A stretch of 64,000 nt of DNA from Parvibaculum sedimenti (lineage in GTDB: Bacteria > Pseudomonadota > Alphaproteobacteria > Parvibaculales > Parvibaculaceae): contig NZ_WESC01000005.1 in NCBI RefSeq assembly GCF_009184905.1, positions 186,001 through 250,000 of the forward strand. The letters are read 5' to 3'. The notes beneath the pieces were generated by a model. That model was not told where the DNA came from and searched no databases. It saw only the letters and a list, made by a program, of their open reading frames with translations. The translations under genes were made by a program, and so were the position numbers. Positions 1 to 64,000 of the stretch are shown in pieces; positions within the stretch are counted from its first letter, which is position 1; the number at the start of each line of letters is the position of its first letter.

Positions 1-494
1 CGACAGTCATGTCCAATCTCGGTCTTGAGCGCTATCTCGCCTCGCTGGGCCTCGGCCTCGCGCGTACGCAGGTTGGCGATCGCTACGTCGTCGATTACAT
101 GCGCCAGAATGGCTACAATGTGGGCGGCGAGCAGTCTGGCCATATCGTGCTGAAGGATTTCTCGACCACTGGCGACGGCCTCATCGCCGCGCTTCAGGTT
201 CTCGCCGTTCTCAAGACCGGCAATGCGCCTGTCTCCAGGCTCTGCCACCTCTTCGATCCGCTGCCGCAGCTTCTGAAGAATGTGCGCTTCAAGCGCGGCG
301 AACCTCTGGACGAGAAGGAGGTCGTGGAGGCGATCCGCGAAGGTGAGGCGCGTCTCGGCCAGAAGGGCCGTCTTGTCATTCGCAAGTCAGGCACCGAGCC
401 TCTCATCCGCGTCATGGCCGAGGGCGACGACGCTTCGCTCGTCAAAGCCGTTGTCAATGACATCGTCTCCGTCATCGAAAGCCACGCAGCATGA
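1..494 (+). CDS. glmM: Phosphoglucosamine mutase GlmM, C-terminal part
   Basis: This is the last ~163 residues of a phosphohexomutase; the frame is already open at the window edge, so the start and the active-site serine loop lie outside. GlmM converts glucosamine-6-phosphate to glucosamine-1-phosphate in the cytosol, for peptidoglycan and lipopolysaccharide precursors. Visible are the sugar-binding segment GGEQSGH and the phosphate-binding loop [15 protein letters not shown] near the end, both typical of GlmM rather than ManB. Its stop overlaps the ATG of thiD (ATGA), so the two genes are probably co-translated. Confidence 0.93.
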
Positions 495-1321
495 GCGGCG
501 AAGACCAGGGCCGCGTCTTCATTGTGGCGGGTTCGGATTCAGGCGGTGGCGCAGGCATTCAGGCCGACATCAAGACCGTGACGGCGTTGGGCGGCTTTGC
601 CGCGACGGCGATCACGGCGGTCACCGTTCAGGACACTCTCGGTGTCCACGCCATCCATGAAGTGCCGCTCGACATCGTGCGGGGCCAGATCCGCGTCGTG
701 CTCGACGATATCGGCGCTGATGCGATCAAGACCGGCATGCTGCATTCCGCCGAGATCATCGAGATGGTGGCCGACGAGATCGGCCTTCGCGCGCCGGACG
801 CCGCGCTCATCGTCGATCCGGTGATGATCGCAAAGGGCGGCGCATCGCTGCTTCAGGCCGATGCCGTCGTTGCGCTGAAGCGGGCGCTCATCCCACTCGC
901 GACCCTCGTCACGCCCAATGCGCCGGAGGCCGCAGCGCTGACGGGGCGGCGCATCGAAACGCTGGAAGATCAGAAGGCCGCCGCCGATGCGCTGATCGGC
1001 CTTGGCTGCGAAGCCGTGCTCATCAAGGGCGGGCATATTCCCGGCGACACGATCTTTGACGTGCTGGCGATGGAAGAGACGATCGAGGTCATGTCCTCGC
1101 CGCGCATCGACACGCCGCACACGCATGGTACGGGTTGCACACTTGCTTCCGCCATCGCGGCTTTCCTTGCCCAGGGTGCCGATCTTCGCGAGGCGGTCGA
1201 GGCGGCGCGCGACTATGTGCATATGGCCATCCTCACGGCGCCCGGCTTTGGCAAGGGCCACGGGCCGCTCAACCATGCCTGGACGGTTCAGTCGCTCGAA
1301 GAGGACGAATACGAGCAATGA
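491..1321 (+). CDS. thiD: Hydroxymethylpyrimidine/phosphomethylpyrimidine kinase
   Basis: A 276-residue ribokinase-fold enzyme that phosphorylates HMP and HMP-phosphate to HMP-diphosphate, the pyrimidine donor for thiamine. The N-terminal substrate segment [18 protein letters not shown], the [12 protein letters not shown] motif and the C-terminal anion hole [13 protein letters not shown] are all present, and the length is normal. It overlaps glmM by four bases and shows no TPP riboswitch of its own, unlike thiC further on. Thiamine genes are therefore split between at least two loci here. Confidence 0.95.
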
Positions 1322-1327
1322 GCGGCT

Positions 1328-1807
1328 CTAGAACCGCAGCTCCATAAGCGGCAGCTTTCGTCCGGCAATCGATCCGGAAGGAACATGGCCGCGCTGCCTG
1401 AATCCTTCGCGCTCGTAAAAACCGGCCGCGTTCGGGTCCGCCTCGACATGCACGAGGCGGATGCCGTGCCGTCGCGCATGTTCGAGAAGATCGGACATCA
1501 ACCTGTGCCCTACGCCGAGATGCGCGAAATCGGGATTGACGACGAGGTGCTGCAGAAGCGCTCTGGCTTCGCGTACCCTCACACATGAGAAGCCCGCGAC
1601 TTTCTGCCCGCACTGCGCGACGCGAAAATGCTCCGAGCCTATGTGCCAGGGCGTCACGGTAAGTTCGGCTTGGCATCGCGCCATGAAATCTTCGTCATAA
1701 CCCCATTGTGCCTTGGCTTTCATCGCCAGCGCGGACAAGGCGGGGCCTTCGTCGGGCCATGCCGGACGAAGCAAGAGGGCGGGCATTCGCCGATGCGTTG
1801 ATCCCAT
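1328..1807 (-). CDS. GNAT family N-acetyltransferase
   Basis: A 159-residue protein with a single GNAT fold. The central acetyl-CoA-binding stretch reads LVVNPDFAHLGVGHRLMSDLLEHA (in part), followed by the typical ending ADPNAAGFYEREGF. I chose the ATG at 1807 because a GGAGG lies nine bases upstream; an internal Met eight residues in is the alternative. It converges on thiD with a six-base gap. The substrate cannot be told from sequence. Confidence 0.85.
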   Translation of the reverse strand: MGSTHRRMPALLLRPAWPDEGPALSALAMKAKAQWGYDEDFMARCQAELTVTPWHIGSEHFRVAQCGQKVAGFSCVRVREARALLQHLVVNPDFAHLGVGHRLMSDLLEHARRHGIRLVHVEADPNAAGFYEREGFRQRGHVPSGSIAGRKLPLMELRF

Positions 1808-1921
1808 GATCTTGTCCTCCAGCCGTTAGGTTAGCACGCAGCCGGAAAACTTATCCACAGGAGTCTCGCGCTTGTCGTGATACGTGATTTATCGGTGAAC
1901 GGAGTATTTCAGTCTGGCGCG

Positions 1922-3346
1922 TCAGGCTAGCGATGCAAGCTCGGCGGGCGCGCTGTCGAGGAGCGAGGCGATGATGGAGAGTCCGTGGCGCAGGGCTTCG
2001 CGGCTTTGAGCCTGACCAAGCGCGATGCGCACATGACGGGCCGCGCGATCGGGCCGCCCCACCATGAAATCCTCGCCCGCGGCGAGGGCGACGCCGCGCT
2101 GCCGCGCCGCTTCGACGAAGGAATGCGCTCGCCATTCTTCCGGCAAGCGTAGCCAGACATAGAGCGCGGCAGGGTGGCGGCGCATGTCGTGGTGACCGAG
2201 AAGTTCCATGGCGATGGCTTGCCGGGCCAGCATTTCCTTCCGCTGACGCGCGACAAGTTCGTCCGCTCCTCCGCTGACAATGAGCGATGTCGCAAGTTCC
2301 GCCATGAGAGGAGGCACGGTCTGTCCTTGTCCGTGCAGGATGGCGCGGGCGCGGTCGAGCTTGTCCGCAGGCGGGATCAGATGGCCGATGCGGAGCCCGC
2401 AGCCGAGCGACTTCGCCAGGCTCGTCGCGTAATAGGTGCCTTCGGGGTAGTGATGCGCGATGGGTTCGGGGCGGGAGCCAAGAAGTGTGCCGTATATGTC
2501 GTCCTCGATCACGGCGACGCGATGCGCCCGCGCGATCTCAGCGATCCTGATGCGCCGCGCTTCGCTCATGATCGATGTCGTCGGATTGTGGATCGTCGGC
2601 ACGACGAAGATGGCACGCGGCTTTTGCTCGATGATGGCGCGCTCCAGCGCTTCGGGCACAAGCCCTTCCGTGTCGATGTCGACCGGCGCGATGCGGAAGC
2701 CCATGAGCGAGGCCTGCGCGATCATGGCGTGATAGGTGAGCGCCTCGGTGAGCACCAGATCGTGGGGCTCGCAAGCTGTGAGAAGCGCGGTGAGGATCGC
2801 CTGCTGCGTGCCCGAACAGAGAAGAATCTTTTCCGGCGAGGGCGTAAACTCGCCATAGGCAATCCACCGTGCCGCCGCTGCGCGTTCATCCTCCGTGCCG
2901 CCGGGCGCGAGATAGGTGTTGAAGAGCGACGGCCCTTCGCGCGCGGGCAGTTGGTCGAGCAGTTCGCGCAGCGCCGCGCTCATGATTTCGGTTTGGCCGA
3001 CGGGAGCGGCGATCGCCTGCTTCATCGGCACCTCGACACCCTCCGCCGCCGCATGGAACGCCGCAGAGCCAACGCCCTGCATGGGCTCGCGGGCGGCGCG
3101 CGCCAGCACATAGGTGCCGCGTCCGACCTCGCCCGCGACAAGGCCACGGCTCGCCGCCAGCGCATAGGCTCGCGCCACCGTGCCGACGGTGACGCCGAGC
3201 TCATAGGCGATGTCGCGCAGCGCCGGCAACCGTTCGCCGGGTGCGAGCCGCCCATCCACGATCGCCTCGCCGATGAGGTCCGCCATAACCCGGTAGCGGG
3301 GACCGGGCCGCTGTTCTTTCAGGAGTTTGGTCAGTGAAAATGTCAT
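1922..3346 (-). CDS. MocR/PdxR-type GntR transcriptional regulator with aminotransferase domain
   Basis: A 474-residue fusion of an N-terminal GntR winged helix (about residues 10-80; LPALRDIAYELGVTVGTVARAY) and a fold-type I aminotransferase domain. The PLP lysine lies in SLAKSLGCGLRIG, so cofactor binding is probably intact. MocR proteins sense PLP or PLP adducts and usually control a neighbouring gene. The frame stays open far upstream, but the MTFSLTK start at 3346 fits the family's start. It is divergent from the PhzF-like gene, with operator-like repeats between them. Confidence 0.9.
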   Translation of the reverse strand: MTFSLTKLLKEQRPGPRYRVMADLIGEAIVDGRLAPGERLPALRDIAYELGVTVGTVARAYALAASRGLVAGEVGRGTYVLARAAREPMQGVGSAAFHAAAEGVEVPMKQAIAAPVGQTEIMSAALRELLDQLPAREGPSLFNTYLAPGGTEDERAAAARWIAYGEFTPSPEKILLCSGTQQAILTALLTACEPHDLVLTEALTYHAMIAQASLMGFRIAPVDIDTEGLVPEALERAIIEQKPRAIFVVPTIHNPTTSIMSEARRIRIAEIARAHRVAVIEDDIYGTLLGSRPEPIAHHYPEGTYYATSLAKSLGCGLRIGHLIPPADKLDRARAILHGQGQTVPPLMAELATSLIVSGGADELVARQRKEMLARQAIAMELLGHHDMRRHPAALYVWLRLPEEWRAHSFVEAARQRGVALAAGEDFMVGRPDRAARHVRIALGQAQSREALRHGLSIIASLLDSAPAELASLA

Positions 3347-3400
3347 GGTCACAATAAAACAATTGAATCCTAACATTGGCGGAATAGAGTGCCTTTGATG

Positions 3401-3463
3401 GATACAATAGTTGAAAAAGGCGCGAATAAAAGCAAAAACGCGCTTTAATTGTATCGATACAAT
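3401..3463. promoter_or_regulatory. Candidate MocR operator between regulator and PhzF-like gene
   Basis: A perfect 16-bp palindrome, ATTGTATCGATACAAT, lies at 3448-3463, just before the phzF-like start at 3476. A third half-site, GATACAAT, occurs at 3401-3408, a direct repeat of the palindrome's right arm. MocR regulators bind TGTAT/ATACA-type half-sites, so this is the likely binding region. Its position against the phzF ribosome site suggests it controls that gene; the single half-site may serve autoregulation. Confidence 0.65.
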
Positions 3464-3475
3464 ATGGAGCCGAGA

Positions 3476-4276
3476 ATGAAAGTGCAGCTTTTTCAGGTCG
3501 ATGCTTTTGCCGACAAGCCATTCGAGGGCAATCCGGCAGCCGTTGTGCCGCTCGACGCCTGGCCGGAGGATTCGGTGCTTCAGGCCATCGCGGCAGAGAA
3601 CAATCTCTCCGAAACCGCCTTCTTCTCTCCTGAAAATGGCGGCTTCCGGCTCCGCTGGTTCACGTCTGCGGTCGAGGTCGATCTCTGCGGTCATGCGACG
3701 CTTGCGACCGCTCACGTCATCTTTACCGGGTTCGGTTGCGCGGCATCGTCCATCTATTTCGAGACGCGCAGCGGCCGCCTCGCGGTGAAGCGCGAGGGAG
3801 ACATTCTCGCCATGGATTTTCCGGCGGCGATCGCCAAGCCGATGCCGGAGCCGGAGGGGCTTGTTCGCGCGCTCGGCGCAAAGGCGATCGTCTATGCCAA
3901 GACGTCGAACATTCTGGCGCTGTTCGACAGCGCGGCGGAGGTTGCCGCGCTCGCACCCGATTTCTCGGCGCTGAAGCAGGTGCTGGTTGCGCAGGGCGAT
4001 GCGGGGCTCATTTGCACGGCTCCGGCCGATGAAGGCACCGGCTTCGATTTCGTCTCGCGCTTCTTCGCGCCCGCCCATGGCATCGACGAAGACCCGGTGA
4101 CTGGCTCGGCGCACTGCACCAGCGTTCCCTATTGGGCGAAGAAGCTCGGGCGCAGCGATCTCATCGCGCGCCAGATATCGAAGCGCGGCGGAACGCTCTG
4201 GTGCACGGACGCCGGGGAGCGTGTGATTATCCGCGGGCGCTGTGCCGACTATCTCCATGGCGAGATTTCGATATGA
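3476..4276 (+). CDS. PhzF family isomerase/epimerase-like protein
   Basis: A 266-residue PhzF-fold protein (two diaminopimelate-epimerase-like halves). Recognisable are FEGNPAAVV near the N-terminus, the catalytic glutamate segment ENNLSETAFF, the CGHATLATAH motif and the C-terminal DEDPVTGSAHC. Family members isomerise small acidic substrates; the true substrate here is unknown. I took the Met of MKVQLFQVDAF as start because upstream codons run into the palindromic operator. The divergent MocR regulator suggests control by a PLP- or amino-acid-linked signal. Confidence 0.9.
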   Translation: MKVQLFQVDAFADKPFEGNPAAVVPLDAWPEDSVLQAIAAENNLSETAFFSPENGGFRLRWFTSAVEVDLCGHATLATAHVIFTGFGCAASSIYFETRSGRLAVKREGDILAMDFPAAIAKPMPEPEGLVRALGAKAIVYAKTSNILALFDSAAEVAALAPDFSALKQVLVAQGDAGLICTAPADEGTGFDFVSRFFAPAHGIDEDPVTGSAHCTSVPYWAKKLGRSDLIARQISKRGGTLWCTDAGERVIIRGRCADYLHGEISI

Positions 4277-4357
4277 CGTCCGGCATGTCGACACTCGCGA
4301 CGCTTTTGCCGAGGCCGCAGAGGGGGGACGGCGTTGCGGTGGTTCTCGCCCGATCTC

Positions 4358-6061
4358 TCAGGCGAGCGCTGCGGCAGGCTCGCCCATCTCGAAGACAGTG
4401 TCGTGCAGCGATTTTAGCGTCGACCGGTGTCCGACCGAAACGATGGTTGGTTTTTCCGGCATCGCTTCGATGAGGCGGTAGAGTTCGGCTTCCGACGCTT
4501 CGTCGAGCGCCGCCGTCGCTTCATCGAGGAAGATCATGTCCGGTTTCTGGATCAGGACGCGCGCGAAGGCGAGGCGTTGCTGCTCACCAACGGAAAGGCG
4601 CTGCGCCCAGTTATCTTCCGCGTCGAGTTCTGCCGTGAGCCGTTCGAGGCCCACCGCTTTCAGCGATGCCGCGACCTCCGCGTCCTGCACTTCGGCTGGC
4701 CTGTAGGGATAGAGCATGGCGTCACGTAGCGTGCAGAGGGGGATATAGGGCTTCTGCGGCAGGAAGAGCGGATGTTTTGCCGAGGTTGCAATGCGGCCGT
4801 GCCCGAAGGGCCAGAGGCCGGAAATGGCGCGAAGCAATGTCGATTTGCCGGCACCCGTTGGCCCCATGATGAGAAGGCTCGAGCTTGGTGGAACATCGAG
4901 ATGCAGCCCTGCACGCAAGGGCGCGCCATTCGGCAGGTCGAGATCCAGACCGACAATGGTGAGCCCGCCGCCCGGCTCTGGCTCGACTTCGATCGATGGC
5001 TTGAAGCTCTCGAGTTCGCGTGCGCGATGTTCGAATTGCGTCAGGCGGGACATGACGGCCTGAAGCTCGGCAATGTCCGAATAGGAATTGACGATGAAGG
5101 AGAGCGACGTCTGCACCTGATCGAAGGAATTTGCGATCTGTTGTACGCCGCCGAACTGGATCGCCTTGCCGAAATATTTGGGTGCGGCGACGAGGTAGGG
5201 AACGATGATCGCAATCTGAGAATAGCCGGACGTCATGATGATGAGCTGCATGCGCCGCTTCAGCAGAGCGATGAAATTGGCAAAGACGTTGCTAAAGCGC
5301 ATATCGAGCACATGGGTTTCGTGCGGTTCGCCCTTATAGAAGGCGATGCTTTCCGAATTCTCGCGCAACCGCACGAGGCTGTAGCGGAAGTCGGCTTCGA
5401 AGCGTTGCTGGTTGAATGTGAGGCCGATGAGCGGCCGCCCGATCCTGACCGTTGCCCATGTGCCGATCGCCGCATAAAGAATCGCGCCGATCGCTGCATA
5501 GCCCGGAATGGTAATGGAGCCGAGTGCGCCGAGCGGAACCGTCAATGGGCCGGACAGGGTCCAGAGAATGAAGATGAACGAAAAGAAAGTGACGACCGAA
5601 CTGAGCAGGCCGACGGAAAGGTTGAGCACCTGATCCGTGAAGAGGCGCAGATCGTCGGCGATGCGCTGATCCGGATTGTCCGTGTCTCCTGCAAGCTGCA
5701 TTCTGTAATAGGCGTTATTGGCAAGCCAGCGCGTGATGTAGCGCCCGGTAAGCCAGCGCCGCCAGCTGATCTGCAACATCTGCGTAATGTAGAAGGTGAG
5801 GAGCGCCGTCGAGAGGTAGACGATGGCGAAGCCGCAAAACATCCACAACTCGCGGAAGAAAAGGGCGCGGTCATAGTCCTGAAGCGCATTGTAGAAGGTC
5901 CCATACCACTGGTTCAGCCAGACCGTGAGATAGACCTGAAAGAGATTGAGGACGACTATGCCGATTGAGAGCAACCAGGCACGTCGCCGCTCCTCCGAGG
6001 TCCAGTAGGGCCTGGTCAGTTCCCAAGCGTCGCGGAAGAAGCGGGCATTGATCTTCGGCAT
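4358..6061 (-). CDS. ABC transporter, fused membrane and ATPase domains (SbmA/BacA-like, YddA type)
   Basis: A 567-residue half-transporter. The first ~330 residues hold about six membrane segments of the SbmA/BacA-like type. The C-terminal ATPase has Walker A GPTGAGKSTLLRAISG, signature LSVGEQQRLAFAR and Walker B DMIFLDEATAALD. Such proteins form homodimers in the inner membrane; relatives handle peptides, long-chain fatty acyl groups or vitamin B12. The frame extends to 6199, but the start MPKINARFFRDAW at 6061 matches the family. It is a single gene, divergent from serC. Confidence 0.88.
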   Translation of the reverse strand: MPKINARFFRDAWELTRPYWTSEERRRAWLLSIGIVVLNLFQVYLTVWLNQWYGTFYNALQDYDRALFFRELWMFCGFAIVYLSTALLTFYITQMLQISWRRWLTGRYITRWLANNAYYRMQLAGDTDNPDQRIADDLRLFTDQVLNLSVGLLSSVVTFFSFIFILWTLSGPLTVPLGALGSITIPGYAAIGAILYAAIGTWATVRIGRPLIGLTFNQQRFEADFRYSLVRLRENSESIAFYKGEPHETHVLDMRFSNVFANFIALLKRRMQLIIMTSGYSQIAIIVPYLVAAPKYFGKAIQFGGVQQIANSFDQVQTSLSFIVNSYSDIAELQAVMSRLTQFEHRARELESFKPSIEVEPEPGGGLTIVGLDLDLPNGAPLRAGLHLDVPPSSSLLIMGPTGAGKSTLLRAISGLWPFGHGRIATSAKHPLFLPQKPYIPLCTLRDAMLYPYRPAEVQDAEVAASLKAVGLERLTAELDAEDNWAQRLSVGEQQRLAFARVLIQKPDMIFLDEATAALDEASEAELYRLIEAMPEKPTIVSVGHRSTLKSLHDTVFEMGEPAAALA

Positions 6062-6207
6062 TGCGATTCTCGTCTTAAGCGGGGCGGCGCCCGCGAGGCT
6101 CCTGAAAGCTTTAACGAGACAATGCCTTAGGGAAAGCCGTCCCAACCTTACATTTCGGTCACGGGCAAGGGGTCGGCACGGGCAGGGAGGGCGCGCCAAA
6201 TCGTCAT

Positions 6208-6236
6208 TTGACAGGCATCACCCCTCGGGCCTATAT
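6208..6236 (+). promoter_or_regulatory. Sigma-70 promoter of serC
   Basis: TTGACA at 6208-6213 and CTATAT at 6231-6236 are separated by 17 bases, a near-consensus housekeeping promoter. Transcription would start near 6243, giving a leader of about 50 bases before serC. Confidence 0.75.
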
Positions 6237-6242
6237 CGGGCC

Positions 6243-6292
6243 CGGGCCACCTCCCCCCACCGGGAGGCATCTATCTGGAAGGGTAGTCAAAA
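6243..6292 (+). ncRNA. Candidate serC leader RNA (serC motif)
   Basis: The short leader holds two consecutive hairpins: CCTCCC/GGGAGG (6250-6267), then CTATC/GGGTAG (6271-6286), which buries the GGAAGGG ribosome site. A structured serC motif of this compact type, overlapping the ribosome site, has been described upstream of serC in alphaproteobacteria. I match it by position and architecture, not by alignment. It would act on translation initiation. Confidence 0.5.
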
Positions 6293-7465
6293 ATGACCGC
6301 CACTGAGCGTCCGGCCGCACGTCCGGCCAACCCGCATTTCTCCTCCGGTCCCTGCGCCAAGCGCCCGGGCTGGTCCCTCAAAAATCTCGAAAAAGCGCTT
6401 GTCGGCCGGAGCCATCGCTCGAAGCCGGGTAAGGCGCGCCTCGTTGAGGCCATCGAGAAAACCCGCACAATTCTCGGCGTTCCCGCCGACTACAAGATCG
6501 GTATCGTGCCGGCGTCGGACACGGGCGCGGTCGAAATGGCGCTCTGGTCGCTGCTCGGCGCGCGTGGCGTCGATATGCTGACCTGGGAGAGCTTCGGCGA
6601 AGGCTGGGTCACCGACGTCGTCAAACAGCTCAAGCTGAAGGACGTGCGCACGCTGAAGGCCGATTACGGCAAGATCCCGAATCTCGCCGAAGTGAACTTC
6701 AAGAACGACGTCGTCTTTACCTGGAACGGCACGACCTCGGGCGTCCGCTCGCCGAACGGCGACTGGATCCCGGCCGATCGCGAAGGCCTGACCATTTGCG
6801 ACGCGACGTCTGCCGCTTTCGCGCAGGATCTGCCTTGGGCCAAGCTCGACGTCGTCACCTTCTCCTGGCAGAAGGCGCTGGGCGGCGAAGCGGCCCACGG
6901 CATACTGATCCTCAGCCCGCGCGCCGTCGAACGCCTCGAAACCTACAAGCCGGAATGGCCGCTGCCCAAGATCTTCCGCATGACCAAGGGCGGCAAGCTC
7001 ATCGACGGCATCTTCAAGGGCGAAACGATCAACACGCCGTCCATGCTCTGCGTCGAGGACTATCTCGATGCGCTGAACTGGGCGGAATCGATCGGCGGCC
7101 TGAAGACGCTGATCGGCCGCGCCGATGCGAACACCGCCGTCATCGCCGAGTGGGTGCAGCGCACGCCCTGGGTGGACTTCCTCGCGGAAGATGTGGCGAC
7201 GCGCTCGAACACGTCGGTCTGCATCAAGATCGTCGATCCGACGATCACGGCGCTTTCCGAAGACGATCAGGTCGCTTTCGCGAAGAAGATCGCCGACATG
7301 CTCGACAAGGAAGGCGTTGCCAATGACATCGCGGGCTATCGCGATGCTCCGGCCGGCCTTCGCATCTGGGCGGGCGCGACGATCGAAGTTGCCGACATGA
7401 CGGCGCTGATGCCCTGGCTCGACTGGGCCTTCGCGGAAGCCAAGGCGTCGCTCGCGGCAGCGTAA
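6293..7465 (+). CDS. serC: Phosphoserine aminotransferase
   Basis: A 390-residue PLP enzyme making 3-phosphoserine from 3-phosphohydroxypyruvate and glutamate. It is of the alphaproteobacterial form, starting with [16 protein letters not shown], with the PLP lysine at about residue 194 in [15 protein letters not shown]. Length is normal for this subtype. It stands directly upstream of serA, so two consecutive serine-pathway steps are encoded together, although a hairpin repeat lies between them. Confidence 0.96.
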
Positions 7466-7490
7466 GGTTCTTAAATCCTATCCTTATTTT

Positions 7491-7576
7491 CGTCATTGCC
7501 GGGCCTGACCCGGCAATCCAGGGCTTCAATCACCGAACAAGCCATCTGGATGCCCGGGGCGAGCCCGGGCATGACG
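7491..7576. repeat. Dispersed two-hairpin intergenic repeat, copy 1
   Basis: It begins CGTCAT and ends ATGACG. Inside are two hairpins, ATTGCCGGG/CCCGGCAAT and ATGCCCGGG/CCCGGGCAT, separated by about 30 bases. Related copies occur at 9191-9221, 16553-16634 and, degenerate, near 21361. It may act as a transcription terminator or mRNA stabiliser between serC and serA. Confidence 0.75.
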
Positions 7577-7598
7577 AACAAAACAGACGGAGGCTTCC

Positions 7599-9176
7599 AT
7601 GCCCAAGGTTCTGATTTCCGACAAGCTGTCGCCCGCCGCCGTGCAGATCTTCAAGGATCGCGGCATCGAGGTCGACGTGAAGACCGGTCTCGATAAAGAC
7701 GAGCTCATCAAGATCATCGGCGACTATGACGGCCTCGCCATTCGTTCGAACACGAAGGTCACGCCTGCCGTCATCGAAGCGGCGAAGAATCTGAAGGTCG
7801 TCGGCCGCGCCGGCATCGGCGTCGACAATGTCGATCTGCCTGCTGCCACGGCGAAGGGCATCATCGTGATGAACACGCCTTTCGGCAATTCGATCACGAC
7901 CGCCGAACACGCCATCGCCATGATGTTCGCGCTTGCCCGCGATATTCCCCAGGCCAATGCCTCGACGCATGCCGGCAAGTGGGAAAAGTCGAAGTTCATG
8001 GGCGTCGAAGTGACGGCCAAGACGCTCGGCATCATCGGCTGCGGCAATATCGGCTCGATCGTCGCAGAGCGCGGCATCGGCCTCAAGATGAAGGTCATCG
8101 CCTTCGACCCGTTCCTCACGGCTGAACGCGCCGCCGATCTTGGCGTCGAAAAAGTCGAACTCGACGAGCTTTTGAAGCGCGCCGACTTCATCACACTACA
8201 CACGCCGATGACGCCGCAGACGAAGAACGTCCTCAATGCGGCGAACCTGGCGAAGACGAAGAAGGGCGTGCGCATCATCAATTGCGCGCGTGGCGGCCTC
8301 ATCGTCGAGGCCGATCTCAAGGCGGCAATCGAATCCGGTCATGTGGCGGGTGCGGCCCTCGACGTGTTCGAGGAAGAGCCTGCCAAGACCAACATCCTCT
8401 TCGGCATGGAGCAGATCGTCGCGACGCCGCATCTCGGCGCCTCGACCAATGAAGCGCAGGAGAATGTCGCGCTTCAGGTTGCCGAACAGATGTCGGACTA
8501 TCTTCTCGACGGCGCAATCACCAACTCAGTCAACGTGCCGTCGATCTCGGCTGAAGAAGCACCGAAGCTGACGCCCTTCGCCGAACTCGCCCAGCAGCTC
8601 GGTTCCTTCGCGGGCCAGCTCACCGAGGAAGGTATCAAGGAAGTCACGCTCGAATATGAGGGCGACGTTGCCGAGATGAACACCCGCGTGCTGACCAATG
8701 CCGCGCTGACGGGTCTCCTGAAGCCCCAGCTCGAAGATGTGAACACGGTCTCGGCGCCGGTCATCGCCAAGGAGCGCGGCATCCAGGTTTCCGAAGTGAA
8801 GCGCGAGCAGCGCGGCGCCTACGAAACCTATATCCGCCTTACCGTGAAGACGGCTGAGCGCGAGCGTTCGGTTGCCGGCACCGTCTTCTCCGACGGCAAG
8901 CCGCGTCTCATCCAGATCAAGGGCGTGAACATGGAAGCGGCCCTCGGCCACCACATGCTCTACGTCACCAATCAGGACAAGCCGGGCTTCATCGGCGCGC
9001 TGGGGTCGATCCTCGGCAAGGCCTCGATCAACATCGCCAACTTCAACCTCGGCCGAGAAGCCGCGGGCGGCGATGCGATCTGCCTCATCGAGGTCGATGG
9101 CGATGTGCCGGAAGCTGTGCTCAAGGAAATCCAGGCCCTGCCGCATGTCGTGCAGGCGAAGGCGCTGACTTTCTGA
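7599..9176 (+). CDS. serA: D-3-phosphoglycerate dehydrogenase
   Basis: A 525-residue long-form enzyme that oxidises 3-phosphoglycerate with NAD+, the first step of serine synthesis. The NAD-binding motif GIIGCGNIGSIVAERG lies near residue 145. Catalytic segments INCARGGLIVEADL and PHLGASTNEAQ follow. After an intervening domain, a C-terminal ACT domain (LYVTNQDKPGFIGALGSIL) is the usual site of serine feedback. It forms a locus with serC. Confidence 0.96.
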   Translation: MPKVLISDKLSPAAVQIFKDRGIEVDVKTGLDKDELIKIIGDYDGLAIRSNTKVTPAVIEAAKNLKVVGRAGIGVDNVDLPAATAKGIIVMNTPFGNSITTAEHAIAMMFALARDIPQANASTHAGKWEKSKFMGVEVTAKTLGIIGCGNIGSIVAERGIGLKMKVIAFDPFLTAERAADLGVEKVELDELLKRADFITLHTPMTPQTKNVLNAANLAKTKKGVRIINCARGGLIVEADLKAAIESGHVAGAALDVFEEEPAKTNILFGMEQIVATPHLGASTNEAQENVALQVAEQMSDYLLDGAITNSVNVPSISAEEAPKLTPFAELAQQLGSFAGQLTEEGIKEVTLEYEGDVAEMNTRVLTNAALTGLLKPQLEDVNTVSAPVIAKERGIQVSEVKREQRGAYETYIRLTVKTAERERSVAGTVFSDGKPRLIQIKGVNMEAALGHHMLYVTNQDKPGFIGALGSILGKASINIANFNLGREAAGGDAICLIEVDGDVPEAVLKEIQALPHVVQAKALTF

Positions 9177-9190
9177 GCTTCCTACTTGCT

Positions 9191-9221
9191 CGTCATGGCC
9201 CGACTTGATCGGGCCATGACG
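9191..9221. repeat. Dispersed hairpin repeat, copy 2 (single hairpin); likely serA terminator
   Basis: A 31-bp near-palindrome, CGTCATGGCCCG/CGGGCCATGACG with a five-base loop. It is the short form of the repeat also found after serC and thiC. It follows serA by 14 bases and faces a convergent gene, so it may terminate both transcripts. Confidence 0.7.
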
Positions 9222-9264
9222 AAGGGGAAGAACGAAACAAGGGCGGCGCTTTCTGGAGCGCCGC

Positions 9265-9849
9265 TTATTTCTTTTCTGCCGCCGCCTCCAGTTCCGCGAT
9301 ACGCTTTCGATAGGCTTCAGCGTCTCCGAAGGCGACGAAGCTCATATATTTTTCATGCGCGCCAATCGCCTTCTTCGCGTGTTTGATCGGGCACCAATAG
9401 GCTTCCGTTCGCGCGGCGATCTCACGCACATAGGCGATGAGGCCGTTGGCATATGAGCAATAGGCGCAATTGAGTTTTTCCAGCGCATTGAGATAGGCGA
9501 GGTGCCCGCGATCGAAGATCAGGTAATCCGCGCGCTTCACCTTCTCGATGCCATAGGCAGGGAAGCAGACCGTCTGATAGACGCTGACGAAAATATCGAG
9601 CAGAACCAGCGGCAGGATCAGCGAATAGATGACCGGCGCGGTGAGCGCGATGGCAGGCTTCGCATTGAGCACGTAGCGAGAGAGCCTCGTCTGCAATTCG
9701 CGGTGACGGCGCAGGATTTCCGCCTCGAAGACCACGCGGCCATGTTCGACCCCATATCGAAGCTCCGCGCTTTGCCTTGACAGTTCCGCCTCGAGCTCCA
9801 GCTCGAGCCCCTGAATGCGAGCCATCAACTCTTCGATCTTCGCGTTCAT
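9265..9849 (-). CDS. Hypothetical membrane protein with cysteine-rich C-terminal part
   Basis: A 194-residue protein that I do not recognise. The first ~45 residues form a coiled coil (MNAKIEELMARIQGLELELE). A long hydrophobic segment around residues 65-95 probably crosses the membrane. The C-terminal region carries CAYC and, about 27 residues on, WCPIKHAKKAI, a possible metal or redox site. It ends in another short helix. The gap to the pirin gene upstream is seven bases, so the two are probably one transcript. Confidence 0.7.
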   Translation of the reverse strand: MNAKIEELMARIQGLELELEAELSRQSAELRYGVEHGRVVFEAEILRRHRELQTRLSRYVLNAKPAIALTAPVIYSLILPLVLLDIFVSVYQTVCFPAYGIEKVKRADYLIFDRGHLAYLNALEKLNCAYCSYANGLIAYVREIAARTEAYWCPIKHAKKAIGAHEKYMSFVAFGDAEAYRKRIAELEAAAEKK

Positions 9850-9856
9850 CCCGTTC

Positions 9857-10774
9857 CTACTTTTCCGGCAACGGAATGAATTCCGTTTCGCCGATCACCT
9901 TGTCGAAGCGGCCTTGCTTCCAGTCTTCCTTCGCCTGTTCGATGCGCTCCTGACTGGACGACACGAAGTTCCACCAGATGTAGCGCGGGCCTTCGAGTGC
10001 CGAGCCGCCGAGCAGCATCATGCGCGCGTCGCGTGTCGCCTTGATGGTGATGCGGTCGCCAGGACGGAAGACAAGGAGGCGCGACGCCTCGAAACGCTCA
10101 CCCCCAATCTCGATCTCGCCTTCGCAGAGATAGATGGCGCGTTCCTCGTAATCCGGGTCGAGCGGCGCCGTCGCGCCCGCGCCGAGTGTGAGGTCGACAT
10201 AGAACCACTCGGACAGCGTCGTCACATGCGACTTCGCGCCGAAGGCCGAGCCGGCGATCACGCGGGCGCGGATGCCGCCGTCCTCGACGATTGGGAGGCC
10301 CTCCGCGGCGAAATGCTGAAATGTCGGCGCCGTTTCTTCATGCGCCTTGGGAAGTGCGACCCAGCTCTGGATGCCATAGAGGCGCTGGCCGTTTTGGCGC
10401 TGAAGGTCGGGCGAGCGCTCGGAATGTGCGATGCCGCGCCCTGCGGTCATCAGGTTCATCGCTCCGGGGAGAATCTCCTCGACATTGCCGAGGCTGTCGC
10501 GATGCATGATCGTGCCGTCGAAGAGATAGGTGACGGTGGCAAGGCCGATATGGGGGTGAGGCCGCACATCCATGCCGATGACCGGCGCCATGTCGGCAGG
10601 GCCCATCTGGTCGAGAAAGCAGAAGGGACCGACCATGCGGCGCTTCACATAGGGCAGGGCGCGCTGGACGGTAAAATTGCCGATATCGCCCATCCGGGGC
10701 ACGACTACGAGTTCGAGCGCGTCGCAGGATTTCCGGTCGCCCGGCTCCGGATCGTTGGATGGTAGCCAGCTCAT
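9857..10774 (-). CDS. Pirin family protein
   Basis: A 305-residue double-cupin protein. The N-terminal cupin carries the conserved metal-binding segment PHPHIGLATVTYLFDG and, about 40 residues later, GRGIAHSERSP, as in pirin/YhhW proteins that bind iron and can oxidise quercetin-like compounds. The C-terminal cupin (LYVDLTLG, with a final WWNFVSSS) is complete. The in vivo role is usually unknown. It appears to lead a two-gene unit with the downstream membrane protein. Confidence 0.9.
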   Translation of the reverse strand: MSWLPSNDPEPGDRKSCDALELVVVPRMGDIGNFTVQRALPYVKRRMVGPFCFLDQMGPADMAPVIGMDVRPHPHIGLATVTYLFDGTIMHRDSLGNVEEILPGAMNLMTAGRGIAHSERSPDLQRQNGQRLYGIQSWVALPKAHEETAPTFQHFAAEGLPIVEDGGIRARVIAGSAFGAKSHVTTLSEWFYVDLTLGAGATAPLDPDYEERAIYLCEGEIEIGGERFEASRLLVFRPGDRITIKATRDARMMLLGGSALEGPRYIWWNFVSSSQERIEQAKEDWKQGRFDKVIGETEFIPLPEK

Positions 10775-10898
10775 GTTCAGGTGCCTCCGTTCCGGCTGTC
10801 GCGACCGGGAACAGGTTAGCTCATTTGCGTGATTATTGAACGAAGGCGCGGCGGCAAATCCCTTCCCTTCCCATCACCAATCCGTTAGAAACTGCGAA

Positions 10899-10926
10899 AG
10901 CCCCCTGCCGAAAGGCATGGGGGCTT
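10899..10926 (+). terminator. Hairpin with U-tract upstream of purA
   Basis: AGCCCCC-TGCC, loop GAAA, GGCA-T-GGGGGCT followed by TTTT. It looks like an intrinsic terminator on the plus strand but lies about 50 bases before purA, where no plus-strand gene ends. It may be an attenuator in the purA leader or the end of a short RNA that starts after 10800. Confidence 0.6.
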
Positions 10927-10974
10927 TTGGCTTGTTTGGGCATTCGTGTCCCATCTTCCTAAGGCATTGAAATC

Positions 10975-12267
<1,293 letters not shown>

Positions 12268-12276
12268 TGAAGATGT

Positions 12277-12312
12277 GAGGCTCCGCGGCCTTCGTCGCGG
12301 AGCCTCCTTTTT
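12277..12312 (+). terminator. Intrinsic terminator of purA
   Basis: A perfect 11-bp stem, GAGGCTCCGCG/CGCGGAGCCTC, with an eight-base loop, followed by CTTTTT. It starts ten bases after the purA stop codon. Confidence 0.9.
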
Positions 12313-12314
12313 CG

Positions 12315-12719
12315 TCAGGCGGCAGGAACCGCCCTCGCGATTTCGATCAGGATCATCGCCATGCCGATCACGCTCGCCAGCCATGCAAGCGTGCGCACAT
12401 AGGTGATGCCGAGATAGTAGAGAGCGGCATAGGCGATGCGGCCCCAGAGATAGAGCTGCGCACCGAGCGCGGCATTGGCGGTATGAATATTCGCCACATG
12501 CGCGCCCAGCACCAGAATGATGAAGATCGGCAGCGTCTCCAGCATGTTGTGATAGGCGCGGCTCGCGCGTCCCGCCCAGCCTGTCGAGGGCGCGGCCTCG
12601 TCGCGATTGCCTGCGCTCCAGGCGAGACCCTTGTTGAGCATATTCGCCGTCGCCGCGATGGCAATCATCACAAAAAGCAACGCGCCGCTGCAAACGAGCG
12701 ACCAGAGTTCGACGGTCAT
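12315..12719 (-). CDS. MAPEG family membrane protein
   Basis: A 134-residue protein with four predicted membrane helices and the MAPEG pattern: an N-terminal helix, a loop RASRAYHNMLETLPIF, then paired helices ending LASVIGMAMILIEIARA. MAPEG members include glutathione-dependent detoxification enzymes, but many bacterial ones have no known substrate. The start at 12719 has GGAGG at proper distance; the open frame upstream to 12767 lacks a ribosome site. It converges on purA. Confidence 0.82.
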   Translation of the reverse strand: MTVELWSLVCSGALLFVMIAIAATANMLNKGLAWSAGNRDEAAPSTGWAGRASRAYHNMLETLPIFIILVLGAHVANIHTANAALGAQLYLWGRIAYAALYYLGITYVRTLAWLASVIGMAMILIEIARAVPAA

Positions 12720-12798
12720 GGTTTTCCTCCCCCTGACTTTCCGTGGCACCCGGAATCGAGTCGCCACCAGATAGTCTAGCGGTTGACGCGAAGCTGCG

Positions 12799-13863
12799 TC
12801 AGCCGCGCATCAGGGCGGCGGCCTCGCGCATCAGGCGCGCGGTCTTTTCGCCTGCGGGTTCGACCTTGGCGAGCCTTGCTGCCTGTCCCGACCAGATCTG
12901 CATGAATTCGGCCTTTTCCGCGCGGGCGCTCGCGGCGATGAGTGGGGCGAGCATGGCGCGCTGCGCGGGGAAGGGGGCAGCCTCGTCTTCGAGCGAATGG
13001 AGCTCCTGTGTGAGCCTGTTGTGGATCGCGCGGGCGGGACGACCCGAAAAGAGCTTCGTCACTACCGTCGCGTGATCGGAGGCCTCGGCCAGCGCCTTGC
13101 GGTAGAGCGCGGAGGTGCCGGCCTCCGGGCAGACGAGATAGGCCGTGCCGAGCTGCACGCCGCTCGCGCCCAGCATGAAAGAGGCGGCGATCCCTCGCGC
13201 GTCGCCAATGCCGCCTGCCGCGATCACGGGAACGCTCACCGCGTCGACGACCTGCGGCACCAGCGCCATGGTGCCGACGGTGCCGAGATCGACATGATCG
13301 AGAAACGTGCCGCGATGGCCGCCCGCTTCATGGCCCTGCGCGATGATTGCATCAGCGCCGTCGCTTTCGAGGCGTTTTGCTTCCGCCACCGTCGTCGCAC
13401 AGCCGAGGATCTTGATGCCTTTGGCCTTCAGCGCGGCGATGGCATGGGCATCCGGCATGCCGAAATGAAAGCTGATGACTGGCGGTGCGAGTTCGAGCGC
13501 CAGCGCCAATGTCTCCTCATTGAAGGATGGCGAGTGAACCGCAGGCTCCGGCACCGGGCCCAGTCCGAACTCCGCGTAATGCGGCGCAAGAGCTGCCTGC
13601 ATGGTCCTCGCGTCATAGCCATCGAGATCGGGTTCGCGATGCACGAAGAAATTGAGGTTGAACGGCTTGTTCGTGAGTGCGCGGAGCTTTGCCACCGCAT
13701 CGCGCAACTCGGCGGGCTTCATCATCGCGACGCCGAGCGAGCCCAGCCCGCCTGCATTGGCGACAGAAGCGGCAAGCTCCGGCGTGGCCGATCCGGCCAT
13801 GGGCGCCTGGATGATAGGAAGCTCGATGTTGAGGAGAGTGGTCAGCTCGGCGGGAAAGGTCAT
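12799..13863 (-). CDS. Nitronate monooxygenase / 2-nitropropane dioxygenase-like flavoprotein
   Basis: A 354-residue TIM-barrel FMN enzyme. The N-terminal motif PIIQAPMAGSATPELAASVA and the glycine-rich AQGHEAGGHRG, containing the histidine typical of class I nitronate monooxygenases, are clear. It probably oxidises alkyl nitronates such as propionate 3-nitronate. The start MTFPAELT at 13863 is preferred; another Met eight codons upstream is possible. It is divergent from a small gene of unknown function. Confidence 0.9.
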   Translation of the reverse strand: MTFPAELTTLLNIELPIIQAPMAGSATPELAASVANAGGLGSLGVAMMKPAELRDAVAKLRALTNKPFNLNFFVHREPDLDGYDARTMQAALAPHYAEFGLGPVPEPAVHSPSFNEETLALALELAPPVISFHFGMPDAHAIAALKAKGIKILGCATTVAEAKRLESDGADAIIAQGHEAGGHRGTFLDHVDLGTVGTMALVPQVVDAVSVPVIAAGGIGDARGIAASFMLGASGVQLGTAYLVCPEAGTSALYRKALAEASDHATVVTKLFSGRPARAIHNRLTQELHSLEDEAAPFPAQRAMLAPLIAASARAEKAEFMQIWSGQAARLAKVEPAGEKTARLMREAAALMRG

Positions 13864-13964
13864 GGCTCGGCTCCGGATTTTTCTCACAGATGAACCTGTC
13901 GCGGGTGGAATTCAAGCGTGTCATAAAAAGGCGTCAGAGCGAATGCAGAGAGCCCGATAGAGAC

Positions 13965-14483
13965 ATGCCGACAGAAGAAGATGATTTCAGGGAATACGAG
14001 GGCTTTCTGAACCTCCTGCCGCTTTCTCCCGCCGAGCGGCAATCGGCGCTTTCGCATCCGCTCTTTCTTACCAGCGCACGCACGGGGCCGCGCCGTGAAG
14101 CCGTGGCGCATCTGCCTCTCGGCAAGGGCCAATACGCCTATGTCTCGCAAGGGGGCGGTTCGCTCGTCGATGGTGGCGTGGTGACCATGTCTCGCGACCA
14201 ATATGCAGCCTTCGCCGCGAGCCGGAGCCTCGCTCACATTCCGCCCGTGATGGTCCAGCTCATTCTCGAACATGGGGCCATACCGGCGGCGGATGAGATG
14301 CCCCGGTGTCCGCATAATGTCGTGGTGTGGAAGGACGGCTTCGCCCTGTCCTTTCGCAATGAAAGCGACTTCCGCCATGCATGCCTCAAGGCGGGGCGGC
14401 CCTTCATTCCGGGCAAGAACGCGCCGAGGCCCTGGATTCTGCCGATCACCGCTTCGCTGCCGCTCAAGGTGCTCGGCGCTTAA
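13965..14483 (+). CDS. Hypothetical protein, about 172 residues
   Basis: I do not recognise this protein. It is soluble and carries no signal peptide or membrane segment. It has an acidic start (MPTEEDDFREYEGFLNLL), a central AYVSQGGGSLVDGGVVTMSRDQ, and a C-terminal PRPWILPITASLPLKVLGA. An earlier in-frame ATG at 13890 would leave only 26 bases to the divergent gene's start, so I prefer 13965, but no strong ribosome site decides it. The thiC riboswitch begins shortly after its stop. Confidence 0.65.
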   Translation: MPTEEDDFREYEGFLNLLPLSPAERQSALSHPLFLTSARTGPRREAVAHLPLGKGQYAYVSQGGGSLVDGGVVTMSRDQYAAFAASRSLAHIPPVMVQLILEHGAIPAADEMPRCPHNVVVWKDGFALSFRNESDFRHACLKAGRPFIPGKNAPRPWILPITASLPLKVLGA

Positions 14484-14524
14484 AGCACTTTACGCAGCAG
14501 GCTCAAGGCGTAAACTCGCGCCAT

Positions 14525-14612
14525 TCCGAGGGGTGTCCGAATTCGTTCGGGCTGAGATGGCCGAAAAGCCGAACCCTTTGAACCTGATCCGGGTCATGCC
14601 GGCGAAGGGACG
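14525..14612 (+). ncRNA. TPP riboswitch (THI element) of thiC
   Basis: The conserved blocks are all present: GGGGTGTCC (about 14530), GCTGAGA (14551-14557), then ACCCTTTGAACCTGATC and GGGTCATGCCGGCGAAGGGA. Binding of thiamine diphosphate folds this RNA and should lower thiC expression. The thiC ATG follows about 50 bases after the aptamer, with GGAGATCC as ribosome site. Confidence 0.95.
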
Positions 14613-14652
14613 GACAACCATCCCCCGCTATCCCCGGATTTCCGAAACCTGA

Positions 14653-16533
<1,881 letters not shown>

Positions 16534-16552
16534 TGAGTCCTTCTCCGAACAT

Positions 16553-16634
16553 CGTCATGCCGGACTTGATCCGGCATCCATCCTGCTTCCGTATGCGGCG
16601 CAAAGATGGACCCCGGGTCGAGCCCGGGGTGACG
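16553..16634. repeat. Dispersed two-hairpin intergenic repeat, copy 3
   Basis: It has the same outline as the copy after serC: a start CGTCATGCCGGA/TCCGGCAT hairpin, a 25-base spacer, and ACCCCGGG/CCCGGGGT followed by GACG. It separates thiC from the Mug-type gene and may terminate thiC transcription. Confidence 0.75.
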
Positions 16635-16652
16635 GTTGGGAGCTAGGCGTCA

Positions 16653-17156
16653 ATGACGGAAAAGCTGCCCGATCTGCTGTCGGAAGGCCTCGACGTCGTT
16701 TTCGTCGGCACGGCGGCGGGGCATCGCTCGGCGGCGGAGGGCGCTTATTATGCGCATCCGGGAAACCGCTTCTGGCGGACATTACATGAGGTTGGCCTGA
16801 CGCCGAGGCTCTATGCGCCGCAGGAGTTTCCCAAGCTCATCGAGCTGGGCATCGGCTTCACCGACATGTCGAAGGTGGGCTCTGGCATGGATCATGAGAT
16901 CGCGCCCGAGCATTTCGATGCGACGCTTTTCGAAACGAAGATGCGCCGCTTCCGGCCTCGCGCCGTTGCCTTCACCAGTAAGAAGGCGGCGAGCGTCTGG
17001 CTCGGCGTGCCCACGGGAAAGATCGCGCTCGGACGGCAGGCGAAGACGCTCGCGGATTTTCCCGAGGTCTTCGTACTTTGCTCGCCTTCCGGCGCGGCGA
17101 CGCGCTATTGGGGCATTCGTCCGTGGCGGGAACTTGCGGACTGGCTCAGGGTGTGA
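16653..17156 (+). CDS. mug: Mismatch-specific uracil-DNA glycosylase, Mug/TDG family
   Basis: A 167-residue member of uracil glycosylase family 2, which removes uracil, or thymine-like damage, opposite guanine. The catalytic segment is VGTAAGHRSAAEGAYYAHPGNRFW, where Mug proteins have GINPG and a following asparagine. Here GTAAG replaces GxNPG, as in some alphaproteobacterial relatives, so the exact activity may differ. The C-terminal FVLCSPSGAATRYWG matches the LPSPS/A-type DNA-intercalating loop. Its stop overlaps that of the convergent permease gene by 11 bases. Confidence 0.85.
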   Translation: MTEKLPDLLSEGLDVVFVGTAAGHRSAAEGAYYAHPGNRFWRTLHEVGLTPRLYAPQEFPKLIELGIGFTDMSKVGSGMDHEIAPEHFDATLFETKMRRFRPRAVAFTSKKAASVWLGVPTGKIALGRQAKTLADFPEVFVLCSPSGAATRYWGIRPWRELADWLRV

Positions 17157-17916
17157 GCGCCTGCGTCATCGTTACCACGGCGATGAGCGCGAGCAGGGCG
17201 AGCGTGATGCGGCGGTAGTGGTGCTCATGCGCGAGGCCGAAGAGCCGATGGCCGAGGAAGTTGCCGATCACGAGGGCGGGGCTTAGAAGCAGCGAGAGAA
17301 GGATCGTGTGGCTTGAGACGAGGCCCGAAATGAGGCCGACGGTGATCGATCCGACATCGGTGAAGAAGAAGAACATCAGCAGCGACGAACGGTTGATCGC
17401 GGCACTGGTCGGGCGGGCGAGAAAATAGATCATGACCGGCGGTCCGGGCATGGCGACGCCGCCCGAGAGGAGACCCGCAACGCCGCCGACACCGAGCACG
17501 GCGGGCACGGGCAGGCGAAGCGGAAGCCGCGCGCCGCTGGCCATCAGCGCGACCGTCGAGAGCAGGATGAAGCTGATGCCGACCTTGAGGACATGTGGTG
17601 AAACGGCGCCGAGCACATAGATGCCGAAAGGAATGGCGACGAAGGCGGCGGGCACGAGAAGCCGCAGCGAATGCCAGTCGGCCTGTTTGCGTGCCATCGG
17701 AACGAGCTGTGTCGAGCCGATGAGATCAAGCATCAGCGACATGGGCACGGCGACCGCTGGCGGAAGCACGAGCGAGAGCAGCGGCACGACGGCGAGACCG
17801 AAGCCGAAGCCTGAAAAAGCCTTCATTGTTGTCGCGAAAAGAACTGCGGCGAAAGCTGCTGCGAAATCCGGAGCAGGCAGCATGACGCCTGCGAAAAGCT
17901 CGTGCAGAGAACTCAT
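17146..17916 (-). CDS. TauE/SafE family permease
   Basis: A 256-residue, very hydrophobic protein with about eight membrane helices in two halves, as in the TauE/SafE (DUF81) family of sulfite and organosulfonate exporters. Family markers are the N-terminal AFSGFGFGLAVVPLLSLVLPPAVAVP stretch (in part) and the glycine-rich GVGGVAGLLSGGVAMPGPPVM. Substrate is unknown. It lies downstream of the amidohydrolase and TetR genes on the same strand, 68 bases apart, and may be co-transcribed. Confidence 0.85.
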   Translation of the reverse strand: MSSLHELFAGVMLPAPDFAAAFAAVLFATTMKAFSGFGFGLAVVPLLSLVLPPAVAVPMSLMLDLIGSTQLVPMARKQADWHSLRLLVPAAFVAIPFGIYVLGAVSPHVLKVGISFILLSTVALMASGARLPLRLPVPAVLGVGGVAGLLSGGVAMPGPPVMIYFLARPTSAAINRSSLLMFFFFTDVGSITVGLISGLVSSHTILLSLLLSPALVIGNFLGHRLFGLAHEHHYRRITLALLALIAVVTMTQALTP

Positions 17917-17984
17917 GGATCAACTCGAAAAAGAGGCGCAGGCCGGGAAGGCCTGCGCCTTGAGAGAAAAGGGATTGCGACCGC

Positions 17985-19715
17985 TCAGTGCGAAGGTGCG
18001 GCCTGCGCCCCGCGGATGAGCTGGCCGGGCAGCGCGCCTGTGGGCTCCCCATCGCGATAGACGATTTTGCCGCTGACGATGGTGGCCTTGTAGCCATTGG
18101 CCCCCTGGAAGAGGCGGCGGCCGCCGGCGGGAAGGTCGAAAACCATCTCGGGCTTGGGAAGCGAGAGGTTCTCGAAGTCGATGACGTTGATGTCGCCTTT
18201 CATGCCCGGTGCAATGACGCCACGATCAAAGAGGCCATATTGCTCCGCCGTGTCTTTCGTTTGCAGGCGGACGATATATTCGATCGGCAGCTTCTGCCCG
18301 CGCGTACGGTCGCGCGTCCAGTGCGTGAGCATGAAGGTCGGTGTGCTGCCGTCGCAGATCGCGCCGACATGAGCGCCGCCATCGGCGAGGCTGAGGCCGG
18401 TCTGCGGATGGAGCAGCGATTCCTCGATGGCCGTGTAATCATTGGTCGAATAGCCGAAGAGCGGGAAGTAGAGGAAGCCCTTGCCGTCATTCGCCATCAT
18501 CTCGTCATAGGCGACTTCGGCGGGCGCCTTGCCGAGGCGCTTGGCGATGCGGGCGGCGGAGTCCTCGGGCGCGGGCTCATAGTTTTCGCGCTCGTTCATC
18601 GGATACATCTTGTGGAAGCCGTTGAGTATCCCGTCGATGAAGTCGCCAAGGCCGGTGGGGTTCGGCTCGGCGAGGATGCGGGCCTTCACCTCCGGGTCGG
18701 CGAGCTGCTTCACACGCTCCTCAAAGGGAAGGGCGGCGATTTCGCCATAGGCCTTCTTCAGCAGGAAGGGATGGGCGGAAGTTTGCCAGCCCATGAGGAT
18801 GCCGACGGGGCGGCCCGAATGCTGGCCCCGAATATTGGTGATGCCTGCCGCGCGCGCTTCGTCGAGCAGGCCGAGCATCTTCTTGTAGAGGTCGGGGCGC
18901 TCGTCGATCTGCTGCAGGTTGAAGGTCACCATGCGGCCGGTGTCCTCGGCGATCTTGCGCATCCACTCGAATTCCTTGTCCATTTCCCGATGTGTCGCGG
19001 AAATCTGGAAGACGCCGGAGCCGTGGACCTGCAGCGCGTCCGCAATGCCCATGAGTTCGTCCTGAGCGGCCATGGTGCCGGGCACCGGCTCGCCCTTCTT
19101 GGTGTTGTGAATGTCGGTGCGCGAGGTGGAGAAGCCGAGCGCCCCCGCCTTCAACGCTTCGAGCGTCAGCTCGCGCATGCGGGCGATGTCTTCCGGCGTC
19201 GCGGGCTCGTTATCGACGCCGCGCTTGCCCATGACATAGACGCGAAGCGCGCAATGCGGCATCTGCGCAGCGAGGTCGATGGCAAAGGGGCGCTTGTCGA
19301 GCGCGTCCATGAATTCGGGGAAGCTCTCCCATTCCCACTTGATGCCTTCATGCATGGCAGCGCCGGGAATGTCCTCGACGGCCTCCATGAGGTCGATCAG
19401 TTCGCTGCGCTGCTCGGGCTTCACCGGCGCGAAGCCGACGCCGCAATTGCCCATGACGGCGGTGGTGACGCCGTGAAGCGAGGAGGGCGTGAGATAGGGA
19501 TCCCAGGTCGCCTGCGCGTCGTAATGGGTGTGAATGTCGACGAAGCCCGGTGTAACGAGAAGGCCGGTCGCGTCGATCTCTTCGCGGCCCGTGCCTTCGA
19601 CCTTGCCCACGGCGGAAATCTTGCCGCTGTCGATGGCTACATCGCCGATGAAAGCTGCATTGCCCGTGCCGTCGACGATCTTGCCGCCGCGGATCACCAG
19701 ATCATGTGTCGTCAT
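17985..19715 (-). CDS. N-acyl-D-amino-acid deacylase-like amidohydrolase
   Basis: A 576-residue metal-dependent amidohydrolase of the D-aminoacylase group. The metal-binding HTHYDAQATWDP follows PGFVDI near residue 60, then the family motif MGNCGVGFAPVKPEQR (about 90-105). A histidine segment GGAHVGAICDGSTPTFML lies in the C-terminal third. The reaction would be hydrolysis of N-acylated D-amino acids or a related cyclic amide. It lies 27 bases after a TetR-type gene and is probably under its control. Confidence 0.88.
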   Translation of the reverse strand: MTTHDLVIRGGKIVDGTGNAAFIGDVAIDSGKISAVGKVEGTGREEIDATGLLVTPGFVDIHTHYDAQATWDPYLTPSSLHGVTTAVMGNCGVGFAPVKPEQRSELIDLMEAVEDIPGAAMHEGIKWEWESFPEFMDALDKRPFAIDLAAQMPHCALRVYVMGKRGVDNEPATPEDIARMRELTLEALKAGALGFSTSRTDIHNTKKGEPVPGTMAAQDELMGIADALQVHGSGVFQISATHREMDKEFEWMRKIAEDTGRMVTFNLQQIDERPDLYKKMLGLLDEARAAGITNIRGQHSGRPVGILMGWQTSAHPFLLKKAYGEIAALPFEERVKQLADPEVKARILAEPNPTGLGDFIDGILNGFHKMYPMNERENYEPAPEDSAARIAKRLGKAPAEVAYDEMMANDGKGFLYFPLFGYSTNDYTAIEESLLHPQTGLSLADGGAHVGAICDGSTPTFMLTHWTRDRTRGQKLPIEYIVRLQTKDTAEQYGLFDRGVIAPGMKGDINVIDFENLSLPKPEMVFDLPAGGRRLFQGANGYKATIVSGKIVYRDGEPTGALPGQLIRGAQAAPSH

Positions 19716-19742
19716 GTTTCGCTCCCGTCGCGTCGAGCGCCT

Positions 19743-20540
19743 TCACGGCGCTTCGGATTCATTTGTTTCGGTCTCATGCAGTAGATCGCGCACCTGCCGC
19801 TCGGCGGAGGCGAGTTTCTTCGTGCGGATGGCATCCGCGAGTTCGCCGACGACCGCGGTGTCGGCGCCCCAGCCCGCAAGCAACGCGCGCATGGTCGTAT
19901 CGGGCAGGCTTTCGGCCAGGCCCCAGGCGCCGCCGCGCCGCGTGAACTTCAGGAGCTGGATGACGCCTTGCAGCGCCCCCCAATGCATCAGCGTCCGCTC
20001 TTGCGCATCGCCCGGTGTGATCGCGCCCGTGGCTTGCGCGGCCGCGATGTCGGCCGCCAGCATGCCGAGGGCCTCGCGGGCGACCTCGAAGACAGCCTGC
20101 GCATCGCGCTCGGGCAGCCCGTAGCGCGCGTTGCCGAGGTAATGCGTGACGAGGCCGAACTCTGCCGGTGCATCCTGCGCGAAGAGTTCATAGGTCTGGG
20201 CAGCGCCGATGAGGAGCGCGAGGGCGCGAGCGCCTTCGCGCAAGCCCTGTCCGGCTGACCAGGCGTCTATGCGGCCTGCCGTATCGGCGGAGATAAGCCG
20301 GATATGTGTCGCGACCAGTCGTTGCAGCTCGCGCACGACCGCCTCCTTCGAGGGGTAATAGCGGTAGACCGCGGCCACCGAGCGACCCATGCGGGCGGCC
20401 AGCGCGTGCAAGGTCAGATTGTCGAGGCCGCCCTCGCAGGCGAGGTCGAGCGCCGAGGACAGGATTTCGCGCATCTTGCGCGACCTGTTCTGGGCGACGG
20501 CAGGCGAGAACTCGCCACTCTCGGAAAAAACGTGAACCAT
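19743..20540 (-). CDS. TetR family transcriptional regulator
   Basis: A ~265-residue regulator. The helix-turn-helix (residues about 20-65) reads ILSSALDLACEGGLDNLTLHALAARMGRSVAAVYRYYPSK in pieces, a classic TetR N-terminus; the larger C-terminal part is the ligand and dimer domain. The frame is open to 20588, but I prefer the Met at 20540. A 12-bp-arm palindrome is centred exactly on that ATG, suggesting strong autorepression. The amidohydrolase gene follows after 27 bases, so both are probably one operon. Confidence 0.88.
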   Translation of the reverse strand: MVHVFSESGEFSPAVAQNRSRKMREILSSALDLACEGGLDNLTLHALAARMGRSVAAVYRYYPSKEAVVRELQRLVATHIRLISADTAGRIDAWSAGQGLREGARALALLIGAAQTYELFAQDAPAEFGLVTHYLGNARYGLPERDAQAVFEVAREALGMLAADIAAAQATGAITPGDAQERTLMHWGALQGVIQLLKFTRRGGAWGLAESLPDTTMRALLAGWGADTAVVGELADAIRTKKLASAERQVRDLLHETETNESEAP

Positions 20541-20552
20541 GTTCACGTTTTT
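20526..20552. promoter_or_regulatory. Candidate TetR operator spanning the regulator's start codon
   Basis: A perfect inverted repeat with 12-bp arms, AAAAACGTGAAC and GTTCACGTTTTT, separated by the three bases CAT, which are the regulator's start codon on the minus strand. Its symmetry and size match TetR-family operators, and no other gene adjoins it closely. Autoregulation is the simplest reading. Confidence 0.7.
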
Positions 20553-20671
20553 AGGGGGCGCGGCGAAAAAGCGCAAGACCGGTTTCAAGAAGGCGTGAAC
20601 GGGGGGCGAGCGGGCTCGAAGCTGGGCCGGGGAATGGTTATGTTGGCATCGAGCATCGACAGGAGGAGCCC

Positions 20672-21343
20672 ATGTTCGGACTGCGCAAGAAGATCGAAAT
20701 GCCCACGCCTGAGGAGGCGCTGAAGGGCCGCGACTTTCCGCTGCCGACGGCGGAGCGGCACTTCGTCAATGGTTCGCCGCTCAAGGGGCCTTACCCGGCG
20801 GGCAGCGAGATGGCTATCTTCGGCCTCGGCTGCTTCTGGGGCGCGGAGCGGAAATTCTGGACTGTGCCGGGCGTCTTGGTGACGGCGGTTGGCTATGCGG
20901 CGGGCTATACGCCGAACCCGACCTATGAAGAGGTCTGCACCGGCAAGACCGGGCACAACGAAGTCGTGCTGGTCGTCTTCGATCCGAAGACGGTCGCCTA
21001 TGACGAGCTGCTGAAGACCTTCTGGGAGAACCACAACCCGACGCAAGGGATGCGCCAGGGCAATGACATTGGTACGCAGTACCGCTCAGGCATCTATGTG
21101 ACGAGCGAGGCGCAGAAGAAATCCGCCGAGGCCTCGAAGACGGCTTACGAGGCGGAACTCCTGCGGCAGGGCTACGGCGCGATCACGACCGAAATCCGCG
21201 ACGCGCCGGCGTTCTATTTCGCCGAGGACTATCACCAGCAATATCTGGCGAAGAACCCCGCCGGCTATTGCGGCCTTGGCGGCACCGGCGTGAGTTGCCC
21301 GATCGGCCTCTTTGATTCAAAGGAGGGTGTCGCGGCGGAGTAA
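20672..21343 (+). CDS. msrA: Peptide-methionine (S)-S-oxide reductase MsrA
   Basis: A 223-residue enzyme that repairs methionine-S-sulfoxide in proteins and free methionine. The catalytic cysteine sits in [13 protein letters not shown] (about residue 55), and [20 protein letters not shown] supplies the later substrate segment and the resolving cysteines. The N-terminal extension of ~45 residues lacks a signal peptide, so it is cytosolic. AGGAG precedes the ATG. Confidence 0.95.
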
Positions 21344-21360
21344 CGTTCCCCCTTTTCTCG

Positions 21361-21392
21361 CGTTATGGCCTGGCGAGCCGGGCCATGACGAT
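21361..21392. repeat. Degenerate copy of the dispersed hairpin repeat
   Basis: GTTATGGCCTGG...CCGGGCCATGACG lies just after msrA. It keeps the ATGACG end and the GGCC core but has mismatched arms compared with the copy after serA. Confidence 0.5.
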
Positions 21393-21461
21393 TGGGAGAT
21401 CGGGATTGTTCTTTGTTCCGAATTTGAGGATCATGGCCCGGGCGACGGCGCGGGGGGCGAT

Positions 21462-22316
21462 ATGTGGCGAGCTATAATCTTTCTGCTGTGTGTCTGCTTC
21501 GTCGCGAGCGGATGTGGTTCGAAGGATTACGAAAAAGGGGATCGCCGGGATTTCGCTCAGAAGATTCTTCAAGAAATCATTCGCCGCGACTCTTTGGCGC
21601 TTTCACAAGAGCTGGCTGAGGAGGTCGATACTCTCGACAACAGAGCAGCGCTCCGCTCGGCCTTCGAACTGTTGCCGCGAGAGCCCCTCAAGGGTTCCAA
21701 ATTGGTTGCGGAGACCCAAAAGGGCGGAGATACGCAATTCGTCTACAGATTGGATTATTCCGATCGTGCCGTTTTTGCGCTCGTGACGGTTAGAGACCAG
21801 CCCCCGCGAAACTATGAGGATTCATTTGAAGTCGTCGGCGTGTATCTGGCTCCACGCAGCGCAAAGGATCTTGATGCCAATTCGTTTGAGCTGAAGAATC
21901 TGAGGATCGGGCAATACCTGATTTTTCCGCCTTTTGCGGTCGTGCCAATTTTTGTTGCGTTGTGTTTCTTTGCCTGCCTTTTTTCTTCGTTGCCTTGGAA
22001 GGCCAAGGTTGTCTGGTTGCCCTGCATGCTGGTCGGCCTCTTTCAGATCAACTATGTGTGGGCGACAGGTTTCGTTCAGATCAATCTTCTGGCGGTGCAG
22101 TTTCCAACTGTGAATGTGGCCCGTGTCGCACCGTGGGCAAACTGGGTCGTTCAACTAAGTTTGCCGCTCGCAGCGATCATCTTCTGGCGCAGATATCCGA
22201 ACGATGTCTGGCGAGTCTTGAGCTTTCTTGGTTCTCTTCCGGTGCGGAATGGAAAGGCCCAGGGTTTGAATGCCAAGCTGACGGATAGCCGGGGAGACGA
22301 CGGAGGCACGGGCTGA
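21462..22316 (+). CDS. Predicted lipoprotein with C-terminal membrane helices
   Basis: A 284-residue protein of unknown function. The start MWRAIIFLLCVCFVASGCGS is a lipoprotein signal with lipobox VASGC. A ~120-residue polar domain follows, then three to four hydrophobic helices in the C-terminal half (LIFPPFAVVPIFVALCFFACLF and others in pieces). The combination of lipidation and several membrane helices is unusual. The coding sequence is visibly lower in GC than its neighbours, suggesting recent acquisition. Confidence 0.72.
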   Translation: MWRAIIFLLCVCFVASGCGSKDYEKGDRRDFAQKILQEIIRRDSLALSQELAEEVDTLDNRAALRSAFELLPREPLKGSKLVAETQKGGDTQFVYRLDYSDRAVFALVTVRDQPPRNYEDSFEVVGVYLAPRSAKDLDANSFELKNLRIGQYLIFPPFAVVPIFVALCFFACLFSSLPWKAKVVWLPCMLVGLFQINYVWATGFVQINLLAVQFPTVNVARVAPWANWVVQLSLPLAAIIFWRRYPNDVWRVLSFLGSLPVRNGKAQGLNAKLTDSRGDDGGTG

Positions 22317-22321
22317 ACAAA

Positions 22322-22348
22322 AAAGGCCGCCCTTTCGGGACGGCCTTT
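22322..22348. terminator. Bidirectional terminator between lipoprotein gene and rpoH
   Basis: The hairpin AAAGGCCGCCC, loop, GGGACGGCCTTT lies between two convergent genes, with A-rich and T-rich flanks, so it could serve both strands. Confidence 0.75.
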
Positions 22349-22372
22349 CGATTTCGTGCCTTGCAGCATGGG

Positions 22373-23275
22373 TCACGCGTTGGCGATCGCTTCCTTGCGC
22401 GCATCCGACTGTTCGCGTGCAGCGGCGCGCATGGCCTTTTGCAGTTTCTCGAAGGCACGGACCTCGATCTGGCGGACGCGCTCGCGGCTGATGCCGTATT
22501 CCTGACTCAGATCTTCCAGCGTCGCGGGCTCGTCCTTCAGCCGGCGTTCGGTCAGGATGTGCATCTCGCGTTCGTTCAGCGTCTGCATCGCCTGCGCGAG
22601 CATTTCGTGGCGAAGGCCCATTTCTTCCTGATCGCCGAGCGTGGTTTCCTGATCGGCGGAATCGTCCACCAGCCAGTCCTGCCACTCGCCGCCCTCAGAA
22701 TCCTGGCGCAGCGGCGCATTGAGCGAATTGTCCGGGCCTGACAGGCGGCGGTTCATCGAGGTGACTTCTTCCTCGGTGACGCCGAGACGGTCGGCGATAT
22801 AGGTCACATGCTCGGGATGCAGGTCGCCTTCCTCGATCGCCTGAATCTGGCCCTTCACCTTGCGGAGGTTGAAGAAGAGCTTCTTCTGCGCCGCCGTGGT
22901 GCCCATCTTCACGAGCGACCATGAGCGCAGGATGTATTCCTGGATCGAGGCGCGGATCCACCACATGGCATAGGTCGCGAGGCGGAAGCCCTTTTCGGGC
23001 TCGAACCGCTTCACGGCCTGCATGAGGCCGACATTGCCTTCGGAAATGACTTCGCCGATGGGGAGGCCGTAGCCGCGATAGCCCATGGCGATCTTCGCCA
23101 CGAGACGCAGATGGCTCGTCACGAGCTTGTGGGCAGCCTCGGAGTCCTCATGCTCTTTCCACCGCTTGGCGAGCATGTACTCTTCCTGCGGTTCGAGCAT
23201 GGGGAACTTGCGGATCTCCTGGAGATACCGCGAGAGACTTCCTTCCGGGCTGGGTGCCGGCATGAGTTTGGACAT
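22373..23275 (-). CDS. rpoH: RNA polymerase heat-shock sigma factor RpoH
   Basis: A 300-residue sigma-32. Region 2 (GNVGLMQAVKRFEPEKGFRL, ATYAMWWIRASIQEYI) is followed by the RpoH-specific box QKKLFFNLRK, and region 4 ends with LSQEYGISRERVRQIEVRAFEKL. The product directs core polymerase to heat-shock promoters. Alphaproteobacteria often have two RpoH paralogues; which one this is cannot be told. The ~135-base region upstream of it contains the promoter. Confidence 0.96.
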   Translation of the reverse strand: MSKLMPAPSPEGSLSRYLQEIRKFPMLEPQEEYMLAKRWKEHEDSEAAHKLVTSHLRLVAKIAMGYRGYGLPIGEVISEGNVGLMQAVKRFEPEKGFRLATYAMWWIRASIQEYILRSWSLVKMGTTAAQKKLFFNLRKVKGQIQAIEEGDLHPEHVTYIADRLGVTEEEVTSMNRRLSGPDNSLNAPLRQDSEGGEWQDWLVDDSADQETTLGDQEEMGLRHEMLAQAMQTLNEREMHILTERRLKDEPATLEDLSQEYGISRERVRQIEVRAFEKLQKAMRAAAREQSDARKEAIANA

Positions 23276-23412
23276 ATCACTACCCCTCTTAGGCAGGCCA
23301 ACCCCCTGAAGGCCGCATGCCTGTTCGGCGCAATTTCATACTACGCCGCTCGGACATTGGGTTTCTATATAGGAGCCGATTGCGGCCAAAAAAGGCCCCT
23401 CACATTAATATT

Positions 23413-24480
23413 TTATAAGCCTTCCAAACTGGCCAGCAGGTCGGCCATGTCGGGAGGCAGGGGTGCATCGAAATCCAGCCGTTTCTTCGTCACCGGGTGC
23501 TCGAAGCCGAGGTGATGGGCGTGAAGCGCCTGCCGGTTGAGCCGTTCCAGCAATCCTTGAGCCTCTGGCGGGAGCTTCGCCTTGCGGGTCTTCTGGCTGC
23601 CGCCATAGGTCGGATCGCCGAGCACCGGATGGCCGATCGCGGTCATATGGACGCGGATCTGGTGCGTCCGGCCGGTTTCGAGCCTGCACTCGACCAGCGA
23701 GACGACAGGTGGCTCGCCGAAGCTTTCCAGCACCGTGTAATGGGTGATGGCCTCCCGCCCCGCCGTCTTTACAGCCGCCATCTTGGAGCGGTTATGCGTC
23801 GAGCGGGCGATATTGGCCTCAATGGTGCCGCGCCGGGGCTTCGGCTCGCCCCAGACAAGCGCCCAATAGGCGCGGGTGAGCTTGCCGTCGCGGCCATGGG
23901 CTGCGAACTGGGCAGCAAGGCCCTGATGCGCGCGGTCGGTCTTCGCCACAACGATGAGGCCGCTCGTATCCTTGTCGAGGCGGTGGACGATGCCGGGCCG
24001 CTTCTCTCCGCCGATGCCCGACAGACTGTCCCCGCAATGGGCAATAAGCGCGTTGACCAGCGTCATGTCGGGCGAGCCCGCAGCCGGGTGGACGACGAGG
24101 CCCGCAGGCTTCATCACCACGATAAGCTCCTTGTCCTCGTAAATGATGTCGAGCGGGATTGCCTGGCCCAGTGGCTTTGCGGGCGCAGGGGCCGGCACGT
24201 TGACCGTGAAGGCGTCGCCGGGCTTCACCTTGTAGGAGGCGTCAATGATCGGGCGCGTCTTGCCGTTCGCCTCCGTGGTCACGCGCCCCTCGGCGATGAG
24301 GGCCTGAAGCCGGGCACGCGAGAGCGTGCCTTCGCCTTCGGGTGCCTTGCCCGCAAGTGCGTCAGTGAGATACTTGTCGAGACGGATGCCGCCCGCTTCG
24401 GGAGGCACCGTCAGGGCGTGAGCCTCCCCCGCATCAAGGGGGGTGCCAGGCTCAGGCGATTCTTTCAATGAGGACATCAT
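23413..24480 (-). CDS. rluD: Pseudouridine synthase, RluA/RluD family
   Basis: About 355 residues: an N-terminal S4 RNA-binding domain (IRLDKYLTDAL, LSRARLQALIAEGRV) and a catalytic domain with the family motif GIVHRLDKDTSGLIVVAKT, whose aspartate is the nucleophile. The RluD type modifies the helix 69 region of 23S rRNA, though RluC cannot be excluded. The long frame upstream of 24480 has no family sequence; starts at 24480 or 24477 fit. Those codons overlap the divergent gene's start. Confidence 0.88.
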   Translation of the reverse strand: MMSSLKESPEPGTPLDAGEAHALTVPPEAGGIRLDKYLTDALAGKAPEGEGTLSRARLQALIAEGRVTTEANGKTRPIIDASYKVKPGDAFTVNVPAPAPAKPLGQAIPLDIIYEDKELIVVMKPAGLVVHPAAGSPDMTLVNALIAHCGDSLSGIGGEKRPGIVHRLDKDTSGLIVVAKTDRAHQGLAAQFAAHGRDGKLTRAYWALVWGEPKPRRGTIEANIARSTHNRSKMAAVKTAGREAITHYTVLESFGEPPVVSLVECRLETGRTHQIRVHMTAIGHPVLGDPTYGGSQKTRKAKLPPEAQGLLERLNRQALHAHHLGFEHPVTKKRLDFDAPLPPDMADLLASLEGL

Positions 24481-24883
24481 GTCTGACGATACAGCCGCGC
24501 CTCTCTCCGGGGAACCGGCAAAGCCGCCTTTGTCGAATAGCGTTAAAGCCGCGATCCTGATGCTCGTCACCATGGGCCTTGTTCTCGTGGCGGGTTTCAT
24601 CTTCGTGCTGGTGGTGGTGGTCAAACGCAGCCACCAACCGTCCGAGCAGGCGGCGGGCTTCGCCGGACGCTTCGGCGTCAGCGATATCCATGTCGCGCCG
24701 GGCGAGACGGTGAAGAGCGTTACCATGGCCGATGGCCGTATCGCCATTCAGATTGCCGACGACAAGAATCAGGAAATCATCATCGTCAGCCCCAAGACCG
24801 GGCAGGAGATCGGACGCATTCGCCTGCGGCCCTTGAGCGATCTGGCTTCCCGCGAATTTGTACCGCCGCAAGACGGGAACTGA
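24479..24883 (+). CDS. Small membrane protein of unknown function
   Basis: A 134-residue protein with a short acidic N-terminus, one strong membrane helix (about residues 24-50: ILMLVTMGLVLVAGFIFVLV), and a periplasmic-looking domain ending in HVAPGETVKSVTMADGRIAIQ and KTGQEIGRIRLRPL. Its ATG at 24479 overlaps the divergent rluD start. The stop overlaps the next gene's ATG (TGATG type), so these two are co-translated. Confidence 0.8.
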   Translation: MSDDTAAPLSGEPAKPPLSNSVKAAILMLVTMGLVLVAGFIFVLVVVVKRSHQPSEQAAGFAGRFGVSDIHVAPGETVKSVTMADGRIAIQIADDKNQEIIIVSPKTGQEIGRIRLRPLSDLASREFVPPQDGN

Positions 24884-25359
24884 TGCATCGCCCGCGCAAG
24901 CTTCTCGAACTGACGCTTGCGCGGCGCGCGCGCCTTCTCATCGCTGCCGATGCGCGGGCCCGCTTCCCCGAGGAGTGCTGCGGTCTTCTCATCGGCGTGC
25001 TGCGCGCAGGCAAGGCCCATGTGACGCGGGTTGTTCCGGCGGCGAATGTCGCACCACCCGCAAGGCGCAGACGCCATTTCGAAATAGATCCCGGCGCGCT
25101 TTTCGCCGTCCGGCGCACCCTGCGCGAGAGCGGGGCGACGCGGCATCGCGAAGCGATTCTCGGCTATTTCCATTCGCATCCCGGCGGAAATGCGCTTCCG
25201 TCGGGTGCAGATCTCGCGGGCGCGCATGAAGTGGGGCTGGTGACGCTGATTGCGGCGCCGCCGCGCAAGGCGGGTGTGGTGCCGCTGCGCGCCTGGCTGC
25301 GACTCGGCGGCGGGCCCTCGAGCCGCTTCCGGCCGCTGAAGATCACAACAGATCTCTGA
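24883..25359 (+). CDS. JAMM/MPN domain metalloprotease-like protein
   Basis: A 158-residue single-domain protein with the JAMM zinc signature: a glutamate in EECCGLLIG near residue 28, then HSHPGGNALPSGAD (H-x-H-x10-D) near residue 97. Bacterial stand-alone JAMM proteins cut isopeptide or C-terminal tags on small ubiquitin-like or sulfur-carrier proteins; the substrate here is unknown. It overlaps the membrane protein gene upstream. Confidence 0.85.
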   Translation: MHRPRKLLELTLARRARLLIAADARARFPEECCGLLIGVLRAGKAHVTRVVPAANVAPPARRRRHFEIDPGALFAVRRTLRESGATRHREAILGYFHSHPGGNALPSGADLAGAHEVGLVTLIAAPPRKAGVVPLRAWLRLGGGPSSRFRPLKITTDL

Positions 25360-25399
25360 CGCGCAAACGAGAGGCTGCGTCCGGTCGTTTCGGCAATGT

Positions 25400-25499
25400 G
25401 GGGGGGAGGGTGCCGCCTGTGCCGGGGGAGGAGGGAGGAGGGCACAGGCGGCAACTACTGAAAGCCTTCGATCGGGGAGGAGATCGATCGAACTTTCGT
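25400..25499 (-). ncRNA. Candidate anti-Shine-Dalgarno small RNA
   Basis: Read on the minus strand, a strong promoter (25506-25534) is followed by two hairpins. The first has a 7-bp stem TTCGATC/GATCGAA with loop GATCTCCTCCCC. The second has a perfect 13-bp stem TGCCGCCTGTGCC/GGCACAGGCGGCA with loop CTCCTCCCTCCTCCCCC. A further CCCTCCCCCCC follows. Exposed CUCCU loops that pair with ribosome sites are a known design in alphaproteobacterial small RNAs (the CUCCUCCC-loop families of Rhizobiales and Rhodobacter). No U-rich terminator is obvious, so the 3' end is uncertain. The family is not proven. Confidence 0.65.
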
Positions 25500-25505
25500 A
25501 GGTCT

Positions 25506-25534
25506 TGTATCGCGCCTTCATGACAAAATGTCAA
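25506..25534 (-). promoter_or_regulatory. Promoter of the candidate small RNA
   Basis: On the minus strand TTGACA (25534-25529), 17 bases, then GATACA (25511-25506). This is near consensus for the housekeeping sigma factor. It points into a region with no protein gene, with a predicted start near 25499. Confidence 0.75.
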
Positions 25535-25863
25535 AGCTAAAAATGGTGCGATGCAAAATGCTCCCCGTGCTGAGTGGTGCCGGGGTATACTTGATAAGTC
25601 ATTGTTATTAAATGGGTTAACGCCGTTATTTGAAAATAGGACTAATACACCTACTTAAAATCTGCGCCCGTTTGCCGCAGTTCATAAATGAAAATATTGA
25701 TTTCAGCGACCAGCGGACGACCGCTTGCAACGTGCCCGCAGAGACGATTTGCCACCGGCGTCCGCCGTTCCGCCTGGCCGCCTCGCTTCCCTGCCTGCCA
25801 TGTAGCCGATTGGGCTTGATCGTCACGCGCAACCGTCCTATACGGAGCGCCCGAACTGGTCAC
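25535..25863. other. Intergenic stretch without a supported gene
   Basis: This is A/T-rich near 25600-25700 and holds no frame with family features. It contains GGTTAAC elements near 25616 and the plausible upstream region of tRNA-Glu. I see no further feature. Confidence 0.6.
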
Positions 25864-25939
25864 GTCCCCATCGTCTAGTGGCCCAGGACGTCGCCCTCTC
25901 ACGGCGAAAACAGGGGTTCGACTCCCCTTGGGGATACCA
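25864..25939 (+). tRNA. tRNA-Glu (CTC)
   Basis: A complete cloverleaf: acceptor GTCCCCA/TGGGGAT, anticodon stem TCGCC/GGCGA with loop CTCTCAC (anticodon CTC, reading GAG), T-arm AGGGGTTCGACTCCCCT, and an encoded CCA at 25937-25939. Confidence 0.96.
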
Positions 25940-26382
25940 ATCCGCCGCTAAGGCGTTGATTGGCCAGCCATTCGGCATAACTCCTTATGCGGAATATCTG
26001 TGTTGCGGCTGAGGCACAGTTTTGGCTTTTCACAGTGCCAATACCCGAGAAAAACAATTCATTTAGCAAGGTTGGAAAGCGGACGCGGTTGTGGTCGGCG
26101 TCGTGAGGTTTTGCACTACCCGCTTGTCCAGCGGATGCCGCAGAAACGGGGCCACAAGCATCGGAATTTGGGCCTATTCCCGTGCCCCTCACCGTCTGTC
26201 GGCGGTGCGAGTATTACTCAATCAATACTGAGCCACTCATTGGTAAAACGTTTCAAAGTCACACCATTTTACTGTGTATAAGTTTCAGAATGAACCAATT
26301 AACCAGCGTTAATTGGCTTGAAATGCCCATAGATTGAGGTGAGCTTTTAAATAGAAATTCACGGTTGATGGAGGGTCGATCG
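25940..26382. other. Intergenic region between tRNA-Glu and outer membrane protein gene
   Basis: No coding sequence is supported here; the reading frames run through the tRNA antisense or lack any family feature. The DNA is AT-richer than average. Near 26295-26316 there is a 9-bp inverted repeat CCAATTAAC/GTTAATTGG containing TTAA-N6-TTAA, a possible CtrA-like or other operator for the downstream gene. The ribosome site GGAGGG is at 26369-26374. Confidence 0.6.
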
Positions 26383-27105
26383 ATGCGGAAGGTTCTCGCG
26401 GCGGTGGGGTTGATGGGTTCGCTCGTCATGGGTGCGCCGTCCTATGCAGCTGAACTCGGACAGATCAGCGGTCCCGGCGCAACACACATGTGGGGCGGCT
26501 TTTATGTCGGCGTGAACGCCGGATATGGCTGGGGTTCCAGCGAGTGGCCGCAATTGGACAAGAATTACAGCGATGACGGCTGGCTCGCGGGTGCGACGGG
26601 CGGCTTCAATATCGACAGCGGAGACTGGATCTTCGGATTCGAGATGGATTACGACTGGACTGGTATGAGCGGTAGCCAGACGGGCTATCCGTTTTATGAG
26701 AGCCCCCGTTACTACGACCAAAGGCATGTCAGCACAGACCTGGAAACGCTGGGCACGGCCAGAGTTCGCGCGGGATATGATGTTGGCGATGCGACCAATC
26801 CCCTGTTGCTCTATGTGACGGGCGGCTTGGCCTTCGGCAATGTGAAAGCTTCCCTGCACGAAACCTATTGCGATGGGGAAACCTGCAGCACTTACGGCGG
26901 CAGTGACAGGAAGGTCCAGTTTGGCTGGGCCTATGGTGCGGGCGCCGAATATGCATTCGACGACAGCTGGTCGGCAAAGCTCGAGTATCTCCGCGTCGAT
27001 CTGCGCGACCACACATACTCAATTCCGAACGTCGACCAACCGCCGCTCGACGTATCGGTAGGGCCGATCGATATCGTGCGCGTGGGCTTGAACTATCACT
27101 TCTAA
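26383..27105 (+). CDS. Outer membrane beta-barrel protein (Omp25/OmpA-barrel type)
   Basis: A 240-residue protein with a signal peptide (MRKVLAAVGLMGSLVMGAPSYA) and a predicted eight-stranded barrel. The strand start WGGFYVGVNAGYGWG, the internal GWLAGATGGFN and the final aromatic VGLNYHF are typical of the small surface porin-like proteins of alphaproteobacteria. It probably has a structural or surface role. Its start follows GGAGGG, and its own terminator follows. Confidence 0.88.
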   Translation: MRKVLAAVGLMGSLVMGAPSYAAELGQISGPGATHMWGGFYVGVNAGYGWGSSEWPQLDKNYSDDGWLAGATGGFNIDSGDWIFGFEMDYDWTGMSGSQTGYPFYESPRYYDQRHVSTDLETLGTARVRAGYDVGDATNPLLLYVTGGLAFGNVKASLHETYCDGETCSTYGGSDRKVQFGWAYGAGAEYAFDDSWSAKLEYLRVDLRDHTYSIPNVDQPPLDVSVGPIDIVRVGLNYHF

Positions 27106-27132
27106 TCGCGGTCGATTTCCAGAACGTCATTC

Positions 27133-27162
27133 CGGCCCCGGTGGAGACACCGGGGCCGTTTT
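27133..27162 (+). terminator. Terminator of the outer membrane protein gene
   Basis: Perfect 11-bp stem CGGCCCCGGTG/CACCGGGGCCG, tetraloop GAGA, followed by TTTTG. It lies 28 bases after the stop codon. Confidence 0.9.
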
Positions 27163-27230
27163 GCTTTGGTAGCGGCGAGCCGGCGATGACGAACCGTACA
27201 GCGATCAGGCTCGCGAACTGGGGACGGCGA

Positions 27231-28634
27231 CTAGGGACTGGGTTCCGGGGTTTCTATTTCCGGCGGCGCCACCTCGGGGGCTTCTATTTCCGGTGTCGAA
27301 ATGTCGGGGGTAGATACCTCAGGTGTCGAAACGTCGGGCGTGGCGACATCGGGGGTAGAGATCTCCGGTGAGGCGACATCGGGGCTTTCAACCTCCGGCT
27401 GCTCCACTTCCGGGTGCTCCGCCTCCGGTTGAATGGCTTCCGGCTGTTCGCCCTCTTGGGTAGATTCGGTGCCCTGACCGCCTTCGCCGGAATTCTGGTT
27501 TTCGTTGCCCTTTCCATTTTCGCCGCGCTTCTGTTCGGGCTCGACCGTATTTGGATATTCGATGCCGTTGATACGGATCACGCCCGGCTGCGCGACGGTG
27601 CCGATAACGACCACCGCCTTGTCGGTGGCGACAGGGATGTGCCCTACCGCACCGCCTTCGATCAATGCGGTGACGCCGTTCGCGGTGATAGCCGATGCAC
27701 CCGTCGAAGCGGGGGAATAGAAGCCCAGCATCTCTACGCGGGTGCCCTTTTGGCCCAGATCTAGTGCCGTGGGGCGGATCGACTCCGCCTTCAGCCCCTG
27801 CGGTGTGTAGACGCCCTCGACGCGGACCAGTGTTCCGGGTTCGATCGGTGAGGGGGCGGACGCTGGACTAATATTCATTGTCGCACCGGCGATCTGAAGT
27901 CTGGCCTGCAACCGGTCCCACGCCGAGACGGTGCCTTCGAGGACGAAGTGCTGGACGGCCGGCGCCGCGCTAGCCCCCGCCACGCGGTCGAGGCGCTGCG
28001 CCATCCAGATACCATCGGCACGTTGCAGGGCACTGACAGCGACCAGGTCGCCGGTCTTGACGTCAGCGAGAGACAGCGCTTTGTCCTTCTCATCACTGAT
28101 GCGAATGCCTGGGGCGGCAAAAACCCTCTGTCCAAGGATCGTTAGTTGCGAGCCGTTGGCATTGACCGTCTCGATGCGACCGACGAGCGCATGATGGATG
28201 TCGATTGAGGCGGCCGATCCGCTGCGAGCGGTCTCTCCGGCCACTCCGTGAACGAGCACGATCTCGCCTAGCTGGAGGCTTGCACGCGTAGCGGGGACGC
28301 CGTCGACCCGAATCATCGTATTGGGCTGGATCGCATATTCGCGTCCGTTGACAAAGATGCTTCCGAAAGCCTGGATCGCGCCATAACCGGTAATTCCGGT
28401 GCCACCGATTCCGCCACCTTCGCCATTGCTGATGCCGGTGCCGCCAATGCCGCCACCGGGCCGGTCGCTGATGCCCGTGCCGCCAATGCCGCCGCTCTCG
28501 GCGCCGTTTATGCCGGTGCCGCCAACGCCGCTTCCGCTATTGGTGGTTCCGCTCTCCGCCGCCGTTATCGTGATGCCGAAGAAGATGAAAGCCGCGACGT
28601 AGAGCGCGTACGCGCCGATTCTAATTTTCGTCAT
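27231..28634 (-). CDS. Exported DUF5666-type protein with Gly repeats and a Pro-Glu repeat tail
   Basis: A 467-residue secreted protein. A signal-like helix (residues 8-25) is followed by four copies of a GGIGGTGI repeat (about 30-80). Then come several ~70-residue beta-rich modules (GRIETVNANGSQLTILGQRV, VRVEGVYTPQGLKAESI) like DUF5666. The end is a long tail of pentads such as TPEVS/SPDVA. The start overlaps the DUF6502 stop by 14 bases, so the two are translationally coupled. Function is unknown; DUF5666 modules are OB-like and often found in the envelope. Confidence 0.78.
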   Translation of the reverse strand: MTKIRIGAYALYVAAFIFFGITITAAESGTTNSGSGVGGTGINGAESGGIGGTGISDRPGGGIGGTGISNGEGGGIGGTGITGYGAIQAFGSIFVNGREYAIQPNTMIRVDGVPATRASLQLGEIVLVHGVAGETARSGSAASIDIHHALVGRIETVNANGSQLTILGQRVFAAPGIRISDEKDKALSLADVKTGDLVAVSALQRADGIWMAQRLDRVAGASAAPAVQHFVLEGTVSAWDRLQARLQIAGATMNISPASAPSPIEPGTLVRVEGVYTPQGLKAESIRPTALDLGQKGTRVEMLGFYSPASTGASAITANGVTALIEGGAVGHIPVATDKAVVVIGTVAQPGVIRINGIEYPNTVEPEQKRGENGKGNENQNSGEGGQGTESTQEGEQPEAIQPEAEHPEVEQPEVESPDVASPEISTPDVATPDVSTPEVSTPDISTPEIEAPEVAPPEIETPEPSP

Positions 28635-29439
28635 CACTATCTGCTTCGTAGTAGAAGACGCCGAGACGCATGCGCTTGCGGGGCCCGGGCTTGGTTTCCG
28701 TACCAATGGTATTTGCGCCCATGAGGCGTTGATTGGCGTTCTTCAGAAGGTCTTCAGCAAGCTTCAGGATTTCCGGCCGCGCGTCGTCGAGTTGTTCCTG
28801 CGAGATTGTGTCGTGATAGAGCGCGCGCTCCAGCATGGGGTCGTCGGGCGACGACAGATTGTGAAGTGCACTGCGCAAATGGTCGCCCACATTGGCCGCC
28901 AGGAACAGCATCTTTTCCTTGGGTTGAGGGCTGACATAGGCAGTTCGCACAAGTCGAACTTTGTCATCGGAATCTTTCTCGACCGCGCCGACACGGATGA
29001 GGTCGTCCAGTACGGCCTTGGCCCGCATGTCCGCACGTGCGGCCTGAACCAGAGTCTCGAAGCTCGCAATGCCGTCCGGTGCCCGCAGCGGCAATATACG
29101 AGGGGAACCCTGCTCGAGATATTCCACTGAGGAAAGCCAGGTTGCTATGACGCGCGCGCCGGCGTGCCTGCCGGCGAATTGATCTTCAGCGCTCTCGCCC
29201 GCTTCCAGTTCCTCGCGAAGCCGCTTGACCTCTTTGCGGTGAATGCCGGTCAGGAGACTGATATGGCTGTCAGTAGGTTCTCCGACGGATACCTCCCGCA
29301 GCTGCCTTTCGGCCTCGGCGACATAGACGACCTTTAACAAGTCGCGCAATGCCACGTAGTCCCAGCCGCGCCTGATCAGATACCCGACCAAGGGTCTGAG
29401 AAGTCGGACAAGCGTCGTTTTCAGCGCGGGGTCGATCAT
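28621..29439 (-). CDS. DUF6502 family protein
   Basis: A 272-residue soluble protein. The N-terminal ~100 residues look like a winged-helix: LLRPLVGYLIRRGWDYVALRDLLKVVYV, then ISLLTGIHRKEVKRLREEL, a likely recognition helix. The C-terminal part is helical with a basic patch RKRMRLGVFYYEADSDDEN. DUF6502 proteins are uncharacterised but occur beside DUF5666 genes, as here. A DNA-binding role at the divergent promoter is my inference. Confidence 0.78.
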   Translation of the reverse strand: MIDPALKTTLVRLLRPLVGYLIRRGWDYVALRDLLKVVYVAEAERQLREVSVGEPTDSHISLLTGIHRKEVKRLREELEAGESAEDQFAGRHAGARVIATWLSSVEYLEQGSPRILPLRAPDGIASFETLVQAARADMRAKAVLDDLIRVGAVEKDSDDKVRLVRTAYVSPQPKEKMLFLAANVGDHLRSALHNLSSPDDPMLERALYHDTISQEQLDDARPEILKLAEDLLKNANQRLMGANTIGTETKPGPRKRMRLGVFYYEADSDDEN

Positions 29440-29469
29440 TCGGTCCTGTGCGGTCTGGCGCGCATTTTA

Positions 29470-29558
29470 CTTTTTTTAACGCCATCGGCATATTTTTATT
29501 GATTGTGGGAAAAAATCCCACGAAATTGTGTGTGGTCGTTATATGCCGTTAAAAAAAG
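29470..29558. promoter_or_regulatory. Nested dyad in the divergent promoter region
   Basis: The outer arms CTTTTTTTAACG (29470-29481) and CGTTAAAAAAAG (29547-29558) form a 12-bp inverted repeat. Nearly the same centre is shared by GTGGGA-AAAAA-TCCCAC (29505-29521). A separate hairpin GAGGGA/TCCCTC lies at 29580-29596. The shared symmetry suggests a regulator serving both the DUF6502 operon and the plus-strand barrel gene. Confidence 0.6.
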
Positions 29559-29654
29559 AAGATAAATATCAAAATTATTGAGGGAATAACTCCCTCTTAC
29601 TCCAAAAAGGCGCTGCCTCCCGGGAGGCGCCAGGGCGAAAGGCAAGAGATAAAG

Positions 29655-30425
29655 ATGAGACGCAGTTTGATGGGTCTGACACTCGCGGCGGCCATGTTCA
29701 CGGGTGCGGCCGCGCTAGCGGCTGATGGTGGAACGGTGAGCATAGGCGCTCAGCCATCCTATTTTGAGGGCGATTATGGCACGGGGAACACGGTCAAGAT
29801 GACCTATGTCCCCGTTTTCCTCAAGTATGCGATCGACGATGCGACCTTCAAGATCACGGTTCCCTATATTGCCGTGCGAAGCAGCGGCGTGCTCGTCTCC
29901 GGCGGCACTGTCATCGGCACCTCGTCTGGCCACGGATCGCATAGCGGGCTTGGCGATATCTGGCTTGAGGGCAAGTACAAGCTTCATACGGCAGACGGCG
30001 TCATCCCCAATCTCGTGCCCTATGCCAAGGTCAAGCTTCCGACGGCTTCCAAGAGCGAGGGGCTCGGCACCGGCAAGGCTGACTACGAACTCGGCAGCGG
30101 CTTTGAGTGGGCAGTCGACAAGACCGTGTTTCCCTTTGCGAAGGCTGGCTACCGATTTGTAGGCAAGCCGTCGAACCGCAATCTTCGCAATGTTCTTACG
30201 TATGAAGCTGGAAGCACCTTCGTCGTCGCTCCCGAGAACTATCTCACACTTATGTATTCCGGCCATCAGGCGATCCAGCGCGGGTTCTCGTCCGCATCGG
30301 ATGTACTCGCCGCGTGGGACTTCAATGTCGCGGAGGGAGTTGGCCTTCAGTTTTACGGCGACAAGGGGCTTAGCCATGGCAGCCCCGATTACGGCCTCGG
30401 CCTTGGTGCAACCGTGAAGTTCTAA
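29655..30425 (+). CDS. Predicted outer membrane beta-barrel protein (phenol-pathway MetA-like type)
   Basis: A 256-residue exported protein with a signal peptide (MRRSLMGLTLAAAMFTGAAALA). Alternating strands and the final GLGLGATVKF, ending in phenylalanine, point to an outer membrane barrel. The motifs GLGDIWLEGKYKL and KVKLPTASKSEGLGTGK resemble the MetA-pathway/COG4313 barrel group. The cargo is unknown. The small Pro-Glu repeat gene follows after 29 bases, probably in one operon. Confidence 0.8.
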   Translation: MRRSLMGLTLAAAMFTGAAALAADGGTVSIGAQPSYFEGDYGTGNTVKMTYVPVFLKYAIDDATFKITVPYIAVRSSGVLVSGGTVIGTSSGHGSHSGLGDIWLEGKYKLHTADGVIPNLVPYAKVKLPTASKSEGLGTGKADYELGSGFEWAVDKTVFPFAKAGYRFVGKPSNRNLRNVLTYEAGSTFVVAPENYLTLMYSGHQAIQRGFSSASDVLAAWDFNVAEGVGLQFYGDKGLSHGSPDYGLGLGATVKF

Positions 30426-30454
30426 ACACGATCCACTATCAGCAGGAGTCAAAC

Positions 30455-30883
30455 ATGAAGAAGCAGATTTTCGTCTGGGCGACCTTGTCGCTCGCATTTT
30501 TCGCTACGCCGACGCTCGCGGCGGACGCGGCCACGAATGACGACTCAATTGTGGTCTCCGGGAGCCCCGATGCTTCCGGAACGGGTCAGGTCAAGGCCGA
30601 CGACGCCGAAGACTTGAATGATCAGGCGACCAAAACCGACGGCAACGTGATCGCTATTGCGGATGTGCAGAGTGTTGGTGCGCCGGAAGCGGCGGAGGCT
30701 CCCGAGGCGGCGGAGGTTCCCGAGGCGGCGGAGGCTCCCGAGGCGGCGGAGATTCCCGAGGCGGCAGAAGTTCCAAGCGTCGAAACCCCGGAGGTGTCGA
30801 CGCCCGACGTTTCGACGCCTGAGGTCGAAGCGCCTGAGGTGACCACGCCCGAAGTCGAGACGCCTGACGTCAGCGGCAGGTAA
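30455..30883 (+). CDS. Exported protein with Pro-Glu-Ala pentad repeats
   Basis: A 142-residue protein: signal peptide (about 1-22, ending TPTLAAD), ~50 residues of acidic linker, then 14 or so pentads, first of the EAAEAP type and then TPEVS/TPDVS, ending TPDVSGR. The second pentad type is the same as in the tail of the DUF5666 protein encoded 2 kb away. It is probably an extended, acidic periplasmic or surface rod. No enzyme features are seen. Confidence 0.75.
   Translation: MKKQIFVWATLSLAFFATPTLAADAATNDDSIVVSGSPDASGTGQVKADDAEDLNDQATKTDGNVIAIADVQSVGAPEAAEAPEAAEVPEAAEAPEAAEIPEAAEVPSVETPEVSTPDVSTPEVEAPEVTTPEVETPDVSGR
30682..30770 (+). repeat. Tandem 15-bp repeats within the pentad gene
   Basis: About six near-identical 15-base units of the form GCGGAGGCTCCCGAG encode the EAAEAP/VP/IP pentads. 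Nucleotide identity is higher than protein function would require, which suggests recent slippage and copy-number variability. Confidence 0.75.
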
Positions 30884-30901
30884 GTATCGACTGCTTTATC
30901 G

Positions 30902-30936
30902 CGCCCCCGCCCTCAATATCGGCGGGGGCGTTTTTA
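30902..30936 (+). terminator. Terminator of the barrel/pentad-protein operon
   Basis: Perfect 10-bp stem CGCCCCCGCC/GGCGGGGGCG, nine-base loop, then TTTTT. It lies 18 bases after the stop. Confidence 0.92.
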
Positions 30937-31176
30937 TGACCTGCGTTTTCATGGTTCTGGCAGCGGCCTGCTGCCGGCGCAACATCGTTCTCCCCCGTCT
31001 AAATAACTGATCTATATAGTTCTTAAATACTCCGAGGAATATGTTGGGCGCCGTTTTCTGCTTGGGCCGAGCCGCGACATTGCGGAGGATTCGTGCAGCC
31101 CGGCGGCAGTCTCGTCCCGCATTGCGCCCTCGCTGATGCTATCGTGACGCGCGAGAATCGGCAGAGGTGGATGGTC

Positions 31177-32181
31177 ATGGACTTTGAGTCGCTCACCAAT
31201 GAATACGGCCACCCCATGGTGGTCGCCTGCGGGCTTTATCGCGACGGGAAGCGCGTAGCCGATCTGAAGCTCGCCGAGGCGAAGCTCTCGGAGACGGGGG
31301 ATGCCGGTTTTCTCTGGATCGGGCTTCATGAGCCCTGCGAAGACATACTTCAGCATATTCAGCGCGAGTTCGGCCTGCATCATCTGGCGATTGAGGATGC
31401 GCACCGCGCCCATCAGCGTCCGAAGATCGACGTTTATGACGATGCAATATTCGTCGTCGTGCGGACGGCCCAGCTGCAGGGTGCGGAGATCGTCTATGGC
31501 GAGACGCATATCTTCGTCGGCAAGGGTTATGTGATTACCGTGCGCCACGGTGCGTCGAGTTCCTATGCGGAGGTACGCCAGCGCTGCGAGCGCGAGCCGC
31601 GCATGTTGGCGCATGGCGAGGATTATGTGCTCTACGCGCTGCTCGATTTCGTGGCCGATCACTATTTTCCGGTGATCGACCAGATCGTCGAGGAGGTAAA
31701 CGAGATCGAGGGCCACATCGTCGCGCATAGTTTCACGACACCGGAGATCGACCGGATCTATGAGCTGCGGCGCGAATTGACCACCTTCCGCCGCCGCGTG
31801 ACGCCGATGCTCGAACTTTGCAACCGGCTCGAGCGCTACGATCTGCCAATGATCGACCGCGAAATACATCCCTATTATCGGGACGTTTACGACCACGTCA
31901 CACAGGTGAACGAGTCGATCGATAGCCTGCGGGAATCGCTTCTCGCGGCATATGAAGCCGCAGTGATGATTTCATCGTCCAGCCAGAACGAGGTGACGAA
32001 GAAGCTCGCGGGCTGGGCCGCCATCCTTGCCATTCCGACCGCCATCGCCGGCATCTACGGCATGAACTTCGAAGACATGCCCGAGCTGAAATGGGCCTAT
32101 GGCTATTTCGTCGTGCTGGGCGGAATGGTGGCCATATGCGGCTATCTCTACTACCGCTTCCGCAAGGCAGGCTGGATATGA
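31177..32181 (+). CDS. CorA-like divalent cation transporter
   Basis: A 334-residue protein of the CorA superfamily. A cytoplasmic alpha/beta domain and long helices (YELRRELTTFRRRVTPMLEL) precede two C-terminal membrane helices. The pore motif GMN is in YGMNFEDMPEL, followed by a short basic tail. It probably carries Mg2+ or another divalent metal inward. The start MDFESLTNEYG at 31177 has GAGG nine bases away; the earlier in-frame Met codons lack this. It converges on glsA with a six-base gap. Confidence 0.9.
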   Translation: MDFESLTNEYGHPMVVACGLYRDGKRVADLKLAEAKLSETGDAGFLWIGLHEPCEDILQHIQREFGLHHLAIEDAHRAHQRPKIDVYDDAIFVVVRTAQLQGAEIVYGETHIFVGKGYVITVRHGASSSYAEVRQRCEREPRMLAHGEDYVLYALLDFVADHYFPVIDQIVEEVNEIEGHIVAHSFTTPEIDRIYELRRELTTFRRRVTPMLELCNRLERYDLPMIDREIHPYYRDVYDHVTQVNESIDSLRESLLAAYEAAVMISSSSQNEVTKKLAGWAAILAIPTAIAGIYGMNFEDMPELKWAYGYFVVLGGMVAICGYLYYRFRKAGWI

Positions 32182-32187
32182 TCCGCG

Positions 32188-33183
32188 TCAGACGATGAGC
32201 GTGCTGACGAAGGACGACCCCATATTCGTGCAGTCGAAGGCGTGGAGGCCCAGTTCGTCGGCAAGCGTTTCGAAGCTTGCGATGCCGCGGACGGAGTTGC
32301 CCTTCACGTCGAGGCGGGGCGAATAGGTCGCGATGCCGAGCTGGCGGTTTACAACGCCGAGAATGCCACCTGCGACGCCACTTTTTGCAGGTACGCCGAT
32401 GTCATAAGCCCAGTGGCCGGCATAATCGTACATTCCGCAGGTGAACATGACGGCCTGCGTATTGCGCACCGCGCGAAGCTCGAACGCTTCGGCGCCTGTC
32501 GCGGGATTCTCACCCATATTGGCGAGGGTCGCGCCCATGCGGGCAAGATCGCTCGCGGTGACGCTGATCGAACATTGGCGATAATAGAGATCGAGCGCTT
32601 CGTCCGGCGAGACCGTCAGCGCCCCGTTAGCAAGCAGCAGATAGGCGATCGCCCTGTTGCGGTGGCCGGTTTCGCTCTCGGAGCGATAGACCGCGTCGTC
32701 GAGCGTGAGGCGCCGTCCGGCTGCGGCCGACAGGCGGTCCATCACGAAGTCGAAGGCGCCGCTACCGAGTTCTTCACATAGAAGTCCGGCGATCGTGATC
32801 GCGCCGGCATTGACCATCGGATTGTAGGGCCGGTTTGTGGCGGGGTTGAAAAAGATCGCGTTGAAGGCGTCGCCGCTCGGCTCGACCCCGACGCGCGCGA
32901 GCACGGCGCTGTGGCCGGCGACTTCAAGCGCCAGACAGAAGGTGAAGGCCTTCGAGATGGATTGAATGGTGAAGGGAGCTTCAGCATCGCCCGCCGTGTA
33001 GAGCTTGCCGCCGATCGTGGCCATGGCCAGGCCGAAGTGCTCCGGAGACGCCTTGCTCAGTTCGGGGATATAGCTTGCGACCTCGCCCGCGTGATTGTCG
33101 CAGTGCATGAGCCGGACGCTTTCGAGCAATGTCTCGAATTCGTGGGGTTGGTCCGGGCGGCTTTCTAGCGCCATTTTCTGCAC
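32188..33183 (-). CDS. glsA: Glutaminase
   Basis: A 331-residue serine-dependent glutaminase hydrolysing glutamine to glutamate and ammonia. The catalytic S-x-x-K is in TIQSISKAFTF (about residues 75-80), followed by GVEPSGDAFN and RPYNPMVNAGAI, and later GMYDYAGHWAYDIGVPAKSGVAGG in pieces. Length is slightly above the usual ~308 because of an N-terminal extension; a start at 33174 is possible. It is a single gene. Confidence 0.95.
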   Translation of the reverse strand: MQKMALESRPDQPHEFETLLESVRLMHCDNHAGEVASYIPELSKASPEHFGLAMATIGGKLYTAGDAEAPFTIQSISKAFTFCLALEVAGHSAVLARVGVEPSGDAFNAIFFNPATNRPYNPMVNAGAITIAGLLCEELGSGAFDFVMDRLSAAAGRRLTLDDAVYRSESETGHRNRAIAYLLLANGALTVSPDEALDLYYRQCSISVTASDLARMGATLANMGENPATGAEAFELRAVRNTQAVMFTCGMYDYAGHWAYDIGVPAKSGVAGGILGVVNRQLGIATYSPRLDVKGNSVRGIASFETLADELGLHAFDCTNMGSSFVSTLIV

Positions 33184-33424
33184 GGCTCCCTCGTGCGGCC
33201 CTTAAAATGGGCAGATGCCTAAACGGAGTGCTGTTCTTGCTCTGCTTGCGGCCAAGATGCTCGTAAAGCGGGCTGGCAATTCCGCTCCAGCCTTGCATCG
33301 CAAGGAGTGCGCCAATCGGATGGGCATTTGTGGGGGCGTCCGCGCGGGCGCGGCGACCCGAATTTGACATTGATCCGAAAAGACACGACCGTCACCGGCT
33401 GCGCCGCCTTTCGCACAAGAAATC

Positions 33425-34846
33425 ATGGTTTTTTCGTCGGTCCCGTTCCTCTTCTACTTCCTGCCGCTTTTCATTCCGCTCTATTTCCTGCCGCAAACCA
33501 CGCGCAGCCGGAACGCGGTTCTGCTGGCTTTTTCGGTGGTCTTCTACGCCTGGGGCGAGCCGTGGTTCGTGCTCGTCATGCTGGCCTCCATCGTCTTCAA
33601 CTGGCGTGCCGCGCTTGTCATCGAGCGGACGGGGCCGGGGCGGCGGCGTTGGGCGACGGGGGCGGCGGTCACGGCCAATCTGCTGCTGCTCGGCGTCTTC
33701 AAATATGCCGATTTCGTGGTGTCAAACCTCGATCAGGTTCTGGCCCTGTTCGGCAAGTCGGTGCCCGTGCCCGAGATCGGCCTGCCGCTCGGCATTTCAT
33801 TCTTCAGCTTTCATTCGATTTCCTATCTCGTCGATGTGCATCGCGGCAGCGCGAAGGCGGCGCGGCGTCTCGGCAATATCGCGCTCTATATCTCGATGTT
33901 TCCGCAGCTCGTGGCCGGTCCCATCATCCGCTACAAGACGGTTGCCCGGCAGATCGACAAGCGGCGCACGACATGGGGGCGGGCGGGCGTCGGCGCGCGC
34001 ATCTTCGTCATCGGCCTTGCCCAAAAGGTGCTGATCGCCGACGAGGTGGCGCGGATCGCGGACGCGGCATTCGATCAGGTGGTGCGGCCCACCCTGGTTG
34101 AGGCCTGGCTCGGACTTTCGGCCTATACGATCCAGATCTATTTCGACTTCGCGGGTTATTCCAATATGGCGATCGGCTTTGCCGTGGCCTTTGGCTTCAC
34201 CTTCCCGCGCAATTTCCGCCTGCCCTATACATCGCGCTCCATTACCGAGTTCTGGCGGCGCTGGCATATGAGCCTGTCGACCTGGTTTCGCGACTATCTC
34301 TACATTCCTCTCGGCGGCAATCGTGGCTCGGCTTTCGCCACCTATCGCAACCTCGTGACGATCTTCCTGCTCTGCGGGCTTTGGCATGGCGCGAGCTGGA
34401 ACTTCGTCATCTGGGGCGCCTATCACGGCGCGCTGCTCGTCATCGAGCGGGCAGGCTTTGGGCAGGTTTTGAAACGGATGCCCGACAAGTTCGCCTGGGC
34501 CTATGCGCTCATCGCCGCGATGTTCGGCTGGGTGTGGTTCCGCGCCGTCGATCTGCCGCATGCGTTGAACATGTTCGCCGGTCTCTTCGGACTGCATGGG
34601 GCCGGGCCCATGGATGTGCGCGTTCATCTCGCACTTTATCCGACGACCGTGGCGGCGCTGATGGTGGGCGTGGCGCTCGCGCTTCTGCCGCGCTCCAACG
34701 GAACGCCGCCGCGGCAGAATGCGCTTGCGCTTTGGTGGCGGACGAAGAGCGTTCCCGACCTCGCCTTCATGAGCGCGGTGATTGTCCTGTCGGTTCTGTC
34801 GGTGACCAGCGGCACCTACAGCCCCTTCCTTTATTTCCGGTTCTGA
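33425..34846 (+). CDS. MBOAT family O-acyltransferase (AlgI-like)
   Basis: A 473-residue membrane protein with about ten helices. The AlgI-type family markers are PLGISFFSFHSISYLVDVHRG in pieces, the RSITEFWRRWHMSLSTWFRDYLYIPLGG segment, and the catalytic histidine region LCGLWHGASWNFVIWG. It moves acetyl groups across the inner membrane for acetylation of a polysaccharide or cell-wall glycan. The AlgJ-like partner follows three bases after its stop. No alginate genes are nearby, so the acceptor is unknown. Confidence 0.93.
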   Translation: MVFSSVPFLFYFLPLFIPLYFLPQTTRSRNAVLLAFSVVFYAWGEPWFVLVMLASIVFNWRAALVIERTGPGRRRWATGAAVTANLLLLGVFKYADFVVSNLDQVLALFGKSVPVPEIGLPLGISFFSFHSISYLVDVHRGSAKAARRLGNIALYISMFPQLVAGPIIRYKTVARQIDKRRTTWGRAGVGARIFVIGLAQKVLIADEVARIADAAFDQVVRPTLVEAWLGLSAYTIQIYFDFAGYSNMAIGFAVAFGFTFPRNFRLPYTSRSITEFWRRWHMSLSTWFRDYLYIPLGGNRGSAFATYRNLVTIFLLCGLWHGASWNFVIWGAYHGALLVIERAGFGQVLKRMPDKFAWAYALIAAMFGWVWFRAVDLPHALNMFAGLFGLHGAGPMDVRVHLALYPTTVAALMVGVALALLPRSNGTPPRQNALALWWRTKSVPDLAFMSAVIVLSVLSVTSGTYSPFLYFRF

Positions 34847-34849
34847 ACC

Positions 34850-35962
34850 ATGGGGTTGATCTCAAGACATCGTCGCATCTGGCTTCTTCTGGCCTTGCCC
34901 TTCCTCTTCATGCCTGCGCTCGCCAATATTTTCGGCATTGCGCGCCCGACCGAAGAGGATGCGCCGATCCATACGCCGCAAAGCACGGCCGAGTGGCTGT
35001 CTTTGCCGCGCGCGGTCGATGCCTGGCTCAACGGCAATTTCGGCTTTCGCGCGGCGATGCTGCGCGGCAATTCACAATTGCGCTTCGCGCTGCACTCGCC
35101 GACGACGTCGCGTGCGGCCTATGGCGAGAATGGCTGGCTCTACCTAACCGACGATGCGGTCTTCCAGCAGTCGATGGGGCTTCGCATGCGCGTGCCGCTG
35201 GTGACGCAACTCGCCGATATTGCCGGTCGATTGCAGGCGGAACTTGGGATGCGTGGCGCGCGCGTCGTCGTGGCCGTGCCGCCGAATTCCCAGAGTATCA
35301 AGCGGGAGACGCTGCCGCGCTGGGCGAGAGTGGACGGCGTTCGCACGGAATATGATGTGCTCCGCGATGCGCTGGCCGAACGGAAGATCGCCTTCGCCGA
35401 TCTCCGCACGCTGCTCCGCGAGGAAGAAACGAGAGCAGAGGTCTACCTCAAGACCGATACGCATTGGAACAATCACGGCGCGCTCGTCGCTTTCAACGAA
35501 GTGATGAGGGCGGCCGGGCGCGCCGGCTGGACGGTTGATCCGTCGCGCGTCGAAACGGGCATGGAGGACGTGAAGGAAAACGGGCTGGCGCGCATGATCG
35601 GGCTCGAAGGCGTTCTATTCGACCGACAACCCGTGATCGATCTCACCTCCTATGCGCCGACGCCCTACAGGATCGAGAACCTCGCCGATCGCACGGAGCA
35701 GCCGACCTATGTCGCGACCAGCGAGGGCAATGCGGGCGGCCCGACCGTGATGGTCATTGGCGACTCCTTCACGCGCTACTATTTCCGTGAATTTCTGATG
35801 CTGAAAGCGTCGCGTCTCATCTGGACGCATCACGACCAATGCGCCTTCGACTGGGCGTTGGTCGAACGCTACAAGCCGGATCTTCTGATCCTCGCCCCGA
35901 CGGAACGCTATGGGCTTTGCGCGCCGGGGCGCGCTCCCAGAAACGAGCCGGCATTGCGTTAG
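34850..35962 (+). CDS. AlgJ/AlgX-like SGNH acetyltransferase
   Basis: A 370-residue protein anchored by an N-terminal signal-anchor (about 8-26), with a periplasmic SGNH-like domain. Visible are the serine in VIGDSFTRYYF (about 305) and the D-x-H pair in KTDTHWNNHGA (about 205), both conserved in AlgJ/AlgX. It should receive acetyl groups from the MBOAT partner directly upstream and transfer them to a glycan. The two genes are clearly one operon. Confidence 0.9.
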   Translation: MGLISRHRRIWLLLALPFLFMPALANIFGIARPTEEDAPIHTPQSTAEWLSLPRAVDAWLNGNFGFRAAMLRGNSQLRFALHSPTTSRAAYGENGWLYLTDDAVFQQSMGLRMRVPLVTQLADIAGRLQAELGMRGARVVVAVPPNSQSIKRETLPRWARVDGVRTEYDVLRDALAERKIAFADLRTLLREEETRAEVYLKTDTHWNNHGALVAFNEVMRAAGRAGWTVDPSRVETGMEDVKENGLARMIGLEGVLFDRQPVIDLTSYAPTPYRIENLADRTEQPTYVATSEGNAGGPTVMVIGDSFTRYYFREFLMLKASRLIWTHHDQCAFDWALVERYKPDLLILAPTERYGLCAPGRAPRNEPALR

Positions 35963-35965
35963 AAG

Positions 35966-36829
35966 CTAGGAGGTGACGCCCGCTTCGAGCGCCTTGATGC
36001 GCTCGGCAAGGATCATTTCGCCCGGCAGGCCATCCTCGTCGCCATCGTCGAAATCGGTTGGCGCGACAGGTTCGAATGTCGAGGAGAGAGACGCCTTGAT
36101 AGCGCTGAGTTCTTCAAAGCCCGCACCCAGTTCATCGGCGGGGAAGGGCGTAAGTTTTGAGGTCGGCTGCGCTTCAGTCGTGACCTGCCCGGTCGCTGGC
36201 TCCCGTGTCAGCTCCGGCGTCGGGGCGCTGATGGCGGCCTGAAGCACGGGTGCTTCCGCGACATGTGCGAAGGCCTCATTCATTTCATAGACAAGCCGTG
36301 CCGCCTTTTCGCCAAGCGACTTCAATTGTTGTTCCAGATGGGACTGGCGATCGACCTCGGCTGTGGCTGCCTGTTCGAGCTCTGCAACACGCTGGCGCAA
36401 CGCATCCGCATGGGCGTGCAGGTTCGCAAGCTCCTGCGACTGACGATCGGCCTGCGCGCGCGCGGCCTCATGTTGCGTCTGAAGCACGGCAATGTCCCGG
36501 CGCAGCGTCTCCGCCTCATGGGCGGAGGTTTTGCGCTGTGCTTCTGCCGCTTCCGCGGCGACGACTGCTGCCTGTTCAAGTTCTGCATTGCGATCCGCGA
36601 AGGCGGAATTGCCCGAGGCGAGCTCGGCGATCTTGGCCTCGAGCGCCGCAATCCGGGCGGCGGAGGCGGCTACCTCCTCATGCGCGCGTTCGTCCGCGCC
36701 TTTGAGTTCCTGCGTCACGCGCACCGTCGTGACCGCCACGGCCCGGCGCCGGACGAGCTGGATCGCGATGATCGCAAAGAGCGTTGCGGTCAAAAACCCG
36801 AGCGCAATCAGCATGAGGCTTTCAGCCAT
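35966..36829 (-). CDS. Membrane-anchored coiled-coil protein
   Basis: A 287-residue protein with an N-terminal membrane helix (about 4-26), a basic stop, and then ~170 residues of continuous alanine/glutamate-rich coiled coil. The C-terminal ~90 residues are acidic and low in complexity, ending MILAERIKALEAGVTS. No family is recognised. It converges on the AlgJ-like gene with a three-base gap. A role as scaffold or spacer is only inferred from shape. Confidence 0.72.
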   Translation of the reverse strand: MAESLMLIALGFLTATLFAIIAIQLVRRRAVAVTTVRVTQELKGADERAHEEVAASAARIAALEAKIAELASGNSAFADRNAELEQAAVVAAEAAEAQRKTSAHEAETLRRDIAVLQTQHEAARAQADRQSQELANLHAHADALRQRVAELEQAATAEVDRQSHLEQQLKSLGEKAARLVYEMNEAFAHVAEAPVLQAAISAPTPELTREPATGQVTTEAQPTSKLTPFPADELGAGFEELSAIKASLSSTFEPVAPTDFDDGDEDGLPGEMILAERIKALEAGVTS

Positions 36830-36959
36830 GGGTTCCTCTCAGGCGGCGAACGACGGGGCGGGCAGGCGAGTGGCTGGCAGGACGGAAAAAGCCTGCCAGA
36901 AAAGAAAATCGGGTTCTACCGTTGAAACACACAGAGCCGGATGTTTGGCCCTTGGTGCG

Positions 36960-37592
36960 TCAGAACGGCAACCATTCACGGCTCTTCGTGTATTTCAGAT
37001 AGCCGACCGAGGCACCGAGGCGCAGGCCGACGCCGGAGCGCATGGGCGCGAGAATGACATTGCCGCGCTGCTGATAGTTCACGCCGATTCCGCCCACCAG
37101 ATAGGCGCTGCCTTCGACGCCCGGAAAGCGCTGATAGATCGTCTGTTTATTGGGCAGGTTATAGACGAGGGTAAAGACCTTCACGGCATTGCCGCCAAAA
37201 TCCCAGCCTGCGCTCGGCCCCTGCCAGAAGACGCGGGCCTTGTCGCCGCGCTTCGTGAACAACGTTCCGGAGCCATAGCGAAGACCAACGACAATGGCGC
37301 CGCTCGCCTCCTCGCCTTTGATGTAACCGTTGGGCTCGCCATATTTCTTGAAGACGCTGTGCACAGCGTCCGCCATGCCCTGAGCCGCGCCGCCAAAGAC
37401 GTCGCCCGCCTCATGGACGATTTCCTGCTCACTATAGGTATCGTTGGAATGGCTGCGGACAGCAGGGGCTTCCTGGTTCGCTTCGGCGGCCTGGGCGGGG
37501 AGTACGGCGGTGCCTGCCGAGATCAGAAGGGCAAGGCCCGTGGCGAGGGCGGCTCTGCGGTGCTTGCGCGGAAAGGTTTCGGTCGTCGTCAT
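36960..37592 (-). CDS. eipA: EipA (DUF1134) periplasmic envelope protein
   Basis: A 210-residue exported protein with signal peptide cleaved near LPAQAAEA. The mature domain matches DUF1134: EEASGAIVVGLRYGSGTL, then ARVFWQGPSAGWDFGGNA and the C-terminal VGLRLGASVGYLKYT. In Brucella, EipA supports envelope integrity and is tied to CtrA control and O-polysaccharide. A comparable role is likely here. Its promoter region (37593-37700) also contains two TTGCCGG half-sites. Confidence 0.88.
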   Translation of the reverse strand: MTTTETFPRKHRRAALATGLALLISAGTAVLPAQAAEANQEAPAVRSHSNDTYSEQEIVHEAGDVFGGAAQGMADAVHSVFKKYGEPNGYIKGEEASGAIVVGLRYGSGTLFTKRGDKARVFWQGPSAGWDFGGNAVKVFTLVYNLPNKQTIYQRFPGVEGSAYLVGGIGVNYQQRGNVILAPMRSGVGLRLGASVGYLKYTKSREWLPF

Positions 37593-37623
37593 CGTCTCTG
37601 GCTCCTTTGCGCGCGGGCGGCGC

Positions 37624-37658
37624 TTGCCGGTCGACGCCCGGCTGATTCTCTTTGCCGG
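37624..37658 (+). promoter_or_regulatory. Two TTGCCGG half-sites, possible enhancer
   Basis: TTGCCGG occurs at 37624-37630 and 37652-37658, about 135-170 bases upstream of the sigma-54 site at 37793. The same heptamer forms the arms of the inverted repeats at fliF and fliK. Enhancer distance and sequence fit binding by FlbD, but the two copies are direct repeats and weaker than the full palindrome. Confidence 0.4.
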
Positions 37659-37792
37659 AGTTTAGCTGACACAAGGGGGCAGGATCGTGGCGCTTTGGAT
37701 CAATAATCAGGAAAATAATATATCGCGGGACAGAGGGCGAGCGCCGGGCCGCATTTCCGTGCCGTTTCGACCCGAAAAAGGGACTTTTCTGC

Positions 37793-47565: not shown

Positions 47566-47607
47566 TGCAGATCACCCCAGGGCTCTTGCCGCAGTCGTTT
47601 CTTGTAA

Positions 47608-48990
47608 TCAGCCGAAGCTGACGCGCGCCTCGCCGCCCGGAACGGGAACGGCAATGCCGGATTCGCTGTATTCCTTCAGCTTGTTGCGAAGCGTCCGGAT
47701 CGAAATGCCGAGGATGTTCGCAGCGTGCGTGCGGTTGCCGAGGCAATGGCCGAGGGTCTGGAGGATAAGATCCTGTTCCACTTCGGCGACGGTGCGGCCG
47801 ATAAAGGCGCGGCTTGCCGCGTCGGCGGCGATGGCGGCCTTCTGCGCGACGCCGAGAGCAGGTGCGGTTTCGTCCAGACGCGAGCCATCGGGGAGGCGGA
47901 TCGCCTCGACGTCGATTTCGGGGCCGGTGGCGAGCAGGGTCGCGCGATGCATCGTGTTTTCGAGTTCGCGGACATTGCCCGTCCAGCCATGACGGGTGAG
48001 GAAACGGCGCGCCTCCGCGGAAATCGGCTTCGTCGGCACGCCATTTGCCTTGGCGTAGCGTTCGGCGAAATGTTCGGCCAGCGCGAGAATGTCGGCCGGA
48101 CGCTCGCGCAGTGGCGGCAGCTTCAGATTGACGACATTGAGACGGTAGAAAAGGTCTTCACGGAAGCGGCCTGCGCGCGCGTCGCCCTGCAGGTCGCGGT
48201 TCGAGGTCGCGATGATGCGGATATTGACCTTGACTGGCGCCTTGCCGCCGACGCGATCGATCTCGCGCTCCTGAATGGCGCGGAGCAGCTTGGCCTGGAG
48301 GCGGAGGTCCATTTCGCTGATTTCGTCGAGCAGCAGCGTGCCGCCATCGGCTTCCTCGAACTTGCCGATACGCCGAGCGACGGCGCCTGTAAAGGCGCCT
48401 TTCTCATGGCCAAAGAGCTCGGATTCGAGAAGGTTTTCCGGGATGGCAGCGCAGTTGACGGAGATGAAGGGCTTGTCACGGCGGAGCGAGCGGCGGTGCA
48501 GATAGCGCGCCATCACTTCCTTGCCGGTGCCGGATTCGCCGGTGATGAGGATGCTGGCGTCCGACGGCGCGACCTGATCGGCGAGACGGATCATGTCTCC
48601 CATCTTCGGATCCTTGAAGATGAGGGCGTGACCGTCATCGGCGACGGCGGCAAGCACGGCGGCGATGAGTTCGGCGTCGGGGGGCAGCGGGATATATTCT
48701 TTCGCGCCCGCGCGGATCGCGTTGACGGCGGCGCGCGCATCGGTGTCGACGCCGCAGGCGACGACGGGAATGCAGATATGCTCGTTCTGAAGCTGGACGA
48801 TCAGGTCCGCAATGTCGCAGCCGACATCGACCATCATCAGGTCCGCGCCACGGCCGGAGCGAAGCGTATCGAGCGCCTGCGCGGTCGTTTCGGTATGCGT
48901 GACCTTGGCACCCTTCGCCATCGCCATCTTGGTGGCGGTGGAAAGCTGGCCGTTCAGTGTTCCGACGATCAGAAGGCGCATCTGCGGCAC
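47608..48990 (-). CDS. flbD: Sigma-54-dependent flagellar regulator FlbD
   Basis: A 460-residue activator with a degenerate receiver (about 1-120), an AAA+ domain with Walker A GESGTGKEVMAR and the sigma-54 contact loop ELFGHEKGAFTGAVARR, and a C-terminal Fis-type helix-turn-helix (LGNRTHAANILGISIRTLRNKL). The receiver lacks the N-terminal acidic pair (MRLLIVGTLNG), so it is unlikely to be controlled by ordinary phosphorylation, as reported for Caulobacter FlbD. It should activate sigma-54 flagellar promoters and repress fliF. Confidence 0.94.
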   Translation of the reverse strand: MPQMRLLIVGTLNGQLSTATKMAMAKGAKVTHTETTAQALDTLRSGRGADLMMVDVGCDIADLIVQLQNEHICIPVVACGVDTDARAAVNAIRAGAKEYIPLPPDAELIAAVLAAVADDGHALIFKDPKMGDMIRLADQVAPSDASILITGESGTGKEVMARYLHRRSLRRDKPFISVNCAAIPENLLESELFGHEKGAFTGAVARRIGKFEEADGGTLLLDEISEMDLRLQAKLLRAIQEREIDRVGGKAPVKVNIRIIATSNRDLQGDARAGRFREDLFYRLNVVNLKLPPLRERPADILALAEHFAERYAKANGVPTKPISAEARRFLTRHGWTGNVRELENTMHRATLLATGPEIDVEAIRLPDGSRLDETAPALGVAQKAAIAADAASRAFIGRTVAEVEQDLILQTLGHCLGNRTHAANILGISIRTLRNKLKEYSESGIAVPVPGGEARVSFG

Positions 48991-49040
48991 TCCTCTTCTT
49001 TCTTATTCTCTAACGCGAATTGAATTCAGTGCGGCGCGGA

Positions 49041-49394
49041 TCAGTTCGCGGCGCCCTTCACGATTTCAGTCATGGTGACGCCTAGCCGGTCGTCGACGAC
49101 GACGACTTCGCCGCGCGCAACGAGCCGGTCGTTGACATAGATGTCGATCGCTTCGCCGACCTTGCGGTCGAGCTCCACAATGGTGCCGCGGCCGAGCTTC
49201 AGCAGGTTCGAGACTTCCATGTGCGTCTTGCCGAGCACGGCGGAGACGTTCACAGGAACGTCGAAGACGGCTTCGAGGTCATGCGCCATGCGCACATGAT
49301 CGCCATCTTCTTCGCCCGCGGCTTCGAGCTCTGCGGAAAGCGGCTCGGCGCTTGCGAGGTCCGGCAGCGCGATTTCGTCGTCCTGGTCAGCCAT
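49041..49394 (-). CDS. fliN: Flagellar switch protein FliN
   Basis: A 117-residue SpoA-domain protein: VFDVPVNVSAVLGKTHMEVSNLL, then LDRKVGEAIDIYVNDRLVARGEVVVVDDRLGVTMTEIV in pieces. This forms the lower C-ring with FliG and FliM. An acidic N-terminal ~35 residues is typical of alphaproteobacterial FliN. It lies 16 bases after fliH and 50 before flbD. Confidence 0.95.
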   Translation of the reverse strand: MADQDDEIALPDLASAEPLSAELEAAGEEDGDHVRMAHDLEAVFDVPVNVSAVLGKTHMEVSNLLKLGRGTIVELDRKVGEAIDIYVNDRLVARGEVVVVDDRLGVTMTEIVKGAAN

Positions 49395-49410
49395 TTTGAG
49401 TTCCTAGCCC

Positions 49411-50103
49411 TCAGAAATTCGTGTGACGCGTCTCGGCCATGGCGAGACTGTTGTCGGTCGCGCGAGGCCCGGTCAGGCTCTCCGCGTAGCGGGTGATGAT
49501 TTCGGCAATTTCGGCTTCGATGTCGGCGTACGAACGCACGACGCCGCCATCCGCCCATTCGACGACGCAATCGCCTTCGGCGATACCGCTTTGTCCGAGC
49601 AGGATGATGCGGCCCGAAAGCCCGCGTTCGAGCGCCATGTGGTCGACCGTTTCTTTCAGGCGATCGACCAGTGTGTCGGCGACGCGAAGAACGATATGGG
49701 GTTCGCGGTTGAGATGCGTCAGGCAATCGCGCAGCACGGCTTCGATCTCGGCCTGGGGTCGGGCGGCGATGAGCGCCGGGGCGAGCTTGCGGGCGGCGGT
49801 GAAGGCAAGCGCCGCGGCGTCGGCTCGAGAGCTTGCGGTCCCGGCTTGAAGGGCGTTGAGGAGGCTCGCGGCATTGGCCGCAAAATTCTGCATGGCCGCG
49901 CCAATCTCGTGATCCGCGCGGGCTGCCGCTTCCGCCTGACCGGCGACGAAGCCCGAGGCATAACCCTCGGCGCGCGCACGCTCAACGTCCGCCGCCGTGT
50001 AGGCAGGCGAAGCCGGCTGAACGCGCGGCACCGACACCGTTTCATCGGTATCGAAGCGCGTGTCGAAGGTGAATTTTACTGCCTGCTTCATAACCATCTG
50101 CAT
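49411..50103 (-). CDS. fliH: Flagellar export regulator FliH (FlbE)
   Basis: A 230-residue protein in the place of fliH/flbE. The central ARAEGYASGFVAGQAEAAARAD is the glycine-spaced helical stretch of FliH, and the C-terminal part (IVLRVADTLVDRLKETVDHMA, LSGRIILLGQSGIAEGDCVVEWADGG in pieces) matches the FliI-binding domain. Met codons at 50103 and 50091 are both possible starts. Confidence 0.86.
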   Translation of the reverse strand: MQMVMKQAVKFTFDTRFDTDETVSVPRVQPASPAYTAADVERARAEGYASGFVAGQAEAAARADHEIGAAMQNFAANAASLLNALQAGTASSRADAAALAFTAARKLAPALIAARPQAEIEAVLRDCLTHLNREPHIVLRVADTLVDRLKETVDHMALERGLSGRIILLGQSGIAEGDCVVEWADGGVVRSYADIEAEIAEIITRYAESLTGPRATDNSLAMAETRHTNF

Positions 50104-50130
50104 TTATAGAAAGGGGTGCCGCCTTCGGTC

Positions 50131-51156
50131 TTAGTAGATCAGCTCGTCTTCTTCCTTGTTCTCGGAGATCAGGATTTCGCCCTTCTGTGCGAGGTCCTTG
50201 GCGATGTTCACCATCGTCATCTGCGCGTCGTCCACATCCTTGAGACGCACGGGGCCCATGAGCTCCATGTCCTCGCGGAGAATTTTGCCGGCGCGCTCCG
50301 ACATGTTGGCGAAAAAGAGATCGCGCAGCGCATCGGACGAACCCTTGAGCGCGACGCCGAGCTTGTTCTTGTCGACAGCGCGAAGCAGTGTCTGCACGGA
50401 GCCCGGGTCGAGCTTGCCGAGGTCCTCGAAAGTGAACATCAGCGCCTTGATCTTCTCCGCCGAGTCGCGGCTGCGCTCTTCCAGCGCGGCGAGGAAGCGG
50501 CCTTCGGTCTGGCGGTCGAAATTGTTGAAGATTTCCGCCATCAGTTCATGCGCATCGCGACGGTTGGTTCGCGACAGGTTCGACATGAATTCGGACCGCA
50601 GCGTCTGCTCGACCTTGTCGAGAATGTCCTTCTGCACCGCTTCCATGCGGAGCATGCGTGTCACGACCTCAAGCGCGAAGTCTTCCGGCAGGTGCACAAG
50701 AACGCGGGCGGCGTGTTCGGCCTTCACCTTGGAGAGGACCACGGCGACGGTCTGCGGATATTCATTCTTGAGGTAGCTCGCGAGCACCTGCTCGTTCACA
50801 TTGCCGAGCTTTTCCCACATGGTGCGACCGGCGGGGCCGCGGATTTCATCCATGACCGAATTGACGCGGTCCTCGGGGAGGAACTTCGCGAGCAGGCGTT
50901 CTGTCGATTCATAGGAGCCGATCAGCGCGCCGGTGCCGGACATCTTGGAGGCGAATTCGACCAGCAGCTTTTCGACCGTTCCGGCCTGGACGGTGCCGAG
51001 CGTCGACATGATCTGGGACATTTCCCTGATCTCGTCGTCGTCGAACATTTCCCAGAGCGATGCGGCGTCATCCGCGCCGAGCGCGAGCATGAAGATCGCC
51101 GCCTTCTGCGGGCCGGTCATGGCCTTGTCGTCTTGCTTTTTCGGTGCGGTTGCCAC
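50131..51156 (-). CDS. fliG: Flagellar motor switch protein FliG
   Basis: A 341-residue rotor protein. The N-terminal domain ([20 protein letters not shown]) binds FliF; the C-terminal charged torque helix region reads [33 protein letters not shown] in pieces. The start codon is GTG, preceded by AAGGAA. It is 12 bases after fliF. Confidence 0.96.
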
Positions 51157-51168
51157 GGACGTCGTTCC

Positions 51169-52845
51169 TTACGCGGTTTCGTGCAGCCAGCTGCGGAGAA
51201 TGGAGATGGATTCGTCAGGATGGTCGGTGACGAGTTCGCCGATCTTCTTGACGGAAGAGTGCTTCACTTTTCCGGCGACTTGCGCGATGTCGATCATCGC
51301 GTCGCTGCCAAGGTTTTCGTGCGAGGCGCCATCCATCAATGCGCGAGAGATATCGTCGCCTGAAAGTGTACCCTCCGGCGCAGGCAGGGCGGCTATGCCG
51401 CCGCCGGCGGCGCTCATGCCAAGCGCGGGAACTGCGACATGACCGGCATTCGACGCAAGGCTGCCAAGCATCGGACGGATGACGAAGAACATGGCGACCA
51501 GGGCGAGGACGGCGAGGACGCTGAGTTCGCCGATGCGCATGTAGTCTGCCTTGGTCAGGCCGAAGAGAGGTTCGGCAGTTGGCGCCACAGGCTCGACGGC
51601 GACCGGCTCGGCGAACTGGAGGTTAACCACGTCGACGCGGTCGCCGCGCGCTTCGTCGAAGCCGATGGCCGACTTCACCAGCGCCTGGATCTTGGCGATT
51701 TCCTGCTCGGAACGCGGCGTATAAATCTCTTTGCCGTCTGCGCCCTTGGCATAGGCGCCATCGACCAGCACGGCGACGGAGACGCGCTTCAAGCGGCCGG
51801 GCTCGAGCGTTTCGGTCTTTGTTGTGCGCGAAATCTCGTAGTTGACCGTTTCCTCGTTGCGGTTCGAGGTCTGCTGCGAGCTGGTGCCCTGATCCTGCGT
51901 GCCGGCAAGATTGGCGTTGGGCAGATTGTTGCCAACCGAAACCGACTGAGCCTGCTTGCCGTCGGTGTTGTTCGAGGTGTCGGCGACGGTCTGCGTCGAG
52001 CGCACGACCTGACCGTTCGGATCGAACGAGTCCGAGGTCTGGGTCACGCGGTTGTAATCCATCTGTGCAGTCACTTCGACGCGGGCCTTGTCCTGCCCGA
52101 CGACGCGCTGAATGATGTCCTCGACATGTGTGCGAAGCCGGTTCTCATAGGCAGCGCGCTGCTCTTCCACGGTCGCGGTGATCATCGACTGGCCGTCATC
52201 GCCCATGCCGCTCGCGAGCAGGGTGCCGCGCTCGTCGACGATCGACACATGGCCAGGGGTGAGACCTTCAACGGCGGAAGCGACGAGCTGCTGGATCGCC
52301 TTGACCTGCGGAACCGCCAGTGTGCCCCTCACCTTGAGCACGATGGAGGCGGAAGGCGAGCGCTTGTCGCGCGAGAAGAGTTCGCGCTCCGGCATGACGA
52401 GGTGGACGCGCACGCCCTCAATGCCGTCGATCGAGCGGATGGTGCGCGAAAGCTCGCCTTCGAGCGCGCGCAGGTGATTGATGTTCTGGAGGAAGTTCGT
52501 CGTGCCGAGCGCATCGGCATTGTCGAAGATTTCGTAGCCGACCGTGCCGCCAGAGGGCAGGCCCTTTGCGGCGAGCGCCATGCGGAGCTTCAGAACCTGG
52601 CTTTCAGGTACATAGATCGTGTTGCCGTCGCCGCGAAGCTCATAAGGAACTTTCTGCGCGTCGAGCGCGGCGCCGATCTTGCCGGCATCCTCCTGCGCGA
52701 CGTCGGAGTAAAGCAGTGCCATCGGTTCGGTCGACATGCGCAGGCCGATATAGGCGAAGAAGCCGAGCAATGTGAGGGCTACGGCGCCAAGCGTCACCAG
52801 CCGCACCATACCCAGCGATTTCAATAGATTCGAGAATCCGCCCAC
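51169..52845 (-). CDS. fliF: Flagellar MS-ring protein FliF
   Basis: A 558-residue protein with two membrane helices, near residues 15-35 and 435-455. Between them are the ring-building motifs (YEIFDNADALGTTNFLQNINHLRALEGEL in pieces). The C-terminal tail binds FliG. It heads the operon fliF-fliG-fliH-fliN-flbD-flhA-flhF-flhG, whose first six genes are in the same order as in Caulobacter. Regulatory repeats lie in the 300 bases upstream. Confidence 0.96.
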   Translation of the reverse strand: MGGFSNLLKSLGMVRLVTLGAVALTLLGFFAYIGLRMSTEPMALLYSDVAQEDAGKIGAALDAQKVPYELRGDGNTIYVPESQVLKLRMALAAKGLPSGGTVGYEIFDNADALGTTNFLQNINHLRALEGELSRTIRSIDGIEGVRVHLVMPERELFSRDKRSPSASIVLKVRGTLAVPQVKAIQQLVASAVEGLTPGHVSIVDERGTLLASGMGDDGQSMITATVEEQRAAYENRLRTHVEDIIQRVVGQDKARVEVTAQMDYNRVTQTSDSFDPNGQVVRSTQTVADTSNNTDGKQAQSVSVGNNLPNANLAGTQDQGTSSQQTSNRNEETVNYEISRTTKTETLEPGRLKRVSVAVLVDGAYAKGADGKEIYTPRSEQEIAKIQALVKSAIGFDEARGDRVDVVNLQFAEPVAVEPVAPTAEPLFGLTKADYMRIGELSVLAVLALVAMFFVIRPMLGSLASNAGHVAVPALGMSAAGGGIAALPAPEGTLSGDDISRALMDGASHENLGSDAMIDIAQVAGKVKHSSVKKIGELVTDHPDESISILRSWLHETA

Positions 52846-52922
52846 GTCCCACCTCGAGTGTCACCGCTCCGAAGCGCCCGCCCGTTCCTCGGACATGCGT
52901 CGATGCAAGACACCAGGTTTTC

Positions 52923-52938
52923 GGCAAATTCTTTGCCC
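52923..52938 (-). promoter_or_regulatory. Sigma-54-like site or FlbD site at fliF
   Basis: On the minus strand GGGCAAAGAATTTGCC has GG and GC ten bases apart, as in -24/-12 promoters, with start predicted near 52912. It is also a palindrome (GGCAAA/TTTGCC) that resembles the FlbD-like repeats nearby, so it may be a repressor site, as FlbD represses fliF in Caulobacter. Confidence 0.4.
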
Positions 52939-52990
52939 CCCGGAAATCCGCGCCCAATTGCCCTTGCGGATCCCCGACCCCGTGCCGGTA

Positions 52991-53050
52991 GGTAAAAATT
53001 ACCGCCCATAAGCTAAACAGATGCTTAACGCGCCCGGCAAAAATTGCCGG
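52991..53050. promoter_or_regulatory. FlbD (ftr)-like inverted repeats upstream of fliF
   Basis: CCGGCAA-AAA-TTGCCGG at 53034-53050 is a perfect 17-bp inverted repeat, and GGTAA-AAA-TTACC at 52991-53003 is a related shorter one. A 15-of-17 match of the first occurs upstream of fliK. Their position 80-140 bases upstream fits enhancer binding by FlbD; the consensus is inferred from these copies only. Confidence 0.6.
53014..53028 (-). promoter_or_regulatory. CtrA-like box upstream of fliF
   Basis: On the plus strand TAAA-CAGATGC-TTAA, seven of eight positions of TTAA-N7-TTAA. It lies about 170 bases before fliF, which would be distant for direct activation unless the start of transcription is also upstream. 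Confidence 0.35.
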
Positions 53051-53094
53051 TCGGGACCCATTGGGGGAGGAAAGGGGAGAACAAAATGGAAAAT

Positions 53095-53119
53095 GCCGGC
53101 GAAGGAAGCCTTCGCCGGC
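53095..53119 (-). terminator. Terminator of sciP
   Basis: Perfect 11-bp stem GCCGGCGAAGG/CCTTCGCCGGC with a three-base loop, followed on the minus strand by ATTTTCCATTTT. It isolates sciP from the fliF operon downstream. Confidence 0.8.
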
Positions 53120-53156
53120 GCGTTCGAAGAGCGACTATGCAGGCTTGCCCGCTGGG

Positions 53157-53432
53157 CTACTGCCTGTATTGCTGGACGCGCGTAGCGCGCAGGCCGGCAA
53201 GGCCATGGCGCTCGATGGAGCGCTGCCAGCTGAGAAATTCCTCGACGGTCAGTGTGTAGCGTCGGCAGGCGTCGTCCAGGCTGATCAACCCCCCGCGGAC
53301 GGCGGCAACGACTTCCGCCTTGCGGCGAATGACCCAGCGCTTGGTGTCCGGTGGCGGTAAATCAGCCACGGTGAGCGGGCTTCCGTCCGGCCCGATCACG
53401 TAGTTGATCTTGTGCGTATACTGCTCGCTCAT
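53157..53432 (-). CDS. sciP: CtrA inhibitor SciP (DUF1153)
   Basis: A 91-residue helix-turn-helix protein. The conserved core YVIGPDGSPLTVADLPPPDT, then KRWVIRRKAEVVAAVRGG and YTLTVEEFLSWQRSIERHG, is the DUF1153 signature. In Caulobacter SciP binds CtrA and blocks its activation of promoters in the S phase. The gene lies between flgD and fliF, as in Caulobacter. A CtrA-like box precedes it, which suggests negative feedback. Confidence 0.95.
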   Translation of the reverse strand: MSEQYTHKINYVIGPDGSPLTVADLPPPDTKRWVIRRKAEVVAAVRGGLISLDDACRRYTLTVEEFLSWQRSIERHGLAGLRATRVQQYRQ

Positions 53433-53483
53433 CGAACAGGTTCTCCGTGCTCGTTACTGAAACGCACCCTATCGAAACCCGTT

Positions 53484-53498
53484 TAAGAAACGCCTAAG
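53484..53498 (-). promoter_or_regulatory. CtrA-like box upstream of sciP
   Basis: On the minus strand TTAG-GCGTTTC-TTAA: seven of eight defined positions and exact seven-base spacing, about 50 bases before the sciP start. It is the best placed of the CtrA-like sites in the window. Confidence 0.6.
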
Positions 53499-53558
53499 TC
53501 GCCCGGTAAAATTGGACAAAAATCAAAGGCTTAGGTGTTCCGTTGTGGGATTCCGGGC

Positions 53559-54239
53559 TCAAGATCCGTTCAATACGGCGGTAATGTTGCCGTAGTCGAT
53601 CTGGGCGCCGTTGACGGTCACTTTCGGGGCACCGTTGCTGAAGTCGACGGCGGATACGGTTCCGGTAATGGAGGTCGAGGAGGAGACTGCTGCGCCGGTC
53701 GCATCGGCCGCCGTGAGGTTGATGTAATAGGTGCCGTCCGGCTGTGTCGTGCCGGAGCTGTCCTTGCCATCCCAACTGAAGGAGTTATTGCCCGCCGTCC
53801 CCGCGGTCGTGGTCGAGTAGACCGTCGTGCCCGTGGAATTGACGATGCTGACATTGACGGTCGAGGCGTCGCTGGCGAGGTTGTAACCCCAATTGGCCGA
53901 ACCGTTGGCGAGCGCCGCGCCGGTGCCGGTGGCGGAAACCTGCTTACCGAGAAGGTTGACGGCAAAGGTCGCGTTCTGGTTGCCGACTGTCGAGATCAGG
54001 GTTTCGAGGTTCTTGTTGGCCTGAATCTGCTGCTCGACGCTCGAATATTGCACGAGCTGCGTCGTGAACTCCGACGACTTCATCGGATCGGTTGGATCTT
54101 GGTTCTTGAGCTGCGTGGTCAGCAGCGTCAGGAACATGTTGTAGTTGCTCGACAGGGCCGAGGAGGCTGCATCCGCCTTGCTCGTGGTGGTGGTCGCGGC
54201 GGCTGCGGCCTGCGAGGCGGCGATGGATTCGACGCTCAT
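53559..54239 (-). CDS. flgD: Flagellar hook assembly protein FlgD
   Basis: A 226-residue hook-cap scaffold. The N-terminal FlgD motif NYNMFLTLLTTQLKNQDPTDPM, followed by EFTTQLVQYSSVEQQ, is unmistakable. The C-terminal part is a fibronectin/tudor-like domain with FSWDGKDSSGTTQPDGTYYI. It lies 18 bases after fliK in the same operon. Confidence 0.96.
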   Translation of the reverse strand: MSVESIAASQAAAAATTTTSKADAASSALSSNYNMFLTLLTTQLKNQDPTDPMKSSEFTTQLVQYSSVEQQIQANKNLETLISTVGNQNATFAVNLLGKQVSATGTGAALANGSANWGYNLASDASTVNVSIVNSTGTTVYSTTTAGTAGNNSFSWDGKDSSGTTQPDGTYYINLTAADATGAAVSSSTSITGTVSAVDFSNGAPKVTVNGAQIDYGNITAVLNGS

Positions 54240-54257
54240 GGTTTGCTTCCTTCCCCG

Positions 54258-55772
54258 TCAGACGCGGATGTCGACGCCGCCGGAGGCGGAGAGGTTGAGG
54301 TTGTAGATCTGGGTGCTGCTTGCAGCGGTCTCTTCGATGGGCGCGATTTCCGAACCTCCGCCGCTCCCGCCGCCATTGCCGGCGGAGCCTTGCGCGCCGC
54401 CGCCCGTGCTCTGGTCGCGCAGCGAGAAGCTCAGACTGTCCGAATTGGCCTGAAGACCGGCGTCCGTCAGCGCCTGTTGAAGGGCGCGCTGGTCGCGCTG
54501 GAGCAGATCGAGGGTCTGTGCGCTCTCGACGGTGAGATGCGCGGCGACATGCCCGTCGCGCTGGACTTCCATGCGCACATCGATGCGGCCCAGCTCCGGC
54601 GGATCGAGGCGAATGTCGAAGCGGTTGATGCCCTTCTGCACATTGCGCGCGATCTGAAGTGCAATTGCCATTGAGGGCACGATGCTGGGAGTGGTCTGGC
54701 CGGGCAGTGTGCCGATGCGGATTGTGGTGTTGTTGGCATTGCTCTGCTGCGACGTACCTGCGTTTTGAAGGTCGGAGAGTTGCGCGGCGAGCGTTCCGCT
54801 GGTCGCGGTGACTGGTTGGGTGCCCGCGTCGTCGGCTGCGCCGCCCGCGTTTCCGGCAAGGGTTGTGGCGGTCTCGACCGCGGCGACGGCCTGCGGATTG
54901 GCCGTCTGGGGCGTGGCGGTCTGGGCCGTTTGCGAGGCGGCGTCGCGCTCTGACGATTTTTCGGCCATGGATGCGGCGGCCTGATGGCCGAGCCCTTCAA
55001 TCTTGGGTTTGATGGCCAGTCCTGCATCGCCGCCGGTTGTGCTCGCATCCCCGTCGGCAGTTGTTGCTGTGTCGCCCGATGCGGATTGCTCTGCCGCGGC
55101 GGCGGCAAGCGCCGCATCTTCCGGCGCGATGGGCTGGGGGACGGGCGTTGCGGGCGATGAGGCCGGGGCAATCTGGACCGGCGTGGAGGTCGCCGTTGTC
55201 GGTGTCTGCTGCAGGGGCACGGGCTGCGGCGCGAGAAGCGCGGCGAGGGTCGTGTCGCCGGACTGATCGGGCGCCTTGTCCTTTGCGGCCTTGTCGTCAT
55301 GCGATTTTGCCGTCTTGCCGGCGTCGCCGGCGACAGTGGCCTGGGCATCGACAAGGCCCGCTTCGGCTCCTGCGCCGGGGGTTTCGGCGTCCGAGGTCGC
55401 AGGTGCCGCATCCGTTGATTGGGCGGTGGAGGTGGCATTTGCGTCTGCAGCGGTCGTGTCGCCGGTTGTCGGCTCCATGCCGGTCTGAGCGGTCTGAGCG
55501 GTCTGGTCGGCGGTGGGCGTCGCGCTTGCGTCCTGCCCGCTATTGGAGGCGGACGAGCCGCTCTGCGTGCTTGTCTGGGAGTTGTCGGCGCTGTTGGTGT
55601 CGCGCTGGCGCTGATCGTCGCGCCGGTCCGCAGCGCGCGACGCCGGGGTATCTGTGGCATCGAGATGCTGCTCGAAGGCACCAGAATTGTCGTTCGTACG
55701 CGAGGCCGCAGGTATCAGCGTGGCCGGATCGACCTGTGCGATACGAAGATTGATGGCAGACGGCAGACCCAT
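54258..55772 (-). CDS. fliK: Flagellar hook-length control protein FliK
   Basis: A 504-residue protein. The first ~370 residues are low-complexity Ala/Thr/Gln/Pro, the expected molecular ruler. The conserved Flg_hook domain follows (RFDIRLDPPELGRIDVRMEV and LRDQSTGGG). The start MGLPSAINLRIAQVDP at 55772 suits the sigma-54 promoter at 55813. It is co-transcribed with flgD. Confidence 0.9.
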   Translation of the reverse strand: MGLPSAINLRIAQVDPATLIPAASRTNDNSGAFEQHLDATDTPASRAADRRDDQRQRDTNSADNSQTSTQSGSSASNSGQDASATPTADQTAQTAQTGMEPTTGDTTAADANATSTAQSTDAAPATSDAETPGAGAEAGLVDAQATVAGDAGKTAKSHDDKAAKDKAPDQSGDTTLAALLAPQPVPLQQTPTTATSTPVQIAPASSPATPVPQPIAPEDAALAAAAAEQSASGDTATTADGDASTTGGDAGLAIKPKIEGLGHQAAASMAEKSSERDAASQTAQTATPQTANPQAVAAVETATTLAGNAGGAADDAGTQPVTATSGTLAAQLSDLQNAGTSQQSNANNTTIRIGTLPGQTTPSIVPSMAIALQIARNVQKGINRFDIRLDPPELGRIDVRMEVQRDGHVAAHLTVESAQTLDLLQRDQRALQQALTDAGLQANSDSLSFSLRDQSTGGGAQGSAGNGGGSGGGSEIAPIEETAASSTQIYNLNLSASGGVDIRV

Positions 55773-55812
55773 GGCGCCTCGCTTGAAAATATTTTTGCTC
55801 CGCGCCTCTGGT

Positions 55813-55828
55813 AGCAAGGGGTGGGCCA
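55813..55828 (-). promoter_or_regulatory. Sigma-54 promoter of fliK-flgD
   Basis: On the minus strand TGGCCCACCCCTTGCT: it fits TGGCAC-N5-TTGCW with one mismatch and exact GG-to-GC spacing. Transcription would start near 55801, 29 bases before the fliK ATG. Confidence 0.75.
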
Positions 55829-55900
55829 CAATAAATATCGTTTGAAATCAGATGGTTGGGTGATCCTGCGGCCCCGCGCCGGTGGCTCGTTTATGCCGCT

Positions 55901-55917
55901 TCGGCAGTTTTTGCCGG
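55901..55917. promoter_or_regulatory. FlbD (ftr)-like repeat upstream of fliK
   Basis: On the minus strand CCGGCAAAAACTGCCGA matches the fliF repeat CCGGCAAAAATTGCCGG in 15 of 17 positions. It is centred about 108 bases upstream of the predicted start, a normal distance for a sigma-54 enhancer. Confidence 0.65.
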
Positions 55918-56021
55918 GGCGGGCGGGGGGCGCGGCGTGCTTGCCCTTCTGAGCTGTGTCCCTATGATGCGGCCTCTTTGCCGGTGCCTGCGACCAGGGC
56001 ACCTTCGCGGTAAGACGAAAC

Positions 56022-57236
56022 ATGCGTAAGCCCTTCGACGAAGCGACTGGCCTGAACAGCCTCGATCTCCCGGGACGGCCCGAGGAGACGCGGGTGGTCG
56101 TCGCCATGTCGGGCGGCGTAGACTCGTCGGTCACGGCTGCGCTCCTCAAGGAGCAGGGCTACGACGTCGTCGGCATCACGCTTCAGCTCTACGATCATGG
56201 CGAGGCGGTGAAGCGCAAGGGTGCCTGCTGCGCCGGTCAGGACATTCACGATGCGCGCCGCGTGGCGGAGCTCATCGGCATTCCGCATTACGTGCTCGAC
56301 TATGAAGAGCGTTTCCGCCGTTCGGTGATGGACGACTTCGCCTCTTCCTATGCGGCGGGCGAGACACCCATTCCCTGCGTGCGTTGCAACGAGCGCGTGA
56401 AGTTCCGCGACATGCTCGACACGGCCCGCGATCTGGGCGCGGCAGCGCTCGCCACCGGACATTACATTGCGAGCCGTCAGGGCCCTAACGGACGCGAACT
56501 CCATCGCCCCAGCGACCTCGATCGCGACCAGAGCTATTTCCTCTTCACGACGACGCGCGACCAGCTCGACTTCCTGCGCTTTCCGCTGGGCGACCTGACG
56601 AAGCCCGAAACCCGCGCGCTGGCGGAGCGCATGTCGCTGCCCGTCGCGCAGAAGCCGGACAGTCAGGACATCTGCTTTGTCCCTTCGGGACGCTACACGA
56701 CCATTATCGAGCGATTGAAGCCGGGCGCGGGAGAAGAGGGCGACATCGTCGATCTCGAGGGCCGCGTTCTCGGTCACCACAAGGGCATCATCAACTACAC
56801 GATCGGCCAGCGGCGTGGCCTCGGCCTCGGCGCGAGCGAGCCGGAGGCGCAGCCGCTTTTCGTGGTGAAGCTGGATCCCGCGCGGCGGCAGGTCGTTGTC
56901 GGCCCGAAATCGGCGCTGGAGACGAAGCGCCTGATTCTGCGCGAGGTGAACTGGCTCGGCGATGGCGCCTTCGAGGCGCTCCCGGCGGAAGGCGTCGACG
57001 TTATGGTGCGGGTGCGCTCCAGCGGCGGCACCGTGCCCGCGCGGTTGCGTTTGCTGGAAAAGGGTGCCGAAGTTGTCTTTGCCGAGGGGCAGGACGGCGT
57101 CGCGCCGGGTCAGGCTTGCGTCTTTTACGATTCCGTCGAGGAAAGCCGGGTTCTGGGCGGTGGCTTCATCGCCGAGGCGTTGCGGCCGAATGCCTTGGCT
57201 GGGGAGGCGGATGCCCGCGTCATGGCGGCGCAGTGA
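56022..57236 (+). CDS. mnmA: tRNA-specific 2-thiouridylase MnmA
   Basis: A 404-residue enzyme that thiolates U34 of tRNA-Glu, -Gln and -Lys. The ATP-pyrophosphatase loop [22 protein letters not shown] is at about residue 26. Catalytic cysteines are in [13 protein letters not shown] (about 120) and in [12 protein letters not shown] (about 218). An N-terminal extension of ~20 residues is normal for alphaproteobacteria. It is divergent from fliK. Confidence 0.96.
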
Positions 57237-57365
57237 GCCGGGAATGCCTGTCTTTCAGGGGCCGTCGACCGCAATTCGGCCCCATTCGAGCGGAATAAAA
57301 GTCTTGCGACACAGAGCTTTGCGACCCCAAATTAGGGGTTACGAACAGAAGGTGGGGATTACAAG

Positions 57366-58052
57366 TTGAACGGCATTGCCCGCATCGACGAACAGTCGGT
57401 CCTGAAAGCCTATGCGCGCTGGGCGCCGGTTTACGATTGGTCATTTGGCGCCGTCGCCGATTTCGGACGCAAGCGCGCCATCGATTCCATCAATCAACGT
57501 GAAGGCAAGCTACTCGAGGTGGGCGTCGGCACCGGCGCTGCTCTGCCGAACTATGCTCCGCATCTCACCATCACGGGCATCGACCTCTCGCCCGACATGC
57601 TGCGCAAGGCCCGCAACCGCGTTCGTCAGCGCAAGCTGAAGAACATTGAAGCCCTTTACGAGATGGATGCGTCGGAACTGCGCTTCGACGACGAATCCTT
57701 CGATACGGTCGTGGCCATGTATGTGATGACGGTCGTGCCCGACCCTGTGAAGGTGCTGGCGGAGCTCGAGCGCGTCTGCAAGCCGGGCGGCGAGGTCGTC
57801 ATCGTCAATCATTTCGCCCAGGATCACGGGCTTCGCGGCATGGTTGAGCGTTGGATGACACCGGCGGCCCGCGCTCTAGGCTGGCACCCCGATTTCCGCA
57901 TTGAGACCATCACACATATGACCAAGCTCGATCTCATCGAGACGCGGTTGCTGCAGCCAATGGGCCTTTTCACCATGCTGCGCTTCAGGAAGCCGGCCGA
58001 AGGTGAGAAGACCTGCGCGACGACGGGCGAAGGCGCCTGCTGCTGCGGCTGA
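57366..58052 (+). CDS. Class I SAM-dependent methyltransferase (PmtA-like)
   Basis: A 228-residue methyltransferase with motif I LLEVGVGTGAALPNY, TGIDLSPDMLRKAR and MYVMTVVPDPVKVLAELERV. This pattern resembles the phosphatidylethanolamine N-methyltransferase PmtA of Rhizobium/Rhodobacter type, which makes phosphatidylcholine; other lipid or quinone substrates are possible. The start is TTG with GGTGGGG nearby. The C-terminal tail CATTGEGACCCG is rich in cysteine and unusual for PmtA. Confidence 0.82.
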   Translation: MNGIARIDEQSVLKAYARWAPVYDWSFGAVADFGRKRAIDSINQREGKLLEVGVGTGAALPNYAPHLTITGIDLSPDMLRKARNRVRQRKLKNIEALYEMDASELRFDDESFDTVVAMYVMTVVPDPVKVLAELERVCKPGGEVVIVNHFAQDHGLRGMVERWMTPAARALGWHPDFRIETITHMTKLDLIETRLLQPMGLFTMLRFRKPAEGEKTCATTGEGACCCG

Positions 58053-58194
58053 AACCGGCCTTTTTGCCAATGTTTTTGCAATGCGGCTGGCGGCTGGCTT
58101 GACAGGCTTTCCGCTGGCCCCTTATATCCGGGTCTCTTTCGAGGCGGGCCCCACGGGCCCTTGCCCCGCCGGCCCCGCAAGGGCCGATCCTTGG

Positions 58195-58271
58195 GGCGGA
58201 GTAGCTCAGCTGGCTAGAGCAGCGGAATCATAATCCGCGTGTCGGGGGTTCGAGTCCCTCCTCCGCTACCA
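58195..58271 (+). tRNA. tRNA-Met (CAT), elongator type
   Basis: Acceptor GGCGGAG/CTCCGCT, anticodon stem GCGGA/TCCGC with loop ATCATAA (anticodon CAT), and encoded CCA at 58269-58271. The acceptor and anticodon arms match the elongator tRNA-Met; the Ile2 type that becomes lysidine-modified is less likely. The sequence composition changes immediately after it. Confidence 0.93.
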
Positions 58272-58506
58272 CCTTTCTCAACACCCCTATAAATCAAAGG
58301 CTTGGAGAGTTCCTTCGGTACGGGTTCGGGTGAAAATGTACCACTCGGATGGCTCACAAGCCAAGAGCGGGGTTATCTGCTAGCAATCTCTACAAGTCGG
58401 ACAGTGATGGCTGTGAACCGAATCTTGCTTGTAGTTTCAGGTCCGCATGAATCACCGGCGATTTTGACCCGAGAGGGTCGCTAGACCCTCATCCGGACGA
58501 TGTCCA
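58272..58506. other. Intergenic start of the genomic island
   Basis: 235 bases after tRNA-Met with lower GC content and no supported gene; no integrase fragment is visible. Sequence with repeated GGTAC/GTACC near 58317-58342 is present. No direct repeat of the tRNA end was found inside the window. Confidence 0.5.
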
Positions 58507-59466
58507 ATGACCGAACAGATGCTTGACGGCGCTCAGACCAACTTACTCGAAAGGCCTCGCCCTCTGACGATCGGGATTTCCACTCGAGCGTTATTCGACC
58601 TAGAGGAAGAGCACCGAGTTTTTGAAGAGCAAGGTGTGGAAGCGTACTCGAAGCTTCAGCGTGAGCGAGAGAATGCTCTCCTCGCCAAAGGTACGGCATT
58701 TGACGTCGTTGAGCGGTTGCTTGCGTTGAATCCGTCCGGTAGCACGAGCTTGGTGGAAGTGATTCTGCTTTCTCGCAATTCTCCCGATCTATCGCTTCGC
58801 GCGTTCAACTCGGTCAAAGAATACGGACTGCGTATCGAACGCGGCAGCTTCACAAGCGGACGTCCTGTGGCCCCCTTCGTCGGTGCATGGAATATTGATC
58901 TATTCCTTTCAAACGATGAGGGTGACGTTCAGACGGCGGCTCGTGCAGGAACAGCGGCCGCAAAGCTAGGGTCTCCCCCCGAGGAGCGATTGCAGATACC
59001 AGAAGATGAGGTGCGCTTTGCGTTGGACGGAGACGCCGTTGTTTTCGATGCAGAATCGGACCGCATCTTTGCGGAGCAAGGTTTGGAAGCCTTCTTTGAG
59101 CATGAGACAAAGAACGCCCAGGTCCCCCTAAACCGGGGACCCTTTGGAAATTTCTTGCATAAGCTGGCCAATCTTCGCGCTCAAGTCGCGCGAGGAGACG
59201 GCACAAGCAGAGTTCGTATCGCGATCGTCACCGCGCGCAATGCTCCAGCACACGCGAGGGTGGTCTATACGTTGCGAGCTTGGGGGACGCCGGCTGACGA
59301 GGCACATTTCGTTGGCAGAAATGAGAAGGCACCGATATTGCGCGCTCTGGGAGCTCACATATTTTTCGACGACCAGCAAAAGCATGTTTTGGGAGCGTCC
59401 GGGGTTGTGCCCGCCGGACTTGTCCCCGGTCCTCACGATCCACACAAACCCATCATACCGGCGTAA
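58507..59466 (+). CDS. 5'-nucleotidase (cytosolic, PF06189 type)
   Basis: A 319-residue HAD-like phosphatase. The start LTIGISTRALFDLEEEHRVF and the ALNPSGSTSLVEVILLSRNSPD segment match the cytosolic IMP/GMP-specific 5'-nucleotidase family, with DGDAVVFDAESDRIF and RIAIVTARNAPAHARV supplying the acidic and basic motifs. It should remove phosphate from nucleoside monophosphates. It is the first gene of the low-GC island. Nucleotide depletion is a known defence strategy, but no direct link is shown. Confidence 0.85.
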   Translation: MTEQMLDGAQTNLLERPRPLTIGISTRALFDLEEEHRVFEEQGVEAYSKLQRERENALLAKGTAFDVVERLLALNPSGSTSLVEVILLSRNSPDLSLRAFNSVKEYGLRIERGSFTSGRPVAPFVGAWNIDLFLSNDEGDVQTAARAGTAAAKLGSPPEERLQIPEDEVRFALDGDAVVFDAESDRIFAEQGLEAFFEHETKNAQVPLNRGPFGNFLHKLANLRAQVARGDGTSRVRIAIVTARNAPAHARVVYTLRAWGTPADEAHFVGRNEKAPILRALGAHIFFDDQQKHVLGASGVVPAGLVPGPHDPHKPIIPA

Positions 59467-59553
59467 CGACTTGTGTGATTTAGAAAGTGCCGCCGATTAT
59501 CTCAATTGGCAGTGCAACAATTAGCCCATCAAATAGCCCAGAAGCGCTGTAGT

Positions 59554-60093
59554 TCATTCGATAACAACAGCTGTTCCGCTAACCGCTAGCATCAACATCG
59601 CCGTGTTCTTCCCATTCAATTGGCTGTAGCTAAATTGTGTGCCGACTATGGCATTGGCGCCCCTTAGAGCCGCCTCCCGTTTCAGATCGGTCAGACACGA
59701 TTGTCGCATTAGTCTTAGTTCGCCCTGTATGCCTTCGGCGCGCCCGCCAATGAGGTCGTTAACACCAGCTGAAAGAATTCCAAGTAGGCCGATCCCAGAA
59801 ACACACTCGGCGCCAACGATATCGATGCGCTTGACAATCCTAAGATCTGGAAAAGCCGACTCTGTGGTCACAAGAATTGAGCTAGCGACCCTTGCCAGGA
59901 CGGCCTCTGTCAGTGTCGACCCATCGCCTGTCGAGTGATACAGAGCGAGTTCCTGAGCGATACGCTCATCTTTGTCCAAAAAAATCGTTTGATCGCTGAT
60001 TTGAAACTTATAACCGCAACCGCATGCCTGATGGGTTTGATCTATGGCGACCACTGAATAACAATTCGGACACTCGAGTTCGACTTTACTCAT
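59554..60093 (-). CDS. YbjQ (UPF0145) protein with N-terminal zinc ribbon
   Basis: A 179-residue protein. Residues about 7-30 contain C-x2-C and C-x-C (CPNCYSVVAIDQTHQACGCGY), a likely zinc ribbon. The C-terminal ~110 residues are YbjQ-like: DIVGAECVSGIGLLGILSAGVNDLIGGRAE in pieces and REAALRGANAIVGTQFSYS. YbjQ domains form pentamers of unknown function. I chose Met at 60093; 60123 is possible. It follows the GIY-YIG gene by about 55 bases and may belong to the same transcript. Confidence 0.8.
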   Translation of the reverse strand: MSKVELECPNCYSVVAIDQTHQACGCGYKFQISDQTIFLDKDERIAQELALYHSTGDGSTLTEAVLARVASSILVTTESAFPDLRIVKRIDIVGAECVSGIGLLGILSAGVNDLIGGRAEGIQGELRLMRQSCLTDLKREAALRGANAIVGTQFSYSQLNGKNTAMLMLAVSGTAVVIE

Positions 60094-60149
60094 CTCTCTT
60101 TCGCTCCCGGGAGGCTGCATCAAACTACCTAAACTCGGAATCGGACGGA

Positions 60150-61334
60150 CTAACTCTCCTCTCGTTTCAACGATGCGGCCTTCGGGTCGTAGATGTAATT
60201 GCCGATCGTCCCGTCCTTAATTCGTTTTACGGCCTCGTCGATGACGAAGAGCGGCACAAGAAACCACTCTCGTGGGACCACCGGATTGCCAAAACGGTCT
60301 TTGATCTCGATGTCGAGGCGCGCGGGGTCGAAAATGCGATGGATGATATTTTCCAGCTTGATCCGGTTGATATTGAAGAGCTCATAGGTTGCGATCACTT
60401 CGACGTCGGCCATGAGAAAGGTCGGCTGCAGGCGCGCGCCGGCTATGCGCTGCTCGACGCTCATATTGGTGACGCCGATTTTGTGAACGAGATCGCGATT
60501 CTGAGCGACGAGCGGGTGATCGGACTTGCTGCGCAAGACATAGATCGTTCCGCTGGCCTGATCGTCTTCGCCACGCTCGCCAGAAAAGAGTGGACCCGCA
60601 ACAGGGTCAGTAATCCGTCGCCCGGCTTCATCCTTATTGAGTGCTCGCTGGAGCGAGCGCATCAGCATGTTGCTTTCGGTTCCGTTGTCGAAGATCACGC
60701 GCAACCGAGCATCCGACCGGCCTTGGTCGTTCGTAAACACCTCGCCCATGTCGGAAACATAGGCCTTCTGACCACCAACAATGAACCAGCTTCCCGGCCT
60801 AATCTCTGCCTTGAGCTCGAACGGCCTTGTTTCACGAACGCCGGTCTCGAGTTCTTTCTGCAGCTGCGCAAATAGCGGCTTGAAGCGGTCAAAGTCCTCG
60901 CATCTGTCGCGGTTGGCGACTTCTTCAGCGGCGCGCTTCTCTACACTTCTCCGGACATGACGAAGCTCAGTTAGATCGCCAGCGACTCCCGCCCCCTCTA
61001 GCTCCGCAAGAAGCTCGTCGTCGCCCATTTCCTCAGCTGTGGAGGTCACGGAACTTTCGGTCCCCGTCAGAAGTCCCTGATGATCTAATGGCGCGAGAAT
61101 TGATCGGCATTCCTCCAGCGCGCGTATTCGGTCGAGACGCACCGCATAGAGCCGTTCGAAAATGTCTCGATCCTCGCCATGCTGAGGAATTCGCCCATGT
61201 TCCTCGACAAAACGCTGGATATCTTCAAAGCCCGCGATGATGCGCTCCTCCCGCGGCGAGCGTCCGCCTTTCTTCTCTGGCTGAGCAAACTCGTCCAATT
61301 CCTCGCGCAGCTCGTCGAGGTCGAGATCACTCAT
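60150..61334 (-). CDS. GIY-YIG nuclease-like protein (T5orf172/MUG113 type)
   Basis: A 394-residue protein. The N-terminal part is charged and coiled, with FVEEHGRIPQ near residue 42-50, similar to a motif at the end of the helicase. A middle domain has GSWFIVGGQKAYVSDMGEVF. The C-terminal GIY-YIG domain (about 265-360) shows GTIYVLRS, KIGVT, QRIAGAR and LENIIHRIF, so the usual tyrosine, arginine and glutamate appear present. Start ATG overlaps the helicase stop by eight bases. It is probably the cutting subunit. Confidence 0.82.
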   Translation of the reverse strand: MSDLDLDELREELDEFAQPEKKGGRSPREERIIAGFEDIQRFVEEHGRIPQHGEDRDIFERLYAVRLDRIRALEECRSILAPLDHQGLLTGTESSVTSTAEEMGDDELLAELEGAGVAGDLTELRHVRRSVEKRAAEEVANRDRCEDFDRFKPLFAQLQKELETGVRETRPFELKAEIRPGSWFIVGGQKAYVSDMGEVFTNDQGRSDARLRVIFDNGTESNMLMRSLQRALNKDEAGRRITDPVAGPLFSGERGEDDQASGTIYVLRSKSDHPLVAQNRDLVHKIGVTNMSVEQRIAGARLQPTFLMADVEVIATYELFNINRIKLENIIHRIFDPARLDIEIKDRFGNPVVPREWFLVPLFVIDEAVKRIKDGTIGNYIYDPKAASLKREES

Positions 61335-63417
61335 AGCGTCCCTCATCTTTAAAGCGCACAAAGGCGGCCGCTCCTTCGGCCATCCGCTTTTCCCAGGCAT
61401 CCGTCGAGCTTATGGAGGGGAGGCGGCCCCGTTCTTTCTTGAACTTGACGGCGCGGATGGCAAGGTCCTTGGCTTCCTCCGGCGTCAGTTTGGTTCGCTT
61501 GGCGGCAATTGCCGCCGCGACTTGCTTCAGGCTGTCCTCGCTCATGGTCTTTGCGAGGATTGCATAGGCTTCGCCAAAGGGGTTTATGCGGTCGATCAGA
61601 TCGATGTCCAGTTCGCGCATGTCTAACGCAAACTTGCGCACACCGTCGATCAACGCCGTGTTGACGCCCGGTTCATTATCGACGCCTCTGCCACCACCTG
61701 TATCAGTGCTTCCATCGTCACCCAGCAGAAGCTGCTTGGCTTTCTGGGTCAGGTTGAGAGCGGCAATGGCGTGCTGTCGCACGGCTTCCTGGTCCTCGTC
61801 ATCAAGATCAGGATATTTCTCCTTGATGATCTTGCCCATCCGGAGCTGCGTCAGTTCCTCCGGAACGAGTTCTTCGTCGAATAGGCCTCGTTCAATGGCT
61901 GTCTTGTCCTGGACGAAGGTGGCAATCACCTCGTTCAGGTCTTCCTGACAGATGCGGGTTGCTTCCTTGCTTTTGGGTTCGACCAACCCCTTGATCTCGA
62001 TCTGGAAGTGTCCGGTCGCCTCATTGAAGCCGACATTGCACTGGTTCGGATCGTAGCCGCCTTCGCCATAGTTATAGCCCAGCGCCGGTCCGTTGTCGGG
62101 ATTCTTAGGTTTGAACTCGAAGCGAGGCGCGAGTACCTGCTCCATGAGAAGGCTCGCCGCAATGGCTTTCAGCGTATCGTTGACGGCCTCCGCGACGGCC
62201 TGTTCCGAGGCATCCGGCTCCGCGATGAGGTTCGTGAAGCGCGCGCGCGTCTTCCCCGGCGCATCGCGCGTTGCGCGGCCGATAATCTGCACGATCTCGG
62301 TCAGGCTTGACCGGTATCCGACAGTCAGCGCGTGCTCGCACCAAATCCAGTCGAACCCTTCCTTCGCCATGCCGAGCGCGATGATGATGTCCACATAGTC
62401 GCGGTTGTTCTTCTGTGCGGGGTCTTTCAAGGCGAGCGAGACTCGATCCCGTTTGGCGGGATCGTCGTCGACCAGATCGGCAATCCGCAGAACGCGACCT
62501 TCCGGCGTCTTAACTAGCTGAAATCCGGTCGCGGGGTCCGATCCCTGCCATTCCCCAAGCGCGCTTATGATGTGCTCGACTTCCTTGATCTTGTCCTTCG
62601 TGCTCTCGCGCGAATTGACGTTGGGAATGTGAACGATGGTTTTCTCGTCGGGATCGAGCACATTCAGGATACTGTCAGCGTAAGAGCCCGAATAGAAGAA
62701 ATAGCCGATGTCGAGCTGCTTCAGATATTCATAGCCGTTGAGCTGTTCGTAGTAGGTGTAGGTAACGGTATCGAACTTCGCTTCGTCATGCGGCGCCAGA
62801 ACGGCCTCTGCATCACCCCGAAAATATGAGCCGGTCATAGCCACGATATGCACGCGGTCGCGCGCAATGAATTGACCGAGATGTAGACCAAGCTTGTTAT
62901 CCGGATTGGCGGAGACATGGTGAAACTCGTCAACCGCGATCAGACGGTCGTCGAAAGCCTCCACGCCGAACTGGTCGACGGCGAACCGGAAGGTAGCGTG
63001 GGTGCAGACTAGAACCTCGTCGTCGCTCCGCAGAAAGGCCTCGACTGATTTGACCTTACCTCCGTTGTCGGAGCCTGGCGCGTTGCAGAGATTCCATTTC
63101 GGTTCGACATGCCAGTCCGTCCAGAAGCCATATTTGCTCAGCGGCTCGTCGTTGAAACTCGCGCCGATCGACTTTTCCGGAACCACGATGATCGCTTGCT
63201 TGATGCCTTGATTTTGCAGCTTGTCGAGCGCGATGAACATCAGCGCGCGGCTCTTGCCGGAGGCCGGCGGCGACTTGATGAGCAGATATTGTTCGCCGCG
63301 CTTCTCATAGGCGCGCTCCTGCATGGGACGCATGCCCAAGGCATTGGACTTGGTTGATGAGCCATTGCGAGCATAGGAAACGGAGACAGAGGGTACGGAT
63401 ATCTTCTTTTCGGTCAC
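61327..63417 (-). CDS. SF2 DEAD/DEAH-type helicase, restriction-type
   Basis: A 696-residue superfamily 2 translocase. Walker A is SPPASGKSRA (residues 49-58). Motif II is AVDEFHH (161-167), so DEFH replaces DEAH. Motif VI is QIIGRATRDAPGKTR. The C-terminal third is helical and its last ~40 residues carry KKERGRLPS, like a motif in the GIY-YIG protein. Its start overlaps the methyltransferase stop (ATGA). It probably is the motor of a restriction or defence complex. Confidence 0.87.
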   Translation of the reverse strand: MTEKKISVPSVSVSYARNGSSTKSNALGMRPMQERAYEKRGEQYLLIKSPPASGKSRALMFIALDKLQNQGIKQAIIVVPEKSIGASFNDEPLSKYGFWTDWHVEPKWNLCNAPGSDNGGKVKSVEAFLRSDDEVLVCTHATFRFAVDQFGVEAFDDRLIAVDEFHHVSANPDNKLGLHLGQFIARDRVHIVAMTGSYFRGDAEAVLAPHDEAKFDTVTYTYYEQLNGYEYLKQLDIGYFFYSGSYADSILNVLDPDEKTIVHIPNVNSRESTKDKIKEVEHIISALGEWQGSDPATGFQLVKTPEGRVLRIADLVDDDPAKRDRVSLALKDPAQKNNRDYVDIIIALGMAKEGFDWIWCEHALTVGYRSSLTEIVQIIGRATRDAPGKTRARFTNLIAEPDASEQAVAEAVNDTLKAIAASLLMEQVLAPRFEFKPKNPDNGPALGYNYGEGGYDPNQCNVGFNEATGHFQIEIKGLVEPKSKEATRICQEDLNEVIATFVQDKTAIERGLFDEELVPEELTQLRMGKIIKEKYPDLDDEDQEAVRQHAIAALNLTQKAKQLLLGDDGSTDTGGGRGVDNEPGVNTALIDGVRKFALDMRELDIDLIDRINPFGEAYAILAKTMSEDSLKQVAAAIAAKRTKLTPEEAKDLAIRAVKFKKERGRLPSISSTDAWEKRMAEGAAAFVRFKDEGRYE

Positions 63418-64000
63418 GCGCCTCTTCCCTTCCTCTTCTTTACGGCAGAGCCCTGTCCGCCCGTCATCTTAGTGTAGAGCTCAAATAACTTTTCCAGCCG
63501 TTCGGTATCGTTCCTAAAGCGCCGGCCGATATAGATGCGCTCCAGAATCTCGTCGTTATGCTCGTGCGCCTCGCGTAAATCGGCTGGCATGTCATCGGGA
63601 TCATAGAGATCAGCAATGGTGGCCGGAAAGTGCGTTTCTCGCGCCAATAAGATTTGCTCCGCACAGTGCGTAAGGTCAGCCCTGTTCTTATCGGTGAGCA
63701 CTGGAATAGGAAATGTGTTGTAAACGAGAGTATTTGAATATCTAGGGTCGGACTTTAGTCGTCCTGCGACCGCTTTGACCCAACTCATGTGCAGCTTTGA
63801 TGAAAGAATACTCAGAATATAATTTTCGGGGTCGTAGATGACTTGAATGGCGTCCGTAACGATAGCCGGAGGCAGCAGTACCCCAATTGGAAGGTATTCT
63901 CGTCGCTCAGTCGTTGTTCGGGGAACGACAAGCATCGATCTCTTTGCTTCGTGCACGTACCTAAATCTGTAAGGAATGTGTATGAGACTCATCGCGACTT
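63414..64000 (-). CDS. MmeI-like DNA methyltransferase, C-terminal part
   Basis: At least 194 residues of the C-terminus; the frame runs off the window, so the SAM-binding and catalytic motifs are outside. The ending GRLKSDPRYSNTLVYNTFPIP and HDEI-like AHEHNDEILERIYIGRRF resembles the target-recognition/C-terminal region of MmeI-type and related class I DNA methyltransferases. It is the first known gene of the overlapping operon with the helicase and GIY-YIG genes and would provide specificity and self-protection. Confidence 0.78.
   Translation of the reverse strand, partial: VAMSLIHIPYRFRYVHEAKRSMLVVPRTTTERREYLPIGVLLPPAIVTDAIQVIYDPENYILSILSSKLHMSWVKAVAGRLKSDPRYSNTLVYNTFPIPVLTDKNRADLTHCAEQILLARETHFPATIADLYDPDDMPADLREAHEHNDEILERIYIGRRFRNDTERLEKLFELYTKMTGGQGSAVKKRKGRGA

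Follow-up and report, generated by a model that had tools for sequence, protein, structure and literature searches.

Results

A two-hairpin element on the minus strand beside tRNA-Glu

The window analysed here is a stretch of 64,000 nucleotides from Parvibaculum sedimenti, the genome of which measures 3.70 Mb. Between a gene for a JAB/MPN metalloprotease-like protein and a tRNA-Glu(CTC) gene, both on the plus strand, the minus strand carries a promoter-like sequence followed by two hairpins with anti-Shine-Dalgarno loops and a CU-rich tail (Table 1). An earlier note, made from the letters of the window alone, had pointed out the TTGACA-N17-GATACA arrangement, the two hairpins and their loops, the perfect 13-bp stem and the neighbouring tRNA-Glu; its coordinates and letters all proved correct, and the tRNA gene indeed lies close by on the opposite strand. 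The ends of the small RNA (sRNA) body are placed by promoter spacing (5′) and by the drop in conservation, to a mean identity of 0.54, just downstream (3′). An open reading frame of 250 amino acids that runs on the minus strand from 25521 was rejected: it starts between the −35 and −10 elements and crosses the hairpins, and the aligned relatives do not keep its ATG. Elsewhere in the window, a serC leader (6240-6291, plus strand, 58 bits) and a TPP riboswitch (14519-14627, plus strand, 74.9 bits) score above their Rfam gathering scores.

Table 1. Features of the sRNA locus and of the second palindrome site (window coordinates unless a contig is named)
Feature	Position	Strand	Remark
Upstream box TTGCATCGCA, at about −58	25547..25556	-	TTGCRRCGCA across the genus
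Palindrome TTGACATTTTGTCA, TTGACA-N3-TGTCA	25521..25534	-	overlaps −35; putative TetR-family operator
−35 element TTGACA	25529..25534	-	read from the sequence
−10 element GATACA, 17-base spacer from −35	25506..25511	-	GATATT in many relatives
sRNA body: two anti-Shine-Dalgarno hairpins and CU-rich tail	25400..25500	-	R1 match 110.7 bits, E=1.6e-21
Hairpin 1, loop AUCUCCUCCC	about 25456..25500	-	CCUCCUCCC in most relatives
Hairpin 2, perfect 13-bp stem TGCCGCCTGTGCC/GGCACAGGCGGCA, 17-nt loop CUCCUCCCUCCUCCCCC	25411..25453	-	
CU-rich tail CCCTCCCCCCC	25400..25410	-	kept in genus, mean identity 0.88
JAB/MPN metalloprotease-like gene	24883..25359	+	convergent neighbour, context; not at the same place in all relatives
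tRNA-Glu(CTC)	25864..25939	+	divergent neighbour, context, not part of the sRNA
Second palindrome copy, tetR promoter	G000:C4:37121-37134		about 40 bases upstream of aligned gene start

Stems vary by compensation around fixed loops

The minus-strand RNA is predicted to fold at -42.8 kcal/mol (z = -6.4), a value that none of 200 shuffled sequences equals, and the same two hairpins appear in the minimum free energy, centroid and consensus structures. The loop of hairpin 2 holds a CCUCCUCCC-type motif twice, and that of hairpin 1 reads UCUCCUCCC in the window (8 of 9 letters). Within Parvibaculum and one sister genus, 98% of the alignment cells are standard pairs, and eight pairs are changed on both sides (34 cells), which is reached by 0 of 500 shuffles and compares with at most three such pairs when the genus-level alignment is slid as a control. 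Across the order, 19 of 22 pairs have changed on both sides (99 cells), again a count that no shuffle among 500 attains and one far above the slid controls, in an alignment fitted to the covariance model, which favours the count of compensations. Compensating changes, which the earlier note had named as the sign to look for among relatives, are present in both stems. In the genus the two loops are 0.96 and 0.95 identical, the arms 0.72-0.91 and the flanks 0.54, with stem 2 still 0.9 identical at this range. Variable but paired stems around fixed anti-Shine-Dalgarno loops are the pattern that selection for loop pairing should leave.

The element recurs across the order Parvibaculales. A DNA search recovered it from 24 more genomes, all in this genus or a sister genus; one extra match, in G097, is doubtful. 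A covariance model built from 20 sequences (R1) has one match in the whole genome of the window (E = 1.6e-21, the E-values of home-made models being rough), and none of the remaining exact CCTCCTCCC sites of that genome lies in a comparable two-hairpin setting. Of 40 genomes from the order, R1 matches a locus in 36, representing five of five genera, and in all 27 of good quality (>=90% complete, <=5% contamination); the set of 40 was unchanged when the search was made by order. Among 385 genomes sampled from the class, R1 matches are limited to members of the order. Metagenome-assembled genomes (MAGs) dominate the relatives; those recovered by a DNA pattern are recorded mainly as Parvibaculum or Rhodobiaceae MAGs, and P. 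indicum DSM 25305 is the one named strain among them. On the rluD side the neighbours are kept in most loci and in every one of the five genera; opposite them, tRNA-Glu is kept in two genera. Order-wide matches together with kept synteny argue for vertical inheritance of the gene and against a mobile repeat.

Several weaker matches were set aside. An Azoarcus MAG (L075) has the palindrome and a CU run without hairpins, which we attribute to chance; L100 and L026 match weakly and have neither promoter nor loops; and the sub-threshold class-wide matches L171, L174, L178 and L190 show no convincing design. Two further loci are recorded as observations. At L097:1001-1079 (G002:C2) there are two anti-Shine-Dalgarno hairpins with loops CUCCUCCCC and AUCCUCCCUCCCC on entirely different stems, without the promoter palindrome or the synteny, and these are either a chance occurrence or a diverged cuckoo RNA. 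At L024:1456-1554 (G007:C60; CAJXOU010000060.1) the same stem arms enclose a reverse-complemented hairpin 2 loop, GGGGGAGGAGGGAGGATGG on the sRNA strand, which is either a real inversion across inverted-repeat arms or a flip in the MAG assembly.

The −35 element lies in a palindrome shared with a tetR promoter

The palindrome that spans the −35 element occurs twice in the genome, compared with no occurrence of a reversed control, and its two sites are the sRNA promoter and the promoter of a tetR gene. The product of the latter (L166:9411-10151) has a TetR_N domain (E = 3.9e-15; L101, L166), and the nearest named TetR models (ScbR-type, FadR, FasR) score far below their cut-offs. Beside the R1 match, the exact palindrome sits at the sRNA −35 in 33 of the 40 genomes of the order; two g5 genomes have it with one mismatch, and the genomes that lack it are incomplete. 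An orthologous tetR gene (48-81% identical) stands beside one copy of the palindrome in 39 of the 40, the exception (G020) being 57% complete. Among TetR homologues from other families of the class (38-48% identical), 8 of 22 loci have the exact palindrome just upstream, where chance would give about 0.0002 per locus by our estimate (ten fixed bases, 180 positions).

In TetR biology generally, operators that lie over a −35 element usually mean repression. Given that the same palindrome stands upstream of the orthologous tetR, TetR most likely represses both its own operon and the sRNA. As read from the sequence, the palindrome has the layout of a TetR-repressor target in that it lies over a promoter and is common to the regulator's own promoter. 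The simplest reading is that it would be the operator of an autoregulated TetR, with the sRNA as a second target in Parvibaculales. This putative operator over the −35 element is new and was beyond the reach of the earlier note.

The main alternative keeps the anti-Shine-Dalgarno sRNA of cuckoo type and treats the TetR link as coincidental: the palindrome would be a strong −35 element or the site of another factor, and control would run through the TTGCRRCGCA box. Because the consensus −35 hexamer lies inside the palindrome, part of the palindrome's conservation is indeed promoter conservation. The upstream box is conserved as well as the palindrome, with a mean identity of 0.90 against 0.54-0.56 around it in the genus alignment; it is a possible activator site, and its position is close to that of the LsrB site on the alpha-r14 and AbcR1 promoters (PMC10746234, PMC8844928). 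The LsrB consensus GCAT-N3-TG-N3-T was tried at the box; GCATCGCACCAT does not match it, and no claim is made for it. A −35 element cannot explain the TGTCA half, however, which falls in the promoter spacer where the neighbouring bases are only 0.59 identical; nor would coincidence account for a full palindrome that is found just twice in the genome, once at tetR, and that is shared by the tetR homologues of other families. We therefore regard a coincidental link as unlikely, while TetR control and control through the upstream box may act jointly.

A few bases downstream of tetR, and co-oriented with it, lies the gene for a protein of 341-350 amino acids (L166:8351-9403, minus strand) that has no Pfam or NCBIfam match, followed by a luciferase-like monooxygenase gene (PF00296, E = 3.3e-48); a molybdopterin-binding aldehyde oxidase/xanthine dehydrogenase-like gene lies upstream. 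The order has 34 other loci in which the 341-350 amino acid gene directly follows tetR. Both genes behind tetR in the window genome have purine-rich Shine-Dalgarno sequences, and the predicted duplexes between the sRNA loops and their start regions reach -26.7 and -21.9 kcal/mol, where the 1% cut set on random 40-mers of the window is -24.1 kcal/mol; for the 341-350 amino acid gene the values across the order run from -11.7 to -31.1 kcal/mol. Duplexes of this predicted strength are ordinary for any purine-rich Shine-Dalgarno sequence and do not amount to specific targeting, although feedback between the TetR operon and the sRNA is possible. That the tetR mRNA itself is a direct target is no more than a guess: a moderate GGAGG-type pairing near its start codon in the genus is absent in g2 and g3.

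Two observations concern further sites of this kind. In g3 genomes (L108, L111, L134, L140, L142) a third TTGACAGTTTGTCA site lies upstream of a gene starting ATGGACATGAGTTTCTCG, which, judged by eye from its first codons, looks like an acyl-CoA dehydrogenase gene and which would widen the TetR regulon in that genus. The second is in L130 (G023:C235:3240-3253), from a Parvibaculum MAG that R1 does not match: the order of a TTGCGATGCA box and then TTGACAAGATGTCA repeats that of the sRNA promoter, and some 80 bases further on stands a strong terminator stem with its T-run. A promoter of this type may serve a different small RNA there.

Strand and 3′ end of the RNA

A T-run comes after hairpin 2 in three other genera, g3, g4 and g5 (GGCCTTTTTCATT and GGCGGTTTCTTTTTGCC are examples); it has the look of an intrinsic terminator and assigns the RNA to the minus strand. 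The T-run is absent from Parvibaculum and g2; in Parvibaculum, tails of the type CCCTCCCNCTCCC stand in its place, and our guess is that the RNA there ends by the action of Rho on the C-rich tail. A GC-rich hairpin 2 with a T-run in three genera, preceded in g4 by an A-run as well, and located about 50 bases beyond the stop codon of the convergent JAB-domain gene, could also be taken for a bidirectional terminator between that gene and a minus-strand transcript, the CU-rich loops being incidental. Termination needs no hairpin 1 with a fixed anti-Shine-Dalgarno loop, no conserved promoter and no upstream box, however; the loops are more conserved than the stems, and in many relatives the sRNA stays where the JAB gene is missing from the locus, so that this explanation is very improbable. 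That the functional RNA is instead the plus strand, a purine-rich GGAGGAGG stem-loop sponging anti-Shine-Dalgarno sRNAs or 16S rRNA, has a parallel in the Caulobacter sponge CrfA (PMC12559287) and fits the folding of the plus strand (z = -3.6), but the promoter and the T-run indicate the minus strand, on which more G-U wobbles are read (20 against 11, a modest difference), and we give this possibility next to no weight. The claim of the earlier note that an anti-Shine-Dalgarno sRNA is encoded on the minus strand is strongly supported by stem compensation, fixed loops, the conserved promoter and the T-run in three genera.

Relation to known sRNA families

No Rfam family matches the locus at its gathering threshold, and a weak plus-strand match to hammerhead HH9 (18.3 bits, threshold 52) was dismissed as chance. 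The earlier note had left family membership open and suggested a covariance-model search against alphaproteobacterial sRNA families. This search gives weak matches, all below threshold, to ar14 (RF02344; 12.1 bits on the window, 36.2 bits and E=0.003 for the best relative, gathering score 58.8) and to CcsR1 (RF02791; 10.5 bits on the window, 33.5 bits and E=1.5e-4 for the best relative, gathering score 65.3). The design is that of the cuckoo, alpha-r14 and CcsR group, but membership of ar14 or CcsR1 in the Rfam sense is not reached.

The group of cuckoo RNAs, which was reportedly introduced by Reinkensmeier and Giegerich in 2015 (RNA Biol 12:197), offers a close comparison. Its members have two to four hairpins, in which the loop motif is conserved and the helices are not (PMC4504443); RSs0680a of Rhodobacter has two, and the Sinorhizobium members have three or four (PMC3927594). 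Here, too, consecutive hairpins within that range present an unpaired CCUCCUCCC-type motif in every loop on stems without conserved sequence, the one departure being the UCUCCUCCC loop of hairpin 1 in the window where most relatives have CCUCCUCCC. With alpha-r14/NfeR1 of Sinorhizobium and relatives the RNA shares the CCUCCUCCC anti-Shine-Dalgarno loops, variable stems, a sigma70 promoter with a conserved upstream box and a monocistronic gene of its own (PMC10746234), but alpha-r14 has three hairpins in about 123 nt where we find two, and its promoter is CTTAGAC-N17-CTATAT with LsrB and NtrC sites in place of TTGACA-N3-TGTCA. With CcsR1-4 (RSs0680a) of Rhodobacter sphaeroides and the CIN1 loci it shares a two-hairpin unit with a GC-rich second hairpin and CCUCCUCCC loops; whereas CcsR RNAs form tandem copies behind a DUF1127 gene under an RpoHI/RpoHII promoter (PMC10253847), the single copy found here has its own promoter, and DUF1127 (PF06568) has no match in the whole genome under conditions in which an E. 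coli positive control matched. AbcR1/2 (alpha-r15) and the alpha-r8 sRNAs (MmgR, SisA-D) likewise use anti-Shine-Dalgarno sequences to block translation of many mRNAs, but they have other structures, carry single-stranded motifs in addition to loops or in place of them, and depend on Hfq (PMC8844928, PMC12559287); neither gives an Rfam match at the locus.

A broader model (R2) recovers CcsR-type tandem arrays (L167, L183, L173) with E-values of about 1e-6 locally and 2e-5 in the class search, and the sequence before one of these arrays reads by eye as the C-terminus of DUF1127. Since shared loops alone could give part of the R2 and Rfam scores, common descent is likely rather than proven. We conclude that the sRNA probably shares its descent with cuckoo anti-Shine-Dalgarno sRNAs (alpha-r14/NfeR1, CcsR), and we file it as a solitary new variant of the cuckoo design, a member of neither ar14 nor CcsR1. 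Hairpins with CCUCCC-type loops, in arrays or in pairs that end in a terminator and score below the Rfam thresholds, were also seen at L169 and L170 (small-genome family f18), L189 and L191; they are probably undescribed cuckoo-type RNAs in other families.

Discussion

Anti-Shine-Dalgarno sRNAs are widespread in Alphaproteobacteria. We think it likely that the locus described here encodes one of them, a minus-strand RNA of about 100 nt and cuckoo design that would be held under TetR repression and would pair with Shine-Dalgarno regions. Transcription would start at the sigma70-type promoter, the −35 element of which is embedded in TTGACA-N3-TGTCA, and would be repressed by TetR, together with the operon of tetR, the 341-350 amino acid gene and the luciferase-like monooxygenase gene, until a ligand appears. 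The two hairpins of the expressed RNA would then present CUCCUCCC, imitating the 3′ end of 16S rRNA, and their loops would pair with the Shine-Dalgarno regions of several presumed target mRNAs and block ribosome loading. Occlusion of this kind by such loops is established for NfeR1 (PMC10746234) and has likewise been established for AbcR1/2 (PMC8844928). The literature that we could search holds no account of the locus or of a TetR operator at such an sRNA, and no paper on Parvibaculum sRNAs was found in it; P. lavamentivorans may be among the hits of the original cuckoo and CcsR papers.

More tentatively, and with somewhat more doubt than conviction, we suggest that TetR and the sRNA form a very small regulon throughout Parvibaculales, in which one ligand would free both an oxidoreductase operon and the RNA, the RNA would perhaps act on the Shine-Dalgarno sequences of that operon in a feed-forward or feedback arrangement, and the T-run would have been exchanged in Parvibaculum for a third anti-Shine-Dalgarno segment. 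If true, this would be a cuckoo-type RNA with a single chemical input, in place of a sigma-factor or LsrB/NtrC input.

By its weak matches to the ar14 and CcsR1 models alike, the sRNA falls between the alpha-r14 and CcsR extremes of the group, and it shows that a solitary gene without DUF1127 can have the cuckoo design. The gene is present once in the window genome, has orthologues in every good-quality genome of the order and lies outside the current Rfam models. Accompanied by a candidate repressor and operator of its own, in a species that can be cultured, it bears on which signals control anti-Shine-Dalgarno sRNAs and on how such promiscuous sequences stay selective.

Follow-up and report, generated by a model that had tools for sequence, protein, structure and literature searches.

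Three overlapping genes at the right end of a 64,000-nucleotide stretch of the Parvibaculum sedimenti genome (contig NZ_WESC01000005.1, positions 186,001 to 250,000; the window) encode the end of an MmeI-type methyltransferase, an SF2 helicase, and a GIY-YIG protein. They raise the question which kind of system they form and whether it is used for restriction. An initial annotation had seen in them a candidate multi-subunit restriction system whose layout it could not name.

The operon and its genomic setting

The following features are relevant for the question.

58195..58271, plus strand: tRNA-Met(CAT), likely attachment site
58272..64000, no strand: left part of a genomic island, which begins at the tRNA-Met 3' end, holds the operon, and continues past the window
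60150..61334, minus strand: YeeC-like protein, 394 amino acids, T5orf172/GIY-YIG domain at the C-terminus
61327..63417, minus strand: YeeB-like SF2 helicase, 696 amino acids, GTG start
63414..64000, minus strand: 3' end of the DnmA/MmeI-type methyltransferase gene, with the end of the TRD and the C-terminal domain (from open reading frames and Pfam)
L002:5415-8168, same contig, outside the window: complete methyltransferase gene, 917 amino acids

All three operon genes lie on the minus strand. The GTG start of the helicase overlaps the methyltransferase stop by four bases and the YeeC-like gene overlaps the helicase by eight, which verifies the two overlaps originally described. For the latter the ATG at 61334 was taken as start, which matches the annotated homologues, while the listed reading frame opens at 61400. 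The contig extends 4,027 bases past the window, leaving 1.9 kb on the upstream side of the operon before it ends. The upstream extension proposed in the initial annotation yielded a whole methyltransferase lacking ExK and added no complete known system. Plasmid carriage is frequent among relatives of the operon, and island carriage is seen too. In three relatives from the genus the region downstream of tRNA-Met did not contain KdpD/KdpE, which stand beside a candidate second attachment site of the island.

A copy of the DnmA-YeeB-YeeC cluster

The layout that had been left without a name is that of the DnmA-YeeB-YeeC cluster, as it appears in the available excerpts of two papers (PMC9973331, PMC7261158). 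The operon is a copy of this DnmA(YeeA)-YeeB-YeeC cluster, the B. subtilis proteins having been compared by their published description only. Both share an MmeI-like methyltransferase lacking ExK, an SF2 helicase as next gene, a T5orf172/GIY-YIG protein as the one after, and a horizontally acquired setting; the host phylum differs from that of B. subtilis. In a B. subtilis control genome only MmeI_TRD and MmeI_Mtase of the models matched. As the kind of cluster is already in print, the operon does not represent a novel type of system; new in this analysis are the cis/trans exclusion, the persistence of gene order, the variability of the TRD, the swappable slot, and the tRNA-Met island.

The cluster is common and widespread in bacteria yet poorly understood. 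It has been proposed that it may be a restriction system resembling Type I, and in the excerpted literature on it no demonstrated mechanism was found (PMC9973331, PMC7261158). Deletion of dnmA or yeeB in Vibrio crassostreae led to greater sensitivity to some phages, while deletion of dnmA, yeeB, or yeeC in B. subtilis left growth of all three phages unchanged and deletion of dnmA did not alter plasmid uptake (PMC9973331, PMC7261158). According to the same excerpts the motif of DnmA is not avoided in phage genomes, the B. subtilis cluster affects gene expression and is termed a relic by the authors, and the Vibrio crassostreae homologues have C-terminal stretches that are missing from YeeB and YeeC of B. 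subtilis (PMC9973331, PMC7261158). From what these sources give, the copy studied in most depth seems to be inactive; whether the cluster restricts could be tested with intact copies carried on plasmids.

A methyltransferase without its nuclease site

The methyltransferase comprises all five MmeI domains (MmeI_N, hel, Mtase, TRD, and C) and matches MmeI (PDB 5hr4) with an E value of 4.5e-138. The part within the window yields MmeI_TRD (4.3e-37) and MmeI_C (2e-19) in Pfam. Its N-terminal domain has no D...ExK nuclease site: where MmeI relatives have D-x9-ExK (DLFWPGVLLVEQK and similar), the aligned residues here are GGVLQTNNIHIAI. Judged by this alignment, the clade to which the enzyme belongs has lost the nuclease site. 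In one locus, L125, a match to the ExK pattern lay away from the aligned position of the nuclease site, and the locus was not scored as having a nuclease on that account. The most variable part of the protein is the TRD, with a mean pairwise identity of 45% versus 77–85% for the N, core methylase, and C parts, as is expected of changing specificity. The target site probably differs from that of B. subtilis DnmA, for which methylation of one A of GACGAG is reported in the excerpts (PMC9973331, PMC7261158).

Whether loss of the nuclease goes along with gain of partners was visible in 40 MmeI-family loci from Alphaproteobacteria. Helicase and GIY-YIG genes were present in all 16 testable loci lacking ExK and in none of the 21 testable loci with it, thus a nuclease in cis and the helicase and GIY-YIG protein in trans are mutually exclusive. 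Since the ExK-less methyltransferases form one clade, this exclusion amounts to a single evolutionary event. Such methyltransferases occur in 17 of 387 Alphaproteobacteria genomes, the window genome counted, and the helicase in 9 of 398 Bacilli genomes, a count that includes two seeds.

The same three genes were found in the same order in 80 related loci wherever contig room allows, which answers the co-occurrence check proposed earlier and led to rejection of a chance neighbourhood. The methyltransferase was in place in 77 of the 80 and the GIY-YIG gene in 79, the remainder lacking room or being cut by contig ends, and the order was retained down to 44–47% helicase identity. Four-base overlaps numbered 27; an alternative count of 30 includes reading frames running past the helicase start and was not used.

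Helicase and GIY-YIG protein

The helicase carries the motifs PPASGKS, DEFHH, TGSYFRGD, AKEGFDW, and QIIGRATRD, of which the Walker and DEFH motifs are invariant among the aligned helicases, and identity amounts to 80–89% across several phyla. Pfam gave DEAD (3.6e-6), ResIII (8.5e-6), weak helicase C-terminal and PMBR matches, and nothing else. Its structure model is poor (pLDDT 62) and resembles SF2 enzymes in general, including HsdR of EcoR124I and HamB of Hachiman, at a TM score of about 0.2. Solved structures searched by sequence with profiles of the helicase and of the GIY-YIG protein yielded no usable match, and helicase matches in phage records were few (3 of 50,697) and only weak or partial.

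The YeeC-like protein (T5orf172 1.2e-11, MUG113 1.1e-13) consists of a helical N-terminus, an SH3/KOW-like middle, and a C-terminal T5orf172/GIY-YIG domain. Its catalytic residues had been described as intact, and this holds in part: 26 of 26 aligned proteins show no variation at the first Tyr, at the Gly within YIG, or at the positions of Arg296 and Glu328, while the second canonical Tyr is an invariant Lys and the Asn has no assigned position. A fold search with the model (pTM 0.41) returned no GIY-YIG nuclease at E<0.001; the best match was eIF5A-like, with only the middle domain matching, to eIF5A/EF-P folds.

Comparison with known systems

With MmeI and the Type IIL/IIG enzymes the methyltransferase shares its domain set, and presumably the methylation of adenine on one strand. 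In MmeI relatives D...ExK sits in the same chain and partners of the helicase or GIY-YIG kind are missing, whereas the operon shows the reverse. It resembles Type I systems (HsdRMS) in combining a predicted N6-adenine methylase with a predicted ATP-driven motor and in extra genes, including RhuM, after the methylase, but differs in having the TRD inside the methyltransferase, no HsdS, and as predicted nuclease a separate GIY-YIG protein rather than PD-ExK on HsdR. No reading frame for a separate HsdS was found from the island start to the contig end, and no HsdR-type motor fused to a PD-ExK nuclease in the helicase by Pfam. With Type III systems (Mod/Res) it has a helicase and presumably one-strand methylation in common. 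Type III enzymes follow an inverted two-site rule and their Res subunit has its own nuclease; Mod is not known to belong to the MmeI family. A DISARM or BREX identity found no support in model searches of the operon proteins: DrmMI matched the methyltransferase at 7.6e-29, far below the REase_MTase_IIG model (2.5e-277), DrmA, DrmB, DrmC, and the BREX models matched none of the three proteins, and a DrmD match at 0.005 was the only further DISARM match, with the contig ending where described above.

Proposed mechanism and alternatives

We consider it likely that the operon is a restriction-modification operon of the DnmA-YeeB-YeeC type. Best read, it would be an ATP-driven, multi-subunit, single-strand-modifying restriction system whose proteins act as a complex. 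The MmeI-type enzyme would read an asymmetric site via its TRD and methylate an adenine on one strand; itself devoid of a nuclease, it would bring in the YeeB ATPase at sites lacking methylation, the ATPase would travel along the DNA, and the GIY-YIG domain of YeeC would cut. Because a single strand would be marked, replication would leave one daughter unmarked at every site, and the system must therefore spare such sites; the simplest safeguard would be for the motor to sense whether two unmethylated sites in inverted orientation are present and for the system to require both, much as in Type III. The separation of motor and nuclease from a methyltransferase without a nuclease of its own, as initially annotated, is supported by the sequence, and the suggested multi-subunit restriction system is probably correct; the excerpted tests showed no restriction by the B. 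subtilis cluster. In favour of the proposed reading speak the lost nuclease site, the strict partnering, the conserved gene order, the invariant motifs, the variable TRD, carriage on plasmids and islands, and the published methylation and Vibrio crassostreae deletion results.

These published null results count against restriction (PMC9973331, PMC7261158), as do the replaced second Tyr and the unassigned Asn, the null GIY-YIG fold search, and the poor helicase model; the cis/trans exclusion, coming from one clade, weighs as a single event. A restriction relic, as has been suggested for the B. subtilis cluster, in which the methyltransferase is a regulatory orphan and its partners have decayed or been repurposed, would explain the gene-expression effects there without a restriction phenotype, as far as the excerpts go (PMC9973331, PMC7261158), and in one relative, L118, an in-frame stop splits the methyltransferase; but all three frames are open here, helicase conservation over several phyla with invariant motifs indicates strong purifying selection on the partners, and the frequent plasmid carriage and variable TRD also speak against a relic, which we regard as unlikely. 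Quite unlikely, too, is a BREX- or Pgl-like exclusion, in which methylation and motor would block phage replication without cutting and YeeC would bind DNA or act as a sensor. The Lys in place of the second Tyr, the SH3/KOW-like middle domain, and the little characterised nature of T5orf172 proteins would fit it, while the four residues invariant in every aligned YeeC-like protein and the replacement of a lost nuclease site by partner genes do not. The PADLOC model calls the methyltransferase a Type IIG restriction enzyme on its strong match despite the missing nuclease. That it is an ordinary enzyme of Type IIG/IIL whose neighbours are unrelated is highly improbable given the tight co-occurrence and the gene overlaps, and is refuted by the absent ExK unless the N-terminal domain is a nuclease of another kind.

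Extra genes between methyltransferase and helicase

Among 77 relatives, 41 have more than 200 bases between methyltransferase and helicase, a slot mostly filled by swappable extra genes. RhuM and the RDFRNYIH family belong to these genes, and RhuM was also found after hsdM in two Type I loci. It may tentatively be suggested, though we hold it doubtful, that the restriction-modification operon represents a separate mechanistic class: a nuclease-dead Type IIL methyltransferase would supply target recognition to two proteins acting in trans, an ATP-driven motor and a GIY-YIG nuclease. The motor would be there to deal with the marking of one strand only, which it would do by inspecting two sites in inverted orientation, and the space behind the methyltransferase would be a docking slot in which back-up effectors (HEPN-like, PLD-like, Schlafen, RhuM) replace one another, as they would in Type I operons. 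A 260-amino-acid accessory family also occurs outside restriction-modification operons in three further plasmid loci, which counts against simply assigning every slot gene to such systems; the slot is a pointer to unstudied effector genes.

Gene organization and identity of the operon

The window spans positions 186001-250000 of contig C37. The contig extends 4,027 bases past the window, and on the locus which includes this extension (L002) the operon consists of three genes, given here in transcription order.

L002:5415-8168, minus strand (final part at 63414-64000 of the window): methyltransferase, 917 amino acids
61327-63417, minus strand: helicase, 696 amino acids, GTG start, 4-base overlap with the methyltransferase gene
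60150-61334, minus strand: GIY-YIG protein, 394 amino acids, 8-base overlap with the helicase gene

The overlaps of 4 and 8 bases, the profile matches and the whole methyltransferase confirm the overlapping three-gene operon of the initial annotation. The upstream extension which had been proposed there yielded a methyltransferase complete at 917 amino acids, with five MmeI domains in a profile search (MmeI_N 1e-33, MmeI_hel 9e-26, MmeI_Mtase 2.5e-108, MmeI_TRD 2.3e-68, MmeI_C 1.3e-18) and without the D...ExK nuclease site of the MmeI N-terminal domain. MmeI is also its sole solved relative by sequence search (PDB 5hr4, E 4.5e-138). The helicase matches DEAD (3.6e-6) and ResIII (8.5e-6), and the C-terminus of the GIY-YIG protein matches T5orf172 (1.2e-11) and MUG113 (1.1e-13).

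This layout is that of the DnmA(YeeA)-YeeB-YeeC cluster (PMC7261158, PMC9973331). The initial interpretation as a candidate multi-subunit restriction system was right in spirit, but the layout it could not name had already been described as a gene cluster; the cluster is a known kind, and the window copy is a further example. In the available text of the two papers (PMC7261158, PMC9973331) DnmA is an MmeI homologue without endonuclease motif which methylates one A of the asymmetric GACGAG, and the commonest neighbours of dnmA are a helicase at +1 and a T5orf172/GIY-YIG protein at +2. The same text credits Morgan et al. 2009 with noticing the group earlier and mentions a suggested Type I-like role. 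It also reports that in B. subtilis plasmid uptake was unchanged by dnmA deletion and three phages were unaffected by deletions in the cluster, which the authors concluded to be a relic, and cites secondhand that dnmA and yeeB deletions made Vibrio crassostreae more sensitive to some phages. DnmA figures in two recent reviews, whose accessible text presents it solely as an orphan or a regulatory methyltransferase. A literature search covering no preprints and few subscription papers found neither a mechanism nor a system name for the cluster.

Built-in nuclease site versus separate partner genes

The MmeI_Mtase family was searched in 387 Alphaproteobacteria genomes, and 40 of the 51 best matches were analysed, excluding the window itself, two matches cut at contig ends and eight others. 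The D...ExK site is kept in 23 of the 40 loci, and no helicase or GIY-YIG relative was found at these 23, two of which lie on contigs too short to judge. The site is missing from the remaining 17 loci (16 genomes), 16 of which have both helicase and GIY-YIG genes; at the 17th the contig stops directly after the methyltransferase. With the window's own genome, 17 of the 387 genomes carry a methyltransferase without the site among the best matches analysed. The nuclease catalytic stretch of the MmeI relatives aligns to GGVLQTNNIHIAI of the window methyltransferase. As the proteins lacking the site form one side of a single, fully supported tree branch, loss of the site and pairing with the partners represent one event rather than many. 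One enzyme with the site (L132) lies within an 1871-residue open frame with an N-terminal extension of about 930 residues of unknown kind.

Co-occurrence and conservation

A helicase scan of genome contigs gave at least 551 relatives, the best 80 of which were taken, a sample biased to the nearest relatives (68 Pseudomonadota by taxonomy labels, the remainder from six other phyla, some of them metagenome bins). The three genes recur together, a co-occurrence the initial annotation had wanted checked: the methyltransferase lies upstream of the helicase in 77 of the 80, the other three having about 1.1 kb or less upstream, and the GIY-YIG gene downstream in 79, the remaining contig stopping at the helicase. 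A further 21 loci including plasmids (four duplicating loci of the 80; L011, a 30-residue fragment, excluded) contained the GIY-YIG gene in 20 and the methyltransferase in 19 cases, the misses having short flanks, with gene order kept at 44–47% helicase identity. At one relative locus (L118) an in-frame TAG splits the methyltransferase frame while helicase and GIY-YIG frames remain open. Matches to the helicase occur in 264 of 72,556 plasmid records, and matches to the GIY-YIG protein in 224. Within the genus a full-length helicase occurs in 4 of 27 genomes, the window's own included, and a 30-residue fragment in a fifth.

Mean pairwise identity among 68 methyltransferases is 77% in the N domain, 81% in the core methylase, 45% in the target-recognition domain and 85% in the C domain. 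The helicase motifs PPASGKS, DEF/HH, TGSYFRGD, AKEGFDW and QIIGR.TRD are kept in all 21 aligned proteins, as are Tyr265, Lys285, Gly287, Arg296, Glu328, Glu356 and Trp357 in 26 of 26 GIY-YIG proteins. The invariant lysine presumably occupies the place of the second tyrosine in I-TevI; a lysine at this position occurs in some GIY-YIG enzymes with activity, Hpy188I among them. The AlphaFold model of the GIY-YIG protein (pLDDT 77, pTM 0.41) had no Foldseek match in the PDB at E<0.001. The helicase model (pLDDT 62, pTM 0.44), of a quality too low to support claims, gave generic SF2 matches including HsdR and HamB.

A slot for exchangeable accessory genes

Methyltransferase and helicase genes are in contact in 36 of the 77 loci with both (from L012-L091), 34 of these with the identical 4-base overlap. 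A gap of 200–7,000 bases separates them in the other 41, and in 27 of these the first gap reading frame starts within a 4-base overlap with the methyltransferase stop. The gap is a swappable slot for accessory genes.

Families found in the slot
RhuM: 10 loci
unknown, 260 amino acids: 7 loci
277 amino acids, invariant RDFRNYIH, HEPN-like by motif: 5 loci
343 amino acids, HxK motif, PLD-like by motif: 4 loci
286 amino acids: 4 loci
Schlafen AlbA_2: 3 loci
YhcG/DUF1016 nuclease: 3 loci
minor families that on visual inspection resemble PIN, DUF559 and BrnT

On the helicase tree the slot switches between filled and empty at least 21 times (10 forced by well-supported branches) against 25.8 on average for shuffled labels, so its state is only slightly clustered. 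In the window copy the slot is empty of any gene. The published neighbourhood study, in the text available, names only one uncharacterised family nearby (PMC9973331). In two Type I plasmid loci (L108, L112) RhuM follows hsdM, the same relative place as in the DnmA-YeeB-YeeC cluster.

A possible mode of action

As the complement of GACGAG contains no A, DnmA marks a single strand only. Each replication then leaves one daughter unmarked at every site, and cutting at lone unmarked sites would kill the host. A motor comparing two inverted sites would spare it, because all unmarked sites of one daughter face one direction. Such logic is established for Type III enzymes, and we infer that it may apply to the DnmA-YeeB-YeeC system. 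Deletion of dnmA is described as harmless in the accessible text of PMC7261158, which suggests that YeeB and YeeC need the methyltransferase to act; the two-site idea fits both this and the presence of an ATPase.

Genomic setting

A tRNA gene lies at lower window coordinates than the operon.

58195-58271: tRNA-Met

In genus relatives conserved sequence ends at or just past its 3' end, and GC content is 0.62–0.69 before and 0.51–0.58 after it. Its last 18 bases with the adjoining stretch recur on another contig of the same assembly (C2, about 150523-150634; 90% over 113 bases, the first about 76 identical), where the copy adjoins a phage-type integrase. The conservation break, the GC drop and the copy beside an integrase indicate that the operon probably lies within a tRNA-borne genomic island, from 58272 onward. 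On a conjugative plasmid of Nitrobacter hamburgensis (L092) the cluster has a CBASS operon on one side and an McrBC-like pair on the other. Outside the window, close to the contig end and about 0.2 kb upstream of where the methyltransferase starts, lies a 489-residue frame (L002:8377-9846), which had no match in a Pfam search; with its HNH-like DHHIVPASW stretch and weak PADLOC matches to PDC-M34B/M55C it looks like a truncated defence gene.
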